Positions 1 through 64,000 of a DNA stretch of 64,000 nucleotides are shown piece by piece (position 1 is the first letter of the stretch; each line of letters begins with the position of its first letter). Location: positions 103,422-167,421 of the forward strand of contig JAFUAB010000022.1 in the NCBI GenBank assembly GCA_017460885.1, read 5' to 3'. This DNA comes from Lachnospiraceae bacterium (lineage in GTDB: Bacteria > Bacillota > Clostridia > Lachnospirales > Lachnospiraceae). A program made the position numbers and the translations under genes. Under the pieces are notes generated by a model, which did no database searches, had not been told where the DNA came from, and saw only the letters and a program-made list of their open reading frames with translations.

Positions 1-3000
1 ATTACCAACTATCATAAGCCCGAGACTAAAAAGCTTACTATAACCAAGAACTGGATTAATAATAGCAATACTGCCGGGTTAAATCATGACAGTATTACTG
101 TAAATTTATGGAAGTCGGTTAACGGCAGTGATCGGGTACAGGTTGGTGAACCTATAATCATGAACGGTACCGGTAACACATGGACATATACTACCGAAGA
201 GCTTCCTGTTAAGGAAAACGGACAGGATATCACATATACTGTTACCGAGGAATCGGTATCACATTATAAGACCGAGATCAACGGACTGACCATTAATAAT
301 ACTTATGAAACGATATCCGTAAACGGTACAAAGATCTGGAATGACGCCAAAAATCAGGACGGAAAGAGACCGGATTCCGTTAATGTTAAACTGACAGCCA
401 GTACCGGTGAGATTTACAGTCAGATCGTGAAAGGGGACAAAAAGGCTGATTCCTGGAATTGGAGCTTCGCCGATCTGCCCAAGTATGCCAATGCGAATGG
501 CGATCTCGTTACCTACACGGTCAGTGAAGATCCCGTGGAAGGATATACAACTGCATATGACGGCAATACAATAACCAATTCATATACCCCCGGCAAGACT
601 TCGGTGACTACCACCAAGACATGGGTTGATGGAGATAATCAGGATGGCATACGGCCTGCAAAAATCAATGTAGCTTTGGTAAAGACCTATACGGATGACG
701 AGAACGCTACGCATGAGACGAATGTGGAGAGTGTAGAAATCACGGCCGCAAAAGATGGTACATGGTCCTATAAATGGCCGGAGCTTCCGGATCATGAGGA
801 TGGATATCCGGTCACCTATTCCGTGCGTGAGGATACAGTCACAGGCTATACGACAACTTATGAGGGCACCAATATCACCAACACTCATACTCCGGAGGTT
901 ACCGAGGTTACGGTTACCAAGGAATGGGACGATGATGATAACCGTGACGTAGTAAGGCCTTCATCTGTGACCGTGGTTCTCAATGGTGATGATGGAAGTT
1001 CCAGAGAAGCAACCATAGCACCTGACAGTAACGGGGTGTGGTCGTATACCTTTACCGGACTTCCTAAGTTTAACAATTCGACTACTCCTATTGAGTACAC
1101 TGTATCCGAAAAGAATGTTAATAAAAACTATACATCTGAAGTAGACAATGAGAGCCTGAAGATCACTAACAAGCATGATACAGCTAAGGTTTCCGTTTCG
1201 GGAACAAAGATCTGGGATGATGATAATAATAATGACGGCTACAGACCTGATCAGATCAAGGTCAAGCTGCTTGCGGACGGTACGGAAACAGGTAAGACCG
1301 TAACTCTTCCTGGCGAAGATGGATGGAATTATTCATTTGAAGGACTGAATAAGTTCAGGAAGGGAGAAAACGGAGCTGTTCTGATCAACTATACCGTGTC
1401 GGAAGAAATCGTATGGAACGAAAACAATTCCGGCAAATATCTTGCCCCTGTTTATGATTATTCAAAAGACAATAACGGAAACGTTACCTGTACGATCACT
1501 AATAAACATACTCCCGATACTATGGAGTTTACAGTGACCAAGACATGGTCTGACGACAATAACCGGGATAACAAGAGGCCCGCTTCGATTGTATTTACGC
1601 TTTATGCTGACGGAGCGGCTGTATTGGATAATGCAGGCAACAAGGTAACAGCTACCCTGACCGATAATGCAACTGCCGAAAATCCTAATGTATGGTCATA
1701 TACCTTTACCGGACTGGCTAAATTCAAGAGAGTTGATAATGAAACAAAGGAGATCAAATACTCTGTTAGGGAGGAAACTGTTCCCGCTGGATATGAAATC
1801 ACAACCACAACGGATACTAATATTATCAATAATCATGCTCCTGAAACCGTTAAGTTCAATATAACCAAGAACTGGAACGATAATGGTAATGAGGCAGGGC
1901 GCAGACCTGAGAATATCACGGTTATACTGACAGGAAAGGTAGGAGATAGTACTGTTTCTACTGATGAGTACAGTTTCTCGGGTACAAAGGAGACTGATGT
2001 ATGGACATTTGAGACTCCCGAACTGCCTAAATATAATAAAAAAAGCCTAATCAGCTATACGCTTACTGAGTCTGAGCCCGGAAACAGCTACAGACAGGTT
2101 GGAGATGTTTCATATACCGAAAAGTCGGGATTTGTTCTCACTAATGAATATGTTCCGGAATATGTAACCATAAGCGGAACCAAGGTTTGGAATGATGAAT
2201 CCAACTTTGACGGATCGAGACCCCAATCTGTAAGGATCATAGTCAACAGAGGAACCGAGAATGTGGCAGAGCAGATCGTATCCCGCGGATCAGACGCCGA
2301 CAGCTGGGACTGGACTTTCGGTACTGATTATAAACTGCCCAAGTATGATAATGGTGAGCTGGTAGAATACACTATTGTTGAAGATACTACCGGATTGGCC
2401 GGAATCTACCAGACTTCCTACGATAATGCCACACAAAAGGCTAGTGCTGATAGCAGTGCTATCACCGGAATGACGATCACCAACACCTATGAACCCGGCA
2501 AGACCACCGTATCCGTTACCAAGATTTGGAACGACGGTGAAAACAGAGACGGATTCAGACCTACAAGCATACAGGTTCAGCTTCACAAATATGTAGGTGG
2601 TGTAGAAAAAACCAATGAGGCTAAGACGGTCGAACTGAATGCCGGTAATAACTGGACTACTGCATGGAGCGGCCTTGCATTAAAGGAAAACAATAAGACT
2701 GTTACATATACAGTTACCGAAGATACTGCGCTTCACGCCGGATATACATCGTCGATCACTCATACCGGCGATGCATGGACCATAGAGAACAGTTACATCC
2801 CCGAAACTATAAGCATCAGTGGAGGCAAGGATTGGGACGATGCTAATAATCAGGACGGAGCAAGACCTGAGAGTATAACTATCCTTCTGTATAAGAACAA
2901 GACCTCCGATGGAGATAGGTCCTCCGATGAAAACAATACCTCCGATGGAAACGAAACCTCCAATGGAGATGAAACCTCCGATGAAAACAATACCTCCGAT

Positions 3001-6000
3001 GGAAACGAGACCTCCGGTGAAAACAATACCTCCGATGGAAACGAGACCTCCAATGGAGGCGAACTCGTAGCGTCTGTGAAAACAAATGCCAATGAGGGCT
3101 GGGCGTGGAGCTTTACCGATCTGTATAAGTATGAGAATGGTAAGCCTGTTAACTATACCGTTGAAGAGGCATCGGTAAGTCCTTATAGATTAACAGCTAC
3201 AACCGAAGGTACGACTGATGCTAACGGTAACAGGTCAGGTATCATATTTACCAACTCGTATACACCTTCAACTACTTATTTAGAAGGTTCAAAGACATGG
3301 AATGATAATAATGATCAGGACGGGAAGAGACCCGGGAGCATCACGATCCAGCTTCTGGCTAACGGTAACATTGTTACCGGGAAGACCCTGAAAGTTACAG
3401 ATGAGGATGGTTGGAAATGGATATTTACGGATCTTCCCAGAAAGTCTAATGGTCAGGAAATTAAGTATACCGTAAGCGAAACTCCTGTATCCGGATATGA
3501 GACTGCCTATTCCGAGAATGGAGCGAATGTTACCAATACTCATACTCCCGAGACCATCACTGTAAGCGGTACAAAGACCTGGCTTGATAATGATGATCAG
3601 GATGGTAAGAGACCTGAGAGCATTACCGTACATCTTTTCGCCGGTGGTACGGAAGTGGCTAATAAAGTTGTTACGGCGGGAGATGATTGGAAATATACAT
3701 TTACCGGTCTTCCCAAATATGCATCAGGCACAGAGATCACCTACACCGTTACGGAAGACACTGTGAGCGGATATACCACAGAGTATTCCGGATTTGATAT
3801 CATAAACAAACATACGCCTGAGAAGATCAGCATAAACGGATCCAAGACCTGGAATGACGCTGATGATCAGGACGGTAAGAGACCGAATACTGTTACTATC
3901 AAACTCTTAAAGAACGGGGAGGAATTTAAGACCGCAAGCATATCGGAGTTCAATGATTGGAAATGGAACTTTGATGATCTTGACAGGTATGAAGACGGAA
4001 GAGGGATCGCTTATACCGTAGTAGAGTCACCGGTTGATGAGAATTATACGGTAAATCCCGAAAACGGCTTTGTTGCGACAACCTCAGACGGTAACATTGA
4101 AAAGCTTAAGGATCTTGTGTTTGTAAACACCCACACTCCCGAGAAAGTTACCATAGAGGGTACAAAGGTTTGGAATGACGCTGATGATCAGGATAATAAG
4201 AGACCTGAGAGTGTGACCATTAATCTGCTTGCAAATGGTGAAAAGGTTAATAGCATAACCCTTAAAGAGGAAACAGGCTGGGATTGGAAGTTTGAGAACC
4301 TGGACAAATATTCTGAGAAAAATGAGATCACGTATTCAATCTCAGAGGAATCTGTAGAGGGATATACTCCTGATTATTCCTATGATAAGGATACGGATAA
4401 GTGGACGATCACCAATTCATATACTCCCGGTGAGACTTATGTAAGTGGTGTCAAGGTTTGGAAGGATAATGAAGATCAGGATAAGATCAGACCTGAAAGC
4501 ATTACCGTTAAGCTGCTTGCTGACGGAAAATACCTTAATTCAACTACCGCAAGCGAATCCGATGGATGGACATGGAGGTTTGATAACCTTCCGATAAACA
4601 AGGCAGGAGCAAAGGGACAAAAGATCAATTATACAATAAAAGAAATCTCCGTAAACGGATATACTACGGAGATCGCAAAAGCTGAGGGCAAGGATAATGA
4701 ATATGTGATCACGAATTATCATACGCCTGCGGAGATCAGCATCAGCGGTAAGAAGGAGTGGAGCGATAATAATGATCAGGATGGTATCCGTCCGACCAGC
4801 ATAGATATAACACTCAGTTCAGATCTGGAGGGCTTCGAGAATCAGGTATTTACTGCTGTCGCACCTGATTACGAGTGGAGCTTTACCAATCTGCCCAAGC
4901 TGAATAAAGGTAAAAAGATCAATTATACAGTGACGGAAGATCTTAAAACAGCCGGATATGTATTTGATGAGAAAGCATCGAATCTCATAGGTTCACCTGA
5001 TACAGTTGGTAATGTTTCAGGTATCACATTTGTCAACAAACACGAGCCCGAGAAAATAGAGATCGGTGGCATCAAGACCTGGAATGATGCAAATAATCGG
5101 GATAACAAACGACCTGCTGAGATCACGCTTGACCTATATTCCGATAAATCCGCAGACACCACGGTTCCGGTAAAGACTATTAATGTGAAGGCTAATGAAA
5201 AGGGTGAATGGAAATGGAGCTTCGGCCAGGTTGACAAGTACAGCGGCGGACAGGTAATCACCTATACTGTAAAGGAAAGACTTGTTGAGGACAGCGTATA
5301 TACCGTTTCACCTGAAAGTGTAACCGTGACCGGTGAGAGCGATACAAATATCACCATTGAGAACAGCTATACTCCCGAGACTATCAACATCTATGGTTCC
5401 AAGTATTGGGATGATAACAATGACCAGGATGGCATCAGACCCGAATCCATTGATGTGATCCTCAGGGAAAGAGGTACCAATGGTCAAATAGACAAAAAGA
5501 CCGTTACAGCCGAGGATGATTGGAAATGGTCATTTACGGATCTGCCGAGAAGAAGAAGTGGCGCTGTCATTCAGTATGAGGTCGTGGAGGCACCTCTTGC
5601 TGAAGACTCCGGATACACTTTTGAAGGGGCATCCACGGAGAATATAACTGAGAATGGGAAGGTTATCACCTTCTCAGACATAGTATTTACCAACAAGCAT
5701 GTATCTTCGACTGTAAATGTATCGGGTACCAAGACCTGGGTTGACAATGATGATCAGGATGGTTCCAGACCTGCCAGCATTACGGTTCGTCTGTATGCGA
5801 ACGGTGAGGAAATCAAAAATACTACGGTCAGCGCTGATGAGAAGGGCGACTGGAAGTACTCGTTTGATGATCTTCCTGAGAAGGAATCAGGAGAGACGAT
5901 CGTCTATACCATAACAGAGGATGAGGTTCTCAGTGCTAACGGAAGCGACAAAGCATATGTCTCTTCAATTGATGGATACAATATAACCAATACTTATGAA

Positions 6001-9000
6001 ACAGAGACCACATCCGTAAGCGTAAAGAAGATATGGGATGATGCTGATGATCAGGATGGAAAGAGACCTGAGAGCGTTTCCGTACAGCTGACAAAGAACG
6101 GAAAGCCTTATGGTGAAGCGGTTGAGCTTGACAGTGAGAACCTTTGGAGCCATACCTTCAGCAATCTGCCCAAATATGAAGCTGGTACAGCAATAGAATA
6201 CGGCGTGACGGAAGCTGCTGTTGAGGATTATTCCACCAAGATAGACGGAAACATGTCTGCCGGCTATACCATCACCAACAGTTATACTCCCGGAAAGACC
6301 GCCGTGAGTGTAAAGAAGATATGGGATGATGCCGATGATCAGGATGGAAAGAGACCTTCATCGATCAATGTTATTCTTGCAGCTGACGGTAAGGCCAAAC
6401 AAACCGCAGAACTGAGTGCTGCAAATGACTGGAATTATACCTTTGAAGATCTTGACCTGTATTCATCCGGAAATCCGATCAGCTACAGCGTAACAGAGAA
6501 TTCCAAAGATCTGCCTGACGGCTACAAGCCCGGAGCACCTGTAAAGGTTGTAGATAACAGTAATGCCTGGAGCATTACCAATACTTATGTTCCGGAAACT
6601 ACGTTTGTAAGCGGATCGAAGACCTGGAAGGACAGCGGAGATCAGGATGGTGTGAGACCTGAATCGATCACTGTCAGATTATTGGCTGATGGAAAAGAGA
6701 TTGAATCCAGAACCGTAACAGCAGCTGATAAATGGGCATGGACATTTGATGATCTGCCTAAATACGCTGATGGACATGAGATCGTATATACGATCACAGA
6801 GGATCAGATCCCGGCGAAAGAGGGATTCAAAGCATATACACAGACAGTTGATGGATACAATGCGATCAATTCTTACGAACCTGAGACCGTATTGATAGAA
6901 GGCTCCAAGAGCTGGAATGATGATGATGATCAGGACGGAGTAAGACCTGATAAGATAACTGTAACCCTTAAGGGCAGTGACGGTTCCGTGATCTCCAGGG
7001 AAGTAACGGCAGAGAACGGCTGGAAGTGGTCATTCGGAAACCTGCCTAAGTACAAGAACGGAGTAGAAGTTAAATATACATTAGAAGAAACACCGATATT
7101 ATTATCTGACGGCACAAAAGCATATGATGCACAGGTAACAGGATATGATATCATCAATACTCATGGAAGTGAGAAGGTTGATGTCAGAATTACCAAGAAG
7201 TGGAATGACGAGGGTGATCGCGACGGGATCAGACCCGACAGCGTGACAGTTCAGCTCTATGCTGACGGCGAGACCAAGGGGAGTCCCGTAGTACTTTCGT
7301 ATCCCGATTGGACCTACACATTTACCGGACTTGATAAATATGCCGACGGTAAACTCATACAGTACACTGTAGAAGAGAAGAGCGTTGAGGGTTATGAAGC
7401 ATCATATACCGGAACAGGCAGTTATAACCTTGTCGTAACCAATACTCATACACCCGAATATGTTACACTGACGATCAACAAGAAATGGATCGGAAGAGCA
7501 GCTTCGGACAGTATCGGAGTTACGATCGAAGGAAAGCTGCCGAACGGAAGCACGGCATTCGGCCCCGTAGAAAAGACCATAACCGCAGCATCTGACTGGA
7601 CGCTTAAGCTGACAGAAGCAGATAAGCTTCCCAAGTATGCGGACAGGGGACAGCTTGTTACCTACTACGTAACTGAAGCTGCTTCGGAAGATGGATCATA
7701 CATACAGACGAATGCAGCAGGTAAGAGGATCACCGGCTCCGTAACCGCGACTGGTACGGATTCCCTGGAAGCTGTTTTGATCAACATACCTATGACGAAG
7801 CTGACGGTTACCAAGAACTGGCTGAACGACCTTGGATACCATGGCAATACCGATAACATAGATGTTCTGCTCATGGCAGACGGAAGGCAGTATCAGGATG
7901 CCCTTATCAAAGCATCGGATAACTGGACGTATACATTTGAGAATCTTCCCGAATATAATGCTGACGGAAGCAAGGTTGAATATAAGGTTGTTGAGAACAG
8001 TTCCTTCACAAAACTGGGATACAAGGCTCCTGCATATGATTACTCGCAGGCCGGAAATGTTATCATAACCAACGAAATGACAACACTTACTCTTAATATC
8101 GAGAAGCAGTGGCTGGCCGATAATCCGGCTAACAGACCTTCGAGCATCGATGTAAATGTTCTTACCAGCGTTCAGACTGAACAGACTGCCACGTCGGTAT
8201 TTACCAGGATCAAGAAGGCGCTCGGTATCGATTCCGACAGCTGGTACAGCTACAAGACCGTTACACTGACAGCCGCAAATGACTGGAAAGCTACGCTTGA
8301 TAATCTTCCGAGATATGCCAAGGTTGGTAACAGTGTAGTAGAGGTTGGATATGCGGTAGCAGAAGTAAATGTTCCTGACGGATATACCTCGGTAGCCAAT
8401 ATTGATAACGGAAATGCAGTGATCATCAATACCGGCAACACATCCGTGGCAGGCTTTAAGACCTGGGATGACAACGGAAATGCTGCAGGATACAGACCCG
8501 GATCGGCAGAGTTTGCATCAGTGATCCAGCTTTATCAGGACGGTAATAAGTATCTGACCGGATCTGACAGTAAGCATTTCAGATGGCTTGATACGACAGG
8601 TGATTCCTGGAGCTTTGAGTTCTACGACCTGCCGGTAGGATATACATATACGATCGGTGAGATCGGCGTGATCCCCGGATATGGTGAAGGCGTTGTTGAC
8701 AGCAGTACCAATACTATAAAGAATCCTTTGAAGTACACAGAGCTTAAGGTAACCAAGGTTTGGGATGATGAAAACAACGCATATCTTACCAGACCCGATA
8801 CGATAAGCTTCAGACTGCTGGCTAACGGCTCTCAGGCAAGTATATCCGGATTGTCTCCGATAATAACTATCGGAAATCAGAGCGGAGCAAGCTATACATG
8901 GAAGAATCTTCCGATGCTTGATACCAAGGGTAAGGCGATCACGTATTCCGTTGAAGAAGTGTCTGTTCCTTCGGGATACTCATCAACAATGACAGGAGGC

Positions 9001-9330
9001 GGAACTGCCTATACGATAACAAACAGATTCCGTCCCGATGATACTTCGATCAATGTTACCAAGATCTGGGATGACCAGAATGACGCTGCAGGCTTAAGAC
9101 CTCGTTCGATCCAGGTTGCTCTTACCAGAAACGGTACGGATATTGATACTGTAACACTGAGCAGTTCCAATAACTGGAGTTATGCATGGTCCGATCTGCC
9201 GACGATGCTTCCTGACGGAACGGGCAGCAGGGCACAGTACTCCGTAAGGGAGATCACACAGATACTCGGTTATTCTGTAACGGTAAGCGGAAGCGGTACT
9301 TCGTACACGATAACCAACTACTACAGAGCT
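1..9330 (+). repeat. Array of 30 CnaB-type units
   Basis: Protein-level tandem repeat with a period of roughly 90-120 codons, counted by the K-x-W-x-D strand that opens each unit. Units 1-24 are close to the consensus. Units 25-30 are more divergent and correspond one for one with the last six units of the downstream giant gene. Confidence 0.85.
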
Positions 9331-9690
9331 CCCGGCGGAGATACACCTACTCCTACACCTACACCTACCCCCGGGACACCTACTCCTACACCGGGACCCG
9401 GAGGAGATACACCTACTCCTACACCGGGAGGAGGCAATCCTACACCTGACGAACCTACCAATACAACGCCTACACCGGAGCCTTATACGATTCCCGATGA
9501 GCCTACACCATTGGCAGGCGTTTCGCAGGTACTCGGTGCGAGACGTGCAGCAGCCGGATCGGTACTCGGCGCAAGACGTTCGCCGGCGACAGGTGACCAG
9601 TCCAATGCAGCAGCGTTTGCAGCAGCTATGGCAACGGCCGGGGCTATGATGGGAGCATGGTTCGCAATGCGCAAAAAGAAGAAATCATGA
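1..9690 (+). CDS. Giant CnaB-repeat wall-anchored surface protein (5' end outside window)
   Basis: The reading frame is open from base 1, so the start and any signal peptide lie to the left; the first ATG in view (160) is internal to a repeat. About 3229 residues are visible. They form 30 consecutive CnaB-type beta-sandwich units, each opening with a [TS]-x-K-x-W-x-D motif, then D/N-QDG-x-RP-x-SI, a YTVxE strand and a closing ITNxxxPE strand. The Lys, Glu and Asn at these places match the intramolecular isopeptide triad known for CnaB domains. Units 25-30 are divergent. A Pro/Thr/Gly linker, two VLGARR motifs, SPATGD, a hydrophobic helix and an RKKKKS tail follow; this is a non-canonical sortase signal plus membrane stop. 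Probable role: an extended adhesin or stalk, covalently attached to the wall (inferred). One unit carries a hexapeptide insertion. A terminator follows. Confidence 0.9.
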   Translation: MTNYHKPETKKLTITKNWINNSNTAGLNHDSITVNLWKSVNGSDRVQVGEPIIMNGTGNTWTYTTEELPVKENGQDITYTVTEESVSHYKTEINGLTINNTYETISVNGTKIWNDAKNQDGKRPDSVNVKLTASTGEIYSQIVKGDKKADSWNWSFADLPKYANANGDLVTYTVSEDPVEGYTTAYDGNTITNSYTPGKTSVTTTKTWVDGDNQDGIRPAKINVALVKTYTDDENATHETNVESVEITAAKDGTWSYKWPELPDHEDGYPVTYSVREDTVTGYTTTYEGTNITNTHTPEVTEVTVTKEWDDDDNRDVVRPSSVTVVLNGDDGSSREATIAPDSNGVWSYTFTGLPKFNNSTTPIEYTVSEKNVNKNYTSEVDNESLKITNKHDTAKVSVSGTKIWDDDNNNDGYRPDQIKVKLLADGTETGKTVTLPGEDGWNYSFEGLNKFRKGENGAVLINYTVSEEIVWNENNSGKYLAPVYDYSKDNNGNVTCTITNKHTPDTMEFTVTKTWSDDNNRDNKRPASIVFTLYADGAAVLDNAGNKVTATLTDNATAENPNVWSYTFTGLAKFKRVDNETKEIKYSVREETVPAGYEITTTTDTNIINNHAPETVKFNITKNWNDNGNEAGRRPENITVILTGKVGDSTVSTDEYSFSGTKETDVWTFETPELPKYNKKSLISYTLTESEPGNSYRQVGDVSYTEKSGFVLTNEYVPEYVTISGTKVWNDESNFDGSRPQSVRIIVNRGTENVAEQIVSRGSDADSWDWTFGTDYKLPKYDNGELVEYTIVEDTTGLAGIYQTSYDNATQKASADSSAITGMTITNTYEPGKTTVSVTKIWNDGENRDGFRPTSIQVQLHKYVGGVEKTNEAKTVELNAGNNWTTAWSGLALKENNKTVTYTVTEDTALHAGYTSSITHTGDAWTIENSYIPETISISGGKDWDDANNQDGARPESITILLYKNKTSDGDRSSDENNTSDGNETSNGDETSDENNTSDGNETSGENNTSDGNETSNGGELVASVKTNANEGWAWSFTDLYKYENGKPVNYTVEEASVSPYRLTATTEGTTDANGNRSGIIFTNSYTPSTTYLEGSKTWNDNNDQDGKRPGSITIQLLANGNIVTGKTLKVTDEDGWKWIFTDLPRKSNGQEIKYTVSETPVSGYETAYSENGANVTNTHTPETITVSGTKTWLDNDDQDGKRPESITVHLFAGGTEVANKVVTAGDDWKYTFTGLPKYASGTEITYTVTEDTVSGYTTEYSGFDIINKHTPEKISINGSKTWNDADDQDGKRPNTVTIKLLKNGEEFKTASISEFNDWKWNFDDLDRYEDGRGIAYTVVESPVDENYTVNPENGFVATTSDGNIEKLKDLVFVNTHTPEKVTIEGTKVWNDADDQDNKRPESVTINLLANGEKVNSITLKEETGWDWKFENLDKYSEKNEITYSISEESVEGYTPDYSYDKDTDKWTITNSYTPGETYVSGVKVWKDNEDQDKIRPESITVKLLADGKYLNSTTASESDGWTWRFDNLPINKAGAKGQKINYTIKEISVNGYTTEIAKAEGKDNEYVITNYHTPAEISISGKKEWSDNNDQDGIRPTSIDITLSSDLEGFENQVFTAVAPDYEWSFTNLPKLNKGKKINYTVTEDLKTAGYVFDEKASNLIGSPDTVGNVSGITFVNKHEPEKIEIGGIKTWNDANNRDNKRPAEITLDLYSDKSADTTVPVKTINVKANEKGEWKWSFGQVDKYSGGQVITYTVKERLVEDSVYTVSPESVTVTGESDTNITIENSYTPETINIYGSKYWDDNNDQDGIRPESIDVILRERGTNGQIDKKTVTAEDDWKWSFTDLPRRRSGAVIQYEVVEAPLAEDSGYTFEGASTENITENGKVITFSDIVFTNKHVSSTVNVSGTKTWVDNDDQDGSRPASITVRLYANGEEIKNTTVSADEKGDWKYSFDDLPEKESGETIVYTITEDEVLSANGSDKAYVSSIDGYNITNTYETETTSVSVKKIWDDADDQDGKRPESVSVQLTKNGKPYGEAVELDSENLWSHTFSNLPKYEAGTAIEYGVTEAAVEDYSTKIDGNMSAGYTITNSYTPGKTAVSVKKIWDDADDQDGKRPSSINVILAADGKAKQTAELSAANDWNYTFEDLDLYSSGNPISYSVTENSKDLPDGYKPGAPVKVVDNSNAWSITNTYVPETTFVSGSKTWKDSGDQDGVRPESITVRLLADGKEIESRTVTAADKWAWTFDDLPKYADGHEIVYTITEDQIPAKEGFKAYTQTVDGYNAINSYEPETVLIEGSKSWNDDDDQDGVRPDKITVTLKGSDGSVISREVTAENGWKWSFGNLPKYKNGVEVKYTLEETPILLSDGTKAYDAQVTGYDIINTHGSEKVDVRITKKWNDEGDRDGIRPDSVTVQLYADGETKGSPVVLSYPDWTYTFTGLDKYADGKLIQYTVEEKSVEGYEASYTGTGSYNLVVTNTHTPEYVTLTINKKWIGRAASDSIGVTIEGKLPNGSTAFGPVEKTITAASDWTLKLTEADKLPKYADRGQLVTYYVTEAASEDGSYIQTNAAGKRITGSVTATGTDSLEAVLINIPMTKLTVTKNWLNDLGYHGNTDNIDVLLMADGRQYQDALIKASDNWTYTFENLPEYNADGSKVEYKVVENSSFTKLGYKAPAYDYSQAGNVIITNEMTTLTLNIEKQWLADNPANRPSSIDVNVLTSVQTEQTATSVFTRIKKALGIDSDSWYSYKTVTLTAANDWKATLDNLPRYAKVGNSVVEVGYAVAEVNVPDGYTSVANIDNGNAVIINTGNTSVAGFKTWDDNGNAAGYRPGSAEFASVIQLYQDGNKYLTGSDSKHFRWLDTTGDSWSFEFYDLPVGYTYTIGEIGVIPGYGEGVVDSSTNTIKNPLKYTELKVTKVWDDENNAYLTRPDTISFRLLANGSQASISGLSPIITIGNQSGASYTWKNLPMLDTKGKAITYSVEEVSVPSGYSSTMTGGGTAYTITNRFRPDDTSINVTKIWDDQNDAAGLRPRSIQVALTRNGTDIDTVTLSSSNNWSYAWSDLPTMLPDGTGSRAQYSVREITQILGYSVTVSGSGTSYTITNYYRAPGGDTPTPTPTPTPGTPTPTPGPGGDTPTPTPGGGNPTPDEPTNTTPTPEPYTIPDEPTPLAGVSQVLGARRAAAGSVLGARRSPATGDQSNAAAFAAAMATAGAMMGAWFAMRKKKKS
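2902..3063 (+). repeat. Hexapeptide minisatellite, nine 18-bp units, in frame
   Basis: Nine consecutive 18-bp units encode variants of T-S-D-G-N-E (TSDGDR, SSDENN, TSDGNE, TSNGDE, TSDENN, TSDGNE, TSGENN, TSDGNE, TSNGGE). The block sits inside CnaB unit 10, between the strand ending LLYKNK and the next strand LVASVK, so it would extend a surface loop. It is Ser/Thr/Asp/Asn rich, hydrophilic and in frame. Copy number is likely to vary by slippage (inference). Confidence 0.85.
9337..9480 (+). repeat. Pro-Thr-Gly wall-spanning linker repeat
   Basis: Repeats encoding TPTPTP and PGGGDTP-like blocks lie between the last CnaB unit and the sorting signal. A flexible, wall-spanning segment is usual at this position in sortase substrates. 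Confidence 0.7.
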
Positions 9691-9740
9691 TGCGATCTGA
9701 ATAAGAAGTGGTTGACATAATATTAAAATAATTCATTCTC

Positions 9741-9770
9741 AAAGGGGCTGTCGGAAGACAGCTCCTTTTT
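9741..9770 (+). terminator. Rho-independent terminator of first giant gene
   Basis: GGGGCTGTC pairs with GACAGCTCC across a GGAA loop and is followed by a T run. It starts 50 bases after the stop codon. The hairpin after the second giant gene has nearly the same stem. Confidence 0.85.
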
Positions 9771-9888
9771 GCTGACTAATTTTATCGACAATTCGCCCAA
9801 TTTGTCGAATATCTAATAAAATTTTTAAAAAATTTAAAATTTAAAACGTTTTACTGAACCGTTTAACCTTTTCCCGGAGTCTTTAACA

Positions 9889-9916
9889 TTGAGGAAAGTT
9901 TTTTTGGGCATACTAT
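9889..9916 (+). promoter_or_regulatory. Candidate sigma-A promoter of second giant gene
   Basis: TTGAGG, 16 bases, TACTAT, about 100 bases before the start codon and after the upstream terminator. The surrounding 327-base gap is AT rich and has no other gene. Confidence 0.4.
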
Positions 9917-10017
9917 ACCCTTGCACCGGATACGAAAACGTTTCCGAAATGCAGAATCATAGATGATGATATACAAGAACATAGCCAAAGAGTCAGATGA
10001 AAATGGAGAGTAGAACT

Positions 10018-13000
10018 ATGAAGAGAAGGAAGACCAAACTTTGGAAAAAGATGCTGGTGGGATTTATGTCCTTTACCATGTTCCTGGGTAACTTGAGTTC
10101 ACTGTCGGTCGAAGCCTTTGCCGCTGAAGAAGGCCTGTTTGATGAAACAGAGGGATCGGAGGACGGAGTTTTTATTGACAGTGGCGATTTTGACAATGTA
10201 CTTACCGTATCTGATGGTTCGGAATTGAATGCATCCGCAAATGAGGATTTTGATTCCCCTCTCTTTAATGAAGATATTGAGAATAGCCCTGAGAATGAGA
10301 TTTCAGATCCGGATAATGATAACACCGATCCGGAATTAACTGTGGAAGAAGCACCGGAATCTTCTGACCTGCAATCAGATACCGATATCACGGCCGATAA
10401 CGATAATCCGGATGATAACGATGCAGCAGAAGAGCAGGTCGTTCCGGCCAGGTCTCTGTATAAATTGAACGTATCGGTGCTGGATGCGGATGGAGACCCG
10501 ATTCCGGGGTACGAGGATTCCGTAATTCCCGATTTTGACGGGAATCTTGATCTGACCAATAGGCTCGATCCTCCCATCAGGGTTGAAAACTACAATTTCG
10601 TTGAAGCTAAGCTTGGCAACAATGTTATCGAGTCTCTCTGCAAAAATGATGAGGGTTATATATCAAGTCTTATATCCGGAGGTGAAACTTACACCATAGA
10701 TCTGGACGTAGACCTTGACCTCTATTATGAATCGAAATATCAGGTTACCGAACTCAAGGCAACAATAGTCGATGAATTCGGTGACACTGTTGATGACAAG
10801 CTCTCAGACATGGATCTCCCCTCATTTAATGATGAGGATATCCTGGTACTTGACGATCCCGGGCTTCCCCCTGTGGAAAATGTAAAAGTCAGAAGCGGAC
10901 TGTTCAGATCCGTTAAGTATACCTATGTAAAAGCGTCCTATGACGGGAAAACCATCAAGGCCCTCAGAACTCAGCCTGCCGTAAAGGGCGAGGGGAACTA
11001 TTATGCCTATACCGTTGATGGGACGGAATGGACCTATTTCGATAAAGATTCCACGATACTTTTTGAATATACAGATGGCAAAAAGAGCGTATATACCTAC
11101 GAGGACAGCAAGGTTGCAGTAACCGCCACACTGCAGCATGCAAATGCCGTGCCCGATGATGCATATTTTGCGGTCACTCCTGTTGTTAAAGGATCCTCAT
11201 ATGACGTAGATTCATATATCGACGCGCTGAATAAGGAAGCCGTTCCCGAAAATGCTTCTGCCGGGTTCGAATACAGTATGGACAATACACTGCTCTACGA
11301 TATCGCCTTCTATACCGATGAAACCAAATCCGAGGAGATCCAGCCTGCAGATGGTATGGTTAAGATAGAAATGCAGTTCCTTAAGAACCAGCTTAAGGAT
11401 GAACTGGATGCATCCGCTGATTCGGGCTTGCTGGTGAATCATCTGAGTCTTGACGAATCAGTCCTGACCGATGCCGGTACCACAGCTGCTGCGGAGGTCA
11501 GATCGGACGATATCTCGGTTGAAACCATAGATGCAAATGTATCTGTCAGTGATGGAAGCGTTGAATTTAAGACCGAAAGTTTCTCCATCTATACCATAAC
11601 AGACATAGGAGACGATATTGCGGGACAGATCGTTATTGATTATGATTTTGCACCTGACACTCTGCCATTGGGAGTTATCTTCATTTCCGGCAGCAACAAT
11701 CCGAACGCTCATGTCATATTGAAACTGGCTGATTATCTTCAGGGAGATAAGGTGATGATTACCTCTGAGGGTCTTGCCAGGACGAATGTTGGGGGCTTAG
11801 AATCCGGAGTCACTTATTCCATAGAGCTTTGGAAAGCTGTTTCATCCGAGAAGTATAACAGCTTTAACCCGGATAATAATTTTGAGAAGAATGATTTTTC
11901 ACGAGTAATTTATAATTCTTATAACTTTGACAGAACCTATCAGGTGAAGGAAGGAACAGATGAATGGGGGCAGGATACCTATAGCTATTATACTGAGAAC
12001 GTTACAGCTGAACCTCAGAACAGCGGCATCATTGATATGTACAGCTATTCAATGCCTGCAAGCGGTGAAGTCAGTGACGGCACGATCAGGATCACCGCTA
12101 CCCGGGTTCCTGTAAATGATAAGGTCATCCCCGCAACAATTCTCAGAGATGCGGTAAACTTCGGAGTAGTTGCCAATACATATGAAAATGTAAATGATAC
12201 CCAGTCTAATTTTGCCACCAAATTATACATCGGCGGTAACGATGTGGGAGCCGACATGTCCAATAATCCCGGAACAACTTATATTGCGGAGTTTTCGGGC
12301 ACGGGACTGAATATCAGAAATAATCTTGGATCATCCGCGCTTTTGATAGGGTGTAATGTATCCCAGACGACAGAGCAGGATACAGCCAGGTTATATACCG
12401 TACCGGATAAAGATGGTCAGCCTTATACCATATATGATAAATCAAAAAAAGCAGATGTCATAAATGTGGGTAAGGATACGGTTAATCGTAAGATTGACAA
12501 TCTGATATCAGGTGTCAGCATTCCGGCCGGGAATAAGGTTGTATTGCCTAAGGCAACCCTGGCGAGCGGAGACCCGGAGTATTATCTTGATACAACATCC
12601 CTTCCTGACGGAACCATTCATTTCGATCTGGATAATTCTACCGGAGCCGAGGGAAAGAGCCTGTATGAAGTCTGGTCGACATCTCAAAAGGTATATATCA
12701 AAAAGAATCCTGATCAGACGCTGATCTTCCATTCCAATCAGAGTCAGATCACTCTTTGCGAGTACAACGTATACGACTGGAGCAATGGAAAATATGAAAC
12801 CTCAGCTTCTCCCACTACATCCGGGGACAAAAATGAGAGATTGCTAAATAATGTCGCTTCCACAATGGTGTTTGATTTTCCCAATGCTTCCACACTTGAC
12901 TTTGCCAGCGCTATAACAGGTATGGTTATTGCACCCAAAGCACATGTGACCTGGTCAACCGCATGCTGCGGATGGCTGATATGTGACTATGCCGAGGGCA

Positions 13001-16000
13001 GAGGAGAGTGGCATTTTGTCAGTCAGGATGTGCCGAGTGTGACGGACGATCATACAACCTTGAAGCTTGATATCGTCAAGACACTGATCGATGATAACGT
13101 TCCGAGTGGGGAAACCAATATTGACAGTCTCTGGCCTGAGGAAGGATTTAAGTTCAGGATCACGAAGTATGCCGCAGGCAGCATTGAGGGTGACCAAAAC
13201 GGCTATGAAGTCATGCATGATGTCAATAAGATTCCCGATCTTGACGGAATGGTTAACGGTGAGAAGATAGTTACGATCACTAAAGATCAGGCCGGTAAGA
13301 AGGTAACTGTCGGTACGCATGATTTCACCGGATCGGAAGAGTGGGAAAAGACTTCTCTTACATATGAAGATCACAGATATTATGCCTTTATGTACAAAGT
13401 AGAGGAATTACCCTGCGGTAACTCCGATATTGAGCCTTATCCCACCAATACCTACTTTGTGAAATTCTTTATTAATATCAGACAGGTAGTGAACGGGGAT
13501 GATATTAAGTATTATGTATGGGTTGACGGACCGCATGTGTCCGGTACCGTGCTGGTATCCAATTCATGTATTCCCAAGGATATCGAGTTTGAGAATCACT
13601 ATAATCCCGAGCATCGTAATATCAATGTGACCAAGAACTGGTCCGATGGAAACAATAATCACTCCAACGATTCCGTGATCGTACAGCTGACGGTTAAGGA
13701 GCAGGATGGTTATAAGGATGTTCCAGGTCAGACAGCTGTTCTGAATGCAGCCAACAACTGGTCCGCTACGTATTCAAATCTGCTCTTTGATAAGGAATAC
13801 AGCGTCCGCGAAGTTTCGGTGAACGGAAAAGTAGTTCAAAACTCACGGGTTATGGTGGGCTCTAAAGAGTATATAACTAATGTATCAGGCAATGCCGTGG
13901 ACGGATTTGCAGTAACGAATTCGTCTTCAGGTAACGGGACCCTTAGGATAAGGAAAGAGATATCATCTGAAGACAAGAGTCTATTTTCAAATTATTTCTA
14001 TAACCTGTACTTTGAAGTATATGATGCAGACACTAAGGCTCTCGTGGCTGCCAGCAAACCCGGGAGCACCACCTCTAAAGATGCAGCATCCAGGGGGGAT
14101 TATGAAGGCGGAGGATGGTTCAGGGTTAGCAACCTGCCTTATGGTAACTATTATATTGTTGAGAAAATAAAGGGCGAAGCAAACGATAGTGTGGCATGTA
14201 TTGGCAATGAGGTTCTGGTCGCAACATACTATAAATCTCTAAGAGCCGGAGATAATGAAGGATTTGCAGAGGGCGGTACTAAGAGTGACACTGCTGGAAC
14301 GACAGGAACTTTTGTATTTAATCAGGATACAAGCCGCCTTAATCTCAGAAATGAGTATAAGCCGACAGGTAATCTTCGCATACACAAGATAGTTGTTAAT
14401 GACTTTGGCAGTGCAAATGTAAGGAATAAAAAAGATTCTATACTTAATAGTGTTATTTTCAGACTCACAAATACGGCGGACAGCAATGCATATATTACTT
14501 TTAAGGGTTTTGCCACTACCAGGAAGGATCGCAAGAATGGCTATGCGGTCGGGCATGGCACGCTGAAAGGTCGTACTTTTGATGTCGAGTATAATGAAAA
14601 TGCCCAGTGGACGATCTTTAATGTTCCCAAAGGTGATTATGTAGTAGACGAGGTCGCTGACGGATTTACTTTTGCATATGACGAAGAAACAAATAAAAGC
14701 AATGTGATTTCGGAATCGACCTTCAGCAGGATCACACATTACGGAGTCACTACTGATGAGAACAGAAGTTCAACCATTTATTGTTCTGAGGGTGATAATG
14801 TCAGGGTTAAATCTGCTGTTCAGTGTGCTCAGAATGTGAATCCTCAGATTGCGACAGTGGGAGGTGATGTGCAGACTGTACAGGTTTGCAATTTCTATAG
14901 TAATCCATTGACACCTGTATCTGTTACAAAGAAATATCCGGGATGGAGTAACGGAACAAATCCCGATAAGACTTTTGATTTTGAAATCATTGCCGGCAAC
15001 AATACTGCTCATGATTCTGAGGGTAATCCTGTTTCGGTTTCCACACCTATGCCGACTGATACCACTGTTTCGGTTTCCGGCAATGAAAGCGGGATCGGTA
15101 CGGCACATTTCGGAGATATAGTTTATAAGTTTGAGGGAACCTATGATTACACGATCAAAGAGGTGATTCCGGCTAGCGGAAAGGAAATTACAGATCCGCG
15201 AACGGGTAGAACTGCTTTTCTTGGAAATGATGGCATAATCTATGATCTTCGTGAGATAAAGGTTACGGTGAGCGTTTCGCAATGTAGAACCGAGTTTAAC
15301 AAAGCGGCGAATATAAAAGGAACCTTGACCGAACTGGATGGAAAATATATAGAATATAAAGAAATATTCTATTATCTCGGTGCGGATGTTGTTTACAAAG
15401 AAAACGGGGAAACTGTCGCCACAACGTCAATGCGTCTTCCGGATAAATTTAATACGGCTGACAGCAACAGTGTAAAAAGCTATATTGAAACAACAGCATG
15501 GACGCATATGGACAGCAGAAGCTGGCTGTTCAGTAATGATGATGAAGAACTGATCTCCATCTCCGGCACCAAGGTCTGGGATGATGCCAATAATCAGGAT
15601 GGTTTGAGAGACAATATTGTCTTTACCCTGACATCGAATGATCCCGGCTTTGCGACTCAGACACGTACCATAAGCAAGGATTCAACCAATCTGAGTACCA
15701 TAAGCAAGGATTCAACCGATCTGACATGGTCCTTTGAGAATCTGCCGAAGTATAACAGTGCCGGACAACTCATAAATTATACGGTGGAAGAAACTACTCA
15801 GATTGACGGATATTCGACCACAGTAAACGATAATAACGGAAACACTATCACCGTTAACGGTGAGAACGGTAATACTTCCGAAGTTGAATTTAAAAACACT
15901 CATACTCCTCAGTCTACTTCGATCACTGTAGTGAAGAAGTGGGAGGACAAGAACAATCAGGATGGGAAACGTCCTGATGCTGTTATGGTTACTCTCATGG

Positions 16001-19000
16001 CTAATGGAACGGCCGAAGGTGATGCTGTTAAGTTGGAAGATAATAACCAATGGACACATACCTGGAAAGACCTGCCTGTGTATCAGGGTGGAGTAGCTAT
16101 AGCTTATACGGTTGAGGAGTCTGCGGTAAATTCAGGAGACCTTGAAGGTTATTCACTTACTCCATCCACCGCCACCTCTAATGATGGCACTACCATAACG
16201 CTAACCAATACCTACAGTCCCGAGACAGTCAGATTAAACGGCAAAAAGATATGGAAGGACGCTCTGAATGAAGGAACGGAAAATGAGATACAGGATGCTG
16301 ACCGGATCCGTCCGGACTCGGTGACCATTATCATAAAAGACGGAGATTATGTGATCGGCAGAACTACCGCTTCTAAAGAAACCGGCTGGGCATGGAGTTA
16401 TCCCGCAGAGGGCGAGACTCTGGATAAATTCCGTGACGGTCAGATAATAAACTATACAATCGAGGAAGTAGCTGTACCGGAATACTCTGCCACATATGAC
16501 GGCTATGATATTACCAACACGCATAATCCTGCAAGGATTGACATCCCCGTAACCAAGGAATGGAAGGACAATAATGACCAGGACGGTGTAAGGCCTGCTT
16601 TTGTTACGATCAGACTGCTCAAAAACAATGTAGATACCGGGAAGACCGTTACGCTGAATGAAGATAATCACTGGTCAGATTCCTTTACAAATCTGGAGGA
16701 ATATGAATTTGTAAGGAACACGGATGGTACTCTGGCGAAGAACACAATCACTTATTCTGTTGAGGAGGTTGGAGCAGAGTCCGACAGTATCACGTTTAAT
16801 AATGCAATATACACAGTAAGCGTGAGTGTTTCTGCCGAAACGGGATTTACCGTTACCAATACCCATACTCCTGAGGAGACGGAGAAACCGGCTGTTAAGG
16901 TATGGGATGATGATAAGGACAGGGATGGCTGCAGACCTGACAGTATTAAGCTTCAGCTGTATGCCGATACCGGTGTAAACGGCACGGATGTTCCGGTAGG
17001 AGATCCCGTGACTGTTTCACCCGGCTCAAAGCACGGAGAGGAAAATAAAACCAAAGTTTCCTCAGATGAATCCGGAAGAGATACCTGGACATATACATTT
17101 ACCGGACTTGACAAGTACCGCAGGATCCTTGGCGAGGATGGTAAGCCTGTTGGTGATCCTGTCGAGATCAGGTATACAATCAAGGAGATCGTTGATGAGG
17201 CGACAGCCAAAAAATACAATCTTGCTGTTGTTGACGGTGAAACCATGTCCGTTGATCCGGTTTATTCAGAGGATCATCTTACCGTAACCAACATTCACAT
17301 ACCTGAAACTACCGAGATCGAGATCAAAAAGGTATGGGATGACGCGTCAGATCAGGATGGCATCAGACCCGACAGAGTGAAATTGCAGCTTTATGCAGAT
17401 GGAGAGGCAAAGGGTGAGCCGATCGTTCTTTCTCCCGGCTCGAATGGTGTCAGTATCAGTGAGGACGGAAATACATGGTCATACAGAATCTCCGGTCTGA
17501 CCAGGTTTTCCGGTAATAAACATGATAACGGGAATCCTGTTCCGATCAGCTATACCATAGAAGAGATCACCGTGGATACCACTACGGATCCCGCTACGGA
17601 TCTTCTGAAAGGATATACTCCTTCCAAAATGAATGGTCACAGCATTAAGAACAGTCATACTCCCGAAACCGTAAGTATTCCTGTAAAGAAGATCTGGAAT
17701 GACGAACATAATATAGCAGGTCTCAGACCTTCCAAAATTACTATCAAACTTTGGCAGGATGAGGTTGTGGAGGATGGTAAACCTTATGAGACCCACGAAT
17801 TAAGCGGCGGACTTACAGACGAAGCCTGGACATATACCTTTACGGATTTGCCAAAATATAAGACAGTTACCGAAAACGGACAGAAGACCGGCGGACACGA
17901 GATCAAGTATATCGTAACAGAGGAGGGATACAATACCGATCATTACACAGCGAATGCATCTGAAATTGATACTCTTGCTACAGACGGTTATTACACATTT
18001 AATAATTCCTATAAAGTAGAATATGTGTCCGTAGAAGGCAAGAAGGTTTGGAATGACAGCAGTAACGCTCATAACAGCAGACCCGGCAGTATTGAACTCA
18101 AGCTTTATAAGACTATAGGAACGTCTGAGGAGAAGCAGCTGGTAGATACTTACACTATTACGCCTTCTGCAAATGACGCTGAGCAGGATGAGTGGTCATG
18201 GACGATAGACTCATTTACAAAGACAGATAAAGATTCAGGTATAACCCATATTCTGCTCAAATACGAAAATGGAAAACGTGTACATTATTCGGTAGAGGAG
18301 ACACCTGTTGATAATTACGATACACCGGTGGTCGTTTCCGGTAAGGAAGATACAGAATCCGGTAATGTTTCGGAAGTAAAGATCACAAACACATACAATC
18401 CCGGCAGCAAATCCGTAAGCGTTCATAAGACATGGGATGACAGTAATGATCAGGATGGCAAGAGACCTCAGAGCATAACCGTATATCTGATCAAAAGATA
18501 TGCTGACAGTAAGGAAACCATAGTTACGCAAAGTGAAGAGCTTAATGCCGGCAATGCTTGGTCATATACCTGGGAGAATCTCCCGACCAGGTATTCCAAC
18601 AGAGACGTGGAGTATGTGGTTGATGAAGCTCAGATCAGCGTTCCGGATAAATATACGTCAATTGTAGATGGATATGAGATCACTAATACCTATATCCCCG
18701 AGACCATTAATATCAGCGGCACCAAGGTTTGGGATGACGATGATAACAGGGACGGTAAGCGTAGGAATGCAGTGATCAATCTGTATAAGAATGTATATAC
18801 AACCGACGAATCCGGACAGAAAACAGTTCAAAAGGTATTTGTTGGATCAGACATTGCATATATCTATGGAGCAGAGGAAAAACCTGCGGATAAACCTGTG
18901 GATACATGGGCATTCAACAACCTGCCTAAGTATGATAAGGGCGAGGAGATTGAGTACTTTGTTTCAGAGGAACCTATAGACTCCTATACGACTACTGCCA

Positions 19001-22000
19001 ATAAATCGTTTGTTTCCGAAGCCGATAAGGAGATCCGGGTTTCAGGAGAGAGCGTAAAGAATATCACATTCACCAATACTCATGTGACATATAAGACTTC
19101 GGTTCCCGTTACCAAGATCTGGGATGATAACCGTGATCAGGATGGCAAGAGACCGGATGAGGTTACGATCAATCTCCTGGCTAATGGTAAGTTGGTTACA
19201 TCACATGATCTTACAGTCGAAGATATGGAATCCGCACAGAATACCAGTGTTTGGACTTATACATTCGGTAAGACTTCTGACGGTAAAGATACCCTTCCCA
19301 TATATGAGAATGGTAAAAAGATCGAATATACCATTGAGGAAGTAATAAACGGATCCGAAGTTGATGGAGAATCAGAATCAGTCAAAAAGTATGTACTCGG
19401 TAAAGATAATGTAAAGTACTACGTAACTCAGAATGATAAAACTATTACCAACACTTATACTCCCGAGCTCATTGATATCCCCGTTACCAAGACCTGGGAT
19501 GATAAAGAAAATCAAGACGGTATAAGACCCGAAAAGATCACTCTCACACTTTACGCCGGTAATGAGGAAGTACGCAGCGAAACCATCAGCGGCACCGAAG
19601 ATGTATGGAGTTATACATTTAAGGATTTGCCGAAGTATGCAAACAGAACCGCAATCGTATACAGAGTTGAAGAGTCCGGACAGAATTCCAAAGTCAGAGA
19701 CGGGGAGACCGGTTATACACTTTCCTTCAAGGAGGGAAGCAAATTTAATCTGGTCAATGAGCATACACCCGAGACGACATCGGTTAAAGGATCCAAAATC
19801 TGGGAGGATGTCGGTGATCAGGACGGAGGCAGACCGGAGAGTATTACGGTCAATCTGCTTGTCAATGGTAAAACGGTTGATTCAAAGACTGTAACATCAG
19901 CCAACGAATGGAAGTTTGAATTTACGGGTCTGCCCAAGTATGCTAATGGCCGTCTGATCACCTATACCGTGGAAGAGGATGGCGCAGAAGGAGGGCAGAT
20001 ATCGTTCGCATCCGGAAACGATCCTCAAAGACAGGTTGAGTATATCGTTACGTTAGACGGATACAATATCACAAATACCCATAAGCCCGAAACAACCGAG
20101 GTCAGCGTGACCAAGGTTTGGGAGGATGATGACAACAGAGCGGGAAAACGTCCGGATAATATAAAGGTATCTCTGTACAAAGGAAATGAGCTTGTCAGCT
20201 ATAAGGCTGAGGATGCTCAGGAAGCGGTAACGGAGATAACGCTTAATGAGTCGAATCACTGGACATACACATTTACGGATCTGCCTAAATATGACGGCGG
20301 CATTGAGATTGCCTACAGCGTCAAGGAAAAAGGAGATCTTCCCGCCGGTTATTCAAAATCTGTGACTAACGAGGGCAATGCCTTTACCATTACCAACACT
20401 TATGCACCCGACAAGGTGTCCGTCAGCGGTGTTAAGGTTTGGAATGATTCTTATACCGATGCATTCGGCAATAAGACCGATAATGCCGACGGCCTGAGAC
20501 CGGATAAGGTGATCGTTGTACTTAAGGCCGATGGACAAACAGTAAAAACAATTGAAACAAATGCAACCAAGCACTGGGCATGGGAGTTTACCGGGCTTGA
20601 TAAGTACAAAGCGGGTTCTCATGGAGAAGAGATAGTCTATACGGTTGATGAAGAGACCGTAAGTACGGGCTACAGCAGAACCATCGGGAACAGTATCCTA
20701 AAAGATGAGAACGGAGATGCTGTAAAAGACGATGAAGGAAATTCTGTGATCGTCCCCAACGAATGGGTGATCACCAATACACATGTTCCCGTACGTACAA
20801 GCGTCGAGGTAGAGAAGATCTGGCAAGACAATGACGATCAGGACGGCGGAAGGCCCGGCAGTATTACGGTTCAGCTGTATGCGGACGGACAGGCTGTAGA
20901 GGGCAGGACCGCGGAACTGAATGCCGGTAATAATTGGAAGGCATCATTTACTGATCTGAAGAAGTATTCCGACGGAGTCAGCGTACCGATCAACTATACG
21001 ATCAGGGAAACCGGAACAAGTACCGAAACCGACGGAAATGAGACAAAGGAATATGTTACCTTCAGCAGGAACGATAAATCCTATAAGTACTATGTAACAA
21101 CTGACGGTGGCCTGACAGAAAGCGGAGACAGGTATGTATACAGTATTACCAATGAATACACTCCCGAGACCACATCTGTCAAGGTGACCAAGATCTGGGA
21201 TGATGGGAATGATCAGGATAAGCTCAGACCGGATAGTATTGTGATTAAGCTGTTCGCCGATAATGAATTAAAGGAATCCAAAACGATCACCGGTGCAAGT
21301 ATAGACGAGAACGGTAACTGGACGTGTGAATTTACGGATCTGCCCAAATATAAGACAGTTACCGAAAACGAAATAACGACCGGCGGTCATTCGATCACTT
21401 ATACCGTACAGGAGGAAAAGGTATCCGTCACCCGAAGAAATGGACAGACAGTTGATTATTCTGCTTCTGTCACAGGCAATATGATCACAGGTTATACCAT
21501 CACCAACAGCTATGAGCCTGAGAAGATCAGCATCGAGGGGATCAAGACCTGGAAAGACGGGGAAGATCAGGATGGCATAAGACCCGATTCCGTGATCATT
21601 GTTGTGACGGATAATAAATCACACAAAGAAGCGGGAAAGGTCACATCTACAAAAGAGAACAACTGGAAATGGAAGATTGAAGGACTGGACAGATATCACG
21701 ACGGAGAACCTGCAAGCTATACGGTTGCCGAATACGATACCATATCCGAAAAGGTAACTGACGAAACAACCGGAGAGGAAAAGACTGTTCTCAGGGCAAA
21801 GGACAGGAACGGAAATGCTTCTTATGTTGTAAGCAGCGGCAGAACAGGTTCACTGGATACATCTTCCGGCAATATCTCCGATGTGGAATTTGTTAATACC
21901 TATGTTCCCCGAACAGTTGATCTGGCCGGAAAGAAATTCTGGGCGGATGCATCCGATCAGGATGGCAAGAGACCCGAATCGATCATTATCGACATCCTGA

Positions 22001-25000
22001 AGGTATACGGAGAGGGCGAAAACAGAACCGAAAAGTTAGTAAAGAGCATTACAGTCAGCAAGCCCGAGGGTCAGACCGTCAATGAGTGGTCATGGGAAGA
22101 AAAGGGTCTTCCCGAGAATGAGATCCTGGAAGATGCCGATGGCAGAACCGGTGGCCATAGGATCAACTATACAGTCAGAGAGCGTATTTCGGGTAAAGAT
22201 GAGAATGGCGAATACATATTCGGTAATGATTCGGCTAAATACTATGTATCACAGTCCGGAAACGATATAACCAACACTTATACACCCACAACCGTAGATA
22301 TAGAAGGAACCAAAACCTGGATCGATGATAATAACGCCGAGAATAAGAGACTCTCAAGTATCACGATCCGACTCTGGAAACCCGACAGCACATCCGGGAC
22401 CGGTATAAGTGAGGCAGCTCATAAGACTGTTACCGCAGATGATGGGTGGTCATGGAAATTTGAAAAGCTTCCGGAATATGAGAGCGGTCAGAAGATCACT
22501 TATACGATCTCCGAGGACAGTGTTGAGGATTATACCGCAACTGTAGACGGCAGCAATGTGATCAATACCTATACACCCGGAAAGACCGGAGTGACTGTCA
22601 CCAAGACCTGGAGCGATGATGATGACCGCGACGGTATAAGACCCGGATCGCTTAAGGTTACGTTGTACGCAAACGGAGTGGAAAAGACAGATATAACACC
22701 CGTTATCGCTAAAGCCGGCAACGTATGGACATACACCTACAATGATCTTGACAAGGTGGATGCTGACGGCAAGGTCATCAAATATACGGTTTCGGAAGAG
22801 AAGGTTGAAGGATACAACAACGGAGAGGCCGCTGTTCCGACAACCACAGATGAAAAGTACGGCTGCAGCTGGTCGCTCACCAACAGACATGATGTCGAAA
22901 AGATCAGTGTCAGGGGCAGCAAGATATGGTCTGACAGCGGTGATCAGGACGGTTACAGACCGGGAAGCATCAATATCACACTGACCGGAACGGTCGGAGG
23001 AGAAACCGTATTTGCCGAGACAAAGAATGTTAGCGGAACCGGAAGCAGCTGGTCATGGAGCTTTGATGATCTGTATAAATACTATAAGGGTAAACCTATA
23101 GACTATTCAGTGACAGAGGATTATACACTTCCGGAAGGGGCGCCTGCCGGTGCTTACAGACTGACTACACCGCAGAGTGAACTTACCGCGAGCGCAGCTG
23201 AGGCGGACGCCGAAGGAATCCTGAAGTTTACGCTCAAAAATGAGCATGATATCGAGACAACCGGATTATCCGGCAGCAAGATATGGCGGGATAATGATGA
23301 TCAGGACGGTCTGAGACCCGCATCCGTAACAATTCAGCTGATGGCTGATAACGTTGAAATGGCAGGCAAGACAGTTACGCTTCCCATAAACGATAAATGG
23401 GATTATGAGTTTAAGAACCTTCCTAAGAACAGAGCCGGCAAGAGCGGTGAGGCTGTTGTCTACTCCGTAACAGAGAAGGAAGTTCCGGCAGGATACCGTT
23501 CCGAACCGGACGGCAGCAATATAATCAATACCCATATACCGGATACTACAGATGTCACCGTAACCAAATTCTGGGATGATGACGGAAACCGTGACGGTAT
23601 CAGACCTGACAGTGTAGAAATACAGCTATATGCAGGAGATGAGAAGTACGGAGATCCCGTGGTTATTCAGGCCGTTGATAACTGGACTTATACCTTCAGA
23701 GGGCTTCCTTTGAATAAAGACGGCGCAGCAATACAGTATAACGTAAAGGAGGTTTCCGTCAGGGACAAGAACGGTGATACAACTACCTATAAGGCCAAAT
23801 ATGATAACAGAAACAATACCGATATCAAGGTAACCAATATCCATACGCCGGAAGCCGTAAATCTGACGATCGAGAAGAACTGGATCGGCGAACCTGCGGT
23901 AAATACGGTCAATGTCCGGGTAATAGGCAAGGTTGGCGATAAAGTCGTTGTCGGAGGAGACGGATCTCCGATCAGAGGCGTTTTGAATGATGTAAACGGC
24001 TGGAAGCTGACGATCTCGGGAACAAGAGTCAGCGGAGATACGACAACCATTGTATTACCCAGGTATTATGAGAACCGTCAGCTTATAACCTACTATGTGA
24101 TCGAGGATACCGATGTTTCCTATATACAGACCGATGCATCAGGTAAGGCTCTTTCGGCAGATAAGAATGAGACTGCCTTTGTTGAAAAGAGCGGACGTCT
24201 GATAGCCGAGCTGTATAACATGTCGCTTACAAGTCTGCAGGTTACCAAGATCTGGAAGAATGATCCGGGCTTCTTTGGAGGCGGAAAGGTCGAAGTAGGA
24301 CTGGTAAGAACGATCGGTACTGACAGTACGATCATTGAAAAGGTTGAACTGAACAAAGCAAACAGCTGGAGTCATGTATTCGAGGATCTGCCGGTATTTG
24401 ACGCATCCGGAAATAAATACGGATACAGGGTAAAGGAGCTTACAGATCTGACGGGAGAAGGATATGCCGAACCTTCGGATAACTATAGTGATAAGATTGA
24501 AGGTTATCCCGATAATAAAGCCGAGATCGTCAATGAGCTTACACCTCTTACTCTGAAGCTACAGAAGGAATGGTACGCCGATACGGAGAGTGCCCGTCCG
24601 GCTCAGATCAAGGTTGAAATACTGACGAATGTACAGACAGGAACGACTACTACATCCGTATTTGACAGGATAAAGAAGGTCTTCGGAGTTGACAGTGATA
24701 AATGGTACAGGTATGGAGATCCCGTGACACTCACCGCTGCGGATGGCTGGAAGGCCGAGGTTAAGGATCTGCCGAGATATGTGATGGTAGGAAATGAGGC
24801 GGTAGAAGTATCCTATGCAGTAGCGGAGCTTGAGGTGCCTGACGGCTATTCCTCATCTACGGCGGTAAAGGGTGATACGGCCATTATAATGAACACCGGC
24901 GATACCGCGGTTTCAGGCTTCAAGGTATGGGATGACGACAGTAATGTGATGGGCTACAGACCGGATTCCGCAAGCTTTGCCAAGGTGATCGCACTCTATA

Positions 25001-26133
25001 TGGACGGAGGTAAAGAACCTTATCTTACGGGTGAGAGTACAGACCACTTTAAGTGGATAGATGCGACCGGAGATGCCTGGAGCTTCCAGTTCTACGGTCT
25101 GCCCGCAGGACATAAATATACGATAGGAGAGACCGCTCAGGTACGCGGCTACCGCAAGGGAGTCGTGGATGCGACCGCAAACCGTATCACCAATACTCTG
25201 GACTTTACTCAGCTTACTGTGAGAAAGGTTTGGGACGACTCGGATAACGCATACGCATCAAGACCTGCAAACATCAGCTTCAGACTGCTTGCTAACGGCA
25301 GTCAGGCATCGGTACCCGGAGTCAATCCGATAGTAACATTAGGAAATGACAATGGTGCAAGCTATACCTGGAAGAACCTTCCGGTACTCGATAAGAAGGG
25401 GAACACGATCGCATATACGGCAGAAGAGATCAATGTCCCGGCAGGATATGCAGCTTCACTCAGTATATCCGGAACAACCGTTACGATAACCAACAGATTT
25501 ACGCCCGAATATACCTCACTTACGGTCAGAAAGGTATGGGATGATCAGAATGACAGTGCGAAGCTGAGACCTGCCGGCATTCAGGTAGCGCTTACCAGAA
25601 ACGGAACAGATGTGGAGACCGTTACTTTGAGCGCATCCAACAGCTGGAGCCATACATGGAATGATCTGCCGGTAGTATTGGCAGACGGGACCGGAAACAG
25701 GGTTTCCTACTCCGTAAGAGAGATCACCGGGATACCCGGATATTCGGTAACGGTCAGCGGAAGCGGTACCTCATATACCATAACCAACTACTACAGGCCG
25801 CCGTCAACACCGGACACACCTCCGACGACACCGGATACACCTCCGACGACACCGGATACACCGCCGTCAACACCGGATACACCTCCGTCAACGCCGGACA
25901 ATCCGCCTACTCCTACCCAGGAACCCTACAATATACCTGATGAGCCCACACCTCTCGCGGGTCTCTCGCAGGTACTCGGAGCAAGACGAGCAGCAGGTGG
26001 AGCCGTACTTGGCGCAAGGCGTTCGCCTCAGACAGGCGATCAGTCCAACGCCGCAGCCTTTATGGCGGCAATGGCAAGTGCCGGGGCTATGATGGGAGCA
26101 TGGTTCGCAATGCGCAAAAAGAGAAAAGGATAA
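10018..26133 (+). CDS. Giant wall-anchored adhesin with choice-of-anchor-A-like, pilin-like and 31 CnaB modules
   Basis: About 5371 residues, close to 0.6 MDa at an average residue mass. I start at ATG 10018 because GGAGAG lies seven bases upstream; an in-frame ATG at 9997 has no such site. Order: basic signal peptide ending near SVEAFA-AEEG; acidic linker (about 38-140); an N-terminal region with mixed beta folds; a choice-of-anchor-A-like module (about 710-1005, with GMVIAPKAHVTW and EWHF); a pilin-like region; one CnaB unit (about 1200-1300); two SpaA/prealbumin-like units (about 1306-1631); an FctA/Spy0128-like pilin unit (about 1635-1835, GTAHFGDIVYKFEGTYDYTIKE); 30 CnaB units (about 1845-5258); a TPDTPP linker; two VLGARR motifs; SPQTGD; a hydrophobic helix; and RKKRKG. 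It follows a paralogue and ends in its own terminator. Function as a surface adhesin or stalk is inferred. Confidence 0.9.
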   Translation: MKRRKTKLWKKMLVGFMSFTMFLGNLSSLSVEAFAAEEGLFDETEGSEDGVFIDSGDFDNVLTVSDGSELNASANEDFDSPLFNEDIENSPENEISDPDNDNTDPELTVEEAPESSDLQSDTDITADNDNPDDNDAAEEQVVPARSLYKLNVSVLDADGDPIPGYEDSVIPDFDGNLDLTNRLDPPIRVENYNFVEAKLGNNVIESLCKNDEGYISSLISGGETYTIDLDVDLDLYYESKYQVTELKATIVDEFGDTVDDKLSDMDLPSFNDEDILVLDDPGLPPVENVKVRSGLFRSVKYTYVKASYDGKTIKALRTQPAVKGEGNYYAYTVDGTEWTYFDKDSTILFEYTDGKKSVYTYEDSKVAVTATLQHANAVPDDAYFAVTPVVKGSSYDVDSYIDALNKEAVPENASAGFEYSMDNTLLYDIAFYTDETKSEEIQPADGMVKIEMQFLKNQLKDELDASADSGLLVNHLSLDESVLTDAGTTAAAEVRSDDISVETIDANVSVSDGSVEFKTESFSIYTITDIGDDIAGQIVIDYDFAPDTLPLGVIFISGSNNPNAHVILKLADYLQGDKVMITSEGLARTNVGGLESGVTYSIELWKAVSSEKYNSFNPDNNFEKNDFSRVIYNSYNFDRTYQVKEGTDEWGQDTYSYYTENVTAEPQNSGIIDMYSYSMPASGEVSDGTIRITATRVPVNDKVIPATILRDAVNFGVVANTYENVNDTQSNFATKLYIGGNDVGADMSNNPGTTYIAEFSGTGLNIRNNLGSSALLIGCNVSQTTEQDTARLYTVPDKDGQPYTIYDKSKKADVINVGKDTVNRKIDNLISGVSIPAGNKVVLPKATLASGDPEYYLDTTSLPDGTIHFDLDNSTGAEGKSLYEVWSTSQKVYIKKNPDQTLIFHSNQSQITLCEYNVYDWSNGKYETSASPTTSGDKNERLLNNVASTMVFDFPNASTLDFASAITGMVIAPKAHVTWSTACCGWLICDYAEGRGEWHFVSQDVPSVTDDHTTLKLDIVKTLIDDNVPSGETNIDSLWPEEGFKFRITKYAAGSIEGDQNGYEVMHDVNKIPDLDGMVNGEKIVTITKDQAGKKVTVGTHDFTGSEEWEKTSLTYEDHRYYAFMYKVEELPCGNSDIEPYPTNTYFVKFFINIRQVVNGDDIKYYVWVDGPHVSGTVLVSNSCIPKDIEFENHYNPEHRNINVTKNWSDGNNNHSNDSVIVQLTVKEQDGYKDVPGQTAVLNAANNWSATYSNLLFDKEYSVREVSVNGKVVQNSRVMVGSKEYITNVSGNAVDGFAVTNSSSGNGTLRIRKEISSEDKSLFSNYFYNLYFEVYDADTKALVAASKPGSTTSKDAASRGDYEGGGWFRVSNLPYGNYYIVEKIKGEANDSVACIGNEVLVATYYKSLRAGDNEGFAEGGTKSDTAGTTGTFVFNQDTSRLNLRNEYKPTGNLRIHKIVVNDFGSANVRNKKDSILNSVIFRLTNTADSNAYITFKGFATTRKDRKNGYAVGHGTLKGRTFDVEYNENAQWTIFNVPKGDYVVDEVADGFTFAYDEETNKSNVISESTFSRITHYGVTTDENRSSTIYCSEGDNVRVKSAVQCAQNVNPQIATVGGDVQTVQVCNFYSNPLTPVSVTKKYPGWSNGTNPDKTFDFEIIAGNNTAHDSEGNPVSVSTPMPTDTTVSVSGNESGIGTAHFGDIVYKFEGTYDYTIKEVIPASGKEITDPRTGRTAFLGNDGIIYDLREIKVTVSVSQCRTEFNKAANIKGTLTELDGKYIEYKEIFYYLGADVVYKENGETVATTSMRLPDKFNTADSNSVKSYIETTAWTHMDSRSWLFSNDDEELISISGTKVWDDANNQDGLRDNIVFTLTSNDPGFATQTRTISKDSTNLSTISKDSTDLTWSFENLPKYNSAGQLINYTVEETTQIDGYSTTVNDNNGNTITVNGENGNTSEVEFKNTHTPQSTSITVVKKWEDKNNQDGKRPDAVMVTLMANGTAEGDAVKLEDNNQWTHTWKDLPVYQGGVAIAYTVEESAVNSGDLEGYSLTPSTATSNDGTTITLTNTYSPETVRLNGKKIWKDALNEGTENEIQDADRIRPDSVTIIIKDGDYVIGRTTASKETGWAWSYPAEGETLDKFRDGQIINYTIEEVAVPEYSATYDGYDITNTHNPARIDIPVTKEWKDNNDQDGVRPAFVTIRLLKNNVDTGKTVTLNEDNHWSDSFTNLEEYEFVRNTDGTLAKNTITYSVEEVGAESDSITFNNAIYTVSVSVSAETGFTVTNTHTPEETEKPAVKVWDDDKDRDGCRPDSIKLQLYADTGVNGTDVPVGDPVTVSPGSKHGEENKTKVSSDESGRDTWTYTFTGLDKYRRILGEDGKPVGDPVEIRYTIKEIVDEATAKKYNLAVVDGETMSVDPVYSEDHLTVTNIHIPETTEIEIKKVWDDASDQDGIRPDRVKLQLYADGEAKGEPIVLSPGSNGVSISEDGNTWSYRISGLTRFSGNKHDNGNPVPISYTIEEITVDTTTDPATDLLKGYTPSKMNGHSIKNSHTPETVSIPVKKIWNDEHNIAGLRPSKITIKLWQDEVVEDGKPYETHELSGGLTDEAWTYTFTDLPKYKTVTENGQKTGGHEIKYIVTEEGYNTDHYTANASEIDTLATDGYYTFNNSYKVEYVSVEGKKVWNDSSNAHNSRPGSIELKLYKTIGTSEEKQLVDTYTITPSANDAEQDEWSWTIDSFTKTDKDSGITHILLKYENGKRVHYSVEETPVDNYDTPVVVSGKEDTESGNVSEVKITNTYNPGSKSVSVHKTWDDSNDQDGKRPQSITVYLIKRYADSKETIVTQSEELNAGNAWSYTWENLPTRYSNRDVEYVVDEAQISVPDKYTSIVDGYEITNTYIPETINISGTKVWDDDDNRDGKRRNAVINLYKNVYTTDESGQKTVQKVFVGSDIAYIYGAEEKPADKPVDTWAFNNLPKYDKGEEIEYFVSEEPIDSYTTTANKSFVSEADKEIRVSGESVKNITFTNTHVTYKTSVPVTKIWDDNRDQDGKRPDEVTINLLANGKLVTSHDLTVEDMESAQNTSVWTYTFGKTSDGKDTLPIYENGKKIEYTIEEVINGSEVDGESESVKKYVLGKDNVKYYVTQNDKTITNTYTPELIDIPVTKTWDDKENQDGIRPEKITLTLYAGNEEVRSETISGTEDVWSYTFKDLPKYANRTAIVYRVEESGQNSKVRDGETGYTLSFKEGSKFNLVNEHTPETTSVKGSKIWEDVGDQDGGRPESITVNLLVNGKTVDSKTVTSANEWKFEFTGLPKYANGRLITYTVEEDGAEGGQISFASGNDPQRQVEYIVTLDGYNITNTHKPETTEVSVTKVWEDDDNRAGKRPDNIKVSLYKGNELVSYKAEDAQEAVTEITLNESNHWTYTFTDLPKYDGGIEIAYSVKEKGDLPAGYSKSVTNEGNAFTITNTYAPDKVSVSGVKVWNDSYTDAFGNKTDNADGLRPDKVIVVLKADGQTVKTIETNATKHWAWEFTGLDKYKAGSHGEEIVYTVDEETVSTGYSRTIGNSILKDENGDAVKDDEGNSVIVPNEWVITNTHVPVRTSVEVEKIWQDNDDQDGGRPGSITVQLYADGQAVEGRTAELNAGNNWKASFTDLKKYSDGVSVPINYTIRETGTSTETDGNETKEYVTFSRNDKSYKYYVTTDGGLTESGDRYVYSITNEYTPETTSVKVTKIWDDGNDQDKLRPDSIVIKLFADNELKESKTITGASIDENGNWTCEFTDLPKYKTVTENEITTGGHSITYTVQEEKVSVTRRNGQTVDYSASVTGNMITGYTITNSYEPEKISIEGIKTWKDGEDQDGIRPDSVIIVVTDNKSHKEAGKVTSTKENNWKWKIEGLDRYHDGEPASYTVAEYDTISEKVTDETTGEEKTVLRAKDRNGNASYVVSSGRTGSLDTSSGNISDVEFVNTYVPRTVDLAGKKFWADASDQDGKRPESIIIDILKVYGEGENRTEKLVKSITVSKPEGQTVNEWSWEEKGLPENEILEDADGRTGGHRINYTVRERISGKDENGEYIFGNDSAKYYVSQSGNDITNTYTPTTVDIEGTKTWIDDNNAENKRLSSITIRLWKPDSTSGTGISEAAHKTVTADDGWSWKFEKLPEYESGQKITYTISEDSVEDYTATVDGSNVINTYTPGKTGVTVTKTWSDDDDRDGIRPGSLKVTLYANGVEKTDITPVIAKAGNVWTYTYNDLDKVDADGKVIKYTVSEEKVEGYNNGEAAVPTTTDEKYGCSWSLTNRHDVEKISVRGSKIWSDSGDQDGYRPGSINITLTGTVGGETVFAETKNVSGTGSSWSWSFDDLYKYYKGKPIDYSVTEDYTLPEGAPAGAYRLTTPQSELTASAAEADAEGILKFTLKNEHDIETTGLSGSKIWRDNDDQDGLRPASVTIQLMADNVEMAGKTVTLPINDKWDYEFKNLPKNRAGKSGEAVVYSVTEKEVPAGYRSEPDGSNIINTHIPDTTDVTVTKFWDDDGNRDGIRPDSVEIQLYAGDEKYGDPVVIQAVDNWTYTFRGLPLNKDGAAIQYNVKEVSVRDKNGDTTTYKAKYDNRNNTDIKVTNIHTPEAVNLTIEKNWIGEPAVNTVNVRVIGKVGDKVVVGGDGSPIRGVLNDVNGWKLTISGTRVSGDTTTIVLPRYYENRQLITYYVIEDTDVSYIQTDASGKALSADKNETAFVEKSGRLIAELYNMSLTSLQVTKIWKNDPGFFGGGKVEVGLVRTIGTDSTIIEKVELNKANSWSHVFEDLPVFDASGNKYGYRVKELTDLTGEGYAEPSDNYSDKIEGYPDNKAEIVNELTPLTLKLQKEWYADTESARPAQIKVEILTNVQTGTTTTSVFDRIKKVFGVDSDKWYRYGDPVTLTAADGWKAEVKDLPRYVMVGNEAVEVSYAVAELEVPDGYSSSTAVKGDTAIIMNTGDTAVSGFKVWDDDSNVMGYRPDSASFAKVIALYMDGGKEPYLTGESTDHFKWIDATGDAWSFQFYGLPAGHKYTIGETAQVRGYRKGVVDATANRITNTLDFTQLTVRKVWDDSDNAYASRPANISFRLLANGSQASVPGVNPIVTLGNDNGASYTWKNLPVLDKKGNTIAYTAEEINVPAGYAASLSISGTTVTITNRFTPEYTSLTVRKVWDDQNDSAKLRPAGIQVALTRNGTDVETVTLSASNSWSHTWNDLPVVLADGTGNRVSYSVREITGIPGYSVTVSGSGTSYTITNYYRPPSTPDTPPTTPDTPPTTPDTPPSTPDTPPSTPDNPPTPTQEPYNIPDEPTPLAGLSQVLGARRAAGGAVLGARRSPQTGDQSNAAAFMAAMASAGAMMGAWFAMRKKRKG
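15550..25795 (+). repeat. Array of 30 contiguous CnaB-type units
   Basis: Counted by the strand K-x-W-x-D and the following Asp-rich RP loop. One further unit (13609-13925) stands alone upstream of the SpaA-like modules, giving 31 in the protein. Two units (near 16240 and 20430) have insertions in the Asp-rich loop. The last six match the last six units of the preceding giant gene. Confidence 0.85.
25803..25910 (+). repeat. Heptapeptide TPDTPP linker repeat
   Basis: About five 21-bp units encoding variants of [ST]-T-P-D-T-P-P between the CnaB array and the sorting signal. The sequence is unlike the TPTP/GG linker of the upstream paralogue, although both flanks are alike. Confidence 0.8.
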
Positions 26134-26148
26134 ACGATAAGTTTCTCG

Positions 26149-26180
26149 GGGGCTGTCTTAGGACAGCCCCTTATATTTTT
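26149..26180 (+). terminator. Rho-independent terminator of second giant gene
   Basis: GGGGCTGTC, loop TTAG, GACAGCCCC, then a T-rich tail, 15 bases after the stop codon. It is the same stem as the terminator at 9741. Confidence 0.88.
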
Positions 26181-26277
26181 CACCAAAAAAACATACTTTT
26201 TTGAGATAGAATAGTGTATACTATAAGAGTTGCGTATAATGCGCGGTTAGTAATGAATGATTTGAGGAGTAAAAGTT

Positions 26278-27579
26278 ATGAGTGCAGAAGAAATCAAAGA
26301 AAAGATTGAAGATGCAGGAGAAAATGTATCAGAGGCCGTAAAGGAAAAGGCTGAGGAAGTCAAGGCAGATGTCAAGGATGACGGCAAGAGCAATTCGCAG
26401 CGTAAGCGTGAGCAGCGCAAAAAGGAAGTAGCCAGTGCAAGACGCAAAGCCAGGACCGCTACCGCGGTATGGTGGGTTCTGGGAGCAGTTGTTGCCGCTC
26501 TTGTGATATGGGGAATAAGTGTTCTTGTCATCAGACAGCTCAATAAGGTGGCGCCGATCGATGATTATTCGACTGGTCTTGAAGCCAATGGATATATAAC
26601 GGGCGTTACCGCATCTGATAAGGTTGAGCTTCCCGACTATAAGAACATATCCATTCCTTATTCCGAGATCGAGTATACCGATGAGAGCATCGATTCCGAC
26701 ATTGACAGTGAACTCAGCAATCATGAAGAGATTTCCACAGATCCTTCTCTCAAGGTGGAAGACGGTGACAAGGTCAATATTTCGTTCGTGGGAACTGTAG
26801 ACGGTGTTGAATTTGACGGAGGTTCATCCGATTCATACGATCTGACCATCGGCTCCGGTTCATTTATAGATGATTTTGAACAGCAGCTGATCGGATATTC
26901 CACGGGAGATGATGTTGAGGTTAATGTTACTTTCCCCGATGACTATTCCAATGCCTCTGTTGCAGGCAAGGATGCCGTATTTATGGTTAATATCAAGGGT
27001 ATTTACGATGCTCCGGAGCTTACGGATGAATTTGTTGCCGCACATGTAAATGATGAGATCGAAGATGCCGAGATCAAGACGGTTCAGGAGTACAGGGATT
27101 ATCTGAGAAAAACCCATGAAGACGACAACATCAAGGATTATGTGAAGAATTACCTGATAGACAATACCAACGTTAAGTCGTATCCTTCCAAATACGTAAA
27201 GATCCTCAAGGGCATCAAGAGATACGATGATGAGCAGTCCTACGAATACATGAATCAGATGTATCAGTCTTATTACGGATACTCCGTATATGAGTCATTT
27301 GAGGACTATACCGGCACTACCATGACCGAATATTTCAATGATCTGACGGATCAGGCTAAGGATACAGCCAAGGAGAACATGATCTATCAGGCTATAGTTG
27401 AGAAAGAGGGTGCCGTAGCCGATGCAGCGTATTATAAGGCTTACCTGACATCTGAGGGCAATGATGAGACCTATTATGATACACAGGTAGAGACCTCCGG
27501 TGAGCCTTTTGTTCTTCAGCAGGCAATACAGCAGAAGGCACTTGAGATCGCAGTTGCCGGAGCCACTGTTCAGAAGTAA
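26278..27579 (+). CDS. Membrane-anchored FKBP-type peptidyl-prolyl isomerase / trigger-factor-like foldase
   Basis: 433 residues; GAGGAG lies just upstream of the ATG. The first 60 residues are charged and helical (KEKAEEVKADVKDD and RKREQRKKEVA), then one membrane helix (about 63-85), so the bulk is outside the cell. Residues about 158-242 form an FKBP fold (VEDGDKVNISFVGTVDG, FDGG, GSGSFIDDFEQQLIG, VTFPDDY). The C-terminal half is alpha-helical and resembles the C-terminal arm of trigger factor. Expected role: proline isomerisation and chaperoning of exported proteins. It lies directly behind the giant adhesin genes but is separated by a terminator, so a dedicated link is only inference. 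glyA starts 28 bases later with no terminator between, suggesting co-transcription. Confidence 0.8.
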   Translation: MSAEEIKEKIEDAGENVSEAVKEKAEEVKADVKDDGKSNSQRKREQRKKEVASARRKARTATAVWWVLGAVVAALVIWGISVLVIRQLNKVAPIDDYSTGLEANGYITGVTASDKVELPDYKNISIPYSEIEYTDESIDSDIDSELSNHEEISTDPSLKVEDGDKVNISFVGTVDGVEFDGGSSDSYDLTIGSGSFIDDFEQQLIGYSTGDDVEVNVTFPDDYSNASVAGKDAVFMVNIKGIYDAPELTDEFVAAHVNDEIEDAEIKTVQEYRDYLRKTHEDDNIKDYVKNYLIDNTNVKSYPSKYVKILKGIKRYDDEQSYEYMNQMYQSYYGYSVYESFEDYTGTTMTEYFNDLTDQAKDTAKENMIYQAIVEKEGAVADAAYYKAYLTSEGNDETYYDTQVETSGEPFVLQQAIQQKALEIAVAGATVQK

Positions 27580-27607
27580 GTTTAACCGTTTATGAGGAGA
27601 GAAAGAG

Positions 27608-28846
27608 ATGTATTCATTGGATGAAGTAAGGAACATTGATCCTGAGATCGCAGATGCGATCGTAGCTGAGCAGGAGCGTCAGAACAGTCATATCGAGCTG
27701 ATCGCCAGCGAGAACTGGGTAAGCAAGGCTGTTATGGCTGCAATGGGATCTCCGCTTACCAACAAGTATGCGGAAGGCTATCCCGGCAAACGTTATTACG
27801 GCGGATGTGAATGTGTAGACGTTGTAGAGGATCTGGCCAGGGAACGTGCAAAGAAGCTTTTTGGCGCCGAATATGCCAACGTACAGCCTCATTCAGGTGC
27901 CCAGGCAAATATGGCCGTATTCTTTGCGATCATGGAGCCCGGTGATACCTTCATGGGTATGAACCTGGATCATGGCGGACACCTTTCACACGGTTCACCG
28001 GTCAATTTTTCGGGTAAATACTTCAACTGCGTTCCTTACGGAGTAAATGACGAGGGATTCATCGATTATGATGAAGTCAGACGTATTGCGCTGGAATGCA
28101 AGCCCAAGCTGATAGTGGCAGGTGCTTCCGCGTACTGCAGGACCATAGATTTCAAGAGATTCAGAGAGATCGCCGACGAGGTGGGGGCAGTATTGATGGT
28201 TGATATCGCACATATCGCCGGACTCGTTGCCACAGGGCTTCATCCTTCACCGATCCCTTACGCTCATGTGACCACAACGACTACTCACAAGACCCTCAGA
28301 GGTCCCAGGGGAGGCCTGATCCTCTCCAGCGAGGAAGTAAACGCAAAGTATAACTTCAACAAGGCAATATTCCCGGGCATACAGGGAGGTCCTCTGATGC
28401 ATGTGATAGCAGCCAAGGCTGTATGCTTTAAGGAGGCTCTGGATCCTTTGTTCAAGGTTTATGCTCAGAATATCGTTGATAACGCTCAGGCTCTTTGCAA
28501 CGGACTGATGAGCAGGGATATCAAGATCGTATCGGGTGGCACGGATAACCATCTGATGCTGATGGATCTGACTCCCTATGAGCTTACAGGCAAGGTTGTG
28601 GAGAAGCAGCTTGATGAGGCTCATATCACCGCCAATAAGAATACGATACCCAATGATCCTCAGAAGCCTTTTGTGACCAGCGGTATCAGGCTCGGTACGC
28701 CCGCAGCCACCTCCCGTGGCTTAAAGACCGATGACTTTGATCAGGTAGCAGAGGCGATAAGCCTGGTAGTAAAAGAAGGAGAGACCGGTATTCCCAGGGC
28801 ACGTGCTATTATCGAGAAGCTTACCGCTAAATACCCTCTTATCTAA
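27608..28846 (+). CDS. glyA: Serine hydroxymethyltransferase
   Basis: 412 residues, the normal length. It makes glycine and 5,10-methylene-tetrahydrofolate from serine and tetrahydrofolate, and is cytosolic and PLP dependent. Seen directly: the N-terminal [33 protein letters not shown], the PLP-lysine motif [15 protein letters not shown] (Lys near residue 228), and the C-terminal [23 protein letters not shown] precedes the ATG. The TAA stop is the first base triplet of, or the target copy beside, a MITE-like repeat, and an independent terminator hairpin follows at 28984. Confidence 0.97.
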
Positions 28847-28985
28847 GGAACTGTAGCGAATTAACTTAGTCATTTGACTTGTCTGCTTTCCCGATAGCTA
28901 CGTCAGATAGCCTCGCCGTAGCCCGGAAAGACTGATCAATTCCGACGAAGAACGTCAATAATGATGTTTGATATTGAAAAAATAA
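28847..28985 (+). mobile_element. MITE-like element, copy A (right end degenerate)
   Basis: The first 75 or so bases match the element at 58301 with about nine differences, starting GGAACTGTAGCGAATTAA immediately after the glyA stop TAA. The inner part is shorter and the right arm is hard to recognise, so the right boundary is uncertain. No coding capacity. Confidence 0.6.
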
Positions 28986-29019
28986 CGGATCCCATATCCG
29001 ATGGATAGGGATCCGTTTT
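28984..29019 (+). terminator. glyA terminator
   Basis: AACGGATCCC pairs with GGGATCCGTTT across a 14-base loop, with TTTTG at the end. Confidence 0.8.
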
Positions 29020-29065
29020 GTTGATGGATAGGAGACGAGATGCGGGGACGGTTCTCTACTTCTTG

Positions 29066-29590
29066 TTATGTAAACTGCTCCTTTCCGTTGTTCTCCTTCA
29101 TGCTCTTGAATATCATATCCAGATATATTTTGTGAGCGATGGTGACGGAGATATTGACCGAAAGCTTCTTCAAAATGGTGTCCTGAGCACCTGTCTGTAC
29201 ATCTTCCTCATCAAAAACAGTTCTCAGGATCTTCGGAAACTCATCACGGAAATATTCATATGCCTTCTCTGTCTCGCATTCGGAACGCTGCAGATTGATC
29301 ATAGCTGAGATATCCTCGAGAGAGAGCACATTCTTGGCAAGTGCGATATAGATCAGATATGCGATCTGATCCCTGCCGTACTGCTTTTTTACCGGATTGT
29401 CGATGATCTTTTTTTTGACATAATTGCTGATCATCGATCCGGTAAGTCCGGGCTCCTCCAGGGGGGAGAGTATTTCGTTTATGTATTTCGAGACCTGCTC
29501 CAGGAAGAGCCCTACATTGGGGATTTCCTGATATGCGGGCAGTCTGAAAGTATTGCATACGTTATTTAATTCTGATACGGCTTCGTTCAT
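29066..29590 (-). CDS. DUF1836 family protein
   Basis: 174 residues, all alpha-helical in appearance. The region LTGSMISNYVKKKII with YGRDQIAYLIYIALAKNVLSLEDISAMI is characteristic of DUF1836, a Firmicutes family with a MerR-like winged-helix character; its members have no firmly assigned role. AAAGGA lies about eight bases before the ATG. It is transcribed convergently with glyA and divergently from the HlyIII-type gene. A DNA-binding function is inference from the family. The overlapping plus-strand ORF (29018-29308) is not a gene. Confidence 0.8.
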   Translation of the reverse strand: MNEAVSELNNVCNTFRLPAYQEIPNVGLFLEQVSKYINEILSPLEEPGLTGSMISNYVKKKIIDNPVKKQYGRDQIAYLIYIALAKNVLSLEDISAMINLQRSECETEKAYEYFRDEFPKILRTVFDEEDVQTGAQDTILKKLSVNISVTIAHKIYLDMIFKSMKENNGKEQFT

Positions 29591-29628
29591 ATCGCGTCCT
29601 TTCTGATCAACAGTTTACTGTCATCTCA

Positions 29629-29658
29629 ATAATAACATAACATCCTATTGTGAGACAA
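29629..29658 (-). promoter_or_regulatory. Candidate promoter of the DUF1836 gene
   Basis: On the minus strand: TTGTCT, 18 bases, TATTAT, about 40 bases before the start codon. The -35 box overlaps the small inverted repeat ATTGT-GAG-ACAAT, a possible operator. Confidence 0.4.
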
Positions 29659-29690
29659 TAAAAAATGCGTGATGAGTTTTTAAAAAACCC

Positions 29691-29719
29691 TTGACAAAGA
29701 TTTTCAAACTACATAAAAT
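29691..29719 (+). promoter_or_regulatory. Sigma-A promoter of the HlyIII-type gene
   Basis: TTGACA, 17 bases, TAAAAT: a near-consensus promoter 53 bases before the start codon. Confidence 0.75.
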
Positions 29720-29771
29720 ACGGATAAAGAGTTATTCAAAAACCGATTAAAAGATATGAGGTACTTGACTT

Positions 29772-30521
29772 ATGGTTAATATTACTACATCTCAAATCAC
29801 CGATATGGAAAGCGTGAATACAGATCTCTCCGAATTAGGTGATGTCGCGATCAGGAAGCTGAACGCAGGCAGGACGTTATCCGGATTGAAGGACCCCGTC
29901 AGCTGCTTAACGCATCTGGCGGGGGCTGTAGCCGCACTGATATGCACGCCGCTGCTGCTGGCTCATGCGTGGACAGGCGGAGCAGGAGCCGGGGACATGG
30001 CGGCACTTTCGGTTTTTATGATCAGCATGATCCTGCTCTACAGTGCGAGTGCCTCTTATCACGGATTCAGACTGCAGGGCAGTAAAGGCATGGCATTGAA
30101 GAGATTTGACCATACCATGATATCCGTTCTGATCGCGGGTACATATACTCCTGTCTGTGTTTGTGCCATGAAGGAGCGGGGGAGGACATTGCTTGTCGTG
30201 ATCTGGATGCTTGCTTTCGCCGGAGTCATGTTTAAGCTGTTCTGGGTAACCTGTCCTAAATGGCTTTCCTCTACGATCTATATCGCCATGGGCTGGTCCG
30301 TCGTCTTTGCAATGCCTGTTCTGATAAACAGTGTGAGCATGCGTACACTGGTCTGGCTCTATGCGGGAGGTGTTATCTACACGATCGGGGGAGTCATATA
30401 TGCATTGAAGCTTATAGATTTTAATTCAAGGGATTCCCTGTGGGGATCACACGAGATCTTTCATCTGTTTGTACTTGGAGGAAGCATCTGTCATTTTATA
30501 TGCATTTATCAGATGTTCTGA
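29772..30521 (+). CDS. Hemolysin III / PAQR family membrane protein
   Basis: 249 residues with seven predicted membrane helices. Family signatures are visible: DPVSCLTHLAGAVAAL near residue 40, the ASASYHGF motif with its conserved His, FDHTMISVLIAGTYTPVC, and a C-terminal GSHEIFHLFVLGGSICHF. The conserved His and Asp residues correspond to the metal site known in PAQR/CREST membrane hydrolases. An N-terminal extension of about 35 residues is soluble. GAGGT sits before the ATG. Despite the name, members need not be haemolytic. Single-gene unit with its own promoter. Confidence 0.88.
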   Translation: MVNITTSQITDMESVNTDLSELGDVAIRKLNAGRTLSGLKDPVSCLTHLAGAVAALICTPLLLAHAWTGGAGAGDMAALSVFMISMILLYSASASYHGFRLQGSKGMALKRFDHTMISVLIAGTYTPVCVCAMKERGRTLLVVIWMLAFAGVMFKLFWVTCPKWLSSTIYIAMGWSVVFAMPVLINSVSMRTLVWLYAGGVIYTIGGVIYALKLIDFNSRDSLWGSHEIFHLFVLGGSICHFICIYQMF

Positions 30522-30535
30522 CAGAAAGGTTCACA

Positions 30536-30664
30536 ACCGGATCGATTATAGGTAAACGTTGTTAAAGCGCTTCCCGCGCGGCACAAAGCGCCCTCTGCCG
30601 ATCCGATAATGGACAGATATATCGGATACCGGACCAACCTCGCAGGTCTGTATCATATGAAAAT
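30536..30664 (+). other. Structured intergenic region downstream of the HlyIII-type gene
   Basis: No ORF. Two hairpins are visible: GCGCTT with AAAGCGC (30567-30591), and CCG-ATCCGATA with TATCGGAT-CCGG (30598-30632). They precede a terminator, so this may be a structured 3' end or a small RNA. No upstream promoter was found. Confidence 0.4.
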
Positions 30665-30719
30665 GGCGAAGCAATAGGGGAACAGTTGATTAAACGGGTT
30701 TCCTGGCTTCGTCTTTTTC
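30665..30719 (+). terminator. Probable terminator
   Basis: CGAAGC pairs with GCTTCG, with inner GGGGAA against TTTCCT, followed by TCTTTTT. The loop is long (about 16 bases). Confidence 0.5.
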
Positions 30720-30790
30720 AATGCGTAAATATAGTTTACATAACTAAATAAAGGATTTATTCTTTTAAATTATTAGAAATGATGGTACAT

Positions 30791-30826
30791 TGGGAATAGG
30801 AGTGCATCCATGCACTCCTGAACATT
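30791..30826 (+). promoter_or_regulatory. Nested perfect inverted repeat upstream of DUF1653 gene
   Basis: AGGAGTGCAT-CC-ATGCACTCCT is flanked by GGGAAT and ATTCCC, giving a nested stem. No T run follows, so it is more likely an operator or leader hairpin than a terminator. A second small stem, ATTAC..GTAAT (30831-30846), follows, and GGGAATAGG recurs at 30847. Confidence 0.5.
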
Positions 30827-30889
30827 CCCTATTACGTCCGTGTAATGGGAATAGGATTAGATAAAAAACAGATCAGAAGGAGTTGTCTC

Positions 30890-31546
30890 ATGAGTGATCG
30901 CCCTAAACCGCAGCCAATGGAGCTTTTCAGACATTTTAAGGGGAATACATATCAAGTGTTATGCACAGCCAGACATTCCGAAACGGGAGAGGAGATGGTT
31001 GTATATCAGGCTCTGTACGGAGATTACGGAGTTTATGTCAGACCTCTGGATATGTTTATGGAGCCGGTAGACCGCACCAAATATCCCGATGCCGGACAGC
31101 ACTACCGTTTCGAGAGGATCACCGTCAGCCGTGAAGCAGAGGACAGCGTATCGAATACCGCGGACACATCCATCGTCGGCTGCGAAGCACCGGACAAGGG
31201 ATCGAATACCGCAGATTCGTCAGCCGTCAGCCATGAAGCACCGGACGGTCGTATCACACCGGACAGCGGGCTTCCCGCGGCAGACGCACCCATCGGAGGC
31301 AGTGAGGGCTCTGATGCAGGTTTTAACCTGGATCCGGATGTGGAACGCTTCCTTGATGCGGATACATACGAGGAGAGGGTAGAGATTCTTACGGAAATGG
31401 AGCAGAAGATCGATGATGATATGATCAATATAATGTCCACCACAGTAGGGATAGAGGTACTGGAGGGACCTGTTCGCAAGAGATTTGACAGATTTAAGGA
31501 TGCGCTTATGCTCAGACGGCACTATGAGGCGCATCGTCTCAGGTAA
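30890..31546 (+). CDS. DUF1653 domain protein with repetitive acidic spacer
   Basis: 218 residues. I start at ATG 30890 because AGAAGGAG lies eight bases upstream; the longer ORF from 30845 has no such site. The N-terminus (about 8-75) has the DUF1653 pattern: FRHFKGNTYQVL, ARHSETGEEMVVYQALYGDYGVYVRPLDMF. Then come two to three copies of a 17-residue unit (NTADTSIVGCEAPD-like), low in complexity, and a helical C-terminus beginning LDPDVERFLDADTYEERVEIL. The usual DUF1653 protein is only the first domain, so the rest is an extension of unknown role. It converges on the lipid kinase gene. Confidence 0.75.
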   Translation: MSDRPKPQPMELFRHFKGNTYQVLCTARHSETGEEMVVYQALYGDYGVYVRPLDMFMEPVDRTKYPDAGQHYRFERITVSREAEDSVSNTADTSIVGCEAPDKGSNTADSSAVSHEAPDGRITPDSGLPAADAPIGGSEGSDAGFNLDPDVERFLDADTYEERVEILTEMEQKIDDDMINIMSTTVGIEVLEGPVRKRFDRFKDALMLRRHYEAHRLR

Positions 31547-31660
31547 ATCTCCGTGGTATACCTGGTAAACATACGGCGATCGAATTCACGGCAGAGTCTG
31601 AAACCTCCGCGGAATAAGTGGCAGAACAAACGGCAACCGGCATTAGAGGACGGCGGCAGA

Positions 31661-32617
31661 TTACATAAGCATCTGAAGCTTCTCGGGCAGGGTTTCCACA
31701 GTGAAGTCCCTGCTTTTTCTGTGTACCTCGCCATCGGTATGAACCCACAGCTCACCTGTGGTACGTATCCGAACCTTTTTGGCACGGGTACAGGTTATGC
31801 CCCTGAAGAGTACATGCTTTCCTTTGTAGGCAAAGGGAAATGCCACCAGGAATTTGATCTTGTGTCTGATACTTACGACACACAGATCCAGCAATCCGTC
31901 GGTGGGATCGGCATCGGGACAGAACATAAAGCCTCCGCCCTCGTATTTATTCTGCATTACTGCGATAAAGAGAAAGCGCGGAAGTCTGACCGGTTCATTG
32001 TTGTCTGCGGTGTATGAGACCCTGACACCTGTTTCGGCCAGAAGGTTTTTGAGCGCTATGGTGATATAGGTCAGTTTACCGAGTCCGATCCTGTTCAGGA
32101 TCCCCTTGGTGCCGTCGGTATGCATTGCCTCCTCACAGACAGCGGCGTCAAAGCCTATACCGCAGCTTACATCAAATCTGCGGGTGATCGTAACAGGTTC
32201 TCCGTTGTCGTCGACTGCGTCCAGATATGTGACCTGTCCGATGTCCAGAAGAGTGGGAGCGGTACATCCCAGAATATTATCAAGCTGCTTAAGAGTTTTT
32301 TTGGGATATTTGAGTGCACGGGCCAGATCGTTGCTTGACCCTGTGGGAATATAACCGATGCTTATGGCGTCGAAATCCCTGATCCCCTGCAGTACCTCGT
32401 TCATAGTACCGTCACCGCCTACGACGATCAGGTTGATGTGACCGTATTTCTCAAGAGGATCGGTAAGTCTGGACACTATTTTGATGATGTGTCCCGGATA
32501 CTCAGAAAATATCACACGATATTTTATATTTTTTTCTTTTAAAACGGGTTCTATCTGTTCCCAGAGTTTCCGGCTTTTGCCGGATCTGGAAGCAGGATTG
32601 ATGATTATGTGATACAT
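31661..32617 (-). CDS. Diacylglycerol/lipid kinase family protein (YegS/DgkB-like)
   Basis: About 318 residues. Transfers phosphate to a lipid such as diacylglycerol at the inner membrane face. Seen: INPASRSGKS near the N-terminus, the catalytic-domain motif VVGGDGTMNEVLQG, and IGYIPTGSSNDLARAL, followed by a C-terminal beta-rich domain with FDAAVCEEA and PDADPTDGLLDL. The start is ATG 32617; the longer frame begins with TTG at 32656 inside the neighbouring gene. The DegV stop and this ATG are one base apart (TGA-T-ATG), so translation is probably coupled. The pairing of a fatty-acid-binding DegV protein and a lipid kinase suggests shared lipid metabolism (inference). Confidence 0.88.
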   Translation of the reverse strand: MYHIIINPASRSGKSRKLWEQIEPVLKEKNIKYRVIFSEYPGHIIKIVSRLTDPLEKYGHINLIVVGGDGTMNEVLQGIRDFDAISIGYIPTGSSNDLARALKYPKKTLKQLDNILGCTAPTLLDIGQVTYLDAVDDNGEPVTITRRFDVSCGIGFDAAVCEEAMHTDGTKGILNRIGLGKLTYITIALKNLLAETGVRVSYTADNNEPVRLPRFLFIAVMQNKYEGGGFMFCPDADPTDGLLDLCVVSIRHKIKFLVAFPFAYKGKHVLFRGITCTRAKKVRIRTTGELWVHTDGEVHRKSRDFTVETLPEKLQMLM

Positions 32618-32618
32618 A

Positions 32619-33506
32619 TCAGTTATATCTTTCTTCTCCCCAGAAGAAAAGAGCAACAGTGCCCGGACCGGTATGAGAACCTATGGTGGTTCCGATGGAA
32701 GTGATCTGTACCGGTGCGGCCAGTTTGGGAAATCTTGATTCTATGATATCGGCGAGAGCTCTGGCGTCCTCGTAGCAATGAGCATTTGAGATAAATACCT
32801 TGCCGTTATAATCAAGACCGTTCTCAGCCAGCTCCTCCATCTTTTTCTCACAGGCCTCGATGACCTTCTTTTTGGTGCGGATCTTCTCGCGTGCTATCAG
32901 TTTGCCCTCATAATCCACATTCAACAGAGGACATATATTCAGAGCGCTTCCGAAGAAGCCGGCAGTTTTGGAAACACGTCCGCCTCTTACAAGATAGGTC
33001 AGATCCGAGGTGAAGAACCAGTGGTTAAGCTTCTTTTTGTTGTTTTCGGCGAAATTACGTACCTCGTCGATGGACTGACCGGCGTCCCTTAAGTCGGCCA
33101 GCTTGTCCATGAGCAGTCCGAAACCTGCAGAAGCTGCAAGGGAATCAACTATATATATCTTGCGGTCCGGATATTTTTCGCTTAGTTCCTCTGCTGCGAT
33201 GCGGGCCGCGTTAACTACTCCGGAGATACCGGAGCTGAGTGAAAGGTGAAGGATATCCTTGCCTTCCTCGAGCATGGGAGTGAAGTAGTTGGTAAACTCA
33301 TCCACATTGGGCTGTGATGTGCGTGTGTCGGCGCCATTGGCCATTGCGTTGTAGAATTTGTCAAAAGAGATCGATTTGCCGAGGTCATCGGGATAGTCAA
33401 CTCCGTCCAGGAAAAAGTGGAAACAGAGAAACCTGATGTCTCTGGAATCATAAAAACTCTGCTCTACATCGGCAGTTGAACAGCAGGATAAAATATAATC
33501 ACTCAT
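32619..33506 (-). CDS. DegV family fatty-acid-binding protein
   Basis: 295 residues, the family's normal length. DegV/FakB proteins bind a fatty acid and present it to a kinase. Typical features: a short N-terminal CCSTADVEQSF, TSQPNVDEF, the LSLSSGISGVVNAARIAAEEL segment, DSLAASAGFGLL, and TYLVRGGRVSK. GGAGGGA lies before the ATG. First gene of a two-gene unit with the lipid kinase; a candidate promoter lies upstream. No FakA partner is in the window. Confidence 0.92.
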   Translation of the reverse strand: MSDYILSCCSTADVEQSFYDSRDIRFLCFHFFLDGVDYPDDLGKSISFDKFYNAMANGADTRTSQPNVDEFTNYFTPMLEEGKDILHLSLSSGISGVVNAARIAAEELSEKYPDRKIYIVDSLAASAGFGLLMDKLADLRDAGQSIDEVRNFAENNKKKLNHWFFTSDLTYLVRGGRVSKTAGFFGSALNICPLLNVDYEGKLIAREKIRTKKKVIEACEKKMEELAENGLDYNGKVFISNAHCYEDARALADIIESRFPKLAAPVQITSIGTTIGSHTGPGTVALFFWGEERYN

Positions 33507-33581
33507 AGCTCCCTCCGATTTAACAGGATGTAATACCTGTCAGATAACAAATAATTATTCTGATTTTTCCATAACAGCATA

Positions 33582-33610
33582 ATGATACCTTGAACTTCAA
33601 ACTTTTTCAA
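33582..33610 (-). promoter_or_regulatory. Candidate promoter of degV-lipid kinase operon
   Basis: On the minus strand: TTGAAA, 17 bases, TATCAT. The spacer holds the near-palindrome TTGAACTTCAA (33590-33600), a possible operator. Confidence 0.5.
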
Positions 33611-33669
33611 TGCTATTGTTGTTTTTCCGATATAAATATGGCATTTTTGCATAAAAAAGTAAACCGTGC

Positions 33670-33698
33670 TTGCCACAAAATGCCGAGTGTGATATACT
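33670..33698 (+). promoter_or_regulatory. Sigma-A promoter of pheB-hom
   Basis: TTGCCA, 17 bases, TATACT, 74 bases before the pheB start. Confidence 0.7.
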
Positions 33699-33772
33699 AT
33701 CCCTCGGTGACGCACAATTGTCCGCCAAATAAACACATTCGCGGTCATTTGTCCGTTTGTGGTGAACAGTAA

Positions 33773-34225
33773 ATGGATAAGATGCAGCAAAAATCGAAAT
33801 ATTATGTTCTGCGCGGCAGATCGGTTCCCGATGTAATGCTGAAGGTGGTCGAAGCCAAACACCTCATCGAGACCGGCAGGGAGCCTTCGGTGGCAGCGGC
33901 GGTGGACAGGATGGGGTTGAGCAGGTCATCGTTCTATAAATATAAGGATGACATTTTTGAATTCCACGATTCGGCCGAGGGTACCACCATCAATCTGACT
34001 GCTCAGATGGATGATGAACCGGGGAGGCTCAGCGAGGTTCTCAGACAGATTGCCGATTGCGGTGCCAATATACTGACTATCCATCAGAGCCTGCCGATAG
34101 CGGGCATCGCCACTATTTCTCTGAGCATAAGGGTTTTGCCCACCACGGGCGATATAGGAGATCTGATGGACGAGCTCAGAGCGATACACGGTGTACATCA
34201 TGTCAGGCTTGTAGCCGGCGAGTGA
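33773..34225 (+). CDS. pheB: ACT domain protein PheB (UPF0735 family)
   Basis: 150 residues. Two parts: an N-terminal helix-turn-helix-like segment (about 18-58, VPDVMLKVVEAKHLI, SVAAAVDRMGLSRSSFYKYKD) and a C-terminal ACT amino-acid-binding domain (about 72-148, INLTAQMDDEPGRLSEVLRQIADCGANILTI). The family is found beside hom in many Firmicutes and is thought to be regulatory; its early naming after prephenate dehydratase is not proof of an enzyme. The ribosome site before ATG 33773 is weak (GGTGAAC). hom follows 66 bases later. Confidence 0.88.
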   Translation: MDKMQQKSKYYVLRGRSVPDVMLKVVEAKHLIETGREPSVAAAVDRMGLSRSSFYKYKDDIFEFHDSAEGTTINLTAQMDDEPGRLSEVLRQIADCGANILTIHQSLPIAGIATISLSIRVLPTTGDIGDLMDELRAIHGVHHVRLVAGE

Positions 34226-34291
34226 GCGGAAACACGGCTTTAAACATAAGAAATATTTATTCCCGACAGGGAGCTTAAGAAGGGAGCAGTT

Positions 34292-35494
34292 ATGATAAAT
34301 ATAGCGGTATTAGGTTACGGAACGGTAGGAAGCGGTGTTGTGGAGGTCATAGATACCAATTCCACCGAGATCTCATCCAGACTGGGAGAGGATATCCGGG
34401 TTAAATATATCCTGGATCTCAGAGATTTCCCTGGAGATCCTCACGAAGCTCAGGTAGTTCATGATATCGAGATCATCTTTGCGGATCCGGATATCAGTGT
34501 TATCTGTGAAACAATGGGAGGTATGGAACCCGCATATACATTTACCAAAAAGGCTCTTGAGAAGGGAATAAGTGTGTGTACCTCCAACAAGGAGCTTGTG
34601 GCGGCTCATGGTCCCGGGCTTATCAAATTGGCCGAAAGCAATGGATGCAGCTATCTTTTCGAGGCCAGCGTGGGCGGTGGTATACCGATCATAAGACCGC
34701 TCAACAAAGCCCTGACGGCGGAACATATCCAGTCCATTACCGGTATTCTGAACGGTACTACCAATTATATCCTGACCCATATGGATGAGGACGGAGTCGG
34801 ATTTGAGGATATACTCAAGGAGGCCCAGAGACTCGGGTATGCGGAACGTAATCCCGAGGCGGATGTGGAGGGACATGACGCCGCGCGCAAGATCGCTATC
34901 CTTTCATCACTGATGTGCGGCTCCAATGTCAGATATGAAGATATATATATGGAGGGCATAACAGGGATCACTCCCGAGGACTTCAAATACGCTCACGCAT
35001 TGGGTATGTCGATCAAACCGCTCGCGCTCAGCCGTGAGACCGACGACGGCTTCTTTGCCATGGTCGCTCCGTTCATGATCGAATCGTCACATCCGTTATA
35101 TATGGTGAAAGATGTATATAATGCTGTATTTGTAAGCGGAAATACGCTGGGAGACACTATGTATTACGGTCGAGGAGCCGGCAAACTGCCGACGGCCAGT
35201 GCCGTAGTGTCCGATGTGGTGGACTGCGCAAGACATCCCGGCAAGACCGTTGCCTGTGTGTGGAATGAGCAGGATGTCAGGCTTACCGGCATTGACGAAT
35301 ACAAGTGCCGTTTCTTTGTCAGGGTATCTGCTGATAAGAAAAATGATGCGGATGCCGTATTCGGCGAGGTGAAGGCAGTCGATGCGGGGATCAGCGGAGA
35401 ATACGCTTTTATAACGGGTGTTATGAGTAATGCCGATTTCGATGCAGCCTGCGGCAAAGTGGGTGGTGTGATCTCGCGTATCCGCACTTTCTGA
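34292..35494 (+). CDS. hom: Homoserine dehydrogenase
   Basis: 400 residues. Reduces aspartate semialdehyde to homoserine, committing flux to threonine and methionine. Seen: the NAD(P)-binding GYGTVGSGV (8-16), TSNKELVA near residue 97, the catalytic-domain ILNGTTNYIL, EADVEGHDAARK, and GRGAGKLPTASAVVSDVVD. The last 60 or so residues (AVDAGISGEYAFITGVMSNADFD) look like an ACT-type regulatory end. GAAGGGAG is properly placed before the ATG. It lies between pheB and aspartate kinase; no T-box or other leader attenuator is visible before it. Confidence 0.95.
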   Translation: MINIAVLGYGTVGSGVVEVIDTNSTEISSRLGEDIRVKYILDLRDFPGDPHEAQVVHDIEIIFADPDISVICETMGGMEPAYTFTKKALEKGISVCTSNKELVAAHGPGLIKLAESNGCSYLFEASVGGGIPIIRPLNKALTAEHIQSITGILNGTTNYILTHMDEDGVGFEDILKEAQRLGYAERNPEADVEGHDAARKIAILSSLMCGSNVRYEDIYMEGITGITPEDFKYAHALGMSIKPLALSRETDDGFFAMVAPFMIESSHPLYMVKDVYNAVFVSGNTLGDTMYYGRGAGKLPTASAVVSDVVDCARHPGKTVACVWNEQDVRLTGIDEYKCRFFVRVSADKKNDADAVFGEVKAVDAGISGEYAFITGVMSNADFDAACGKVGGVISRIRTF

Positions 35495-35575
35495 TCCTTT
35501 TTACAACAGTCGGATCAACCGGTCCTTATCAAAAATGACGATCGGAAAATAAACTATAAATGAGGAGTATGAAAA

Positions 35576-36895
35576 ATGATCAAGGTAGTAAAATTCGGAG
35601 GCAGCTCGCTGGCCAGCGCAGAACAGTTCAAGAAGGCCTGCGCCATCATCAATATGGAGGAGGCCAGGAGATTTGTGGTTCCGTCGGCACCGGGAAAAAG
35701 AGACAGTTCCGATACCAAGGTGACCGATATGCTTTATCAGGCCTATGAGCTTGCCGCAAACGATCAGCCGTTTAATGATGCGCTCAAGGCGATAAAGACG
35801 AGATATGACGAGATAATATACGGACTGGGACTTGAGATCTCCCTTGATTATGAGTTCAAGAAGATAGCGGAGAATTTCAAGGTCAAGGCAGGTAAGGATT
35901 ATGCGGCTTCCAGGGGGGAATACCTAAACGGTCGTATAATGGCCGCATATCTGAACAGAGAATTCATAGATGCTGCAGAGGTGATCAGGTTCGATGATGA
36001 CGGGCTGTATGATGCCAGAGTCACCGAAAAACTGATGCGCAAGAGACTTGAGGGACTTGATGGCGCCGTTATCCCCGGCTTCTACGGTGCATTTGCCGAT
36101 GGCAGGGTCAAGACCTTCTCGCGCGGCGGGTCCGATATAACCGGCTCGATAGTTGCGGGAGCCATCAAAGCCGAGGTATACGAGAACTGGACCGATGTTT
36201 CCGGTTTTATGGTGGCCGATCCGCGGATCATAGACAACCCCGAGACGATAGATACCATAACGTATAAGGAACTGAGAGAGCTTGCATATATGGGGGCCAG
36301 CGTTCTGCATGAGGAGGCCATATTCCCTGTTCGTAAGGAAGGCATCCCGATCAATATCCGCAATACCAACGCGCCCGAGGACAAGGGCACATGGATAGTG
36401 GAGAGTACGGCCCAGAAGCCCAGATTTACGATCACGGGTATAGCAGGCAAGAAGGGATTCTGCTCGGTAAATATAGAAAAGGAACTTATGAACTCCGAGA
36501 TAGGCTTCGGCAGAAAGGTCCTGCAGGCGTTCGAGGATTACGGTATCTCCTTTGAACACGTACCCTCCGGAATCGATACGATGACCGTATTTGTTCACCA
36601 GGATCATTTCATGGACAAGGAGCAGAAGGTGGTAAGCGCGATCCACAGACTCGCCGAGCCGGATTCCATAGAGATAGAGTCCGATCTGGCTCTGATAGCG
36701 GTAGTGGGACGCGGCATGAAGTCGACCAGAGGTACTGCCGGACGGATATTCTCCGCACTGGCCCATTCAAACGTAAATGTAAAAATGATCGATCAGGGTT
36801 CATCCGAGCTGAATATCATCATAGGTGTGCAGAACCAGGATTTCGAAACTGCGATCAAGGCAATTTATGATATCTTCGTTATGGCAAACCTGTAA
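35576..36895 (+). CDS. lysC: Aspartate kinase
   Basis: 439 residues, monofunctional. Phosphorylates aspartate in the first step of the lysine/threonine/methionine pathway. Seen: VKFGGSSLA at the N-terminus, the kinase motif FSRGGSDITGSIVAGA, VSGFMVADPRII, LAYMGASVLHEEAI, and two C-terminal ACT units (from about residue 295: ITGIAGKKGFCSVNIE and LIAVVGRGMKSTRGTAGRIF) expected to sense lysine or threonine. GAGGAG precedes the ATG. It is 81 bases after hom. The symbol is by function; which paralogue this is cannot be told from the window. Confidence 0.93.
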   Translation: MIKVVKFGGSSLASAEQFKKACAIINMEEARRFVVPSAPGKRDSSDTKVTDMLYQAYELAANDQPFNDALKAIKTRYDEIIYGLGLEISLDYEFKKIAENFKVKAGKDYAASRGEYLNGRIMAAYLNREFIDAAEVIRFDDDGLYDARVTEKLMRKRLEGLDGAVIPGFYGAFADGRVKTFSRGGSDITGSIVAGAIKAEVYENWTDVSGFMVADPRIIDNPETIDTITYKELRELAYMGASVLHEEAIFPVRKEGIPINIRNTNAPEDKGTWIVESTAQKPRFTITGIAGKKGFCSVNIEKELMNSEIGFGRKVLQAFEDYGISFEHVPSGIDTMTVFVHQDHFMDKEQKVVSAIHRLAEPDSIEIESDLALIAVVGRGMKSTRGTAGRIFSALAHSNVNVKMIDQGSSELNIIIGVQNQDFETAIKAIYDIFVMANL

Positions 36896-36960
36896 ATAAC
36901 GCGCAGATATACTGTTTTTCACCAAATGTCAGAAAATTTAAAAATATTTTCAAAAAGGTG

Positions 36961-36988
36961 TTGACAATTTATTTTAAACTGATATAAT
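36961..36988 (+). promoter_or_regulatory. Strong sigma-A promoter of the candidate ncRNA
   Basis: TTGACA, 16 bases, TATAAT: both hexamers are perfect consensus. No ORF starts downstream before the terminator at 37318. Confidence 0.85.
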
Positions 36989-36994
36989 TAACTC

Positions 36995-37367
36995 ATAAAC
37001 AAACAGAGAGCAAACAAAAAGAAAGACAATACCTGACAGAAAGGTCAGAGAGTAACAGTAAACAGGAACCTCGCAGTAAGGACGAGAAACAATCAACAGT
37101 AACCGAAAACAAATACTCGAGGAGAGGTACAGTCCAATGGGTATATAACATATATCAACTGAATATGGAACATTAATCATCCAAAAAGTATCGAGTGCAT
37201 AATTAAAAGTGGAGAGAGAAGCTTAAATAATAAGCCGCCACAGATATCTGAATATCAAAATCATGCGAGAGGGTACAGGATCAGATGATGGAGGACAGTC
37301 CATTGGATAATCATTTTAAGTAGCGGGTGTCGATCAGTTAAGAATCGATGCCCGCTACTTCTTCTTT
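36995..37367 (+). ncRNA. Candidate structured noncoding RNA, about 370 nt, unassigned
   Basis: Bounded by a consensus promoter and a 17-bp terminator stem, with no usable ORF (the only Shine-Dalgarno-linked ATG, at 37138, hits TAA after three codons). Purine rich. Visible structure: CTGAC/GTCAG (37034-37049), CTCG/CGAG (near 37073-37085), GCTTA/TAAGC (near 37222-37236), and a long-range pair CCAATGG (37134-37140) with CCATTGG (37300-37306) that would close a core domain. The motif ACAGTCCA[AT]TGG occurs twice. I could not match it to tmRNA, RNase P RNA, SRP RNA, 6S RNA or a known riboswitch. It may instead be a terminated leader of the suf operon. Confidence 0.7.
37318..37367 (+). terminator. 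Terminator of the candidate ncRNA
   Basis: AAGTAGCGGGTGTCGAT pairs with ATCGATGCCCGCTACTT across a nine-base loop, with G-T pairs only as imperfections. CTTCTTT follows. Confidence 0.9.
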
Positions 37368-37447
37368 ACTGACATCAATCCTGTTGTATGCTGCCCGGCT
37401 ATCTCGTTTTTCCCCAGAATACGGCTATCTCATTTTTCAAAAAATAC

Positions 37448-37475
37448 TTGCATATATCTATATAGATGTTATAAT
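37448..37475 (+). promoter_or_regulatory. Promoter of the DUF134-suf operon
   Basis: TTGCAT, 16 bases, TATAAT, 42 bases before the DUF134 start. The spacer contains the perfect palindrome ATCTATATAGAT (37456-37467). Confidence 0.75.
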
Positions 37476-37480
37476 CATTA

Positions 37481-37494
37481 TTGACATATGTCAA
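37481..37494 (+). promoter_or_regulatory. Perfect 14-bp palindrome at the transcription start of the suf operon
   Basis: TTGACATATGTCAA is its own reverse complement and lies five bases after the -10 box, the place of a repressor operator. The likely binder is unknown; the DUF134 protein encoded immediately downstream is a candidate (inference). Confidence 0.6.
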
Positions 37495-37516
37495 AAACAT
37501 TTCACGCAGGTGTAAT

Positions 37517-37915
37517 ATGCCAAGACCGCAGAGAAACAGAAAAATTTGTACGGAGCCCAGATACAAAGCTTTTGCTCCCGTTGAAAAAAAGAATGATGAA
37601 AAGATAGATCTGTCCTGCGACGAATATGAGACCATCAGACTTATAGATCTGGTCGGGCTCACTCAGGAACAATGCGCCCGTCATATGGGCGTATCCAGGA
37701 CAACGGTTACGCAGATATACGATAACGCCCGCAGCAAGCTGGCGGATATGCTGATCAACGGCAGAACATTGAACATTACAGGCGGTAATTATTCGGTATG
37801 CAATGGACATGATCCCGAGGGTACGGGAGAATTATGCTCCCATTGCATGTCTGAGTTGAATATTCAGAAAGGAACTACACAAAATGTCACACTTATTGGA
37901 AATCAAAGATCTTAA
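37517..37915 (+). CDS. DUF134 family HTH protein, candidate suf regulator
   Basis: 132 residues starting at ATG 37517, preceded by GCAGGTG; the longer frame begins with TTG inside the operator. DUF134 proteins begin with the pattern seen here (MPRPQRNRKI, YKAFAPV) followed by a sigma-70 region-4-like helix-turn-helix (about 35-80: LSCDEYETIRLIDLVGLTQEQCARHMGVSRTTVTQIYDNARSKLADML). The tail has SVCNGHD and LCSHC, and more cysteines lie in the N-terminal half, enough for a metal or Fe-S site (inference). The gene overlaps sufC by 32 bases, so the two are translated together. Place and cysteines suggest an Fe-S-responsive regulator of the operon. Confidence 0.82.
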   Translation: MPRPQRNRKICTEPRYKAFAPVEKKNDEKIDLSCDEYETIRLIDLVGLTQEQCARHMGVSRTTVTQIYDNARSKLADMLINGRTLNITGGNYSVCNGHDPEGTGELCSHCMSELNIQKGTTQNVTLIGNQRS

Positions 37916-38672
37916 GGCCAGCGTTGAAGAGAAGGAGATCCTTAACGGGGTTAATCTGTCGGTAGATCCCGGAGAGGTTCATGTTATCATGGGCCCCAAC
38001 GGCGCGGGCAAGTCCACCCTGGGAGCGTGTATCATCGGCGATCCCAGATATACCAAGACCGGAGGAAGCATCCTTTTTAAGGATAAGGATATCACCGGGG
38101 CTCCCACCGATGAGATAGCAAAGATGGGACTTTTCCTTTCATTCCAGAACCCGGTGGAGGTCCCGGGGATCACACTCGGCAACTTTATCCGTACCGCACT
38201 GGAGCAAAAGACCGGTGAAAGGATCAGACTATGGGATTTCAGGAAACAGCTTGAAGCAACGATGTCTCTGCTCAACATGGATGTTTCCTATGCCGACAGG
38301 GATCTGAACGTCGGGTTTTCCGGCGGAGAAAAAAAGAAAGCCGAGATACTTCAGCTTCTGATGCTTAAGCCCGATCTTGCGATACTTGATGAGACCGATT
38401 CCGGTCTGGATGTGGATGCTGTACATATTGTGTCCAGAGGTGTTGAAGAGTATAAGAAGCAGATCGGCGGAGCGCTGATAATAATCACACACAGTACGAG
38501 GATACTTGAGGCGCTGGATGTGGACAGGACACATGTGCTGGTGGACGGATGCATAGTTAATGACGGAGACGCTTCACTGGTGGATGAGATCAACGATCAG
38601 GGATTTGAGCGGTTCATCAAATGTGAGGACTGCAAGAATGAAGATTGTGCCGTAAAACAGAAAAACAGGTAG
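37884..38672 (+). CDS. sufC: Fe-S cluster assembly ATPase SufC
   Basis: 262 residues. ABC-type ATPase that drives the SufBD scaffold. Walker A MGPNGAGKSTL, the Q-loop region LSFQNPVEVPG, the ABC signature FSGGEKKKAEI, Walker B LAILDETDSGLD and the switch His in ITHSTRIL are all present. AAAGGA lies 11 bases before the ATG. The last 16 residues, ending CEDCKNEDCAVKQKNR, add a short cysteine-rich tail beyond the usual end of the family. It overlaps the DUF134 gene and is followed 55 bases later by sufB. Confidence 0.95.
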   Translation: MSHLLEIKDLKASVEEKEILNGVNLSVDPGEVHVIMGPNGAGKSTLGACIIGDPRYTKTGGSILFKDKDITGAPTDEIAKMGLFLSFQNPVEVPGITLGNFIRTALEQKTGERIRLWDFRKQLEATMSLLNMDVSYADRDLNVGFSGGEKKKAEILQLLMLKPDLAILDETDSGLDVDAVHIVSRGVEEYKKQIGGALIIITHSTRILEALDVDRTHVLVDGCIVNDGDASLVDEINDQGFERFIKCEDCKNEDCAVKQKNR

Positions 38673-38727
38673 GAACGGGCCGCTGTAACCATGGAAAACG
38701 TTCCCGGATGACTAAGAGAGAGCAGAC

Positions 38728-40137
38728 ATGAAAGAAAAGACACAAGTAGAAGATATCGATCGCAGCCTTTATGATTTCCGTTTTGAGGATAAGGATGCGT
38801 ATAAGGTTGAGGAAGGACTGACGGAGGATATAGTACTTCAGATCTCCGAGGAGAAGGGCGATCCCGAGTGGATGCGCGAGTTCAGGCTGCAGTCCCTCCA
38901 AACATACCGTGAGACGGAGGTTCCCGATTGGGGTCCGTCGATAGAGGGTCTCGATATGGACAATATAGTGACATATGTAAGGCCTAATACAGAGAGAATG
39001 CATACCAGCTGGGAGAATGTCCCGGATGATATAAAGACTACATTTGACAGGCTGGGTATTCCCGAAGCGGAACGTAAATCACTGGCCGGCGTGGGAGCAC
39101 AGTACGATTCCGAGCTGGTCTATCATAATGTCCGCGAGGAGGTTGCGGCTCAGGGAGTTATCTACACGGATATAGAAAGTGCTCTTCACGGAGAGTACGC
39201 TGACATGATCCGGGAACATTTTATGAAGCTTGTTCCTCCCTCGGATCATAAATTTGCAGCGCTTCACGGAGCAGTATGGTCGGGAGGCTCGTTTGTATAT
39301 GTTCCCAAGGGGGTACATCTGGACATACCGCTTCAGTCATATTTCAGACTGAATGCAAAAGGAGCCGGTCAGTTTGAGCATACCCTGATAATAGTGGAGG
39401 AGGATGCTTACCTGCACTTTATAGAAGGGTGTTCCGCTCCGAAGTATAATGTGGCAAATCTTCATGCGGGATGCGTTGAATTATATATCAGAAAGGGCGC
39501 CTCACTCAGATATTCAACGATCGAAAACTGGTCCAAGAATATGTATAATCTGAATACCAAGAGAGCGCTGGTTGAAGAAAACGGCAAGATCGAATGGGTT
39601 TCGGGTTCCTTCGGATCGCATGTTTCATATCTGTATCCTATGAGCGTGCTGAATGGACGCGGAGCCAGATCGGAATTCACCGGAGTGACCTTCGCGGGAG
39701 AAGGTCAGGACCTTGATACGGGTACCAAGATAGTACACAATGCACCCGATACATCCTCTTATGTCAATACCAGGTCCATCAGTAAGGGCGGAGGCATCAA
39801 TACCTTCAGAAGCGCCGTCGTGATAGGCTCCAATGCAAAAGGAGCGAAATCTGCAGTGTCCTGTGAGTCACTTATGGTTGATGATATATCCAGGTCGGAC
39901 ACAATACCGGCCATGGATGTACGTACCGCAGACGCCGATGTGGGGCACGAAGCCCGAATCGGCAGGATCAGTGATGATACGGTACTGTATCTGATGAGCA
40001 GAGGCTTAAGCGAAGAAGATGCCAGGGCATTGATAGTCAGAGGCTTTGCGGATAACGTAAGTAAGGAGCTTCCTCTGGAATATGCAGTGGAAATGAATAA
40101 CCTGATCAGCATCGAGATGAAAGGAAGTATCGGATAA
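38728..40137 (+). CDS. sufB: Fe-S cluster assembly scaffold SufB
   Basis: 469 residues, the usual size. Seen: YDFRFEDKDAYKVEEGLTED near the N-terminus, FAALHGAVWSGGSFVYVPKGV, the beta-helix core with FIEGCSAPKYN and LHAGCVELYI, and a C-terminal DISRSDTIPAMDVRTADADVGHEARIGRI. SufB builds the nascent cluster with SufC and SufD in the cytosol. The stop TAA and the next ATG overlap by one base (TAATG), so translation is coupled to sufD. Confidence 0.96.
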   Translation: MKEKTQVEDIDRSLYDFRFEDKDAYKVEEGLTEDIVLQISEEKGDPEWMREFRLQSLQTYRETEVPDWGPSIEGLDMDNIVTYVRPNTERMHTSWENVPDDIKTTFDRLGIPEAERKSLAGVGAQYDSELVYHNVREEVAAQGVIYTDIESALHGEYADMIREHFMKLVPPSDHKFAALHGAVWSGGSFVYVPKGVHLDIPLQSYFRLNAKGAGQFEHTLIIVEEDAYLHFIEGCSAPKYNVANLHAGCVELYIRKGASLRYSTIENWSKNMYNLNTKRALVEENGKIEWVSGSFGSHVSYLYPMSVLNGRGARSEFTGVTFAGEGQDLDTGTKIVHNAPDTSSYVNTRSISKGGGINTFRSAVVIGSNAKGAKSAVSCESLMVDDISRSDTIPAMDVRTADADVGHEARIGRISDDTVLYLMSRGLSEEDARALIVRGFADNVSKELPLEYAVEMNNLISIEMKGSIG

Positions 40138-41237
40138 TGAAGATAAATCGCTTGCCTGCCCCTACCTGGAGATGGATGAAGGTCAATGGGACAGAAATAC
40201 AATATACAGCGGGCAGCAAAACCGGAAGCTGCGAGGAACGGTTACCTGACGGGGTGACAAAGGCTACCGGGAGTTCCTCAGGAGATGGAGCAATGGTTAA
40301 AACCGGGCTTGGAGAGGAATTTGCCGGGGCGCTGTCAGATATAGAAACCACGGTGTATAGTGTGAAACCGGGAGATAACAGTGCTAAGAAATTATATCAA
40401 AATATAATATTTGAGACAGATTCCACGCCGGGCGGTGACTCATCTGCACAGAGTACGGACGGCTTTGTAAACAAAAATGAATTTGTACTCGGTGACGATT
40501 CCGAGCTGACGGTCATACAGTTCATCAGCACCCGTGATAATGCAAACGCAGGCATATTAAAGGCTGCGGTTTCAAATACCTATGATATCGGAGTAAATTC
40601 AAGGCTGACTCTTGTTCAGATCCAGGATCTGCCTGAGGATTCGGAATTTTATAACGATTGCGGAGGAAAATGTGCGGACGGGGGTCATTTCAGACGGATC
40701 CAGATAGTTCTCGGTGGCGGAAAAACCTTCATGGGAGATTTCTGCGGCCTGAGAGGAGACAGAAGCTCCTATACATGCGATATTGCATATTATCTTCAGG
40801 GAGAACACCAACTGGATATGAATTATATTGCGGATCATACCGGAAAGAGGAGCGAAAGTGATATTAATATATCGGGTGTTATGTCTGAAAACACTTCCAA
40901 AATATTCCGTGGTACGATAGACTTTCATAAGGGATGCAGTCAGTCGAGAGGAAGCGAAATGGAGGATGTGCTTCTGATGGACGAGGGAGTGGTCAACAGG
41001 ACCGTTCCTCTTATCCTCTGTGACGAAGAGGACGTGGAGGGCAGTCACGGGGCCAGTATCGGACGTCCCGACGATAATCTTGTTTTTTATCTCGCATCCC
41101 GTTCACTTGACAGAGACGCGATATATCATATGATGGCCCGTGCCAAGATTGACAGGGTAGCCGGACTTATAGATGACAAGGAGACCCTTGACAGGATCGA
41201 TGAAATTATGGGGGACGGTAAGAAAGCAGATGACTGA
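40137..41237 (+). CDS. sufD: SufD-like Fe-S cluster assembly protein
   Basis: 366 residues, shorter than many SufD proteins. The N-terminus (LPAPTWRWMKVNG) is typical; the core is a right-handed beta-helix region with FISTRDNANAGILKAAV and GVMSENTSKIFRGTIDFHKGCSQSRGSEMEDVLLMD. The C-terminus has CDEEDVEGSHGASIGRPDDNLVFYLASRSL, which matches the SufB/SufD family end. It forms the heterodimer with SufB. The end overlaps the sufS start by eight bases. Confidence 0.92.
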   Translation: MKINRLPAPTWRWMKVNGTEIQYTAGSKTGSCEERLPDGVTKATGSSSGDGAMVKTGLGEEFAGALSDIETTVYSVKPGDNSAKKLYQNIIFETDSTPGGDSSAQSTDGFVNKNEFVLGDDSELTVIQFISTRDNANAGILKAAVSNTYDIGVNSRLTLVQIQDLPEDSEFYNDCGGKCADGGHFRRIQIVLGGGKTFMGDFCGLRGDRSSYTCDIAYYLQGEHQLDMNYIADHTGKRSESDINISGVMSENTSKIFRGTIDFHKGCSQSRGSEMEDVLLMDEGVVNRTVPLILCDEEDVEGSHGASIGRPDDNLVFYLASRSLDRDAIYHMMARAKIDRVAGLIDDKETLDRIDEIMGDGKKADD

Positions 41238-42450
41238 CATCGACAACAGGATCCGCGGAGAGTTTCCGCTCCTTATGCGTGACAAGACCATATATCTGGA
41301 TAATGCCGCCACTACGCAGAAGCCCCGGTGCGTGATAGACGCGGAGGCGGATTTTTATACCTCACGAAATGCCAACCCGATGCGCGGACTGTACGATCTG
41401 AGCCTGGCGGCTACCGAAATCTACGAAAAGGCCAGGGCAAAGGCGGCTTCTTTTGTAAATGCTTCCCGCCCTGAGGAGATAATATTTACACGTAATGCCA
41501 CCGAGAGTATAAATCTGGTGGCTTACAGTTATGGTTTACATAATATTAAATCCGGCGATGAGATAATAGTCAGCATCGCGGAACATCATTCCAACTTCCT
41601 TCCGTGGAAGAACGTTGCTGATATGACCGGTGCCAGGGTCATATACTGGGACTGCGAACCCGATGGGACTCTGGATCCGGATGAACTGGACAGGCTGATC
41701 ACGGACAGGACCGTGCTGGTTGCCGTAACCCAGGTTTCAAATGTTCTTGGCCGCATCAATGACATTGCAGCCATCGCGGCCAAAGCTCATGCCGCGGGTG
41801 CGGTGCTTGTCTGTGACGGGGCGCAGTCCGTACCGCATATGAGTGTTGATGTCCGGGCTCTGGATGTGGATTTCTTTGCATTTTCCGGTCACAAAATGTA
41901 CGCGCCCATGGGAATAGGCGTTTTGTATGGCAGATACGGTCTTTTGGATGAGATGCCTCCTTTTCTCTATGGCGGAGAGATGATCGAGAGCGTGACCAGG
42001 GATAGAACGGTTTTCGCCGAAGTACCGCACAAATTTGAGGCAGGTACGGTCAATGCGGCCGGCGCGGCAGGTCTGCTGGCTGCAATGGAGTATATGGAAG
42101 GCTACGGAATGGATCTGATCGCCGAGAGAGAAAGCGGTCTTACACGCTACTGCTTTGACGAAATGTGCAGGATCCCCGGAATAAGTATACTGGGGTCACA
42201 GAAATCCGAAGAGCATCATGGTATAATAGCATTTAAGGTTGACGGTGTGCATCCTCACGATGTTACGGCAATCCTGAGTGATGCGGGTATTGCGGTGCGC
42301 GCAGGACATCACTGTGCACAGCCGCTGCACAGACATCTCGGGATAATGTCCAGTACAAGAGTCAGCTTTTCGTTCTACAACAATAAAGATGAAGTCGATA
42401 CCTTTGTGAAGGTGCTTTCACAGGTACGGCACAGGATGGGGATCAACTGA
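41230..42450 (+). CDS. sufS: Cysteine desulfurase SufS
   Basis: 406 residues from ATG 41230; the longer frame from 41173 would overlap sufD heavily and lacks reason. PLP enzyme that takes sulfur from cysteine for cluster assembly. Seen: YLDNAATTQKP, RNATESINLVAYSYG, EHHSNFLPW, VCDGAQSVPHM, the PLP-lysine motif FSGHKMYAPMGIGVLYG, EAGTVNAAGAAG, and the catalytic-cysteine segment RAGHHCAQPLHRHLG. The stop TGA overlaps the sufU ATG (TGATG). In Firmicutes, SufS passes sulfur to SufU, which is the next gene. Confidence 0.95.
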   Translation: MTDIDNRIRGEFPLLMRDKTIYLDNAATTQKPRCVIDAEADFYTSRNANPMRGLYDLSLAATEIYEKARAKAASFVNASRPEEIIFTRNATESINLVAYSYGLHNIKSGDEIIVSIAEHHSNFLPWKNVADMTGARVIYWDCEPDGTLDPDELDRLITDRTVLVAVTQVSNVLGRINDIAAIAAKAHAAGAVLVCDGAQSVPHMSVDVRALDVDFFAFSGHKMYAPMGIGVLYGRYGLLDEMPPFLYGGEMIESVTRDRTVFAEVPHKFEAGTVNAAGAAGLLAAMEYMEGYGMDLIAERESGLTRYCFDEMCRIPGISILGSQKSEEHHGIIAFKVDGVHPHDVTAILSDAGIAVRAGHHCAQPLHRHLGIMSSTRVSFSFYNNKDEVDTFVKVLSQVRHRMGIN

Positions 42451-42869
42451 TGGCAGACACTTTTTATAATGAGATAATCAATGAACACAATCTGAATCCT
42501 TATCATAAGCACAGCCTTAAGGACGCCAATTTCAGTCTTGAAGGGGTCAATCCTTCGTGCGGAGATGACATTGTGCTTAATCTTAAGGTCGAGGACGGCG
42601 TGATAACCGACGGAGCTTACGAGGGGGACGGATGCGCTATATCACAGGCGTCGGCTGATATCATGCTGGACCTGATCATAGGACGTACCAAAGAGGAAGC
42701 GCTTCATCTGTCTGATATCTTTATGCGTATGATCAAATCCGGGATAACGGACGAGGAAAAGGAAGAACTTGAGGAAGCCGGGATACTTGAGAGCATTTCC
42801 CATATGCCGGCCAGGGTTAAGTGCGCAGTACTGGGGTGGCGTACATTAAATGAGATGTTTGAGGATTAA
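42450..42869 (+). CDS. sufU: Fe-S assembly sulfurtransferase/scaffold SufU
   Basis: 139 residues. Three conserved cysteines, about C37 (NPSCGDD), C62 (GDGCAIS) and C125 (RVKCAVL), with D39 next to the first, form the zinc/sulfur-accepting site known in SufU. The region between the second and third cysteines has the SufU-specific insertion (about residues 79-113). It overlaps sufS by one base. The next ATG follows after two bases. Confidence 0.95.
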   Translation: MADTFYNEIINEHNLNPYHKHSLKDANFSLEGVNPSCGDDIVLNLKVEDGVITDGAYEGDGCAISQASADIMLDLIIGRTKEEALHLSDIFMRMIKSGITDEEKEELEEAGILESISHMPARVKCAVLGWRTLNEMFED

Positions 42870-42871
42870 TC

Positions 42872-44557
42872 ATGTCTAAGAGAAGAAACAGAAAAAGATC
42901 GGCCGGGAGAAACGATCAGTCGAAGGATTATATAGAACGGGTCGCGGAGGCGGCAAAGGAAGCCGATGAGCGTCTCGAAGAACCGGAGGATACCGCCCCC
43001 TGGGATACCGCCAGGATAGCGCTGTCGGAGACACAGGAGCTCAATTTCCCTCCGGAGATTTTTGCCAGGCTGGATGAAAACGACATCAAGGGACGTGGCC
43101 TTGAGAGGATTGACGAACCGGAGGACGAGGAAGAACCTGCTCAGGAGGAAACTGTTACCGAGGAGGTTGAAGAGGAGATCAAAAGGGTCACCCCAAAACA
43201 GAAGGACACCGAAGCCATCGAAGCCGAGAAACGGGAGATCAGGCGGGCACGCAGGATCCGCAATCAGATCATTGCATACGTTTCGCTGGCGGTTGTGCTG
43301 CTTTTGCTTGGGTTTGGAATTTTTATGGGCGTTCGGGCTATTACCCGGGTTATCAAGGGGCATCAGGCCCAAAAGGCTGAAGAAGAGGCGGCTGTCGAAG
43401 CAGCGGCTGAGCAGCAGGAGGAGATCGTTGTACAGGCTCCGGAGACATCCGAACCCGAGCCCGAGGAAGATCCCGCATATGAGGAACAGTTAGAGGAAAT
43501 GACGGCGGATGACTATCTTAATGAGATGGTCACATCCACGATCAGTCAGATGCCGGTGGAGGATAAGGTTGCCCAGCTTTTTATGATCACTCCCGAGGCA
43601 CTGACGGGAGTCGGTGCGGCTACCAAAGCCGGAGAGGGAACCAGAGATGCCCTGGTCAAGTATGCTGTTGGCGGACTTATATATGACCGGAAGAATATAG
43701 AGGATGAAGGACAGTTCACGGAGTTGCTGAATAACACCCGTAATATGAGTAAATATGAGCTGTTCATAGGAGTAAAGGAGCCGGGCGGAAAGAACAGTAC
43801 GCTCGCCGGAAGCAGTCTTGCCGATATACCTGCCGTTGATTCTCCTTCGGATATCGCCGCTACCGGAGATTCTTCAAACGCCAATAATGCCGGAGTGACC
43901 ATGTCGAGCTATCTGTCGTATTTCGGTATAAATCTGAATCTTGCTCCCAACGGTTCGGTTACCCGGGATGAAAAATCCGTTTCAGCCGATGAAAGCTATG
44001 GCTCGGATGAAGCGGTGGTTTACGAAATGGTGGCTAAAATGATCGAAGGACTGCAGACCGGGACCGTGAACGCCTGTATGACGGATTTTCCCGGAACGGG
44101 CAGTATTACGGACAGTACGGCTAAGGGACGCGTGGAATCCGAACTTTCGGCAGATGATATTTCAGCGGAGATCGTCCCGTATATCACCGGTGTTGCATCG
44201 GGAGCTAAGATCATTCAGACCAACAATGTTACTTATATCAACGCGGATGAGGAGGCATATCCTGCGTCTTTATCCAAATATGTGATAGGTACGGTACTGC
44301 GGGGAAATATGGGTTTTGACGGCGTGGTTATTACGGGACCGCTTAACGAATCGGCGGTTACGGAGTATTATACCTCCGATGAAGCTGCTCTGTATGCATA
44401 TGCAGCCGGGGCAGATATCCTCTATATGCCGGAGGATTTTGAGGCGGCCTACGAAGCGATACTTGCAGCGGTTCAGGACGGTACCATACCCGAGAGCAGG
44501 ATAGACCAGTCTCTGGAAAGGATATTCAGGATAAAGATGGCTGATTACGTGGAGTAA
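42872..44557 (+). CDS. Membrane-anchored NagZ/GH3-like protein, probable pseudoenzyme
   Basis: 561 residues. The first 130 or so are charged and cytosolic, then one membrane helix (about 133-156, IAYVSLAVVLLLLGFGIFMGV), an acidic linker, and a glycoside-hydrolase-3-like barrel outside the cell from about residue 220 (MPVEDKVAQLFMITPEAL, GGLIYDRKNI, GINLNLAPNGSV, MGFDGVVITGPLNESAV, AAGADILYMPEDF). In active NagZ enzymes the motif is KHFPGHG..DSH with a SDDL nucleophile; here it is TDFPGTG..DST and ITGPL, so both the acid/base dyad and the nucleophile are gone. Likely a binding or regulatory protein. Two bases after sufU, at the end of the operon. Confidence 0.78.
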   Translation: MSKRRNRKRSAGRNDQSKDYIERVAEAAKEADERLEEPEDTAPWDTARIALSETQELNFPPEIFARLDENDIKGRGLERIDEPEDEEEPAQEETVTEEVEEEIKRVTPKQKDTEAIEAEKREIRRARRIRNQIIAYVSLAVVLLLLGFGIFMGVRAITRVIKGHQAQKAEEEAAVEAAAEQQEEIVVQAPETSEPEPEEDPAYEEQLEEMTADDYLNEMVTSTISQMPVEDKVAQLFMITPEALTGVGAATKAGEGTRDALVKYAVGGLIYDRKNIEDEGQFTELLNNTRNMSKYELFIGVKEPGGKNSTLAGSSLADIPAVDSPSDIAATGDSSNANNAGVTMSSYLSYFGINLNLAPNGSVTRDEKSVSADESYGSDEAVVYEMVAKMIEGLQTGTVNACMTDFPGTGSITDSTAKGRVESELSADDISAEIVPYITGVASGAKIIQTNNVTYINADEEAYPASLSKYVIGTVLRGNMGFDGVVITGPLNESAVTEYYTSDEAALYAYAAGADILYMPEDFEAAYEAILAAVQDGTIPESRIDQSLERIFRIKMADYVE

Positions 44558-44563
44558 AGTACC

Positions 44564-44607
44564 GATATCCGCCCGGGTTGTTCCGAATTTTACGATGGGC
44601 GGTATCC
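44564..44607 (+). terminator. Possible bidirectional terminator
   Basis: GATATCCGCCC pairs with GGGCGGTATC with one bulge, between two convergent genes. The loop is long and T runs are poor. Confidence 0.35.
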
Positions 44608-44616
44608 TTGTAGCTG

Positions 44617-46836
44617 TCAACGGTCGATTATCTTATCCGGCGGCAGCATGCTTAACAGCACTTCCTCCAATATATTGCTTTTGACGGGTTTGGACAGATA
44701 TCCGGCAAAACCGAGCTTCGTATATTCATCCTCGGCACCCGACAGTGCGTTGGCGGTCAGCATTATAACCGGAGTATTTGTGTTCATACCTTCAGAAGAA
44801 ATCTCTTTAAATACCTCAATTCCATCCTTCAGGGGCATCCTATGATCCAGGAATATTAAATCGTATTTTAAGATTTTGCACATTTCTATAGCCTCATCGG
44901 CGCTTGAGGCGTTGTCCACTTTCATCTCTGTTGCCTTAAGCAATGCATTCATTACCTTCAGGTTCATGGTCGAATCATCCACTACAAGTATATGAGCATC
45001 GGGAGCATGGAAGCTTTCCTGATATTTTGCTTTCTTCTTGCGTGATTCCAGATTGAGGGGACCGATAGGTGAGTAATCCGCAACCGACTGGGGTATACTC
45101 ACATGGAAGACGCTTCCCTTATCGGGGGTGGATTCTACGGTTATGATTCCGTCAAGTGCTTCGACCAGTTCCTTGGTAATGGCGAGTCCGAGGCCTGTCC
45201 CCTGGATGGAGGCGTTACGGCTTTCGTTTACCCTCTTGAAGCTGTCGAACAGGAACTGAATGTCTTCTTCGGAGATTCCTATGCCTGTATCGGATACAAT
45301 GATCAGCAGCTCGGTATGTATTCCGCTGCTGACGGTACGCATTGACACAGTAACTCCTCCACTGTGGGTATATTTGATAGCGTTTGATATTAAATTGGAT
45401 ACTATTTCATTTATATGACGGAAATCACCGGTAAGCCGGGATGGCATAATGTCCGAGGTCTCGAAACGGAGATACAGCCCTTTGTCCGATGCGGGCTGGC
45501 GGAAGGATGTATATGCGTTCCTCAGAAGCTCATAAGGGTCGTAATCCTCGGTTGTTATTTCCATTTTACCTGCCTCGATCTTGGAGAAATCCAGGATGTC
45601 ATTGATCAGGGACAGCAGAGTATCCCCGGAGGTTTTGATGTTTTCGGCATATTCGATAAGCTTTGGATCCTCGGCAGACCTCAGGATCATTTCGTTCATT
45701 CCGAGCACCGAGTTTAAAGGTGTGCGTATCTCATGTGACATGTTGGCCAGAAACACGGTTTTGGCTCGGTTTGCGGTGTCGGCTTCGTCGCGTGCCTTTT
45801 TGATCTCTGCGAGATATGCTTCGGTCTCGGTACGGTCCATGATCAGACAATATGAACCCACGGTGTTGCCCCACACATCGGTCAGCACATCGTATTTGAA
45901 GTTGAAATGTTCTGTATCCATGGGAGAATCGGGCGACTGACGTTCATAATCGTACTCACCGTATTCGGATCCGCTTTTTTTGAGTTCGCTTATCACGGTT
46001 GCTACCGGCTGAGAGTGCAGATCAAATCCGGGCAGCCTGACTCCGAATCTGTTTTTGACGAAGGAATTTACATAGATACAGTTTTCGCTCAGATCAAAGA
46101 GCATCAGTCCTTCTTTCATCTCGTCCACCGCACGCCCGGTGGCCACTATCAGCAGACTCCTGGGTACGAACACATTAATGCTGAAGAAGATCAGTAATCC
46201 CGCTAAAGCGTAGAATACAACGGAAATGTCAAGCATAAGGCCGGATGTCATATATATGATGTTCAGAACGACAACAAGTATCAGTACCGCGAGTATCAGG
46301 GCATATTTGACCCTGTAGATGCTTATGCTTTTGCGTATGCCGTGGATTATAAAGATGAGTGCAGCGATAACAGCCGTATAATCGATGGCCAGATGCAGAT
46401 AATACGGATAGTTGAACGATGTCTGATAAAAGGTGGCTCCGGAGGCATCGGTTGTCGCATATACGGTAAACACGTTTTTCAGCATGATGGAGGACATGAT
46501 GATGATATTATCCAATGCCATCAGACAGGCAACGGGTGCACGAAGTCTGTTCAGAGCATCCCTGTGATCCGTATAGTACAGGCAGAAACCGAAGAGAAAG
46601 AAAATGATCCAGTCTATTGCGGCGAAATAAAAGCAATATGATATATATGCCATGGATCCGTTCGCCGAAAGCGCTATCATGATGTTGGCCAGGATGGCGG
46701 CTACGGCGGAATAGAGTGCGGCAGCCAGCCATTTGCCGTATTCCTCCCGGATATTCAGACTGATGGCCCTGATCGTGAGTATTATTATCAGGATCGCTAT
46801 AGAGTCTATGAGACAGAACAATACTTTTGCATACAT
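44617..46836 (-). CDS. Hybrid sensor histidine kinase / response regulator
   Basis: 739 residues. About seven to eight membrane helices fill the first 230 residues, then a PAS-like domain (about 232-340), a HisKA domain with FLANMSHEIRTPLNSVLGMNE, a HATPase domain (N box NLISNAIKYT, G1 DTGIGI, G2 GTGLGLAITKEL), and a C-terminal receiver (ILVVDDSTMNLKV, phosphoacceptor in LIFLDHRMP, PVIMLTANA, YLSKPV). All catalytic motifs are intact. AAGGAG precedes the ATG. It begins 18 bases after the trkH stop on the same strand, so the two are probably one transcript. The signal sensed is unknown. Confidence 0.92.
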   Translation of the reverse strand: MYAKVLFCLIDSIAILIIILTIRAISLNIREEYGKWLAAALYSAVAAILANIMIALSANGSMAYISYCFYFAAIDWIIFFLFGFCLYYTDHRDALNRLRAPVACLMALDNIIIMSSIMLKNVFTVYATTDASGATFYQTSFNYPYYLHLAIDYTAVIAALIFIIHGIRKSISIYRVKYALILAVLILVVVLNIIYMTSGLMLDISVVFYALAGLLIFFSINVFVPRSLLIVATGRAVDEMKEGLMLFDLSENCIYVNSFVKNRFGVRLPGFDLHSQPVATVISELKKSGSEYGEYDYERQSPDSPMDTEHFNFKYDVLTDVWGNTVGSYCLIMDRTETEAYLAEIKKARDEADTANRAKTVFLANMSHEIRTPLNSVLGMNEMILRSAEDPKLIEYAENIKTSGDTLLSLINDILDFSKIEAGKMEITTEDYDPYELLRNAYTSFRQPASDKGLYLRFETSDIMPSRLTGDFRHINEIVSNLISNAIKYTHSGGVTVSMRTVSSGIHTELLIIVSDTGIGISEEDIQFLFDSFKRVNESRNASIQGTGLGLAITKELVEALDGIITVESTPDKGSVFHVSIPQSVADYSPIGPLNLESRKKKAKYQESFHAPDAHILVVDDSTMNLKVMNALLKATEMKVDNASSADEAIEMCKILKYDLIFLDHRMPLKDGIEVFKEISSEGMNTNTPVIMLTANALSGAEDEYTKLGFAGYLSKPVKSNILEEVLLSMLPPDKIIDR

Positions 46837-46854
46837 TTTTGTGCTCCTTAACAG

Positions 46855-48300
46855 TCAGTATTTCCGCCAGCAACTGGGGAAGAAGAGGGCAAGCAGCGGA
46901 AAAAATTCCAATCTGCCTGCGATCATATCCAGCATCAGTACGTATTTGGCAAACCCCGAATAGATATCGAAATTACATCCGTAACCTGTCTTTTCAAAAG
47001 CGATGCCGACGCAGTTCATACAGGTTGAAGCGGATGAGAAGAGTGTCATGAAATCAAAATTGTTTCCTATACTTATCAGAAGAATGGAAATGAAAAGTGT
47101 AACGAAATAAAGTGCGGCAAAGGAATTGACCGAACGCAGAGTTTCGGCTGACAGCGTTTCCTTATTGATATATATCTTTTTGTGTTCCTCGGGATGTATA
47201 AGGCTTCGGAATTCCTTGCGGATAGCCTTGATAAGGATGACCAGACGGCTGATCTTGAACCCGCCGGCAGTGGATCCGGCACATCCCCCGATCAGCATCA
47301 GGATCAGCATGATCGATTTGGAGAAAGCGGGCCAGTTGTTGAAGTCCGTTGTGGCAAAGCCGGATGTGGACATTATCGATGTTACCATAAAATAGGAATG
47401 TCTGAAGGTTTCACCGGCGGAAGGATAATATCCGTGTATATTACCGGCGATAAGCAGGGTGGCAACTATGATCATCCCGAAATAAACCCATATTTCCTCA
47501 AAATCCAGTATAGCTCTGAATCGGCGGAGTATCAGGTAGTAATATGCGGTATAGTTGACCGCACCCAATGTCATAAATATAGCGATTATCCATTGCTGGG
47601 CAGGAGCCAGTGATACCACTGAATCGTTGTAAACGCTGAAGCCTCCGGTTCCCACGGTTCCGAACATCAGAGTTGAGGAATCAAATAAATTAAGTCCTGA
47701 TATAACAAGTGAGACGGTGCCGAGGATCGTGAGCAGGACGTAGAGACTGTAGGTCAGCAGAGCGGTATCCCGTACCTTTGGAAACAGCTTTTCTACGGAG
47801 GGTCCGGCACTTTCGGCACGCATCAGATTGATGCTGTGGTCTCCCAGCATAGGCAGTACAGCGAGGATCAGCATAAATACGCCCATGCCTCCGAGCCAGT
47901 GAGTAAAGCTACGCCAGAAAAGTGAGATATGCGATAGCGATTCGACCTCGGACAGTATACTGGCTCCGGTTTTTGTAAATCCCGATATTGTTTCGAACAG
48001 GGCATTTGTAAATGATGGGATCTCTCCGGTAAGGACGAACGGAATGGCACCGAATATAGACAGAAAGACCCATGCAAGAGCCACGGAAGCAAATCCTTCG
48101 CGGATGTATAGTTCTTTTTTTCTGTTTTTGGAGAGCTTCAGAACAGTGCCCGTGATAAGACAGACTGCCGCGACAGCCAGATAAAGAAGGGCAAAGCGTG
48201 TCTCCCGGTATCCAAGCCCTACGAGAACCGGAACGAGCAGAAACACAGCTTCAAATTGCAGTACCCATCCTATGACATATATTACTACGTAAGGATCCAT
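46855..48300 (-). CDS. trkH: TrkH family potassium uptake channel
   Basis: 481 residues with many membrane helices. Membrane half of the Trk/Ktr potassium uptake system. The four pore loops can be followed: SGFTKTGASI, FGTVGTGGFSV, STSGFATTDF and a less typical fourth, MNCVGIAFEKTG. The conserved GGCAGSTAGGFK and AGRLEFFPLLALF segments are present. The start at 48300 lacks a clear Shine-Dalgarno sequence. trkA lies divergently 191 bases away; the hybrid kinase follows downstream. Confidence 0.93.
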   Translation of the reverse strand: MDPYVVIYVIGWVLQFEAVFLLVPVLVGLGYRETRFALLYLAVAAVCLITGTVLKLSKNRKKELYIREGFASVALAWVFLSIFGAIPFVLTGEIPSFTNALFETISGFTKTGASILSEVESLSHISLFWRSFTHWLGGMGVFMLILAVLPMLGDHSINLMRAESAGPSVEKLFPKVRDTALLTYSLYVLLTILGTVSLVISGLNLFDSSTLMFGTVGTGGFSVYNDSVVSLAPAQQWIIAIFMTLGAVNYTAYYYLILRRFRAILDFEEIWVYFGMIIVATLLIAGNIHGYYPSAGETFRHSYFMVTSIMSTSGFATTDFNNWPAFSKSIMLILMLIGGCAGSTAGGFKISRLVILIKAIRKEFRSLIHPEEHKKIYINKETLSAETLRSVNSFAALYFVTLFISILLISIGNNFDFMTLFSSASTCMNCVGIAFEKTGYGCNFDIYSGFAKYVLMLDMIAGRLEFFPLLALFFPSCWRKY

Positions 48301-48491
48301 AACTTAATTATATAATAAAATGACTATCCTGACTTATAATATTAGCTGATATAACCTGAAAAGTCTATCCGATAGTTGAGTCAAGTGATATTATGATGAT
48401 ATAGGGTTACTGAGTATGGGGAACACTTTGATCAGCGCTTCACTAATATGATCGTTTCCACGGAGAACCTGGATTTATTCACGGAGATGTT

Positions 48492-49865
48492 ATGAATATT
48501 ATTATTGTGGGATGCGGCAACGTGGGATGTACCGTGGCAGAGACCTTGGTTAACGACAAACACAGTATAGTTGTGGTCGACACGGACAAGTCAAAGGTGG
48601 ATCTGCTGACCGATGAGCAGGATGTTCTCGGTGTGGTTGGTGACGGTCTTAACTATCAGGTTCTTCTGAAGGCCGGGATAGAGCATACGGATCTGCTGAT
48701 AGCCACCATGAACTCGGATGAGCAGAATCTCCTTTGCTGTGTGATGGCCAAAAGGTCCGACAGATACTGCCGTACCATTGCTCGGGTCCGGAACCCGGTC
48801 TACAATACCGAGATCAGTTATCTGCGCAGAGAGCTGGGACTTGCGCTGATAATCAATCCCGAGTACATATCTGCAGCGGATATAGCCCGTAAATTCCAAT
48901 ATCCGGATTCCGTAACGGTTGAGACCTTTACCAGAGGGCGTATCGAGCTGCTGCATATGAATGTCGCAGATAACAGTCCGCTGGCAGGCATTACGGTTGG
49001 GACGATCAGAAATAAGTGGAAATGTGATGTTGTGATCTGCGCTGTCAGAAGGCAGGGAGAGGTTTTTATCCCGGGACAGGAGACCGAGCTGAAGGCAGGG
49101 GATGAACTGACTATATCCGCTACTCCCAAGGATGCGTCCGCGTTCTTTAAGAAATCAAAGCTCTACGAGCATCCGATAAAGAGCTGCATCATTGTAGGAA
49201 GCGGAAATGTAGGTTACTATCTGGCCAAAAGACTGACCGATGGCGGGATCAGGACCAAGATTGTGGAATCCGATATCGGACGCTGCGATCTGATGGGAGA
49301 CGAGATTCCCAGGGCGATCATAATTCACGGAGACGGAACCGACGAAAGACTGCTGCTGAGGGAAGGCCTGGGCGGAGTCGGAGCTTTTGCGGCTCTTACG
49401 GGTATAGACGAGGAAAATGTCCTGCTGACTAATTTCGCGATGAGAGTATCTCACGCCAAGACTATCACAAAGCTTAACAGGGTCAATTACAGCGATATCC
49501 TGCACAGCATCAATCCGGAGAATGCCGTATTCCCAAGTATTCTTACGGCCGAATACATTCTCAAATACGCCAGAGCCATGCTCGATGCGGAGAGCAGCTT
49601 CGGCAATGCTTATGAAATACTGGACGGAGACGCTACCATGCTGGAATTCTTTGTCTCGGAGGAGAACGAGGTGACCGGGATGCCGATCTCCCAGCTGCGG
49701 ATGAGAGGACGTACCATAATCTGTGCGATAGCAAGAGATGACAGGATGATGATCCCCACAGGGCGTGATGAGATCAGGGTCGGTGATAATGTGTTTATAC
49801 TGACGCTTGAAAAGGGTATCCGGAGGATATCGGATATCATCGGACACGTTAATACATCCATGTAA
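48492..49865 (+). CDS. trkA: Trk system potassium uptake regulatory subunit TrkA
   Basis: 457 residues in two similar halves, each an RCK_N nucleotide-binding domain plus an RCK_C domain. The Rossmann motifs are GCGNVGCTVAETL (7-19) and GSGNVGYYLAKRL (near 236). VGDGLNYQVLLKAGIE and GDGTDERLLLREGLGGV are the conserved VxGD segments. It binds NAD(H) or ATP/ADP and gates TrkH at the inner membrane. CGGAGATG precedes the ATG. Divergent from trkH, so the two subunits are made from opposite promoters in the same 191-base gap. Confidence 0.95.
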   Translation: MNIIIVGCGNVGCTVAETLVNDKHSIVVVDTDKSKVDLLTDEQDVLGVVGDGLNYQVLLKAGIEHTDLLIATMNSDEQNLLCCVMAKRSDRYCRTIARVRNPVYNTEISYLRRELGLALIINPEYISAADIARKFQYPDSVTVETFTRGRIELLHMNVADNSPLAGITVGTIRNKWKCDVVICAVRRQGEVFIPGQETELKAGDELTISATPKDASAFFKKSKLYEHPIKSCIIVGSGNVGYYLAKRLTDGGIRTKIVESDIGRCDLMGDEIPRAIIIHGDGTDERLLLREGLGGVGAFAALTGIDEENVLLTNFAMRVSHAKTITKLNRVNYSDILHSINPENAVFPSILTAEYILKYARAMLDAESSFGNAYEILDGDATMLEFFVSEENEVTGMPISQLRMRGRTIICAIARDDRMMIPTGRDEIRVGDNVFILTLEKGIRRISDIIGHVNTSM

Positions 49866-49921
49866 TTCCGGACATACCCTTTCCGTTCCATGGTAGATTA
49901 GATCAGTCCTTCCGTAGAGAT

Positions 49922-51610
49922 TCAGCACATATCTTCCAGATAGATCCGGAATTCGTCTGCCGGAAGCGGTTTGGTGAAATAATAGCCCTGCATATATCTG
50001 CATCCTATCTCCTTCAACAGGTCATATTGTGTGGCAAGCTCCACTCCCTCCGCATTTACCGGTACTCCCATATAGTCTGCTATATCCTTGATCAGGTTGA
50101 CGAGACGGTGTATTTTGTCATCCTCGTGGATGGAGGTTACGAACCCCGCGTCCAGTCCGAGGACATCTATCGGCATCGATGTCAGGGATGTAAGGGAAGA
50201 GTAGCCGCTTCCGAAATCATCCATTTCTATCTTAAATCCTATCCGGCGAAGCCTTTCGACAGCATCTATCAGCTGTCTGGTATCGCTCGAATATGCCGAT
50301 TCGGTGATCTCCAGTATCAGATCGGCGCTTGTCAATCCGCATTCGGACAGGTTCCCACGCAGAAAATCGGCAAAATCACTGTCATACAGATTGATACGGG
50401 AGATGTTTACCGACATCGGAACCGAAAGGTTTATTTCCTTATGCCACGCTGCCAGCTGCCGGATCGCCTTGCCTATGACATAATGATCCAGCAGATGTAT
50501 AAGGCCGTTCTGCTCAAATACACTCAGAAAGCTTTTGGGACGTATCATTCCGTAGGTGGGGTGGTTCCATCGTACATACGCCTCAATTCCGCACAGAAGA
50601 GGATCGCTGCCGGAAACATCGTATTTGGGCTGGTAGACGACAATGAACTGTTCCTTTTCCAGTCCTTCGTGTATATCGCTGATCATATGCTCTTCAAAAA
50701 TCGAATGCTCCCTAAGTGACATATCGTAATAGGCGATCGATCTTAAATAATTGCCGCGGAGGGTGTTGCACGCAAATCTGGCGTCAGAGAATCTTTCTTC
50801 CATCGGAAGCTCATGTTCGACCTTGGGATATACTCCGATGCGTATTCTGATATGCAGAGTACGTGACAGGTCTGCAAGTCTGGTCCGGATCAGTTCCGTG
50901 AGTCCGTCGTAGGAAGCATTGTGGGATATATATATAAAGAAACTGTCTGCCTCGCTTCTGCCGGCCAGTCCCTCCGAACCGGAGATGAATTCCCTTATAC
51001 TGTCGGCGATTGTCACAAGTACACGGTCGCCGAAACTGCGGCCGTATATCTCGTTGACCAGATGAAAGTGCTCCACATTCAGGATCACTGCATCCGTTCT
51101 CAGATCGGGATGGTATTTGTCGATCATTTCAGCGTATTTATAAAAGAAGGTTTTGTTGTAGAGTCCCGTCAGCTGATCTCTTTCGTTGCTCTCGATGAAA
51201 TAACGATCCTCGGAAAATTCGATGGTACGGGCTATCCTGGCTTTGATAACGTCGGGATAATTGTATGGCTTTTTGATGAAATCGGATGCGCCGAGATTGA
51301 GAGTCTTTACCTCGGCGTCTTCCTCGGATGTGAGAACTATTATCGGGATATGCCGCAGCTGACCATCCTGCTTCATGGCTTCGATCACTTCAAAGCCGTT
51401 CATTTCCGGCATCATCAGGTCGAGAAGGACAACCGAGACCATACTCCCGTTTTCCTTAAGTGTTTCCAGAGCTTCTACTCCGTTGACGGCATACAGGATA
51501 TGATAGTTGTCCTCGAGCATAGCCCCGAGTATCTCACGGTTGATAAGCTCATCCTCAACGATCAGCACAAACCGCTTGACGCTTTCTCCGTCATTAAATA
51601 TCATCATCAC
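49922..51610 (-). CDS. Response regulator with degenerate GGDEF and EAL domains
   Basis: 562 residues: receiver (about 10-125, VLIVEDELINREIL, phosphoacceptor in VVLLDLMMPE, LTSEE, KKPY), GGDEF-like (about 140-300) and EAL-like (about 305-560). The GGDEF signature reads EADSF, so diguanylate cyclase activity is unlikely. In the EAL domain EAYVRW, VNIS, LEITES, MDDFGSGYSSL, NAEGVE and QGYYFTKP are kept, but the conserved Lys of KxD is Gly (LGLDAGF). Cyclic-di-GMP hydrolysis may be lost or weak; binding remains possible. Single gene, opposite to trkA, starting near 51610 with no obvious partner kinase next to it except the hybrid kinase at 44617. Confidence 0.88.
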   Translation of the reverse strand: MMMIFNDGESVKRFVLIVEDELINREILGAMLEDNYHILYAVNGVEALETLKENGSMVSVVLLDLMMPEMNGFEVIEAMKQDGQLRHIPIIVLTSEEDAEVKTLNLGASDFIKKPYNYPDVIKARIARTIEFSEDRYFIESNERDQLTGLYNKTFFYKYAEMIDKYHPDLRTDAVILNVEHFHLVNEIYGRSFGDRVLVTIADSIREFISGSEGLAGRSEADSFFIYISHNASYDGLTELIRTRLADLSRTLHIRIRIGVYPKVEHELPMEERFSDARFACNTLRGNYLRSIAYYDMSLREHSIFEEHMISDIHEGLEKEQFIVVYQPKYDVSGSDPLLCGIEAYVRWNHPTYGMIRPKSFLSVFEQNGLIHLLDHYVIGKAIRQLAAWHKEINLSVPMSVNISRINLYDSDFADFLRGNLSECGLTSADLILEITESAYSSDTRQLIDAVERLRRIGFKIEMDDFGSGYSSLTSLTSMPIDVLGLDAGFVTSIHEDDKIHRLVNLIKDIADYMGVPVNAEGVELATQYDLLKEIGCRYMQGYYFTKPLPADEFRIYLEDMC

Positions 51611-51907
51611 ACCTCACATGTTTATGCACACGCCGGATCGGCGGATGCATGTCTCACATTCTGATTATACATTACCTGTTCAAACTCATCAATTGTGCCG
51701 TGATAAGTCTGAGCACGAAACGGCACAGTGGGAATTGACAATATATGCTCCCTGTCTGATAATGTGAAAAAGGTGGGTCGGAACTGCCGTTTGTCTTTTG
51801 ACGCCGGAAATGCTCTGATCAGCGTTTCACTAAAGAGAAAGGCTTGTCCGAAACTACCGATAACATACTTGAGACGACGGAATGTCAGGATAATGGGGAG
51901 AGTAATT

Positions 51908-53296
51908 ATGAAGAAAAAAATGATCCGGAGAATGATTTCGACACTGGTCATCACGGCCATGACCGGTATGATGCTTGCGGGCTGCGGGAAAGCAGACAAT
52001 GATGCGGCGGATGCTTCACAGCCCCGGGAGACTGTGAACGAGGAGGCACCGGCAGATGTCTCGACGGATACGGCCGCGGAGGCACCGGAGGATGCTTCCG
52101 CAGACAGCGCGGAGACTTCCTCCGAAATTCCCGGGGCTCCGTATTTTACAAAGGGTGTATATACAAATTATTCGGACGGAGAGGAGAATCTTCCAAGAAC
52201 ATATTTCTATATATTCGGTTCGGAAACCTACGGACGTACCGAGGATGGGGAGCACGGCGGGATCGGACTTGCTTTTGATATGGAGCAGACGGACGGCAGG
52301 GTAGTGTTCCACTTCGGAGGCTCCGACGAGGATTCGGCGGGTACCCTGTTGATCACGGATGTCAGGGATGGTCTGATCTACGGATATTTTGAGGATATGC
52401 CGAAAAGACCGCTTATATTTGAAAGGCTTGATGATGAGGATCCCGACACATTCAGCGGTGAGAACTACGTCAACGGTCCCGAAAACAGCGTTTACCATGA
52501 TGCCAACGGCTGGAGCATCAGATATGATGCAACCAGATTTGAGATCACGCCCGGAGGACCTCAGACATTTATCGTATATACGGGAGAGTCGGCCGGTACC
52601 AATATGATCACGGTAACCTATACGGTCGATAACAAAGCCGAAGCAGCCATCAGAGAGCTGGGCGAGAGCTGGGGAGACAAGACCGAGTATTCGGACGGTC
52701 CGTTCCCGGGAGCGGGCTATGTCAAGGGATACTGGGCGATGCTGGAACCGGAGGAAGGCGGCTCCGGTATGTATGAAACAGCTGTTGCCAGAGATTATAT
52801 GGACGGAGCGATCATTTTTGAACTGACCGGTCATAACGGTGATGATGAAGAGATGAATATGGAGGTTTCCGACCGTATGGCGGGAATAATCGATTCACTT
52901 ACCTGGCAGGTAAATGATTTTGATACCATAATCGATATGCTTTCGGAGGATTACTATTATGCCTATGCCGATATGAGTGAATTCGGAGATGCTCTGCTGA
53001 TAACCGGCTCCGACAAGGTATTTGATAACGGAGACGGGACGATGGCAGCCACGGAAGCCACTGTATACGGATATGGTCTGAATGCCAATATCGTAGAATT
53101 AGGCAGCGTGGCCGGCGGCGGAACCGCCACTCCCCTTGCATGCAAGGATCATGAGCTTTTCTATGGCGGTCATAATTATATGAATAAGGTACACATTGAT
53201 ATGGCCACTTTTGAGCTGTTCACCGACGAGGGTGAGTATTTTGATGAGTATGAGGATGCAACGGTAGTAGAGTTTAAGCCCGCTGTTTCAAAGTAA
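51908..53296 (+). CDS. Lipoprotein of unknown function
   Basis: 462 residues from ATG 51908, with GGGGAG upstream; a longer frame from 51728 has no such support. A lipoprotein signal peptide with lipobox LAGC (Cys near residue 20) is followed by an acidic Ala/Glu/Asp/Ser linker (about 22-70), then a soluble beta-rich region. Segments such as GPENSVYHDANGWSIRYDATRFEI and the ITVTYTVDNKAEAAIREL stretch (residues split here) do not bring a named family to mind. It would sit on the outer face of the membrane. A chemotaxis receptor gene follows after 138 bases with its own promoter. Confidence 0.75.
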   Translation: MKKKMIRRMISTLVITAMTGMMLAGCGKADNDAADASQPRETVNEEAPADVSTDTAAEAPEDASADSAETSSEIPGAPYFTKGVYTNYSDGEENLPRTYFYIFGSETYGRTEDGEHGGIGLAFDMEQTDGRVVFHFGGSDEDSAGTLLITDVRDGLIYGYFEDMPKRPLIFERLDDEDPDTFSGENYVNGPENSVYHDANGWSIRYDATRFEITPGGPQTFIVYTGESAGTNMITVTYTVDNKAEAAIRELGESWGDKTEYSDGPFPGAGYVKGYWAMLEPEEGGSGMYETAVARDYMDGAIIFELTGHNGDDEEMNMEVSDRMAGIIDSLTWQVNDFDTIIDMLSEDYYYAYADMSEFGDALLITGSDKVFDNGDGTMAATEATVYGYGLNANIVELGSVAGGGTATPLACKDHELFYGGHNYMNKVHIDMATFELFTDEGEYFDEYEDATVVEFKPAVSK

Positions 53297-53346
53297 ATAT
53301 AAGAAGTTCCTAACCATAATAAGCTATCCCTTATACCTCAAATGAG

Positions 53347-53376
53347 TTGTTTAAAAAACAAAATATGTGATATAAT
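53347..53376 (+). promoter_or_regulatory. Candidate promoter of chemotaxis receptor gene
   Basis: TATAAT (53371-53376) with a weak TTGTTT 18 bases upstream, about 60 bases before the start codon. Confidence 0.4.
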
Positions 53377-53434
53377 CAATTTCGCTATAAAAACGATTAA
53401 CCTTTTAAGGGAATAACTAGATTGGAGGATTATC

Positions 53435-55516
53435 ATGGCAACTCTTGATGGGAAAACAAAAGCTAATACGGGTGCAGGGGGTGAATCGGCAAAACTGAAT
53501 ATGCGTGTCACACTTATCATGTTTGCACTGCTCCCATTGATCGTAACCTCGCTGGTCATAGGCATAACGACTATCAACCAGAGTAAGAAGGAGATCAAGA
53601 CATATACGCACGATTCACTTGTTCAGGTGGTGACCAATGTCGGCAGCAATTTCGATGCCATGGTCGGTAAGAACCATGAGACTCTTAAGGGATTTGCGAC
53701 GGCGCCCGTTCTCAAGGAGGCTCTTCTTGATCCCACGAATCAGGAAAAGCAGGCTCTGGCACAGCAGTATACGCTGGATTTCTTCGGATCGCTGGAGGGC
53801 TGGGAAGGTCTGTATCTGGCAGACTGGAATTCGCAGGTTCTTACACATCCCTCAGCTCCCGCAATAGGTATGGTGTTGAGAGAGGGAGACAGACTTTCTT
53901 CTCTTCAGAATTCGATCCTGTCTGCAAGCGGCGGGGTATTTAATACCGGCGTTATGGTCAGCCCCGCTTCGGGACAGAACATTATGTCCATATACACTCC
54001 CATTATGGATAACGGCAAGCCTATAGGCTTCTGCGGCGGCGGATTCTATGTACAGAGTATTGCAGAGTCGATATCCAATGTGGATTCACTCAATCTGGAA
54101 AGCGCTTACATATACTTCGTGGATGCCGGAGGTACAATGCTCTATCATCCCAATGAGGAGAAAATAGGTCAGCCCGTAGAGAACGAGGCTGTTACAGGGC
54201 TTGTCGCCGGACTTCAGAACGGTCAGATGCCCGATCCCGACATATTAGAGTACAATTACGGCGGAAAGGTAAAATATGCCGGATATTATATCGGAGCCAA
54301 TGGCGCGTATATCGCAGTACTTACCGCAGATGAGGATGGTGTGCTCTCGGGTGTTAAGATCATCATGATAAGCACCGTGATCATCTGCCTGATATGTATA
54401 GTTGCATTTACCATTATAGCAATGCTTGTAGAACGTCTTATTTCGGTTCCTCTTATCCGGATCTCCGAGTCGCTGGACAGGCTAAGTACCGGAGATGTTA
54501 CCGCAGACTGCTCCGCAACATCGCATATTAAGGAGAGCGTCAGCATAATTCACTCCTTCTATGCATTGAAGAATGCTCTCGGGGGCTCGATGCAGTCAGT
54601 TAAGGCTGCGGCCGGAGAGCTGAACCGCTCCATCATCAGTGTGGACGGTATGACAGGCAGCAATGTTGATTCCATTACCCAGATCAGTACGGCAGTTCAT
54701 GAGGTAGCCGAGACATCTCAGAGCGTTGCGATGAATGCACAGACAATGGCTGAGAAAGCCGCTGAACTCGGTCTGGATGTTGAACAACTCAATGAAAACG
54801 TACAGACCCTGTATGATGCTTCTCAGACCATAAAGAATGCAAACAGTGATGCTACGGAGTGCATGAAGTCGGTTTACGAGGGCTCCAATGAATCGGTAGC
54901 AGCCATGCAGGAGATCAGCAGCAAGATCAACGAGACCAATTCGGCCATCTCCGATATCGGGTCCGCTCTGCAGGCAATTGAATCCATCGCCGCACAGACA
55001 AACCTGCTTTCGCTGAATGCTTCGATAGAGGCAGCCCGTGCGGGAGAGGCAGGACGCGGATTTGCGGTTGTTGCCGATGAGATCAGGAGTCTGGCCGATT
55101 CTTCTGCCGAATCTGCCAAGGAGATCAAGCAGATCATAGAAAACGTGGTAGTGCTTTCTCACGGTACGGTAGAGATATCTAACCGTGTGTTTGATGTGAT
55201 CAGTAAGGAACAGTCAGACATCGAAAAAGCACAGGATAAATTCAATGTGCTGTCGGATTCCGTAGAGGCTTCGATCAATGAGATCGAGACGATTCGCCGT
55301 ATGGCTGGTGCTCTGGATGATATAAAGACCGAGCTTACCAATGCCACATCGGATCTGGGTGCGATCTCAGAAGAGCTCGGTGCTTCGGCAGAAGAGGTTG
55401 CGGCTTCATGCCAGACCGTAACCCAGGCATGCGAAGATACACAGGTTTCCACCACGGAAATGAAGAAGATCAACGAAGACATGAGCGATGCTATTTCGTT
55501 CTTCCAGTTAAACTGA
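53435..55516 (+). CDS. Methyl-accepting chemotaxis protein (dCache-HAMP-MA)
   Basis: 693 residues. A short cytosolic start, a membrane helix (about 23-46), an extracellular double-Cache-type sensor (about 50-300), a second helix (about 308-333, [17 protein letters not shown]), HAMP, and a signalling domain with the conserved hairpin tip [20 protein letters not shown] followed by [23 protein letters not shown] precedes the ATG. The receptor binds a small molecule outside and controls CheA; no other che genes are in the window. A strong terminator follows. Confidence 0.95.
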
Positions 55517-55575
55517 TGTGATCTCATATTTTGAGAATTTTACGCATTATACATTATGTGCGGCAATTACCGGAG

Positions 55576-55605
55576 AAGAGCAGGATTGATTTCCTGCTCT
55601 TTTTT
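55576..55605 (+). terminator. Terminator of chemotaxis receptor gene
   Basis: AAGAGCAGGA pairs perfectly with TCCTGCTCTT around TTGATT, then a T run. Confidence 0.9.
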
Positions 55606-55648
55606 GAGTAATATTAGTATGTTGTGGCTTGTATACGGGAGAGTTTGC

Positions 55649-58300
55649 GTGACATTGGAAACAGAAAGGAAAACGGCTCAGAAAGAGCTGAAAAATAAGA
55701 AAATACGGGGCATAACGCTTCTGATCGTACTTTCGGTCGTGTTTACGCTCATTGTTTTTAGGGAAGTGGATGAGATCAGCTTCAGATATGATATGGAATC
55801 GCGGATAATGGGAATGGAGAGTGTAAGCGATTCGATCGACGAGGAACTGTGGCTCGGCGAAACCATTGGAAATGATCTGTATGACTATAAAGCATCTTTG
55901 AGGGGAATTGAGGAAACGTTTAATTCAAAGCTGTTGGTATTCGCCGAAGCTCCCGATGGATCCGGACATCACCGGGTCATGTACTCCTCTGAGGATCTGC
56001 CGGAATACCAGACTGCCGAGGAATACGGGATTGATGAGAACATGCTGGCAAACGCCAGGACGATTGAGGAGATGGATGCAGAGACTCTCGCCCGGGACTC
56101 CGACGGAATAGTTGTCGGCATTACTCCCTATATAGTCATTCTGCAGAAAAAAACCGATTCGGCAGTTGGGGAGAGCCTGATCTATGCGTATTTCATTCCT
56201 GTTGTAAAGATGGGATTGATGATGTCGGAACAGACGATCGTGATTTCACTTGTTTTTCTGATGATAGCGATCATGCTGTTTGTGTGGATCTATTCTACAT
56301 ACAAACTGATCTATGAACATTCTTTGAATGAAGAGCAGAGGGAAGCCCTTGGCATCCGGAAAATGATCCGACGGCTTCTCAACGGCGTTGCCGTAGGCGG
56401 TATAGTCATTTTGTTTGTCACGGTTCTGTTCATGTCGCTCTCCAGACTGTTTACCATATATCATCAGGTGGACGACTCTTTTTCAACGCTGTCCAGACGT
56501 CTGAGTGAGAGCAGGATCCAGTCGGAGCATCTGATCGATCTGAGCAAAAAAACATGTGAGAACTATGCTGCAGAGATCGCCGCCGAACTGACCGTCAGTC
56601 CCCAAAAAGCAACCGCTGCGTATCTGCAGGGCAAATGCGACGATTTCGGAGCCGAATATATAATGCTTTTTGATGAGAACGGAAATGAAACGGTCTCAAA
56701 TTCGGGGTATGTGGGAATCAGTCTCGGTACCGATCCTGCGTCCTCAACCTACGACTTCAGAAGGCTGTTAAACGGTGTACCGTCCATTACTCATGGTCTG
56801 ATGACGGATGAGCTGACGGGATTCAGTGGCGTAATGATCGGCGTAAGGATGGGAGAGCCTGAGGCTACCGGCCATTATGGGGCATTATTGATGGCCGTGC
56901 CTGAGGATATGATCTACATCGATACAGACATGGATGCCGGATATATCATGTCCTCGATCGTTTATGACGGGATGGAGGCATTTTCCGTGGATCCCGACAG
57001 CAGGATGATCCTTGCGTCCAGTGACCCCTCACTCGCAGGTAAGAGCGTGACGGCGCTGGGACTGGAGGAAAAGGCATTAAACAGCGGATATCGCGATTCC
57101 TTTGAATTCAACGGGAAGCATTACTACGGGGAATGTGCGGAAATGGACGGAGTTTTGTACTATTACGCGGCAGAGGAGTCTGAGATAGGTAAACATATAA
57201 TCGGATACGCGCTTGGCACCGTGGCTACCTACTTTATGATGATAATGGTGCTTGTGCTGTATATGATGCATGGCTACGGAAGCTTCTTTGAGTACTGGTC
57301 GGGCATCGGCGAGGAGTTAAAGTCCGTAAATACGATCAGGGATGAGAGCGGACGGGATAAGATATCCATAGATCCTTCTGTAAGGTGGAGAACCAATACC
57401 TCGGATTACGGGGTTCTTGCTCCGATCCATGAGGCATATCACGCATTGAATATTTCTCTTGTGGTATGCCTTCTCGGCCTCGGACTGCTTTACCTGACGG
57501 ATACTTCGGATGTGATCAGTCCGATGATCTCTTATGTGTTGCGCGGTACATGGTCCAAGGGATGGAATCTGTTTTCTTTCACCAATATCCTTATTCTGGG
57601 CAGCGAGATTTTTGTCATCGCAACTGTTCTGAATTTTATCATAACGCTGAGTATCAATATTCTGGGTACCAAGGGTGCGACGATCGGACGGCTGCTCCTG
57701 AGTCTGGTGAAATACGCGAGCGTGATCTTTTTCATATATCTGATGCTGCTGAATCTGGGCTTCAATCCAAACGCGCTGCTTGCGTCTCTGGGGCTTATCT
57801 CATTTGCGGTATCACTCGGAGCACAGGATCTGATCAAGGACATTATGGCCGGATTGTCTTCTGTGTTTGAGGGCGAATACCAGGTCGGAGATATAATAGA
57901 GGTAGGCGGCTTCAGGGGAAAGGTTCTGGAGATCGGAGTGCGGACTACCAAGCTGGAGGGACGCGGGGGAAATATACTTATCCTGTCTAACAGCCGTGTC
58001 AGCAATATCGTGAACATGACCCGTATGAATTCCTGGTATCCGCTCGAGCTGCGCGTCGCAAGCGATGATTCGTTTACCGAGGTGGAGGAGCTGCTGAGAA
58101 AAGAGCTCCCGGGAATAGGTGAAAGTATCCCGGAGATCATTACCGGTCCTTTCTATAAGGGTATTACCGGTATGTCGGGAAATATACTTACCATCTCCAT
58201 AATTGCCGAATGCAATGAGGCGGATTATCATCAGGTTCAGCGTTCATTGAACAGTGCTATCCGCGAGATGCTCGACAGGAACGGAGTGAAGCTTATGTAA
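55649..58300 (+). CDS. Large MscS-type mechanosensitive channel with sensor-like N-terminus
   Basis: 883 residues from GTG 55649, which has GGGAGAG seven bases upstream. The longer frame from 55556 would run through the terminator hairpin at 55576, so it is rejected. Layout: helix (about 17-37), an extracellular region, two helices (near 190 and 250), a second extracellular region of about 270 residues with Cache-like features (FGAEYIMLFDENGNETVSN, GYVGISLGTDP), a helix near 520, then five or so helices and the MscS pore and beta domain (ALLASLGLISFAVSLGAQDLIKDIMAGL, FEGEYQVGDIIEVGGFRGKVLEIGVRTTKL). The channel protects against osmotic downshock in the family; here a ligand-sensing role is added by inference. 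The TAA stop abuts a MITE-like element. Confidence 0.85.
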   Translation: MTLETERKTAQKELKNKKIRGITLLIVLSVVFTLIVFREVDEISFRYDMESRIMGMESVSDSIDEELWLGETIGNDLYDYKASLRGIEETFNSKLLVFAEAPDGSGHHRVMYSSEDLPEYQTAEEYGIDENMLANARTIEEMDAETLARDSDGIVVGITPYIVILQKKTDSAVGESLIYAYFIPVVKMGLMMSEQTIVISLVFLMIAIMLFVWIYSTYKLIYEHSLNEEQREALGIRKMIRRLLNGVAVGGIVILFVTVLFMSLSRLFTIYHQVDDSFSTLSRRLSESRIQSEHLIDLSKKTCENYAAEIAAELTVSPQKATAAYLQGKCDDFGAEYIMLFDENGNETVSNSGYVGISLGTDPASSTYDFRRLLNGVPSITHGLMTDELTGFSGVMIGVRMGEPEATGHYGALLMAVPEDMIYIDTDMDAGYIMSSIVYDGMEAFSVDPDSRMILASSDPSLAGKSVTALGLEEKALNSGYRDSFEFNGKHYYGECAEMDGVLYYYAAEESEIGKHIIGYALGTVATYFMMIMVLVLYMMHGYGSFFEYWSGIGEELKSVNTIRDESGRDKISIDPSVRWRTNTSDYGVLAPIHEAYHALNISLVVCLLGLGLLYLTDTSDVISPMISYVLRGTWSKGWNLFSFTNILILGSEIFVIATVLNFIITLSINILGTKGATIGRLLLSLVKYASVIFFIYLMLLNLGFNPNALLASLGLISFAVSLGAQDLIKDIMAGLSSVFEGEYQVGDIIEVGGFRGKVLEIGVRTTKLEGRGGNILILSNSRVSNIVNMTRMNSWYPLELRVASDDSFTEVEELLRKELPGIGESIPEIITGPFYKGITGMSGNILTISIIAECNEADYHQVQRSLNSAIREMLDRNGVKLM

Positions 58301-58453
58301 GGAACTGTAGCGAATTAATTTAGTCATTTCGCTTGTCTGCTCTCCCGATATCTGCATCAGAAAGCCTCGCATAGCCCGCTATGGCTGCGTTTTCTTCTTT
58401 GATATCGAAAAAGCATCCTGCGTGAAATGCCTAAGTAATTCTGCTACAGTTCC
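58301..58453 (+). mobile_element. MITE-like element, copy B (153 bp, intact)
   Basis: Starts GGAACTGTAGCGAATTAA and ends with the near reverse complement (TTCTGCTACAGTTCC), giving terminal inverted repeats of about 33 bases with small differences. Flanked on both sides by TAA (58298-58300, also the stop codon, and 58454-58456), a possible target duplication. No coding capacity. The left half matches 28847. Confidence 0.7.
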
Positions 58454-58531
58454 TAAGTCTTTGCGAAAATTTCTCAGGACTGCGGCATATGACACAAATT
58501 ATCTTTAATTATATTTATACAATGTGGTATA

Positions 58532-58678
58532 TTATAGTGAACGTCAAAAATATTTTGACGTTCACTATAAAGCCTCCGGCAGGATGCGCACGGATTTGCA
58601 GGGGAAATCAATGCTTAGCATAGCAAATCCGGCGCAGTAAACGACGAAAAGTATAAATACTTTTGTCGTTTACTATAA
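58532..58678 (+). mobile_element. Second, unrelated MITE-like element (147 bp)
   Basis: Terminal repeats TTATAGTGAACGTCAAAA and the complement of TTATAGTAAACGACAAAA match at 16 of 18 positions. Each end also folds on itself: 58532-58549 pairs perfectly with 58553-58570, and 58636-58654 with 58657-58674. A middle hairpin, CGGATTTGC..GCAAATCCG, lies between. No ORF. Confidence 0.65.
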
Positions 58679-58717
58679 TTGATGCGGAAACTGTGAACAG
58701 CTAAGGAAGGAAAGGCT

Positions 58718-59221
58718 ATGGATATTCAGAATCCTGTATTGAGACGATATGAGGACAATCTTAATGTCTGCGGGCTTGGAGTCATTATACTCAGCGCATG
58801 GGATATTCTTAAGATCGTCATGGAGATTTTGACGGAGACAAGGGAATTTGTTTCCGAATTGTTTGAGAAATATGAAGAATTGGGAAGAGGAGCCGTGACT
58901 GCGGGTATTGTCGTTGGTTATGCGATTGTTTTTGTGGGACTGGTACTGGTTTTTCTGGTGCATCTATATATCGGCCGTAACGCTTCAAGGGCCGCAAAGA
59001 GACAGCCGTATAAAAAAGGATATTATGTCTGGACGATTATTTTGCTGATATTTGCAGTTATCGGATTGTTTAGCTATACGCGTTCATTCCGGGATACAGA
59101 GAACATTGATACCACTATCGTCTCGTTGATCGTGGAGCTTACGAACATTTATATTCTTGGAAACGTGGTGGTATATACCCGCAAGATCAGAGCGTTCGAC
59201 AGGGCGCAGACACAGGAGTGA
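58718..59221 (+). CDS. Small integral membrane protein of unknown function
   Basis: 167 residues. AAGGAAAG is before the ATG. Four hydrophobic segments are visible (about 17-38, 66-88, 105-122 and 134-153), with a charged stretch RNASRAAKRQPYKKGYY between the second and third. I do not recognise a family. It is the first gene of a run of closely spaced genes; the next start is seven bases after its stop. The MITE-like element directly upstream may provide its promoter (TATAAT at 58674). Confidence 0.7.
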   Translation: MDIQNPVLRRYEDNLNVCGLGVIILSAWDILKIVMEILTETREFVSELFEKYEELGRGAVTAGIVVGYAIVFVGLVLVFLVHLYIGRNASRAAKRQPYKKGYYVWTIILLIFAVIGLFSYTRSFRDTENIDTTIVSLIVELTNIYILGNVVVYTRKIRAFDRAQTQE

Positions 59222-59228
59222 GATAATC

Positions 59229-60323
59229 ATGCAGGAAGATTTTCATTATTATGCTACATATTGTGCAGCATATCTGGCAGGGTATGATCATGATGAGAGC
59301 CTTAGGATAGCCTACAGTGCCCAGTTCGTGGATCTTTGTACGAGAACACTGCTCGCAAAGATAAAAGCCCCGTCTAACGCTGCAACCACTCAGATGCAGC
59401 TTGAGCTTATGGATGCAAGAACCGATCCGGTGGGGCTTCAGGACATTACCAGGATATGGTCATCCTTCCATTTTTTGCCAAAGGATCTGTATGCAAAGAA
59501 GGAGAAATGCTCCAAGTCATATCTGGATAAATACAGGTTGATCTGCGGCCCGAATGGCGAGCTTGTCGCAAAGACCGTTGAGCTTGCAAAGGGAAAGCCG
59601 CTGGAATCGGTCGGCATTGCGATGCATGTCCTTGCCGATACCTGGGCACACGCCAACTTTGCAGGGACGCCGTCGCTGGTCATCAACAATACAAATTATT
59701 ACTTTTATGAGCTGTTTCCGGCTGGAGACGGCTACAGAGAGAAGCAGATAACCTTTGTGCATAAGACTTCAGCGCCCGATGATCTCGATAACAGCATATA
59801 TACAAGCAGTATCTATCAGACCAACGAGAATTCCATTATGAACCTCGGCCACGGAAGGGCGGGACATCTGCCTGACTACAGCTTTGTGAGGTACAAATAT
59901 CTGCCTATGTGGGGAGAATATGAGGAGCTCATCAAGGATAATCCGAGCGACTATGTCAAAGCCTTTTCGCAGATGATATATGCGATGAAGTTTATCAGGG
60001 GCGATTATTCGACGTTTGAAACGGATAAATACGATATGCAGGCGGCAGAGCCTTATATTGACAGGATACATGGGATCATCGAGAAGAGACAGCTTCTTGC
60101 CAGCGCCGACTGGAAGGCTTTCGGCGAGGATCTGTCGGGACAGACGATCGAAGACCACGTGATGGATAAGTATTTTGACGAGTATATCGGAAGCTCCGAT
60201 AAGGAGAATACTTTTATCGGCAGATTTACAAGGGGAGCCATCGCTCACAAGGGTATGGTGATAAGTGCCATTCAGAAGTCCGGAAATAAGCTTGCTGGCT
60301 TTACGAAGTTGGCTAAACGGTAG
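59229..60323 (+). CDS. Uncharacterised protein with a HxxxDxxxH metal-site-like motif
   Basis: 364 residues from ATG 59229, with GGAGTGAG upstream; the frame opening at 59157 runs through the previous gene. No signal peptide or membrane helix. The opening QEDFHYYATYCAAYLAGY resembles a family I believe is listed as DUF6765, but I cannot confirm this. The segment HVLADTWAHANFAG has the His-x3-Asp-x3-His pattern seen in zinc-dependent phospholipase C-like folds, and other His (DFHYY, GHGRAGH) could complete a metal site. A metal-dependent hydrolase is possible. Sandwiched between two membrane-protein genes in one likely operon. Confidence 0.72.
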   Translation: MQEDFHYYATYCAAYLAGYDHDESLRIAYSAQFVDLCTRTLLAKIKAPSNAATTQMQLELMDARTDPVGLQDITRIWSSFHFLPKDLYAKKEKCSKSYLDKYRLICGPNGELVAKTVELAKGKPLESVGIAMHVLADTWAHANFAGTPSLVINNTNYYFYELFPAGDGYREKQITFVHKTSAPDDLDNSIYTSSIYQTNENSIMNLGHGRAGHLPDYSFVRYKYLPMWGEYEELIKDNPSDYVKAFSQMIYAMKFIRGDYSTFETDKYDMQAAEPYIDRIHGIIEKRQLLASADWKAFGEDLSGQTIEDHVMDKYFDEYIGSSDKENTFIGRFTRGAIAHKGMVISAIQKSGNKLAGFTKLAKR

Positions 60324-60340
60324 ACAGCAGAGGTGTAGAT

Positions 60341-60877
60341 ATGAACGGTTTTCAGAGAATAAAAGCTATATTGATCGGATTGCTCATGCTGGCTGTTGCG
60401 ATCCTGTTCATTCTGTTTCCTTCGGATGAAATGTATATGGCCATTGTCTGGCTTCTTTCCGTTGGACTTGCAATAGCGGGGATCAGGGATATCATTTTTT
60501 ACTTCAGAATGGCCAGACATATGATCGGCGGCAAGATGATCCTGATACAGGGAGTGATAATACTGGATTTTGCCCTTATTACGGGGTCTCTTGCGGACGT
60601 TCCCAAGATATACATTCTTTTATACCTGATCGGGATCCATGCTTTTTCGGGTGTTGTAGAGGTGCTCAGAGCCATGGAAGCCAAAAGGACCGTTGATGGC
60701 CCGTGGAAGCTGAAATTCGGGCATGGTCTCGTAAACCTGGGATTGGCTATGGCATGTCTGATCTTTATCAGACATTCCAACACGGCTATCATGATCTACA
60801 GCATAGGACTTATATACTCGGCAATCGTCAGGATATTCGGCGCATTTCAGAGGACATCGTTTATTCTCATCGAATGA
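60341..60877 (+). CDS. DUF308/HdeD-like membrane protein
   Basis: 178 residues with six hydrophobic helices in pairs, typical of the DUF308 (HdeD) family. Seen: LIGLLMLAVAILFILFPSDEMYMAIVW (residues split in two helices), GLAIAGIRDIIFYF, MILIQGVIILDFALI, and a final IYSIGLIYSAIVRIFGA. Members are linked to acid stress in enterics, but the role here is unknown. AGAGGTG precedes the ATG. It follows the preceding gene by 17 bases. Confidence 0.75.
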   Translation: MNGFQRIKAILIGLLMLAVAILFILFPSDEMYMAIVWLLSVGLAIAGIRDIIFYFRMARHMIGGKMILIQGVIILDFALITGSLADVPKIYILLYLIGIHAFSGVVEVLRAMEAKRTVDGPWKLKFGHGLVNLGLAMACLIFIRHSNTAIMIYSIGLIYSAIVRIFGAFQRTSFILIE

Positions 60878-60971
60878 GCTCTGTATGCCTGAGAAAAAAC
60901 TGATTGGTCCGGCATTTCCTCAGCAGACTCCGGAAGGATGCAAATAAACGAAGAATAACTGGAGAGGTATT

Positions 60972-62156
60972 ATGAAAAGAAAAGTAAACAATTACAAACT
61001 GATCTCAAAAACACGCAGAATTGTAGCTATGATGCTGATCATTACCATGGTCATGGTCAGCGTGGGGATAACGGGATGCGGAAGTACAGCCGGCCCGGGG
61101 GCCCTTTCGGAATACTGGGCGGCGGATTCCGCTGCGGCGGAGAGCCTCAGGAGCTATGTTACCATGGTCACCAATAAACAGGATATGGCAAATTTTATCC
61201 CCGTTGAGGATCGTATCGCAGTCTTTGATATGGACGGTACGCTTACCTGTGAAACCTTTTATACTTATTATGACACGATGATGTTCATCAATTTCTGCCT
61301 GACGGATCATCCGGAGAGAGTAAACGATGAACTGAAGGCTGCTGCTGCGGAAATAAGACCCGGCTATACGGCGGGAGAGGAGCTGGCGAGGAACTTTGCC
61401 AAAGCCTATGCCGGAATGACCATTCAGGAGCTCTATGATTACGCAGTGGAATTCGGAGAAAAGCAGACAGACAGCTTCCGGAATATGCGCTACAAAGACG
61501 GCTTCTATCTGCCGATGGTAGAGGTTGTGAAGTACCTCTACGACAACGACTTTACCATATATGTGGTCAGTGGTACCGAGCGCACCACATCCAGAGCCAT
61601 AGTGGCCAATTCCCCTATTAGCGAATATGTATCTCCCGCACATGTGATCGGAACCGAATTCGAGGTAAAGCAAAGGGGATACGAGGACGTTCCGTCAAAT
61701 ATGGATTACAAATATTCTGACGGTGATGATCTTGTATTTTCCGGCGGTTTTATACAAAAAAACTTAAATTCCAATAAGTCCATAGTTATAGAAAGAGAGA
61801 TAGGAACCCGCCCGGTGCTTGCCTTCGGCAACAGCGGCAGCGATACCAGTATGATGAATTATGTTCTGGATTCGAGAAATCCTTATCCCTCACAGGCATA
61901 TATGGTTGTGGCGGATGACGATGTGCGTGAGTGGGGCAAGCAGGATTGGGCAGAGAAGTCTGCAGACTATATAGAGAAGGGATACGTTCCGATATCCATG
62001 AAGAACGATTTCGTCAAGATCTATCCGGATACAATAACCAAATCGGATACACAGTTTGTGGAGCCTGAGACTGATCTGGATCTGGCTGCGTTTAATAACG
62101 TGATCTGTTTTGAGGATTATCTGTCCAGCCCGGATTTCCGTCAATTGTGCGGATAA
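60972..62156 (+). CDS. HAD-family phosphatase lipoprotein
   Basis: 394 residues. Lipoprotein signal with lipobox ITGC (Cys near 36), so it lies outside the membrane. HAD motifs are clear: motif I FDMDGTLTCE (Asp nucleophile and second Asp), motif II VVSGTER, a Lys candidate around KQRGYED, and motif IV AFGNSGSDTSMM. The length and position of the cap fit the family of haloacid-dehalogenase-like secreted phosphatases. Substrate unknown. GGAGAGG precedes the ATG. A very small lipoprotein gene follows 33 bases later. Confidence 0.87.
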   Translation: MKRKVNNYKLISKTRRIVAMMLIITMVMVSVGITGCGSTAGPGALSEYWAADSAAAESLRSYVTMVTNKQDMANFIPVEDRIAVFDMDGTLTCETFYTYYDTMMFINFCLTDHPERVNDELKAAAAEIRPGYTAGEELARNFAKAYAGMTIQELYDYAVEFGEKQTDSFRNMRYKDGFYLPMVEVVKYLYDNDFTIYVVSGTERTTSRAIVANSPISEYVSPAHVIGTEFEVKQRGYEDVPSNMDYKYSDGDDLVFSGGFIQKNLNSNKSIVIEREIGTRPVLAFGNSGSDTSMMNYVLDSRNPYPSQAYMVVADDDVREWGKQDWAEKSADYIEKGYVPISMKNDFVKIYPDTITKSDTQFVEPETDLDLAAFNNVICFEDYLSSPDFRQLCG

Positions 62157-62189
62157 CCGTAACAATGAAGAGGATCAATAAGTTGGAAA

Positions 62190-62510
62190 ATGAAGTCTTT
62201 GTGCAATGAAGTGACCGGGACCTGTACTGTAGCGTCAAGGTTAAAAGCATATCTGTTGATCGCATGCCTGCTTGGTGCATGCCTGCTCACTTCATGCGCT
62301 TCTTCGGACGAGATCCGGGAGGCGCGTATAGAAAAATACGAGGAATTTGCCGACTATGTCGAACTGCCGGATCGATATTACAGCGATTACGATGATTACG
62401 ATGACTATGAGTACGACATTCCGCTGCGTCTGATCAAATACCGGATCCGTAAGGCCAAGAAGGAGAGCATGCAAGCCGAGAGGGAAGAATCCCGGAAAAA
62501 GCGAGATTAA
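62190..62510 (+). CDS. Small lipoprotein, unknown function
   Basis: 106 residues. A lipobox LLTSC (Cys near 36) follows a hydrophobic stretch LLIACLLGACLLTS. The mature part is tiny: acidic DDYDDYEYD then a basic helix (RLIKYRIRKAKKESMQAEREESRKKRD, seen in pieces). I do not recognise a family. The ribosome site at ATG 62190 is weak, so the start could be further in. Beside the HAD lipoprotein and probably co-transcribed. Confidence 0.55.
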   Translation: MKSLCNEVTGTCTVASRLKAYLLIACLLGACLLTSCASSDEIREARIEKYEEFADYVELPDRYYSDYDDYDDYEYDIPLRLIKYRIRKAKKESMQAEREESRKKRD

Positions 62511-62551
62511 TCAGCGCGGAGACCTCGAACCTTCGATCGGCTACACTACGT

Positions 62552-62594
62552 AAACCAAAAAGGAGCATACCATTTGGTATGCCCCTTTTGGTTT
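62552..62594 (-). terminator. Terminator hairpin of tRNA-Gly (bidirectional)
   Basis: A long stem: AAACCAAAAAGGAGCATACC pairs with GGTATGCCCCTTTTGGTTT around ATTT. Read on the minus strand it follows the tRNA; read on the plus strand it follows the small lipoprotein gene. Confidence 0.8.
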
Positions 62595-62598
62595 ATAG

Positions 62599-62671
62599 AG
62601 CGCGAGACGGGACTCGAACCCGCGGCCTCGACCTTGGCAAGGTCGCGCTCCACCAACTGAGCCACTCGCGC
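62599..62671 (-). tRNA. tRNA-Gly(GCC)
   Basis: On the minus strand a full cloverleaf: acceptor GCGCGAG with CTCGCGC, D arm GGCTCAGTTGGTGGAGC, anticodon arm CGACC-TTGCCAA-GGTCG (anticodon GCC, glycine), and T arm GCGGG-TTCGAGT-CCCGT. The 3' CCA is not encoded. The overlapping plus-strand ORF is an artefact. Confidence 0.95.
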
Positions 62672-62698
62672 ATGCCGTCTTTGCTTGACGCAAGTAGT

Positions 62699-62727
62699 AT
62701 AATATCAAATTTAAAAATGAATGTCAA
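62699..62727 (-). promoter_or_regulatory. Promoter of tRNA-Gly
   Basis: On the minus strand: TTGACA, 17 bases, TATTAT, about 28 bases upstream of the tRNA. Confidence 0.8.
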
Positions 62728-62814
62728 CAATATTTTTTCCATAATCTATTCCGGATATGGTATTATAAAATCTGTATGGATCGGAATTATAGCTGATCCG
62801 CTGCGGAGGACCTT

Positions 62815-63807
62815 ATGTTCTATTATTTTTTCTCGGGATATCCCAATGTGATGATGGGGATAGGCGCATTATGCGCTTTTGTCCTGACCGCATTCGGACT
62901 TAATAAATTTAAGGACAGGCTGCCTGCCGACGAGGGCAGGGATTTTGCCGTGGACGGTAAGCTCTCCAGAGGAAAGCCGCGCGGAGGCGGTCTGATCTTT
63001 ATTCTGTGTTTTGCGATAGCTACGGTCCTTTTTGCACCGCCGCAGATGGAATACCTTATCTATACGGGCCTGATCGTTGCGGAGATGCTCACGGGTTTCC
63101 TGGATGATGCATCGAGCGTGCCCTGGGGCAGATATAAAAAGGGTATTCTGGATCTGATAGTAGCGCTGATCATCGCATATACGTATGTACATTATAACGG
63201 ATGCGATATAATCATCGGATTTCTGGATACCACTGTAACCCTTAACAGATGGGTCTTATACGCCCTGGCTGCATTCATGGTCTTTGTTTCCATCAATGTC
63301 ACCAACTGTGCGGATGGAGTGGACGGACTGTCCGGTACACTTGTACTGGTAACGATCTTAAGCTTTATTGCAATAGATATTTATAATAATCCCGTTTTTT
63401 CGGGCGGATACGGCAACCTTGGCAGGTTTACCTTTCCTTCGCTGTTTTTTGTATCATCCATACTGGCTTATCTGTGGTTCAATGCACCTCCGAGCTCACT
63501 TCTGATGGGAGATGCCGGATCACGTGCAATGGGAGTCTTTATCGCTGTGATCGCGCTTAAGAGTAAGCTTCCGCTGCTTTATTTTGTGTTTGCCATCATG
63601 CTGATACTTGATGGCGGTCTTGGCCTGGTCAAGATAATGATCATCAAGGTGTTCAAGAGGAACCCGCTTTCACGGATACGTACGCCCCTGCATGATCATG
63701 TACGCAAAAATATCACCAACACCTGGTCGAACGAACAGGTCGATATGAGATTTGCGATAATACAGGGAATTGCTTCCACCGTATATGTCTTTTTGTTCCT
63801 GAGATAG
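62815..63807 (+). CDS. MraY-like phospho-N-acetylmuramoyl-pentapeptide transferase (divergent)
   Basis: 330 residues with about ten membrane helices. MraY/WecA family: transfers a phospho-sugar to the undecaprenyl carrier. Seen: SRGKPRGGGLIF, GFLDDASSVPWGRYKKG, NCADGVDGLSG, LLMGDAGSRAMG and the C-terminal RTPLHDHVRK. Differences from standard MraY: the Lys in DDxxK is absent (DDASS) and HHH is HDH. It stands alone, far from a dcw cluster, so it may be an accessory transferase rather than the housekeeping enzyme. GGAGG lies before the ATG. Confidence 0.82.
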   Translation: MFYYFFSGYPNVMMGIGALCAFVLTAFGLNKFKDRLPADEGRDFAVDGKLSRGKPRGGGLIFILCFAIATVLFAPPQMEYLIYTGLIVAEMLTGFLDDASSVPWGRYKKGILDLIVALIIAYTYVHYNGCDIIIGFLDTTVTLNRWVLYALAAFMVFVSINVTNCADGVDGLSGTLVLVTILSFIAIDIYNNPVFSGGYGNLGRFTFPSLFFVSSILAYLWFNAPPSSLLMGDAGSRAMGVFIAVIALKSKLPLLYFVFAIMLILDGGLGLVKIMIIKVFKRNPLSRIRTPLHDHVRKNITNTWSNEQVDMRFAIIQGIASTVYVFLFLR

Positions 63808-63820
63808 CACAATTGAACTA

Positions 63821-63849
63821 TTGCATATAATTCCCGTAGAATATATAAT
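63821..63849 (+). promoter_or_regulatory. Sigma-A promoter at right edge
   Basis: TTGCAT, 17 bases, TATAAT. It drives the leader RNA that runs off the window. Confidence 0.65.
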
Positions 63850-63869
63850 AAGAACAGTTACTGATTGAA

Positions 63870-64000
63870 GCGATAGCAAACCCCCATCTGAGATGGGGGA
63901 ACCGGCAAAGCCGTGGCGTTGCGTAGAGTATAAAAGAAAAACCTCCAGTGATAGAATAATGTGGGTTTCGCGATCCACAACTATCAAAGGAGGTATCCAC
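63870..64000 (+). mobile_element. Probable left end of an IS200/IS605-type element with RBS-hiding leader (partial)
   Basis: Three hairpins in a row: CCCCCAT-CTGAG-ATGGGGG (63881-63899), CGGC-AAA-GCCG (63903-63913), and a compound hairpin in which ACCTCC (63941-63946) and TGATAG (63949-63954) pair with CTATCA (63981-63986) and GGAGGT (63989-63994), around an inner GTGGGT/ATCCAC stem. The pairing covers the ribosome binding site AAAGGAGG. A start codon would fall just beyond the window. IS200 transposase mRNA is known for such an inhibitory leader; the family call is inference, as no coding sequence is visible. Confidence 0.4.

Follow-up and report, generated by a model that had tools for sequence, protein, structure and literature searches.

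The closest described counterparts of the RNA reported here are of several kinds. The sponge RNAs CsrB, CsrC, and RsmZ and the TwoAYGGAY RNAs of Rfam clan CL00106, of which we take CsrB to be a member, are free-standing transcripts with repeated short purine motifs, and like them the present RNA could titrate a partner. The dual-function small RNAs SgrS and RNAIII possess their own promoter, their own terminator, and a conserved short open reading frame (ORF), features which are all met again here. The bar minigenes of phage lambda, which read AUG AUA UAA, represent translation initiation on an ORF only a few codons long, to which the first internal site of the genus considered below (AUG GGU AUA UAA) is similar. 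Stabilising Shine-Dalgarno sites exist in Bacillota mRNAs as ribosome-binding sites without a start codon near the 5′ end, an arrangement that the present RNA shares. Finally, 6S RNA and tmRNA are likewise self-contained RNA genes of a similar size class; both were rejected as identities, since no match to RF00013 or RF00023 was obtained here and the 6S RNA and the tmRNA of this genome are each located on another contig.

In the analysed stretch of DNA (64,000 nucleotides of a Lachnospiraceae genome, hereafter the window) the RNA gene spans positions 36961–37363 of the forward strand from promoter through terminator hairpin (Table 1). The preliminary description had presented it as an unassigned, purine-rich, and ORF-free RNA with a consensus promoter, a 17-bp terminator stem, and a repeated motif. 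The sigma-70 match is indeed complete, the stem is recovered as a 17-nt inverted repeat with arms at 37318–37334 and 37344–37360 (88% complementary), the purine content is 64%, and the repeated motif is found as ACAGTCCAATGGGTA/ACAGTCCATTGGATA at 37129–37143 and 37295–37309. The terminator was absent from a strict T-run scan, and its U-rich tail is imperfect. The term ORF-free has to be given up, as two mini-ORFs led by Shine-Dalgarno sequences were found. Taken as a whole, the observation made in that description is partly confirmed and its interpretation is partly supported.

Table 1. Positions of the RNA gene and its parts in the window.
Feature	Positions	Strand	Basis
Sigma-70-type promoter	36961–36988	+	-35 box TTGACA (36961–36966), 16-bp spacer, TG before the -10 box, -10 box TATAAT (36983–36988); 12/12 consensus positions
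RNA, ~369 nt	36995–37363	+	5′ end placed by the -10 box and 3′ end by the hairpin (both inferred); kept in 7/7 genus genomes
Variable 5′ spacer	37015–37115	+	Largely missing in two genus members; mean pairwise identity 0.67 (core 0.91)
Internal ribosome-binding-like module (AGGAGAGGU-ACAG-UCCA)	37120–37136	+	Sequence pattern
Internal mini-ORF	37137–37148	+	AUG GGU AUA UAA; 3 to 6 codons + stop in 7/7 genus members
Core body	37149–37288	+	Highly conserved within genus
Terminal ribosome-binding module (UGGAGG-ACAGUCCA)	37289–37302	+	Sequence and family comparison
Terminal mini-ORF	37303–37323	+	UUG GAU AAU CAU UUU AAG UAG, 6 codons + stop; 5–8-codon ORF in 75/77 loci
Terminator hairpin	37318–37360	+	Stop codon 37321–37323 in the 5′ arm; inverted-repeat evidence
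Imperfect U-rich tail (CUUCUUUACUGA)	37361–37372	+	Sequence

The whole RNA including its terminator folds better than shuffled sequences (z −4.5), while with the terminator removed the excess is modest (z −2.0) and 2 of 100 shuffles fold equally well. The long-range CCAATGG/CCATTGG pair proposed earlier does appear in the minimum-free-energy fold; it gains no support from covariation, because the pair is invariant in all seven members of the genus, and most internal sites of the wider family differ from CCAAUGG. When the whole window was searched against Rfam 15 at gathering thresholds, no family was found on the RNA element, and a permissive search of 36850–37600 returned five matches, all far under their gathering scores, the best of them placing a miRNA model over the terminator hairpin (24.1 vs 116.6 bits). 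In relatives, where 13 loci were searched permissively and 14 at gathering thresholds, nothing convincing was seen on the element. Thus the designation as an unassigned, self-contained RNA gene, which relatives also keep, is retained. Covariance models of clan CL00106 gave no match in positions 36850–37600 of the window at E ≤ 10 and none on the element in 13 loci at E ≤ 1; a TwoAYGGAY RNA (RF01731, 107 bits) is located at 1162–1327 of the short contig of locus L032, on the other strand and away from the family copy. A blastn search of phages and plasmids gave only a match to Streptococcus phage CP-7 (54 nt, promoter-like, three records), which was attributed to AT-rich promoter sequence. Exact-motif scans of viral contigs with two patterns gave 0 matches, so these scans provide no sign of phage carriage.

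Conservation in close relatives, on which the preliminary description had made its proposal depend, was observed in all seven genomes of the genus, the window's genome counted. Mean pairwise identity is 0.91 in the core (37120–37320), compared with 0.67 in the 5′ spacer and 0.49 beyond the terminator. In the window the upstream gene encodes an aspartokinase (AA_kinase and ACT domains by Pfam), and the genes downstream encode a DUF134 protein, a SufC-like ABC ATPase, and SufB, in agreement with the earlier statement that the RNA lies upstream of suf. In the six relatives the RNA sits between aspartokinase and sufC, and DUF134 was found in four of them. Two further features are present between the terminator and the DUF134 frame, which begins at 37517. 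The palindrome TTGACATATGTCAA at 37481–37494, just ahead of this frame, overlaps an opposite-strand promoter-like site and is a candidate operator for DUF134/suf; and near-identical 17-nt direct repeats, CGGCTATCTC[GA]TTTTTC, occupy 37396–37438 at a distance of 26 nt, with a weaker copy at 36904.

Among gut bacteria the Lachnospiraceae constitute a major family, and sequence comparison indicates that the window RNA is a member of an RNA family spread through them. A blastn search over 299 genomes of the family returned mostly other promoters, with three genomes (G282, G043, G205) having one place that matched both ends at the correct spacing, and for this reason a covariance model of the RNA 3′ end, named R1, was built from 11 copies. 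R1 matched 129 of the 299 genomes at E ≤ 0.01 and 52 at E ≤ 1e-8. In a class sample of 391 genomes it matched 14 at E ≤ 0.001: seven with E ≤ 1.1e-6 all belong to the window's family (one genus accounts for five), and the other seven, not from this family, were weak (E 7.6e-6 to 6.2e-4). An exact 5′ motif was found at 37 places in 35 of the 299 family genomes, a reversed-pattern control giving 0, and in 3 of 381 genomes of the class sample, all three belonging to the family. A strict 3′ motif was present in 15 named records with the labels Lachnospiraceae, Lachnoclostridium, Clostridia, or unclassified bacterium. As additional observations, one locus (L022) has two related copies about 506 bp apart that differ in the 3′ end, which is without an R1 match, another (L075) has two copies of the RNA about 570 bp apart, and genome G148 contains three R1 matches.

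Two sets of loci were used for comparison. The list of 77 loci represents 80 R1 matches minus three, namely, L063, which is the same place as L027, and two opposite-strand overlaps (L050, L006); the input of 80 reached down to about E = 5e-7 and thus does not cover all 129 R1-positive genomes, and two of the 77 (L104, L105), which are without a mini-ORF, appear to be chance terminator matches. The second set includes 30 loci found via the 5′ motif alone, 13 of which were already among the 77. Members of the window's genus were thinned or omitted in the counts of words, downstream strands, pairing probabilities, stop geometry, stop position against shuffles, and promoters; the word count and the pairing-probability analysis were restricted to elements whose promoter reaches at least 10/12. 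A promoter of at least 11/12 consensus positions was found in 55 of 70 elements (34 with 12/12), compared with 2/70 and 0/70 in shuffled upstream stretches, and upstream of 25 of the 30 loci of the 5′-motif set. The estimated transcript length of these 55 elements is 168–571 nt with a median of 357. The terminator helix covaries, with two-sided changes in 15 of 15 pairs and 96.5% of cells paired, in an alignment that was fitted to the model and includes the two opposite-strand rows (L050, L006). The commonest 9-letter words in 59 bodies were GAGGTACGG (31 elements), followed by AAGGAGGTA (26), the maximum in shuffled sequences being 10.

The final module has the same layout in 75 of the 77 loci: a Shine-Dalgarno sequence, a short spacer to CCA or a close variant, a start codon, and a short ORF. 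The start is AUG in 41 and UUG in 34 of these, a count conditional on AUG or UUG having been sought after CC[A], and the stop is UAG in 50, UAA in 21, and UGA in 4. Including the start, the ORF comprises 5 codons in 57 loci, 6 codons in 17, and 8 codons in one, i.e. 5-6 in 74 of 77. The stop is codon 6 or 7 in 69 of 70 loci, while in shuffled sequences this holds for 7.9 loci on average and for 20 at most, and the end of the stop codon falls between 8 nt inside and 1 nt before the base of the terminator stem in 71 of 72 loci; in the window it is placed inside the stem. Because R1 was trained on ORF-bearing copies, by which the 77 loci are biased toward the ORF, the loci found by the 5′ motif only and a control with other hairpins were added. 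Among other T-tailed hairpins flanking 74 loci such an ORF was seen in 1 of 95, and the loci's own modules were detected in 61 of 61. In the 5′-motif set the terminal ORF was found by the automatic test in 22 of 30 loci and by eye in five more (L142, L147, L148, L164, L165); the remaining three did not show it, one having none (L163) and two having no hairpin found (L153, L162). Of the 17 loci of this set outside the 77, 14 showed the ORF, as did six of the eight places without an R1 match at E ≤ 0.01. The peptides of these six (MIEPQ, MKEVQ, MTEGFK, MIEVQ, MIEESM, and MEIAEHH) are unlike the training set, and most of these loci are without CCA ahead of the start.

The geometry of the terminal ORF is therefore kept while the peptide sequence drifts. 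Codon 2 encodes Asp or Glu in 66 of 72 loci, and Ile at codon 4, where present, is AUA in 30 of 30. A UCC-AUU-GGA mini-hairpin at the start codon was considered and is not claimed here, as two of its pairs are nearly fixed and the others have 10 and 14 unpaired cells.

Besides the final module, most elements contain internal modules with the consensus GAGGUAC-R-G-U/A-CCA, which is Shine-Dalgarno-like and usually occurs once and up to five times per element. A pattern search detected 87 internal sites in the 77 elements (none in 13, one in 47, two in 13, three in 3, and five in 1). In the window's genus the site has a start codon and reads AUG GGU AUA and stop in five members, and ORFs of 6 and 5 codons are found in the remaining two; in other genera it is most often CCN NNN NNN UAA without a start codon. 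Over all 87 sites CCA is followed by a CCN codon at 42 and by AUG at 13. An in-frame stop follows after 1–5 codons at 70 of the 87 sites, compared with 21 and 29 in the other frames, and in the 5′-motif set 28 of 30 loci have it among the first four codons, compared with 0 and 1 in the other frames and a mean of 5.0 for shuffled tails. In that set the internal UAA is roughly as conserved as the neighbouring bases of the linear motif, so that a stop codon and a part of a linear motif are not separable from this alone. In predicted folds the mean unpaired probability is 0.36 for internal modules, 0.53 for the final module, and 0.65 for other purine runs. Two of the shortest elements (L076, L086) hold little beyond tandem modules. 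Three to five internal modules, many of them about 40–50 nt apart, are present in L101 and L109, and in both an element after the stop recurs, which is AUUUCC in L101 and ACCCC/ACCCU in L109; the latter is perhaps able to pair with the module. An extended pairing of the CCA element with 16S rRNA was considered and dropped, since the preceding base varies.

In 12 of 59 elements the body includes a hairpin whose loop is UGACGAGAAAG, with a variant in L030 that has one A at the end. Two-sided changes occur in all 7 of its pairs among the 12 sequences, which are 82% paired vs 59% for shuffled sequences and reach a covariation of 0.61 vs 0.21, and 0 of 500 shuffles attained the score; 2 of the 14 rows were omitted from this alignment, namely, the window's copy, which is only an imperfect version, and a terminator loop of L109. 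Similar loops, TTGACGAGAAAG and AAGACGAGAAAT, cap the terminator hairpins of L148 and L109, respectively.

Together these comparisons show a free-standing RNA gene with its own, by prediction strong, promoter, its own terminator, varied neighbours, modules similar to Shine-Dalgarno sites, and a terminal ORF of 5-6 codons. Tentatively, and at less than an even chance, we take this RNA to act in trans by engaging ribosomes, as a decoy that tunes translation initiation; here we infer both ribosome binding itself and that such binding is the purpose of the RNA. At internal modules without a start, 30S subunits would be held with no start codon to select, and a ribosome that nevertheless began translation would be aborted by the in-frame stop. 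On the terminal mini-ORF one ribosome would go through continued initiation and release at the RNA 3′ end. An abundant RNA of this type would serve as a ribosome decoy, and body hairpins (e.g. the UGACGAGAAAG hairpin of some members) would provide a second partner. The strong promoters, the geometry of the terminal ORF, the internal in-frame stops, and the varied neighbours and strands would be in agreement with this. A more specific version, by which the RNA is a sponge titrating 30S subunits via ribosome-binding sites that are sometimes arrayed, and in which CCN replaces the start, the stop remains as a safeguard, and the terminator is fused with a five-codon ORF, is rather doubtful; for CCN at the start position we know of no precedent. 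Against a decoy speaks the prediction that internal modules are more paired than other purine runs, which would oppose free access of 30S subunits; also, a sequence-specific RNA motif could explain the conserved internal UAA, 13 of the 77 elements are without a pattern-detected internal module, three of the 30 loci of the 5′-motif set do not show the terminal ORF, and the mini-ORF may serve RNA stability only. This last thought leads to the alternative that protection of the RNA is all that ribosome docking achieves, the 5′ module being a start-less stabilising Shine-Dalgarno site, the mini-ORF parking a ribosome at the 3′ end, and the variable body binding a protein or target RNAs. The covarying hairpin in the body of some members and the strongly conserved core within the genus are consistent with it, while in a comparison between genera the words most often in common are those of the modules, the body is variable, and two of the shortest copies consist of little besides modules; by itself it is judged somewhat unlikely. 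The decoy is favoured, with self-protection of the RNA placed a close second. Less probable by far is a peptide gene, in which a long regulated leader would precede the ORF for a formyl-Met penta- or hexapeptide that acts as a signal, either inside the cell or after secretion. The narrow length of the ORF and the acidic codon 2 would fit a signal, but the peptides differ widely (METSS is a further example beside MIEPQ, MKEVQ, and MTEGFK), the invariable AUA for Ile at codon 4 points to a constraint at the nucleotide or codon level, and a pairing of GAY at codon 2 with GUCC upstream is also possible, all of which makes the peptide improbable as the product that matters.

Two other explanations, both raised in the preliminary description, concern the neighbourhood of the RNA and the protein CsrA. 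As a leader or attenuator of the downstream operon, suf in this case, the RNA would have its terminator kept open by a ribosome on the mini-ORF, and the position of the stop codon in the 5′ arm, where a ribosome would block the hairpin, as well as the suf genes that follow in the genus, are in favour of it. Among 87 loci examined for neighbourhood, which include at least one duplicate (L058 and L123 are the same element), an aspartokinase gene is upstream in 20, 7 of these being the genus, and a homologue of the window's GH3 protein (Pfam) is downstream in 22, both occurring in 11, which suggests that the aspartokinase/GH3 position is ancestral. Elsewhere neighbour genes and strands vary between loci, and the closest ORF downstream (100 codons or more) runs in the direction of the RNA at 48 of 75 loci outside the genus and against it at 27, although a cis leader should have a same-strand target downstream in every case. 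Since so many downstream ORFs are on the opposite strand and the neighbours differ, a cis role in suf expression is unlikely as the function of the family, and the leader reading itself is given very little credence. A sponge for CsrA, which the RNA would bind, had been proposed as one possibility from about nine GGA motifs. Nine were indeed found, but they are not enriched, as shuffles of the same composition have 7.3 on average (P=0.28); four of the nine are kept in all seven genus members and a fifth in six, and three of these five fall in the final Shine-Dalgarno or start region. CsrA is present in all seven genus genomes and, as PF02599 above cut-off, in 152 of the 299 family genomes, including 36 of 52 with a strong RNA match (E ≤ 1e-8) vs 116 of 247 others (odds ratio 2.5, p=0.004) and 19 of 22 at E ≤ 1e-12 (p=0.0006), both values being uncorrected for kinship. 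Thus CsrA is associated with the RNA but not required: 16 of the 52 genomes, some of them incomplete, have no PF02599 match above cut-off, G009 and G042 being scored negative with matches under it. A sponge would also be expected to have many conserved AnGGA motifs, while the conserved core of the repeated module is GAGG or AAGG followed by CCA, many modules (GAGAGG, GCGAGG) are without GGA, and no CL00106 model matched the element. The sponge for CsrA is accordingly held to be most improbable.

The ribosome decoy, if true, would be a new RNA-based way to control translation globally; if the stability reading alone is true, the RNA still represents a new class, marked by a conserved and extremely short ORF that lies within its terminator. 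Judged by its near-perfect promoter alone, the RNA may be among the more strongly transcribed Lachnospiraceae genes. A strong unannotated transcript downstream of cphy2658 of Clostridium phytofermentans, mentioned in PMC5171806, might be a member of this family. In the open-access literature on Lachnospiraceae RNAs, mini-ORFs, ribosome decoys, and minigenes no description was found, an absence which is not proof, and the main text of three noncoding RNA surveys (PMC11109978, PMC8632094, PMC8040213) is without Lachnospiraceae or the queried genus names, save Clostridium in one reference title.

In comparison with the systems named at the beginning, the RNA differs from the sponges of CL00106 in its unit, which is a Shine-Dalgarno module with CCA and an in-frame stop, in the lack of CsrA in part of its carriers, and in the lack of an Rfam match on the element. 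With the dual-function RNAs SgrS and RNAIII it shares a promoter and a terminator of its own and a conserved ORF with a ribosome-binding site; unlike in these, the ORF has 5-6 codons, occupies the very 3′ end, where its stop coincides with the base of the terminator, and encodes peptides that are unconserved and differ between genera. The lambda bar minigenes are distinguished by the fact that here a chromosomal RNA family is concerned, whose members often have several modules and in which a start codon is missing from most internal ones. Unlike the stabilising Shine-Dalgarno sites of Bacillota mRNAs, the modules are followed by CCA and an in-frame stop, are sometimes repeated, and are placed in an RNA without a long ORF. 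If the RNA is a ribosome sponge, it would stand in the same relation to the ribosome as 6S RNA does to RNA polymerase.
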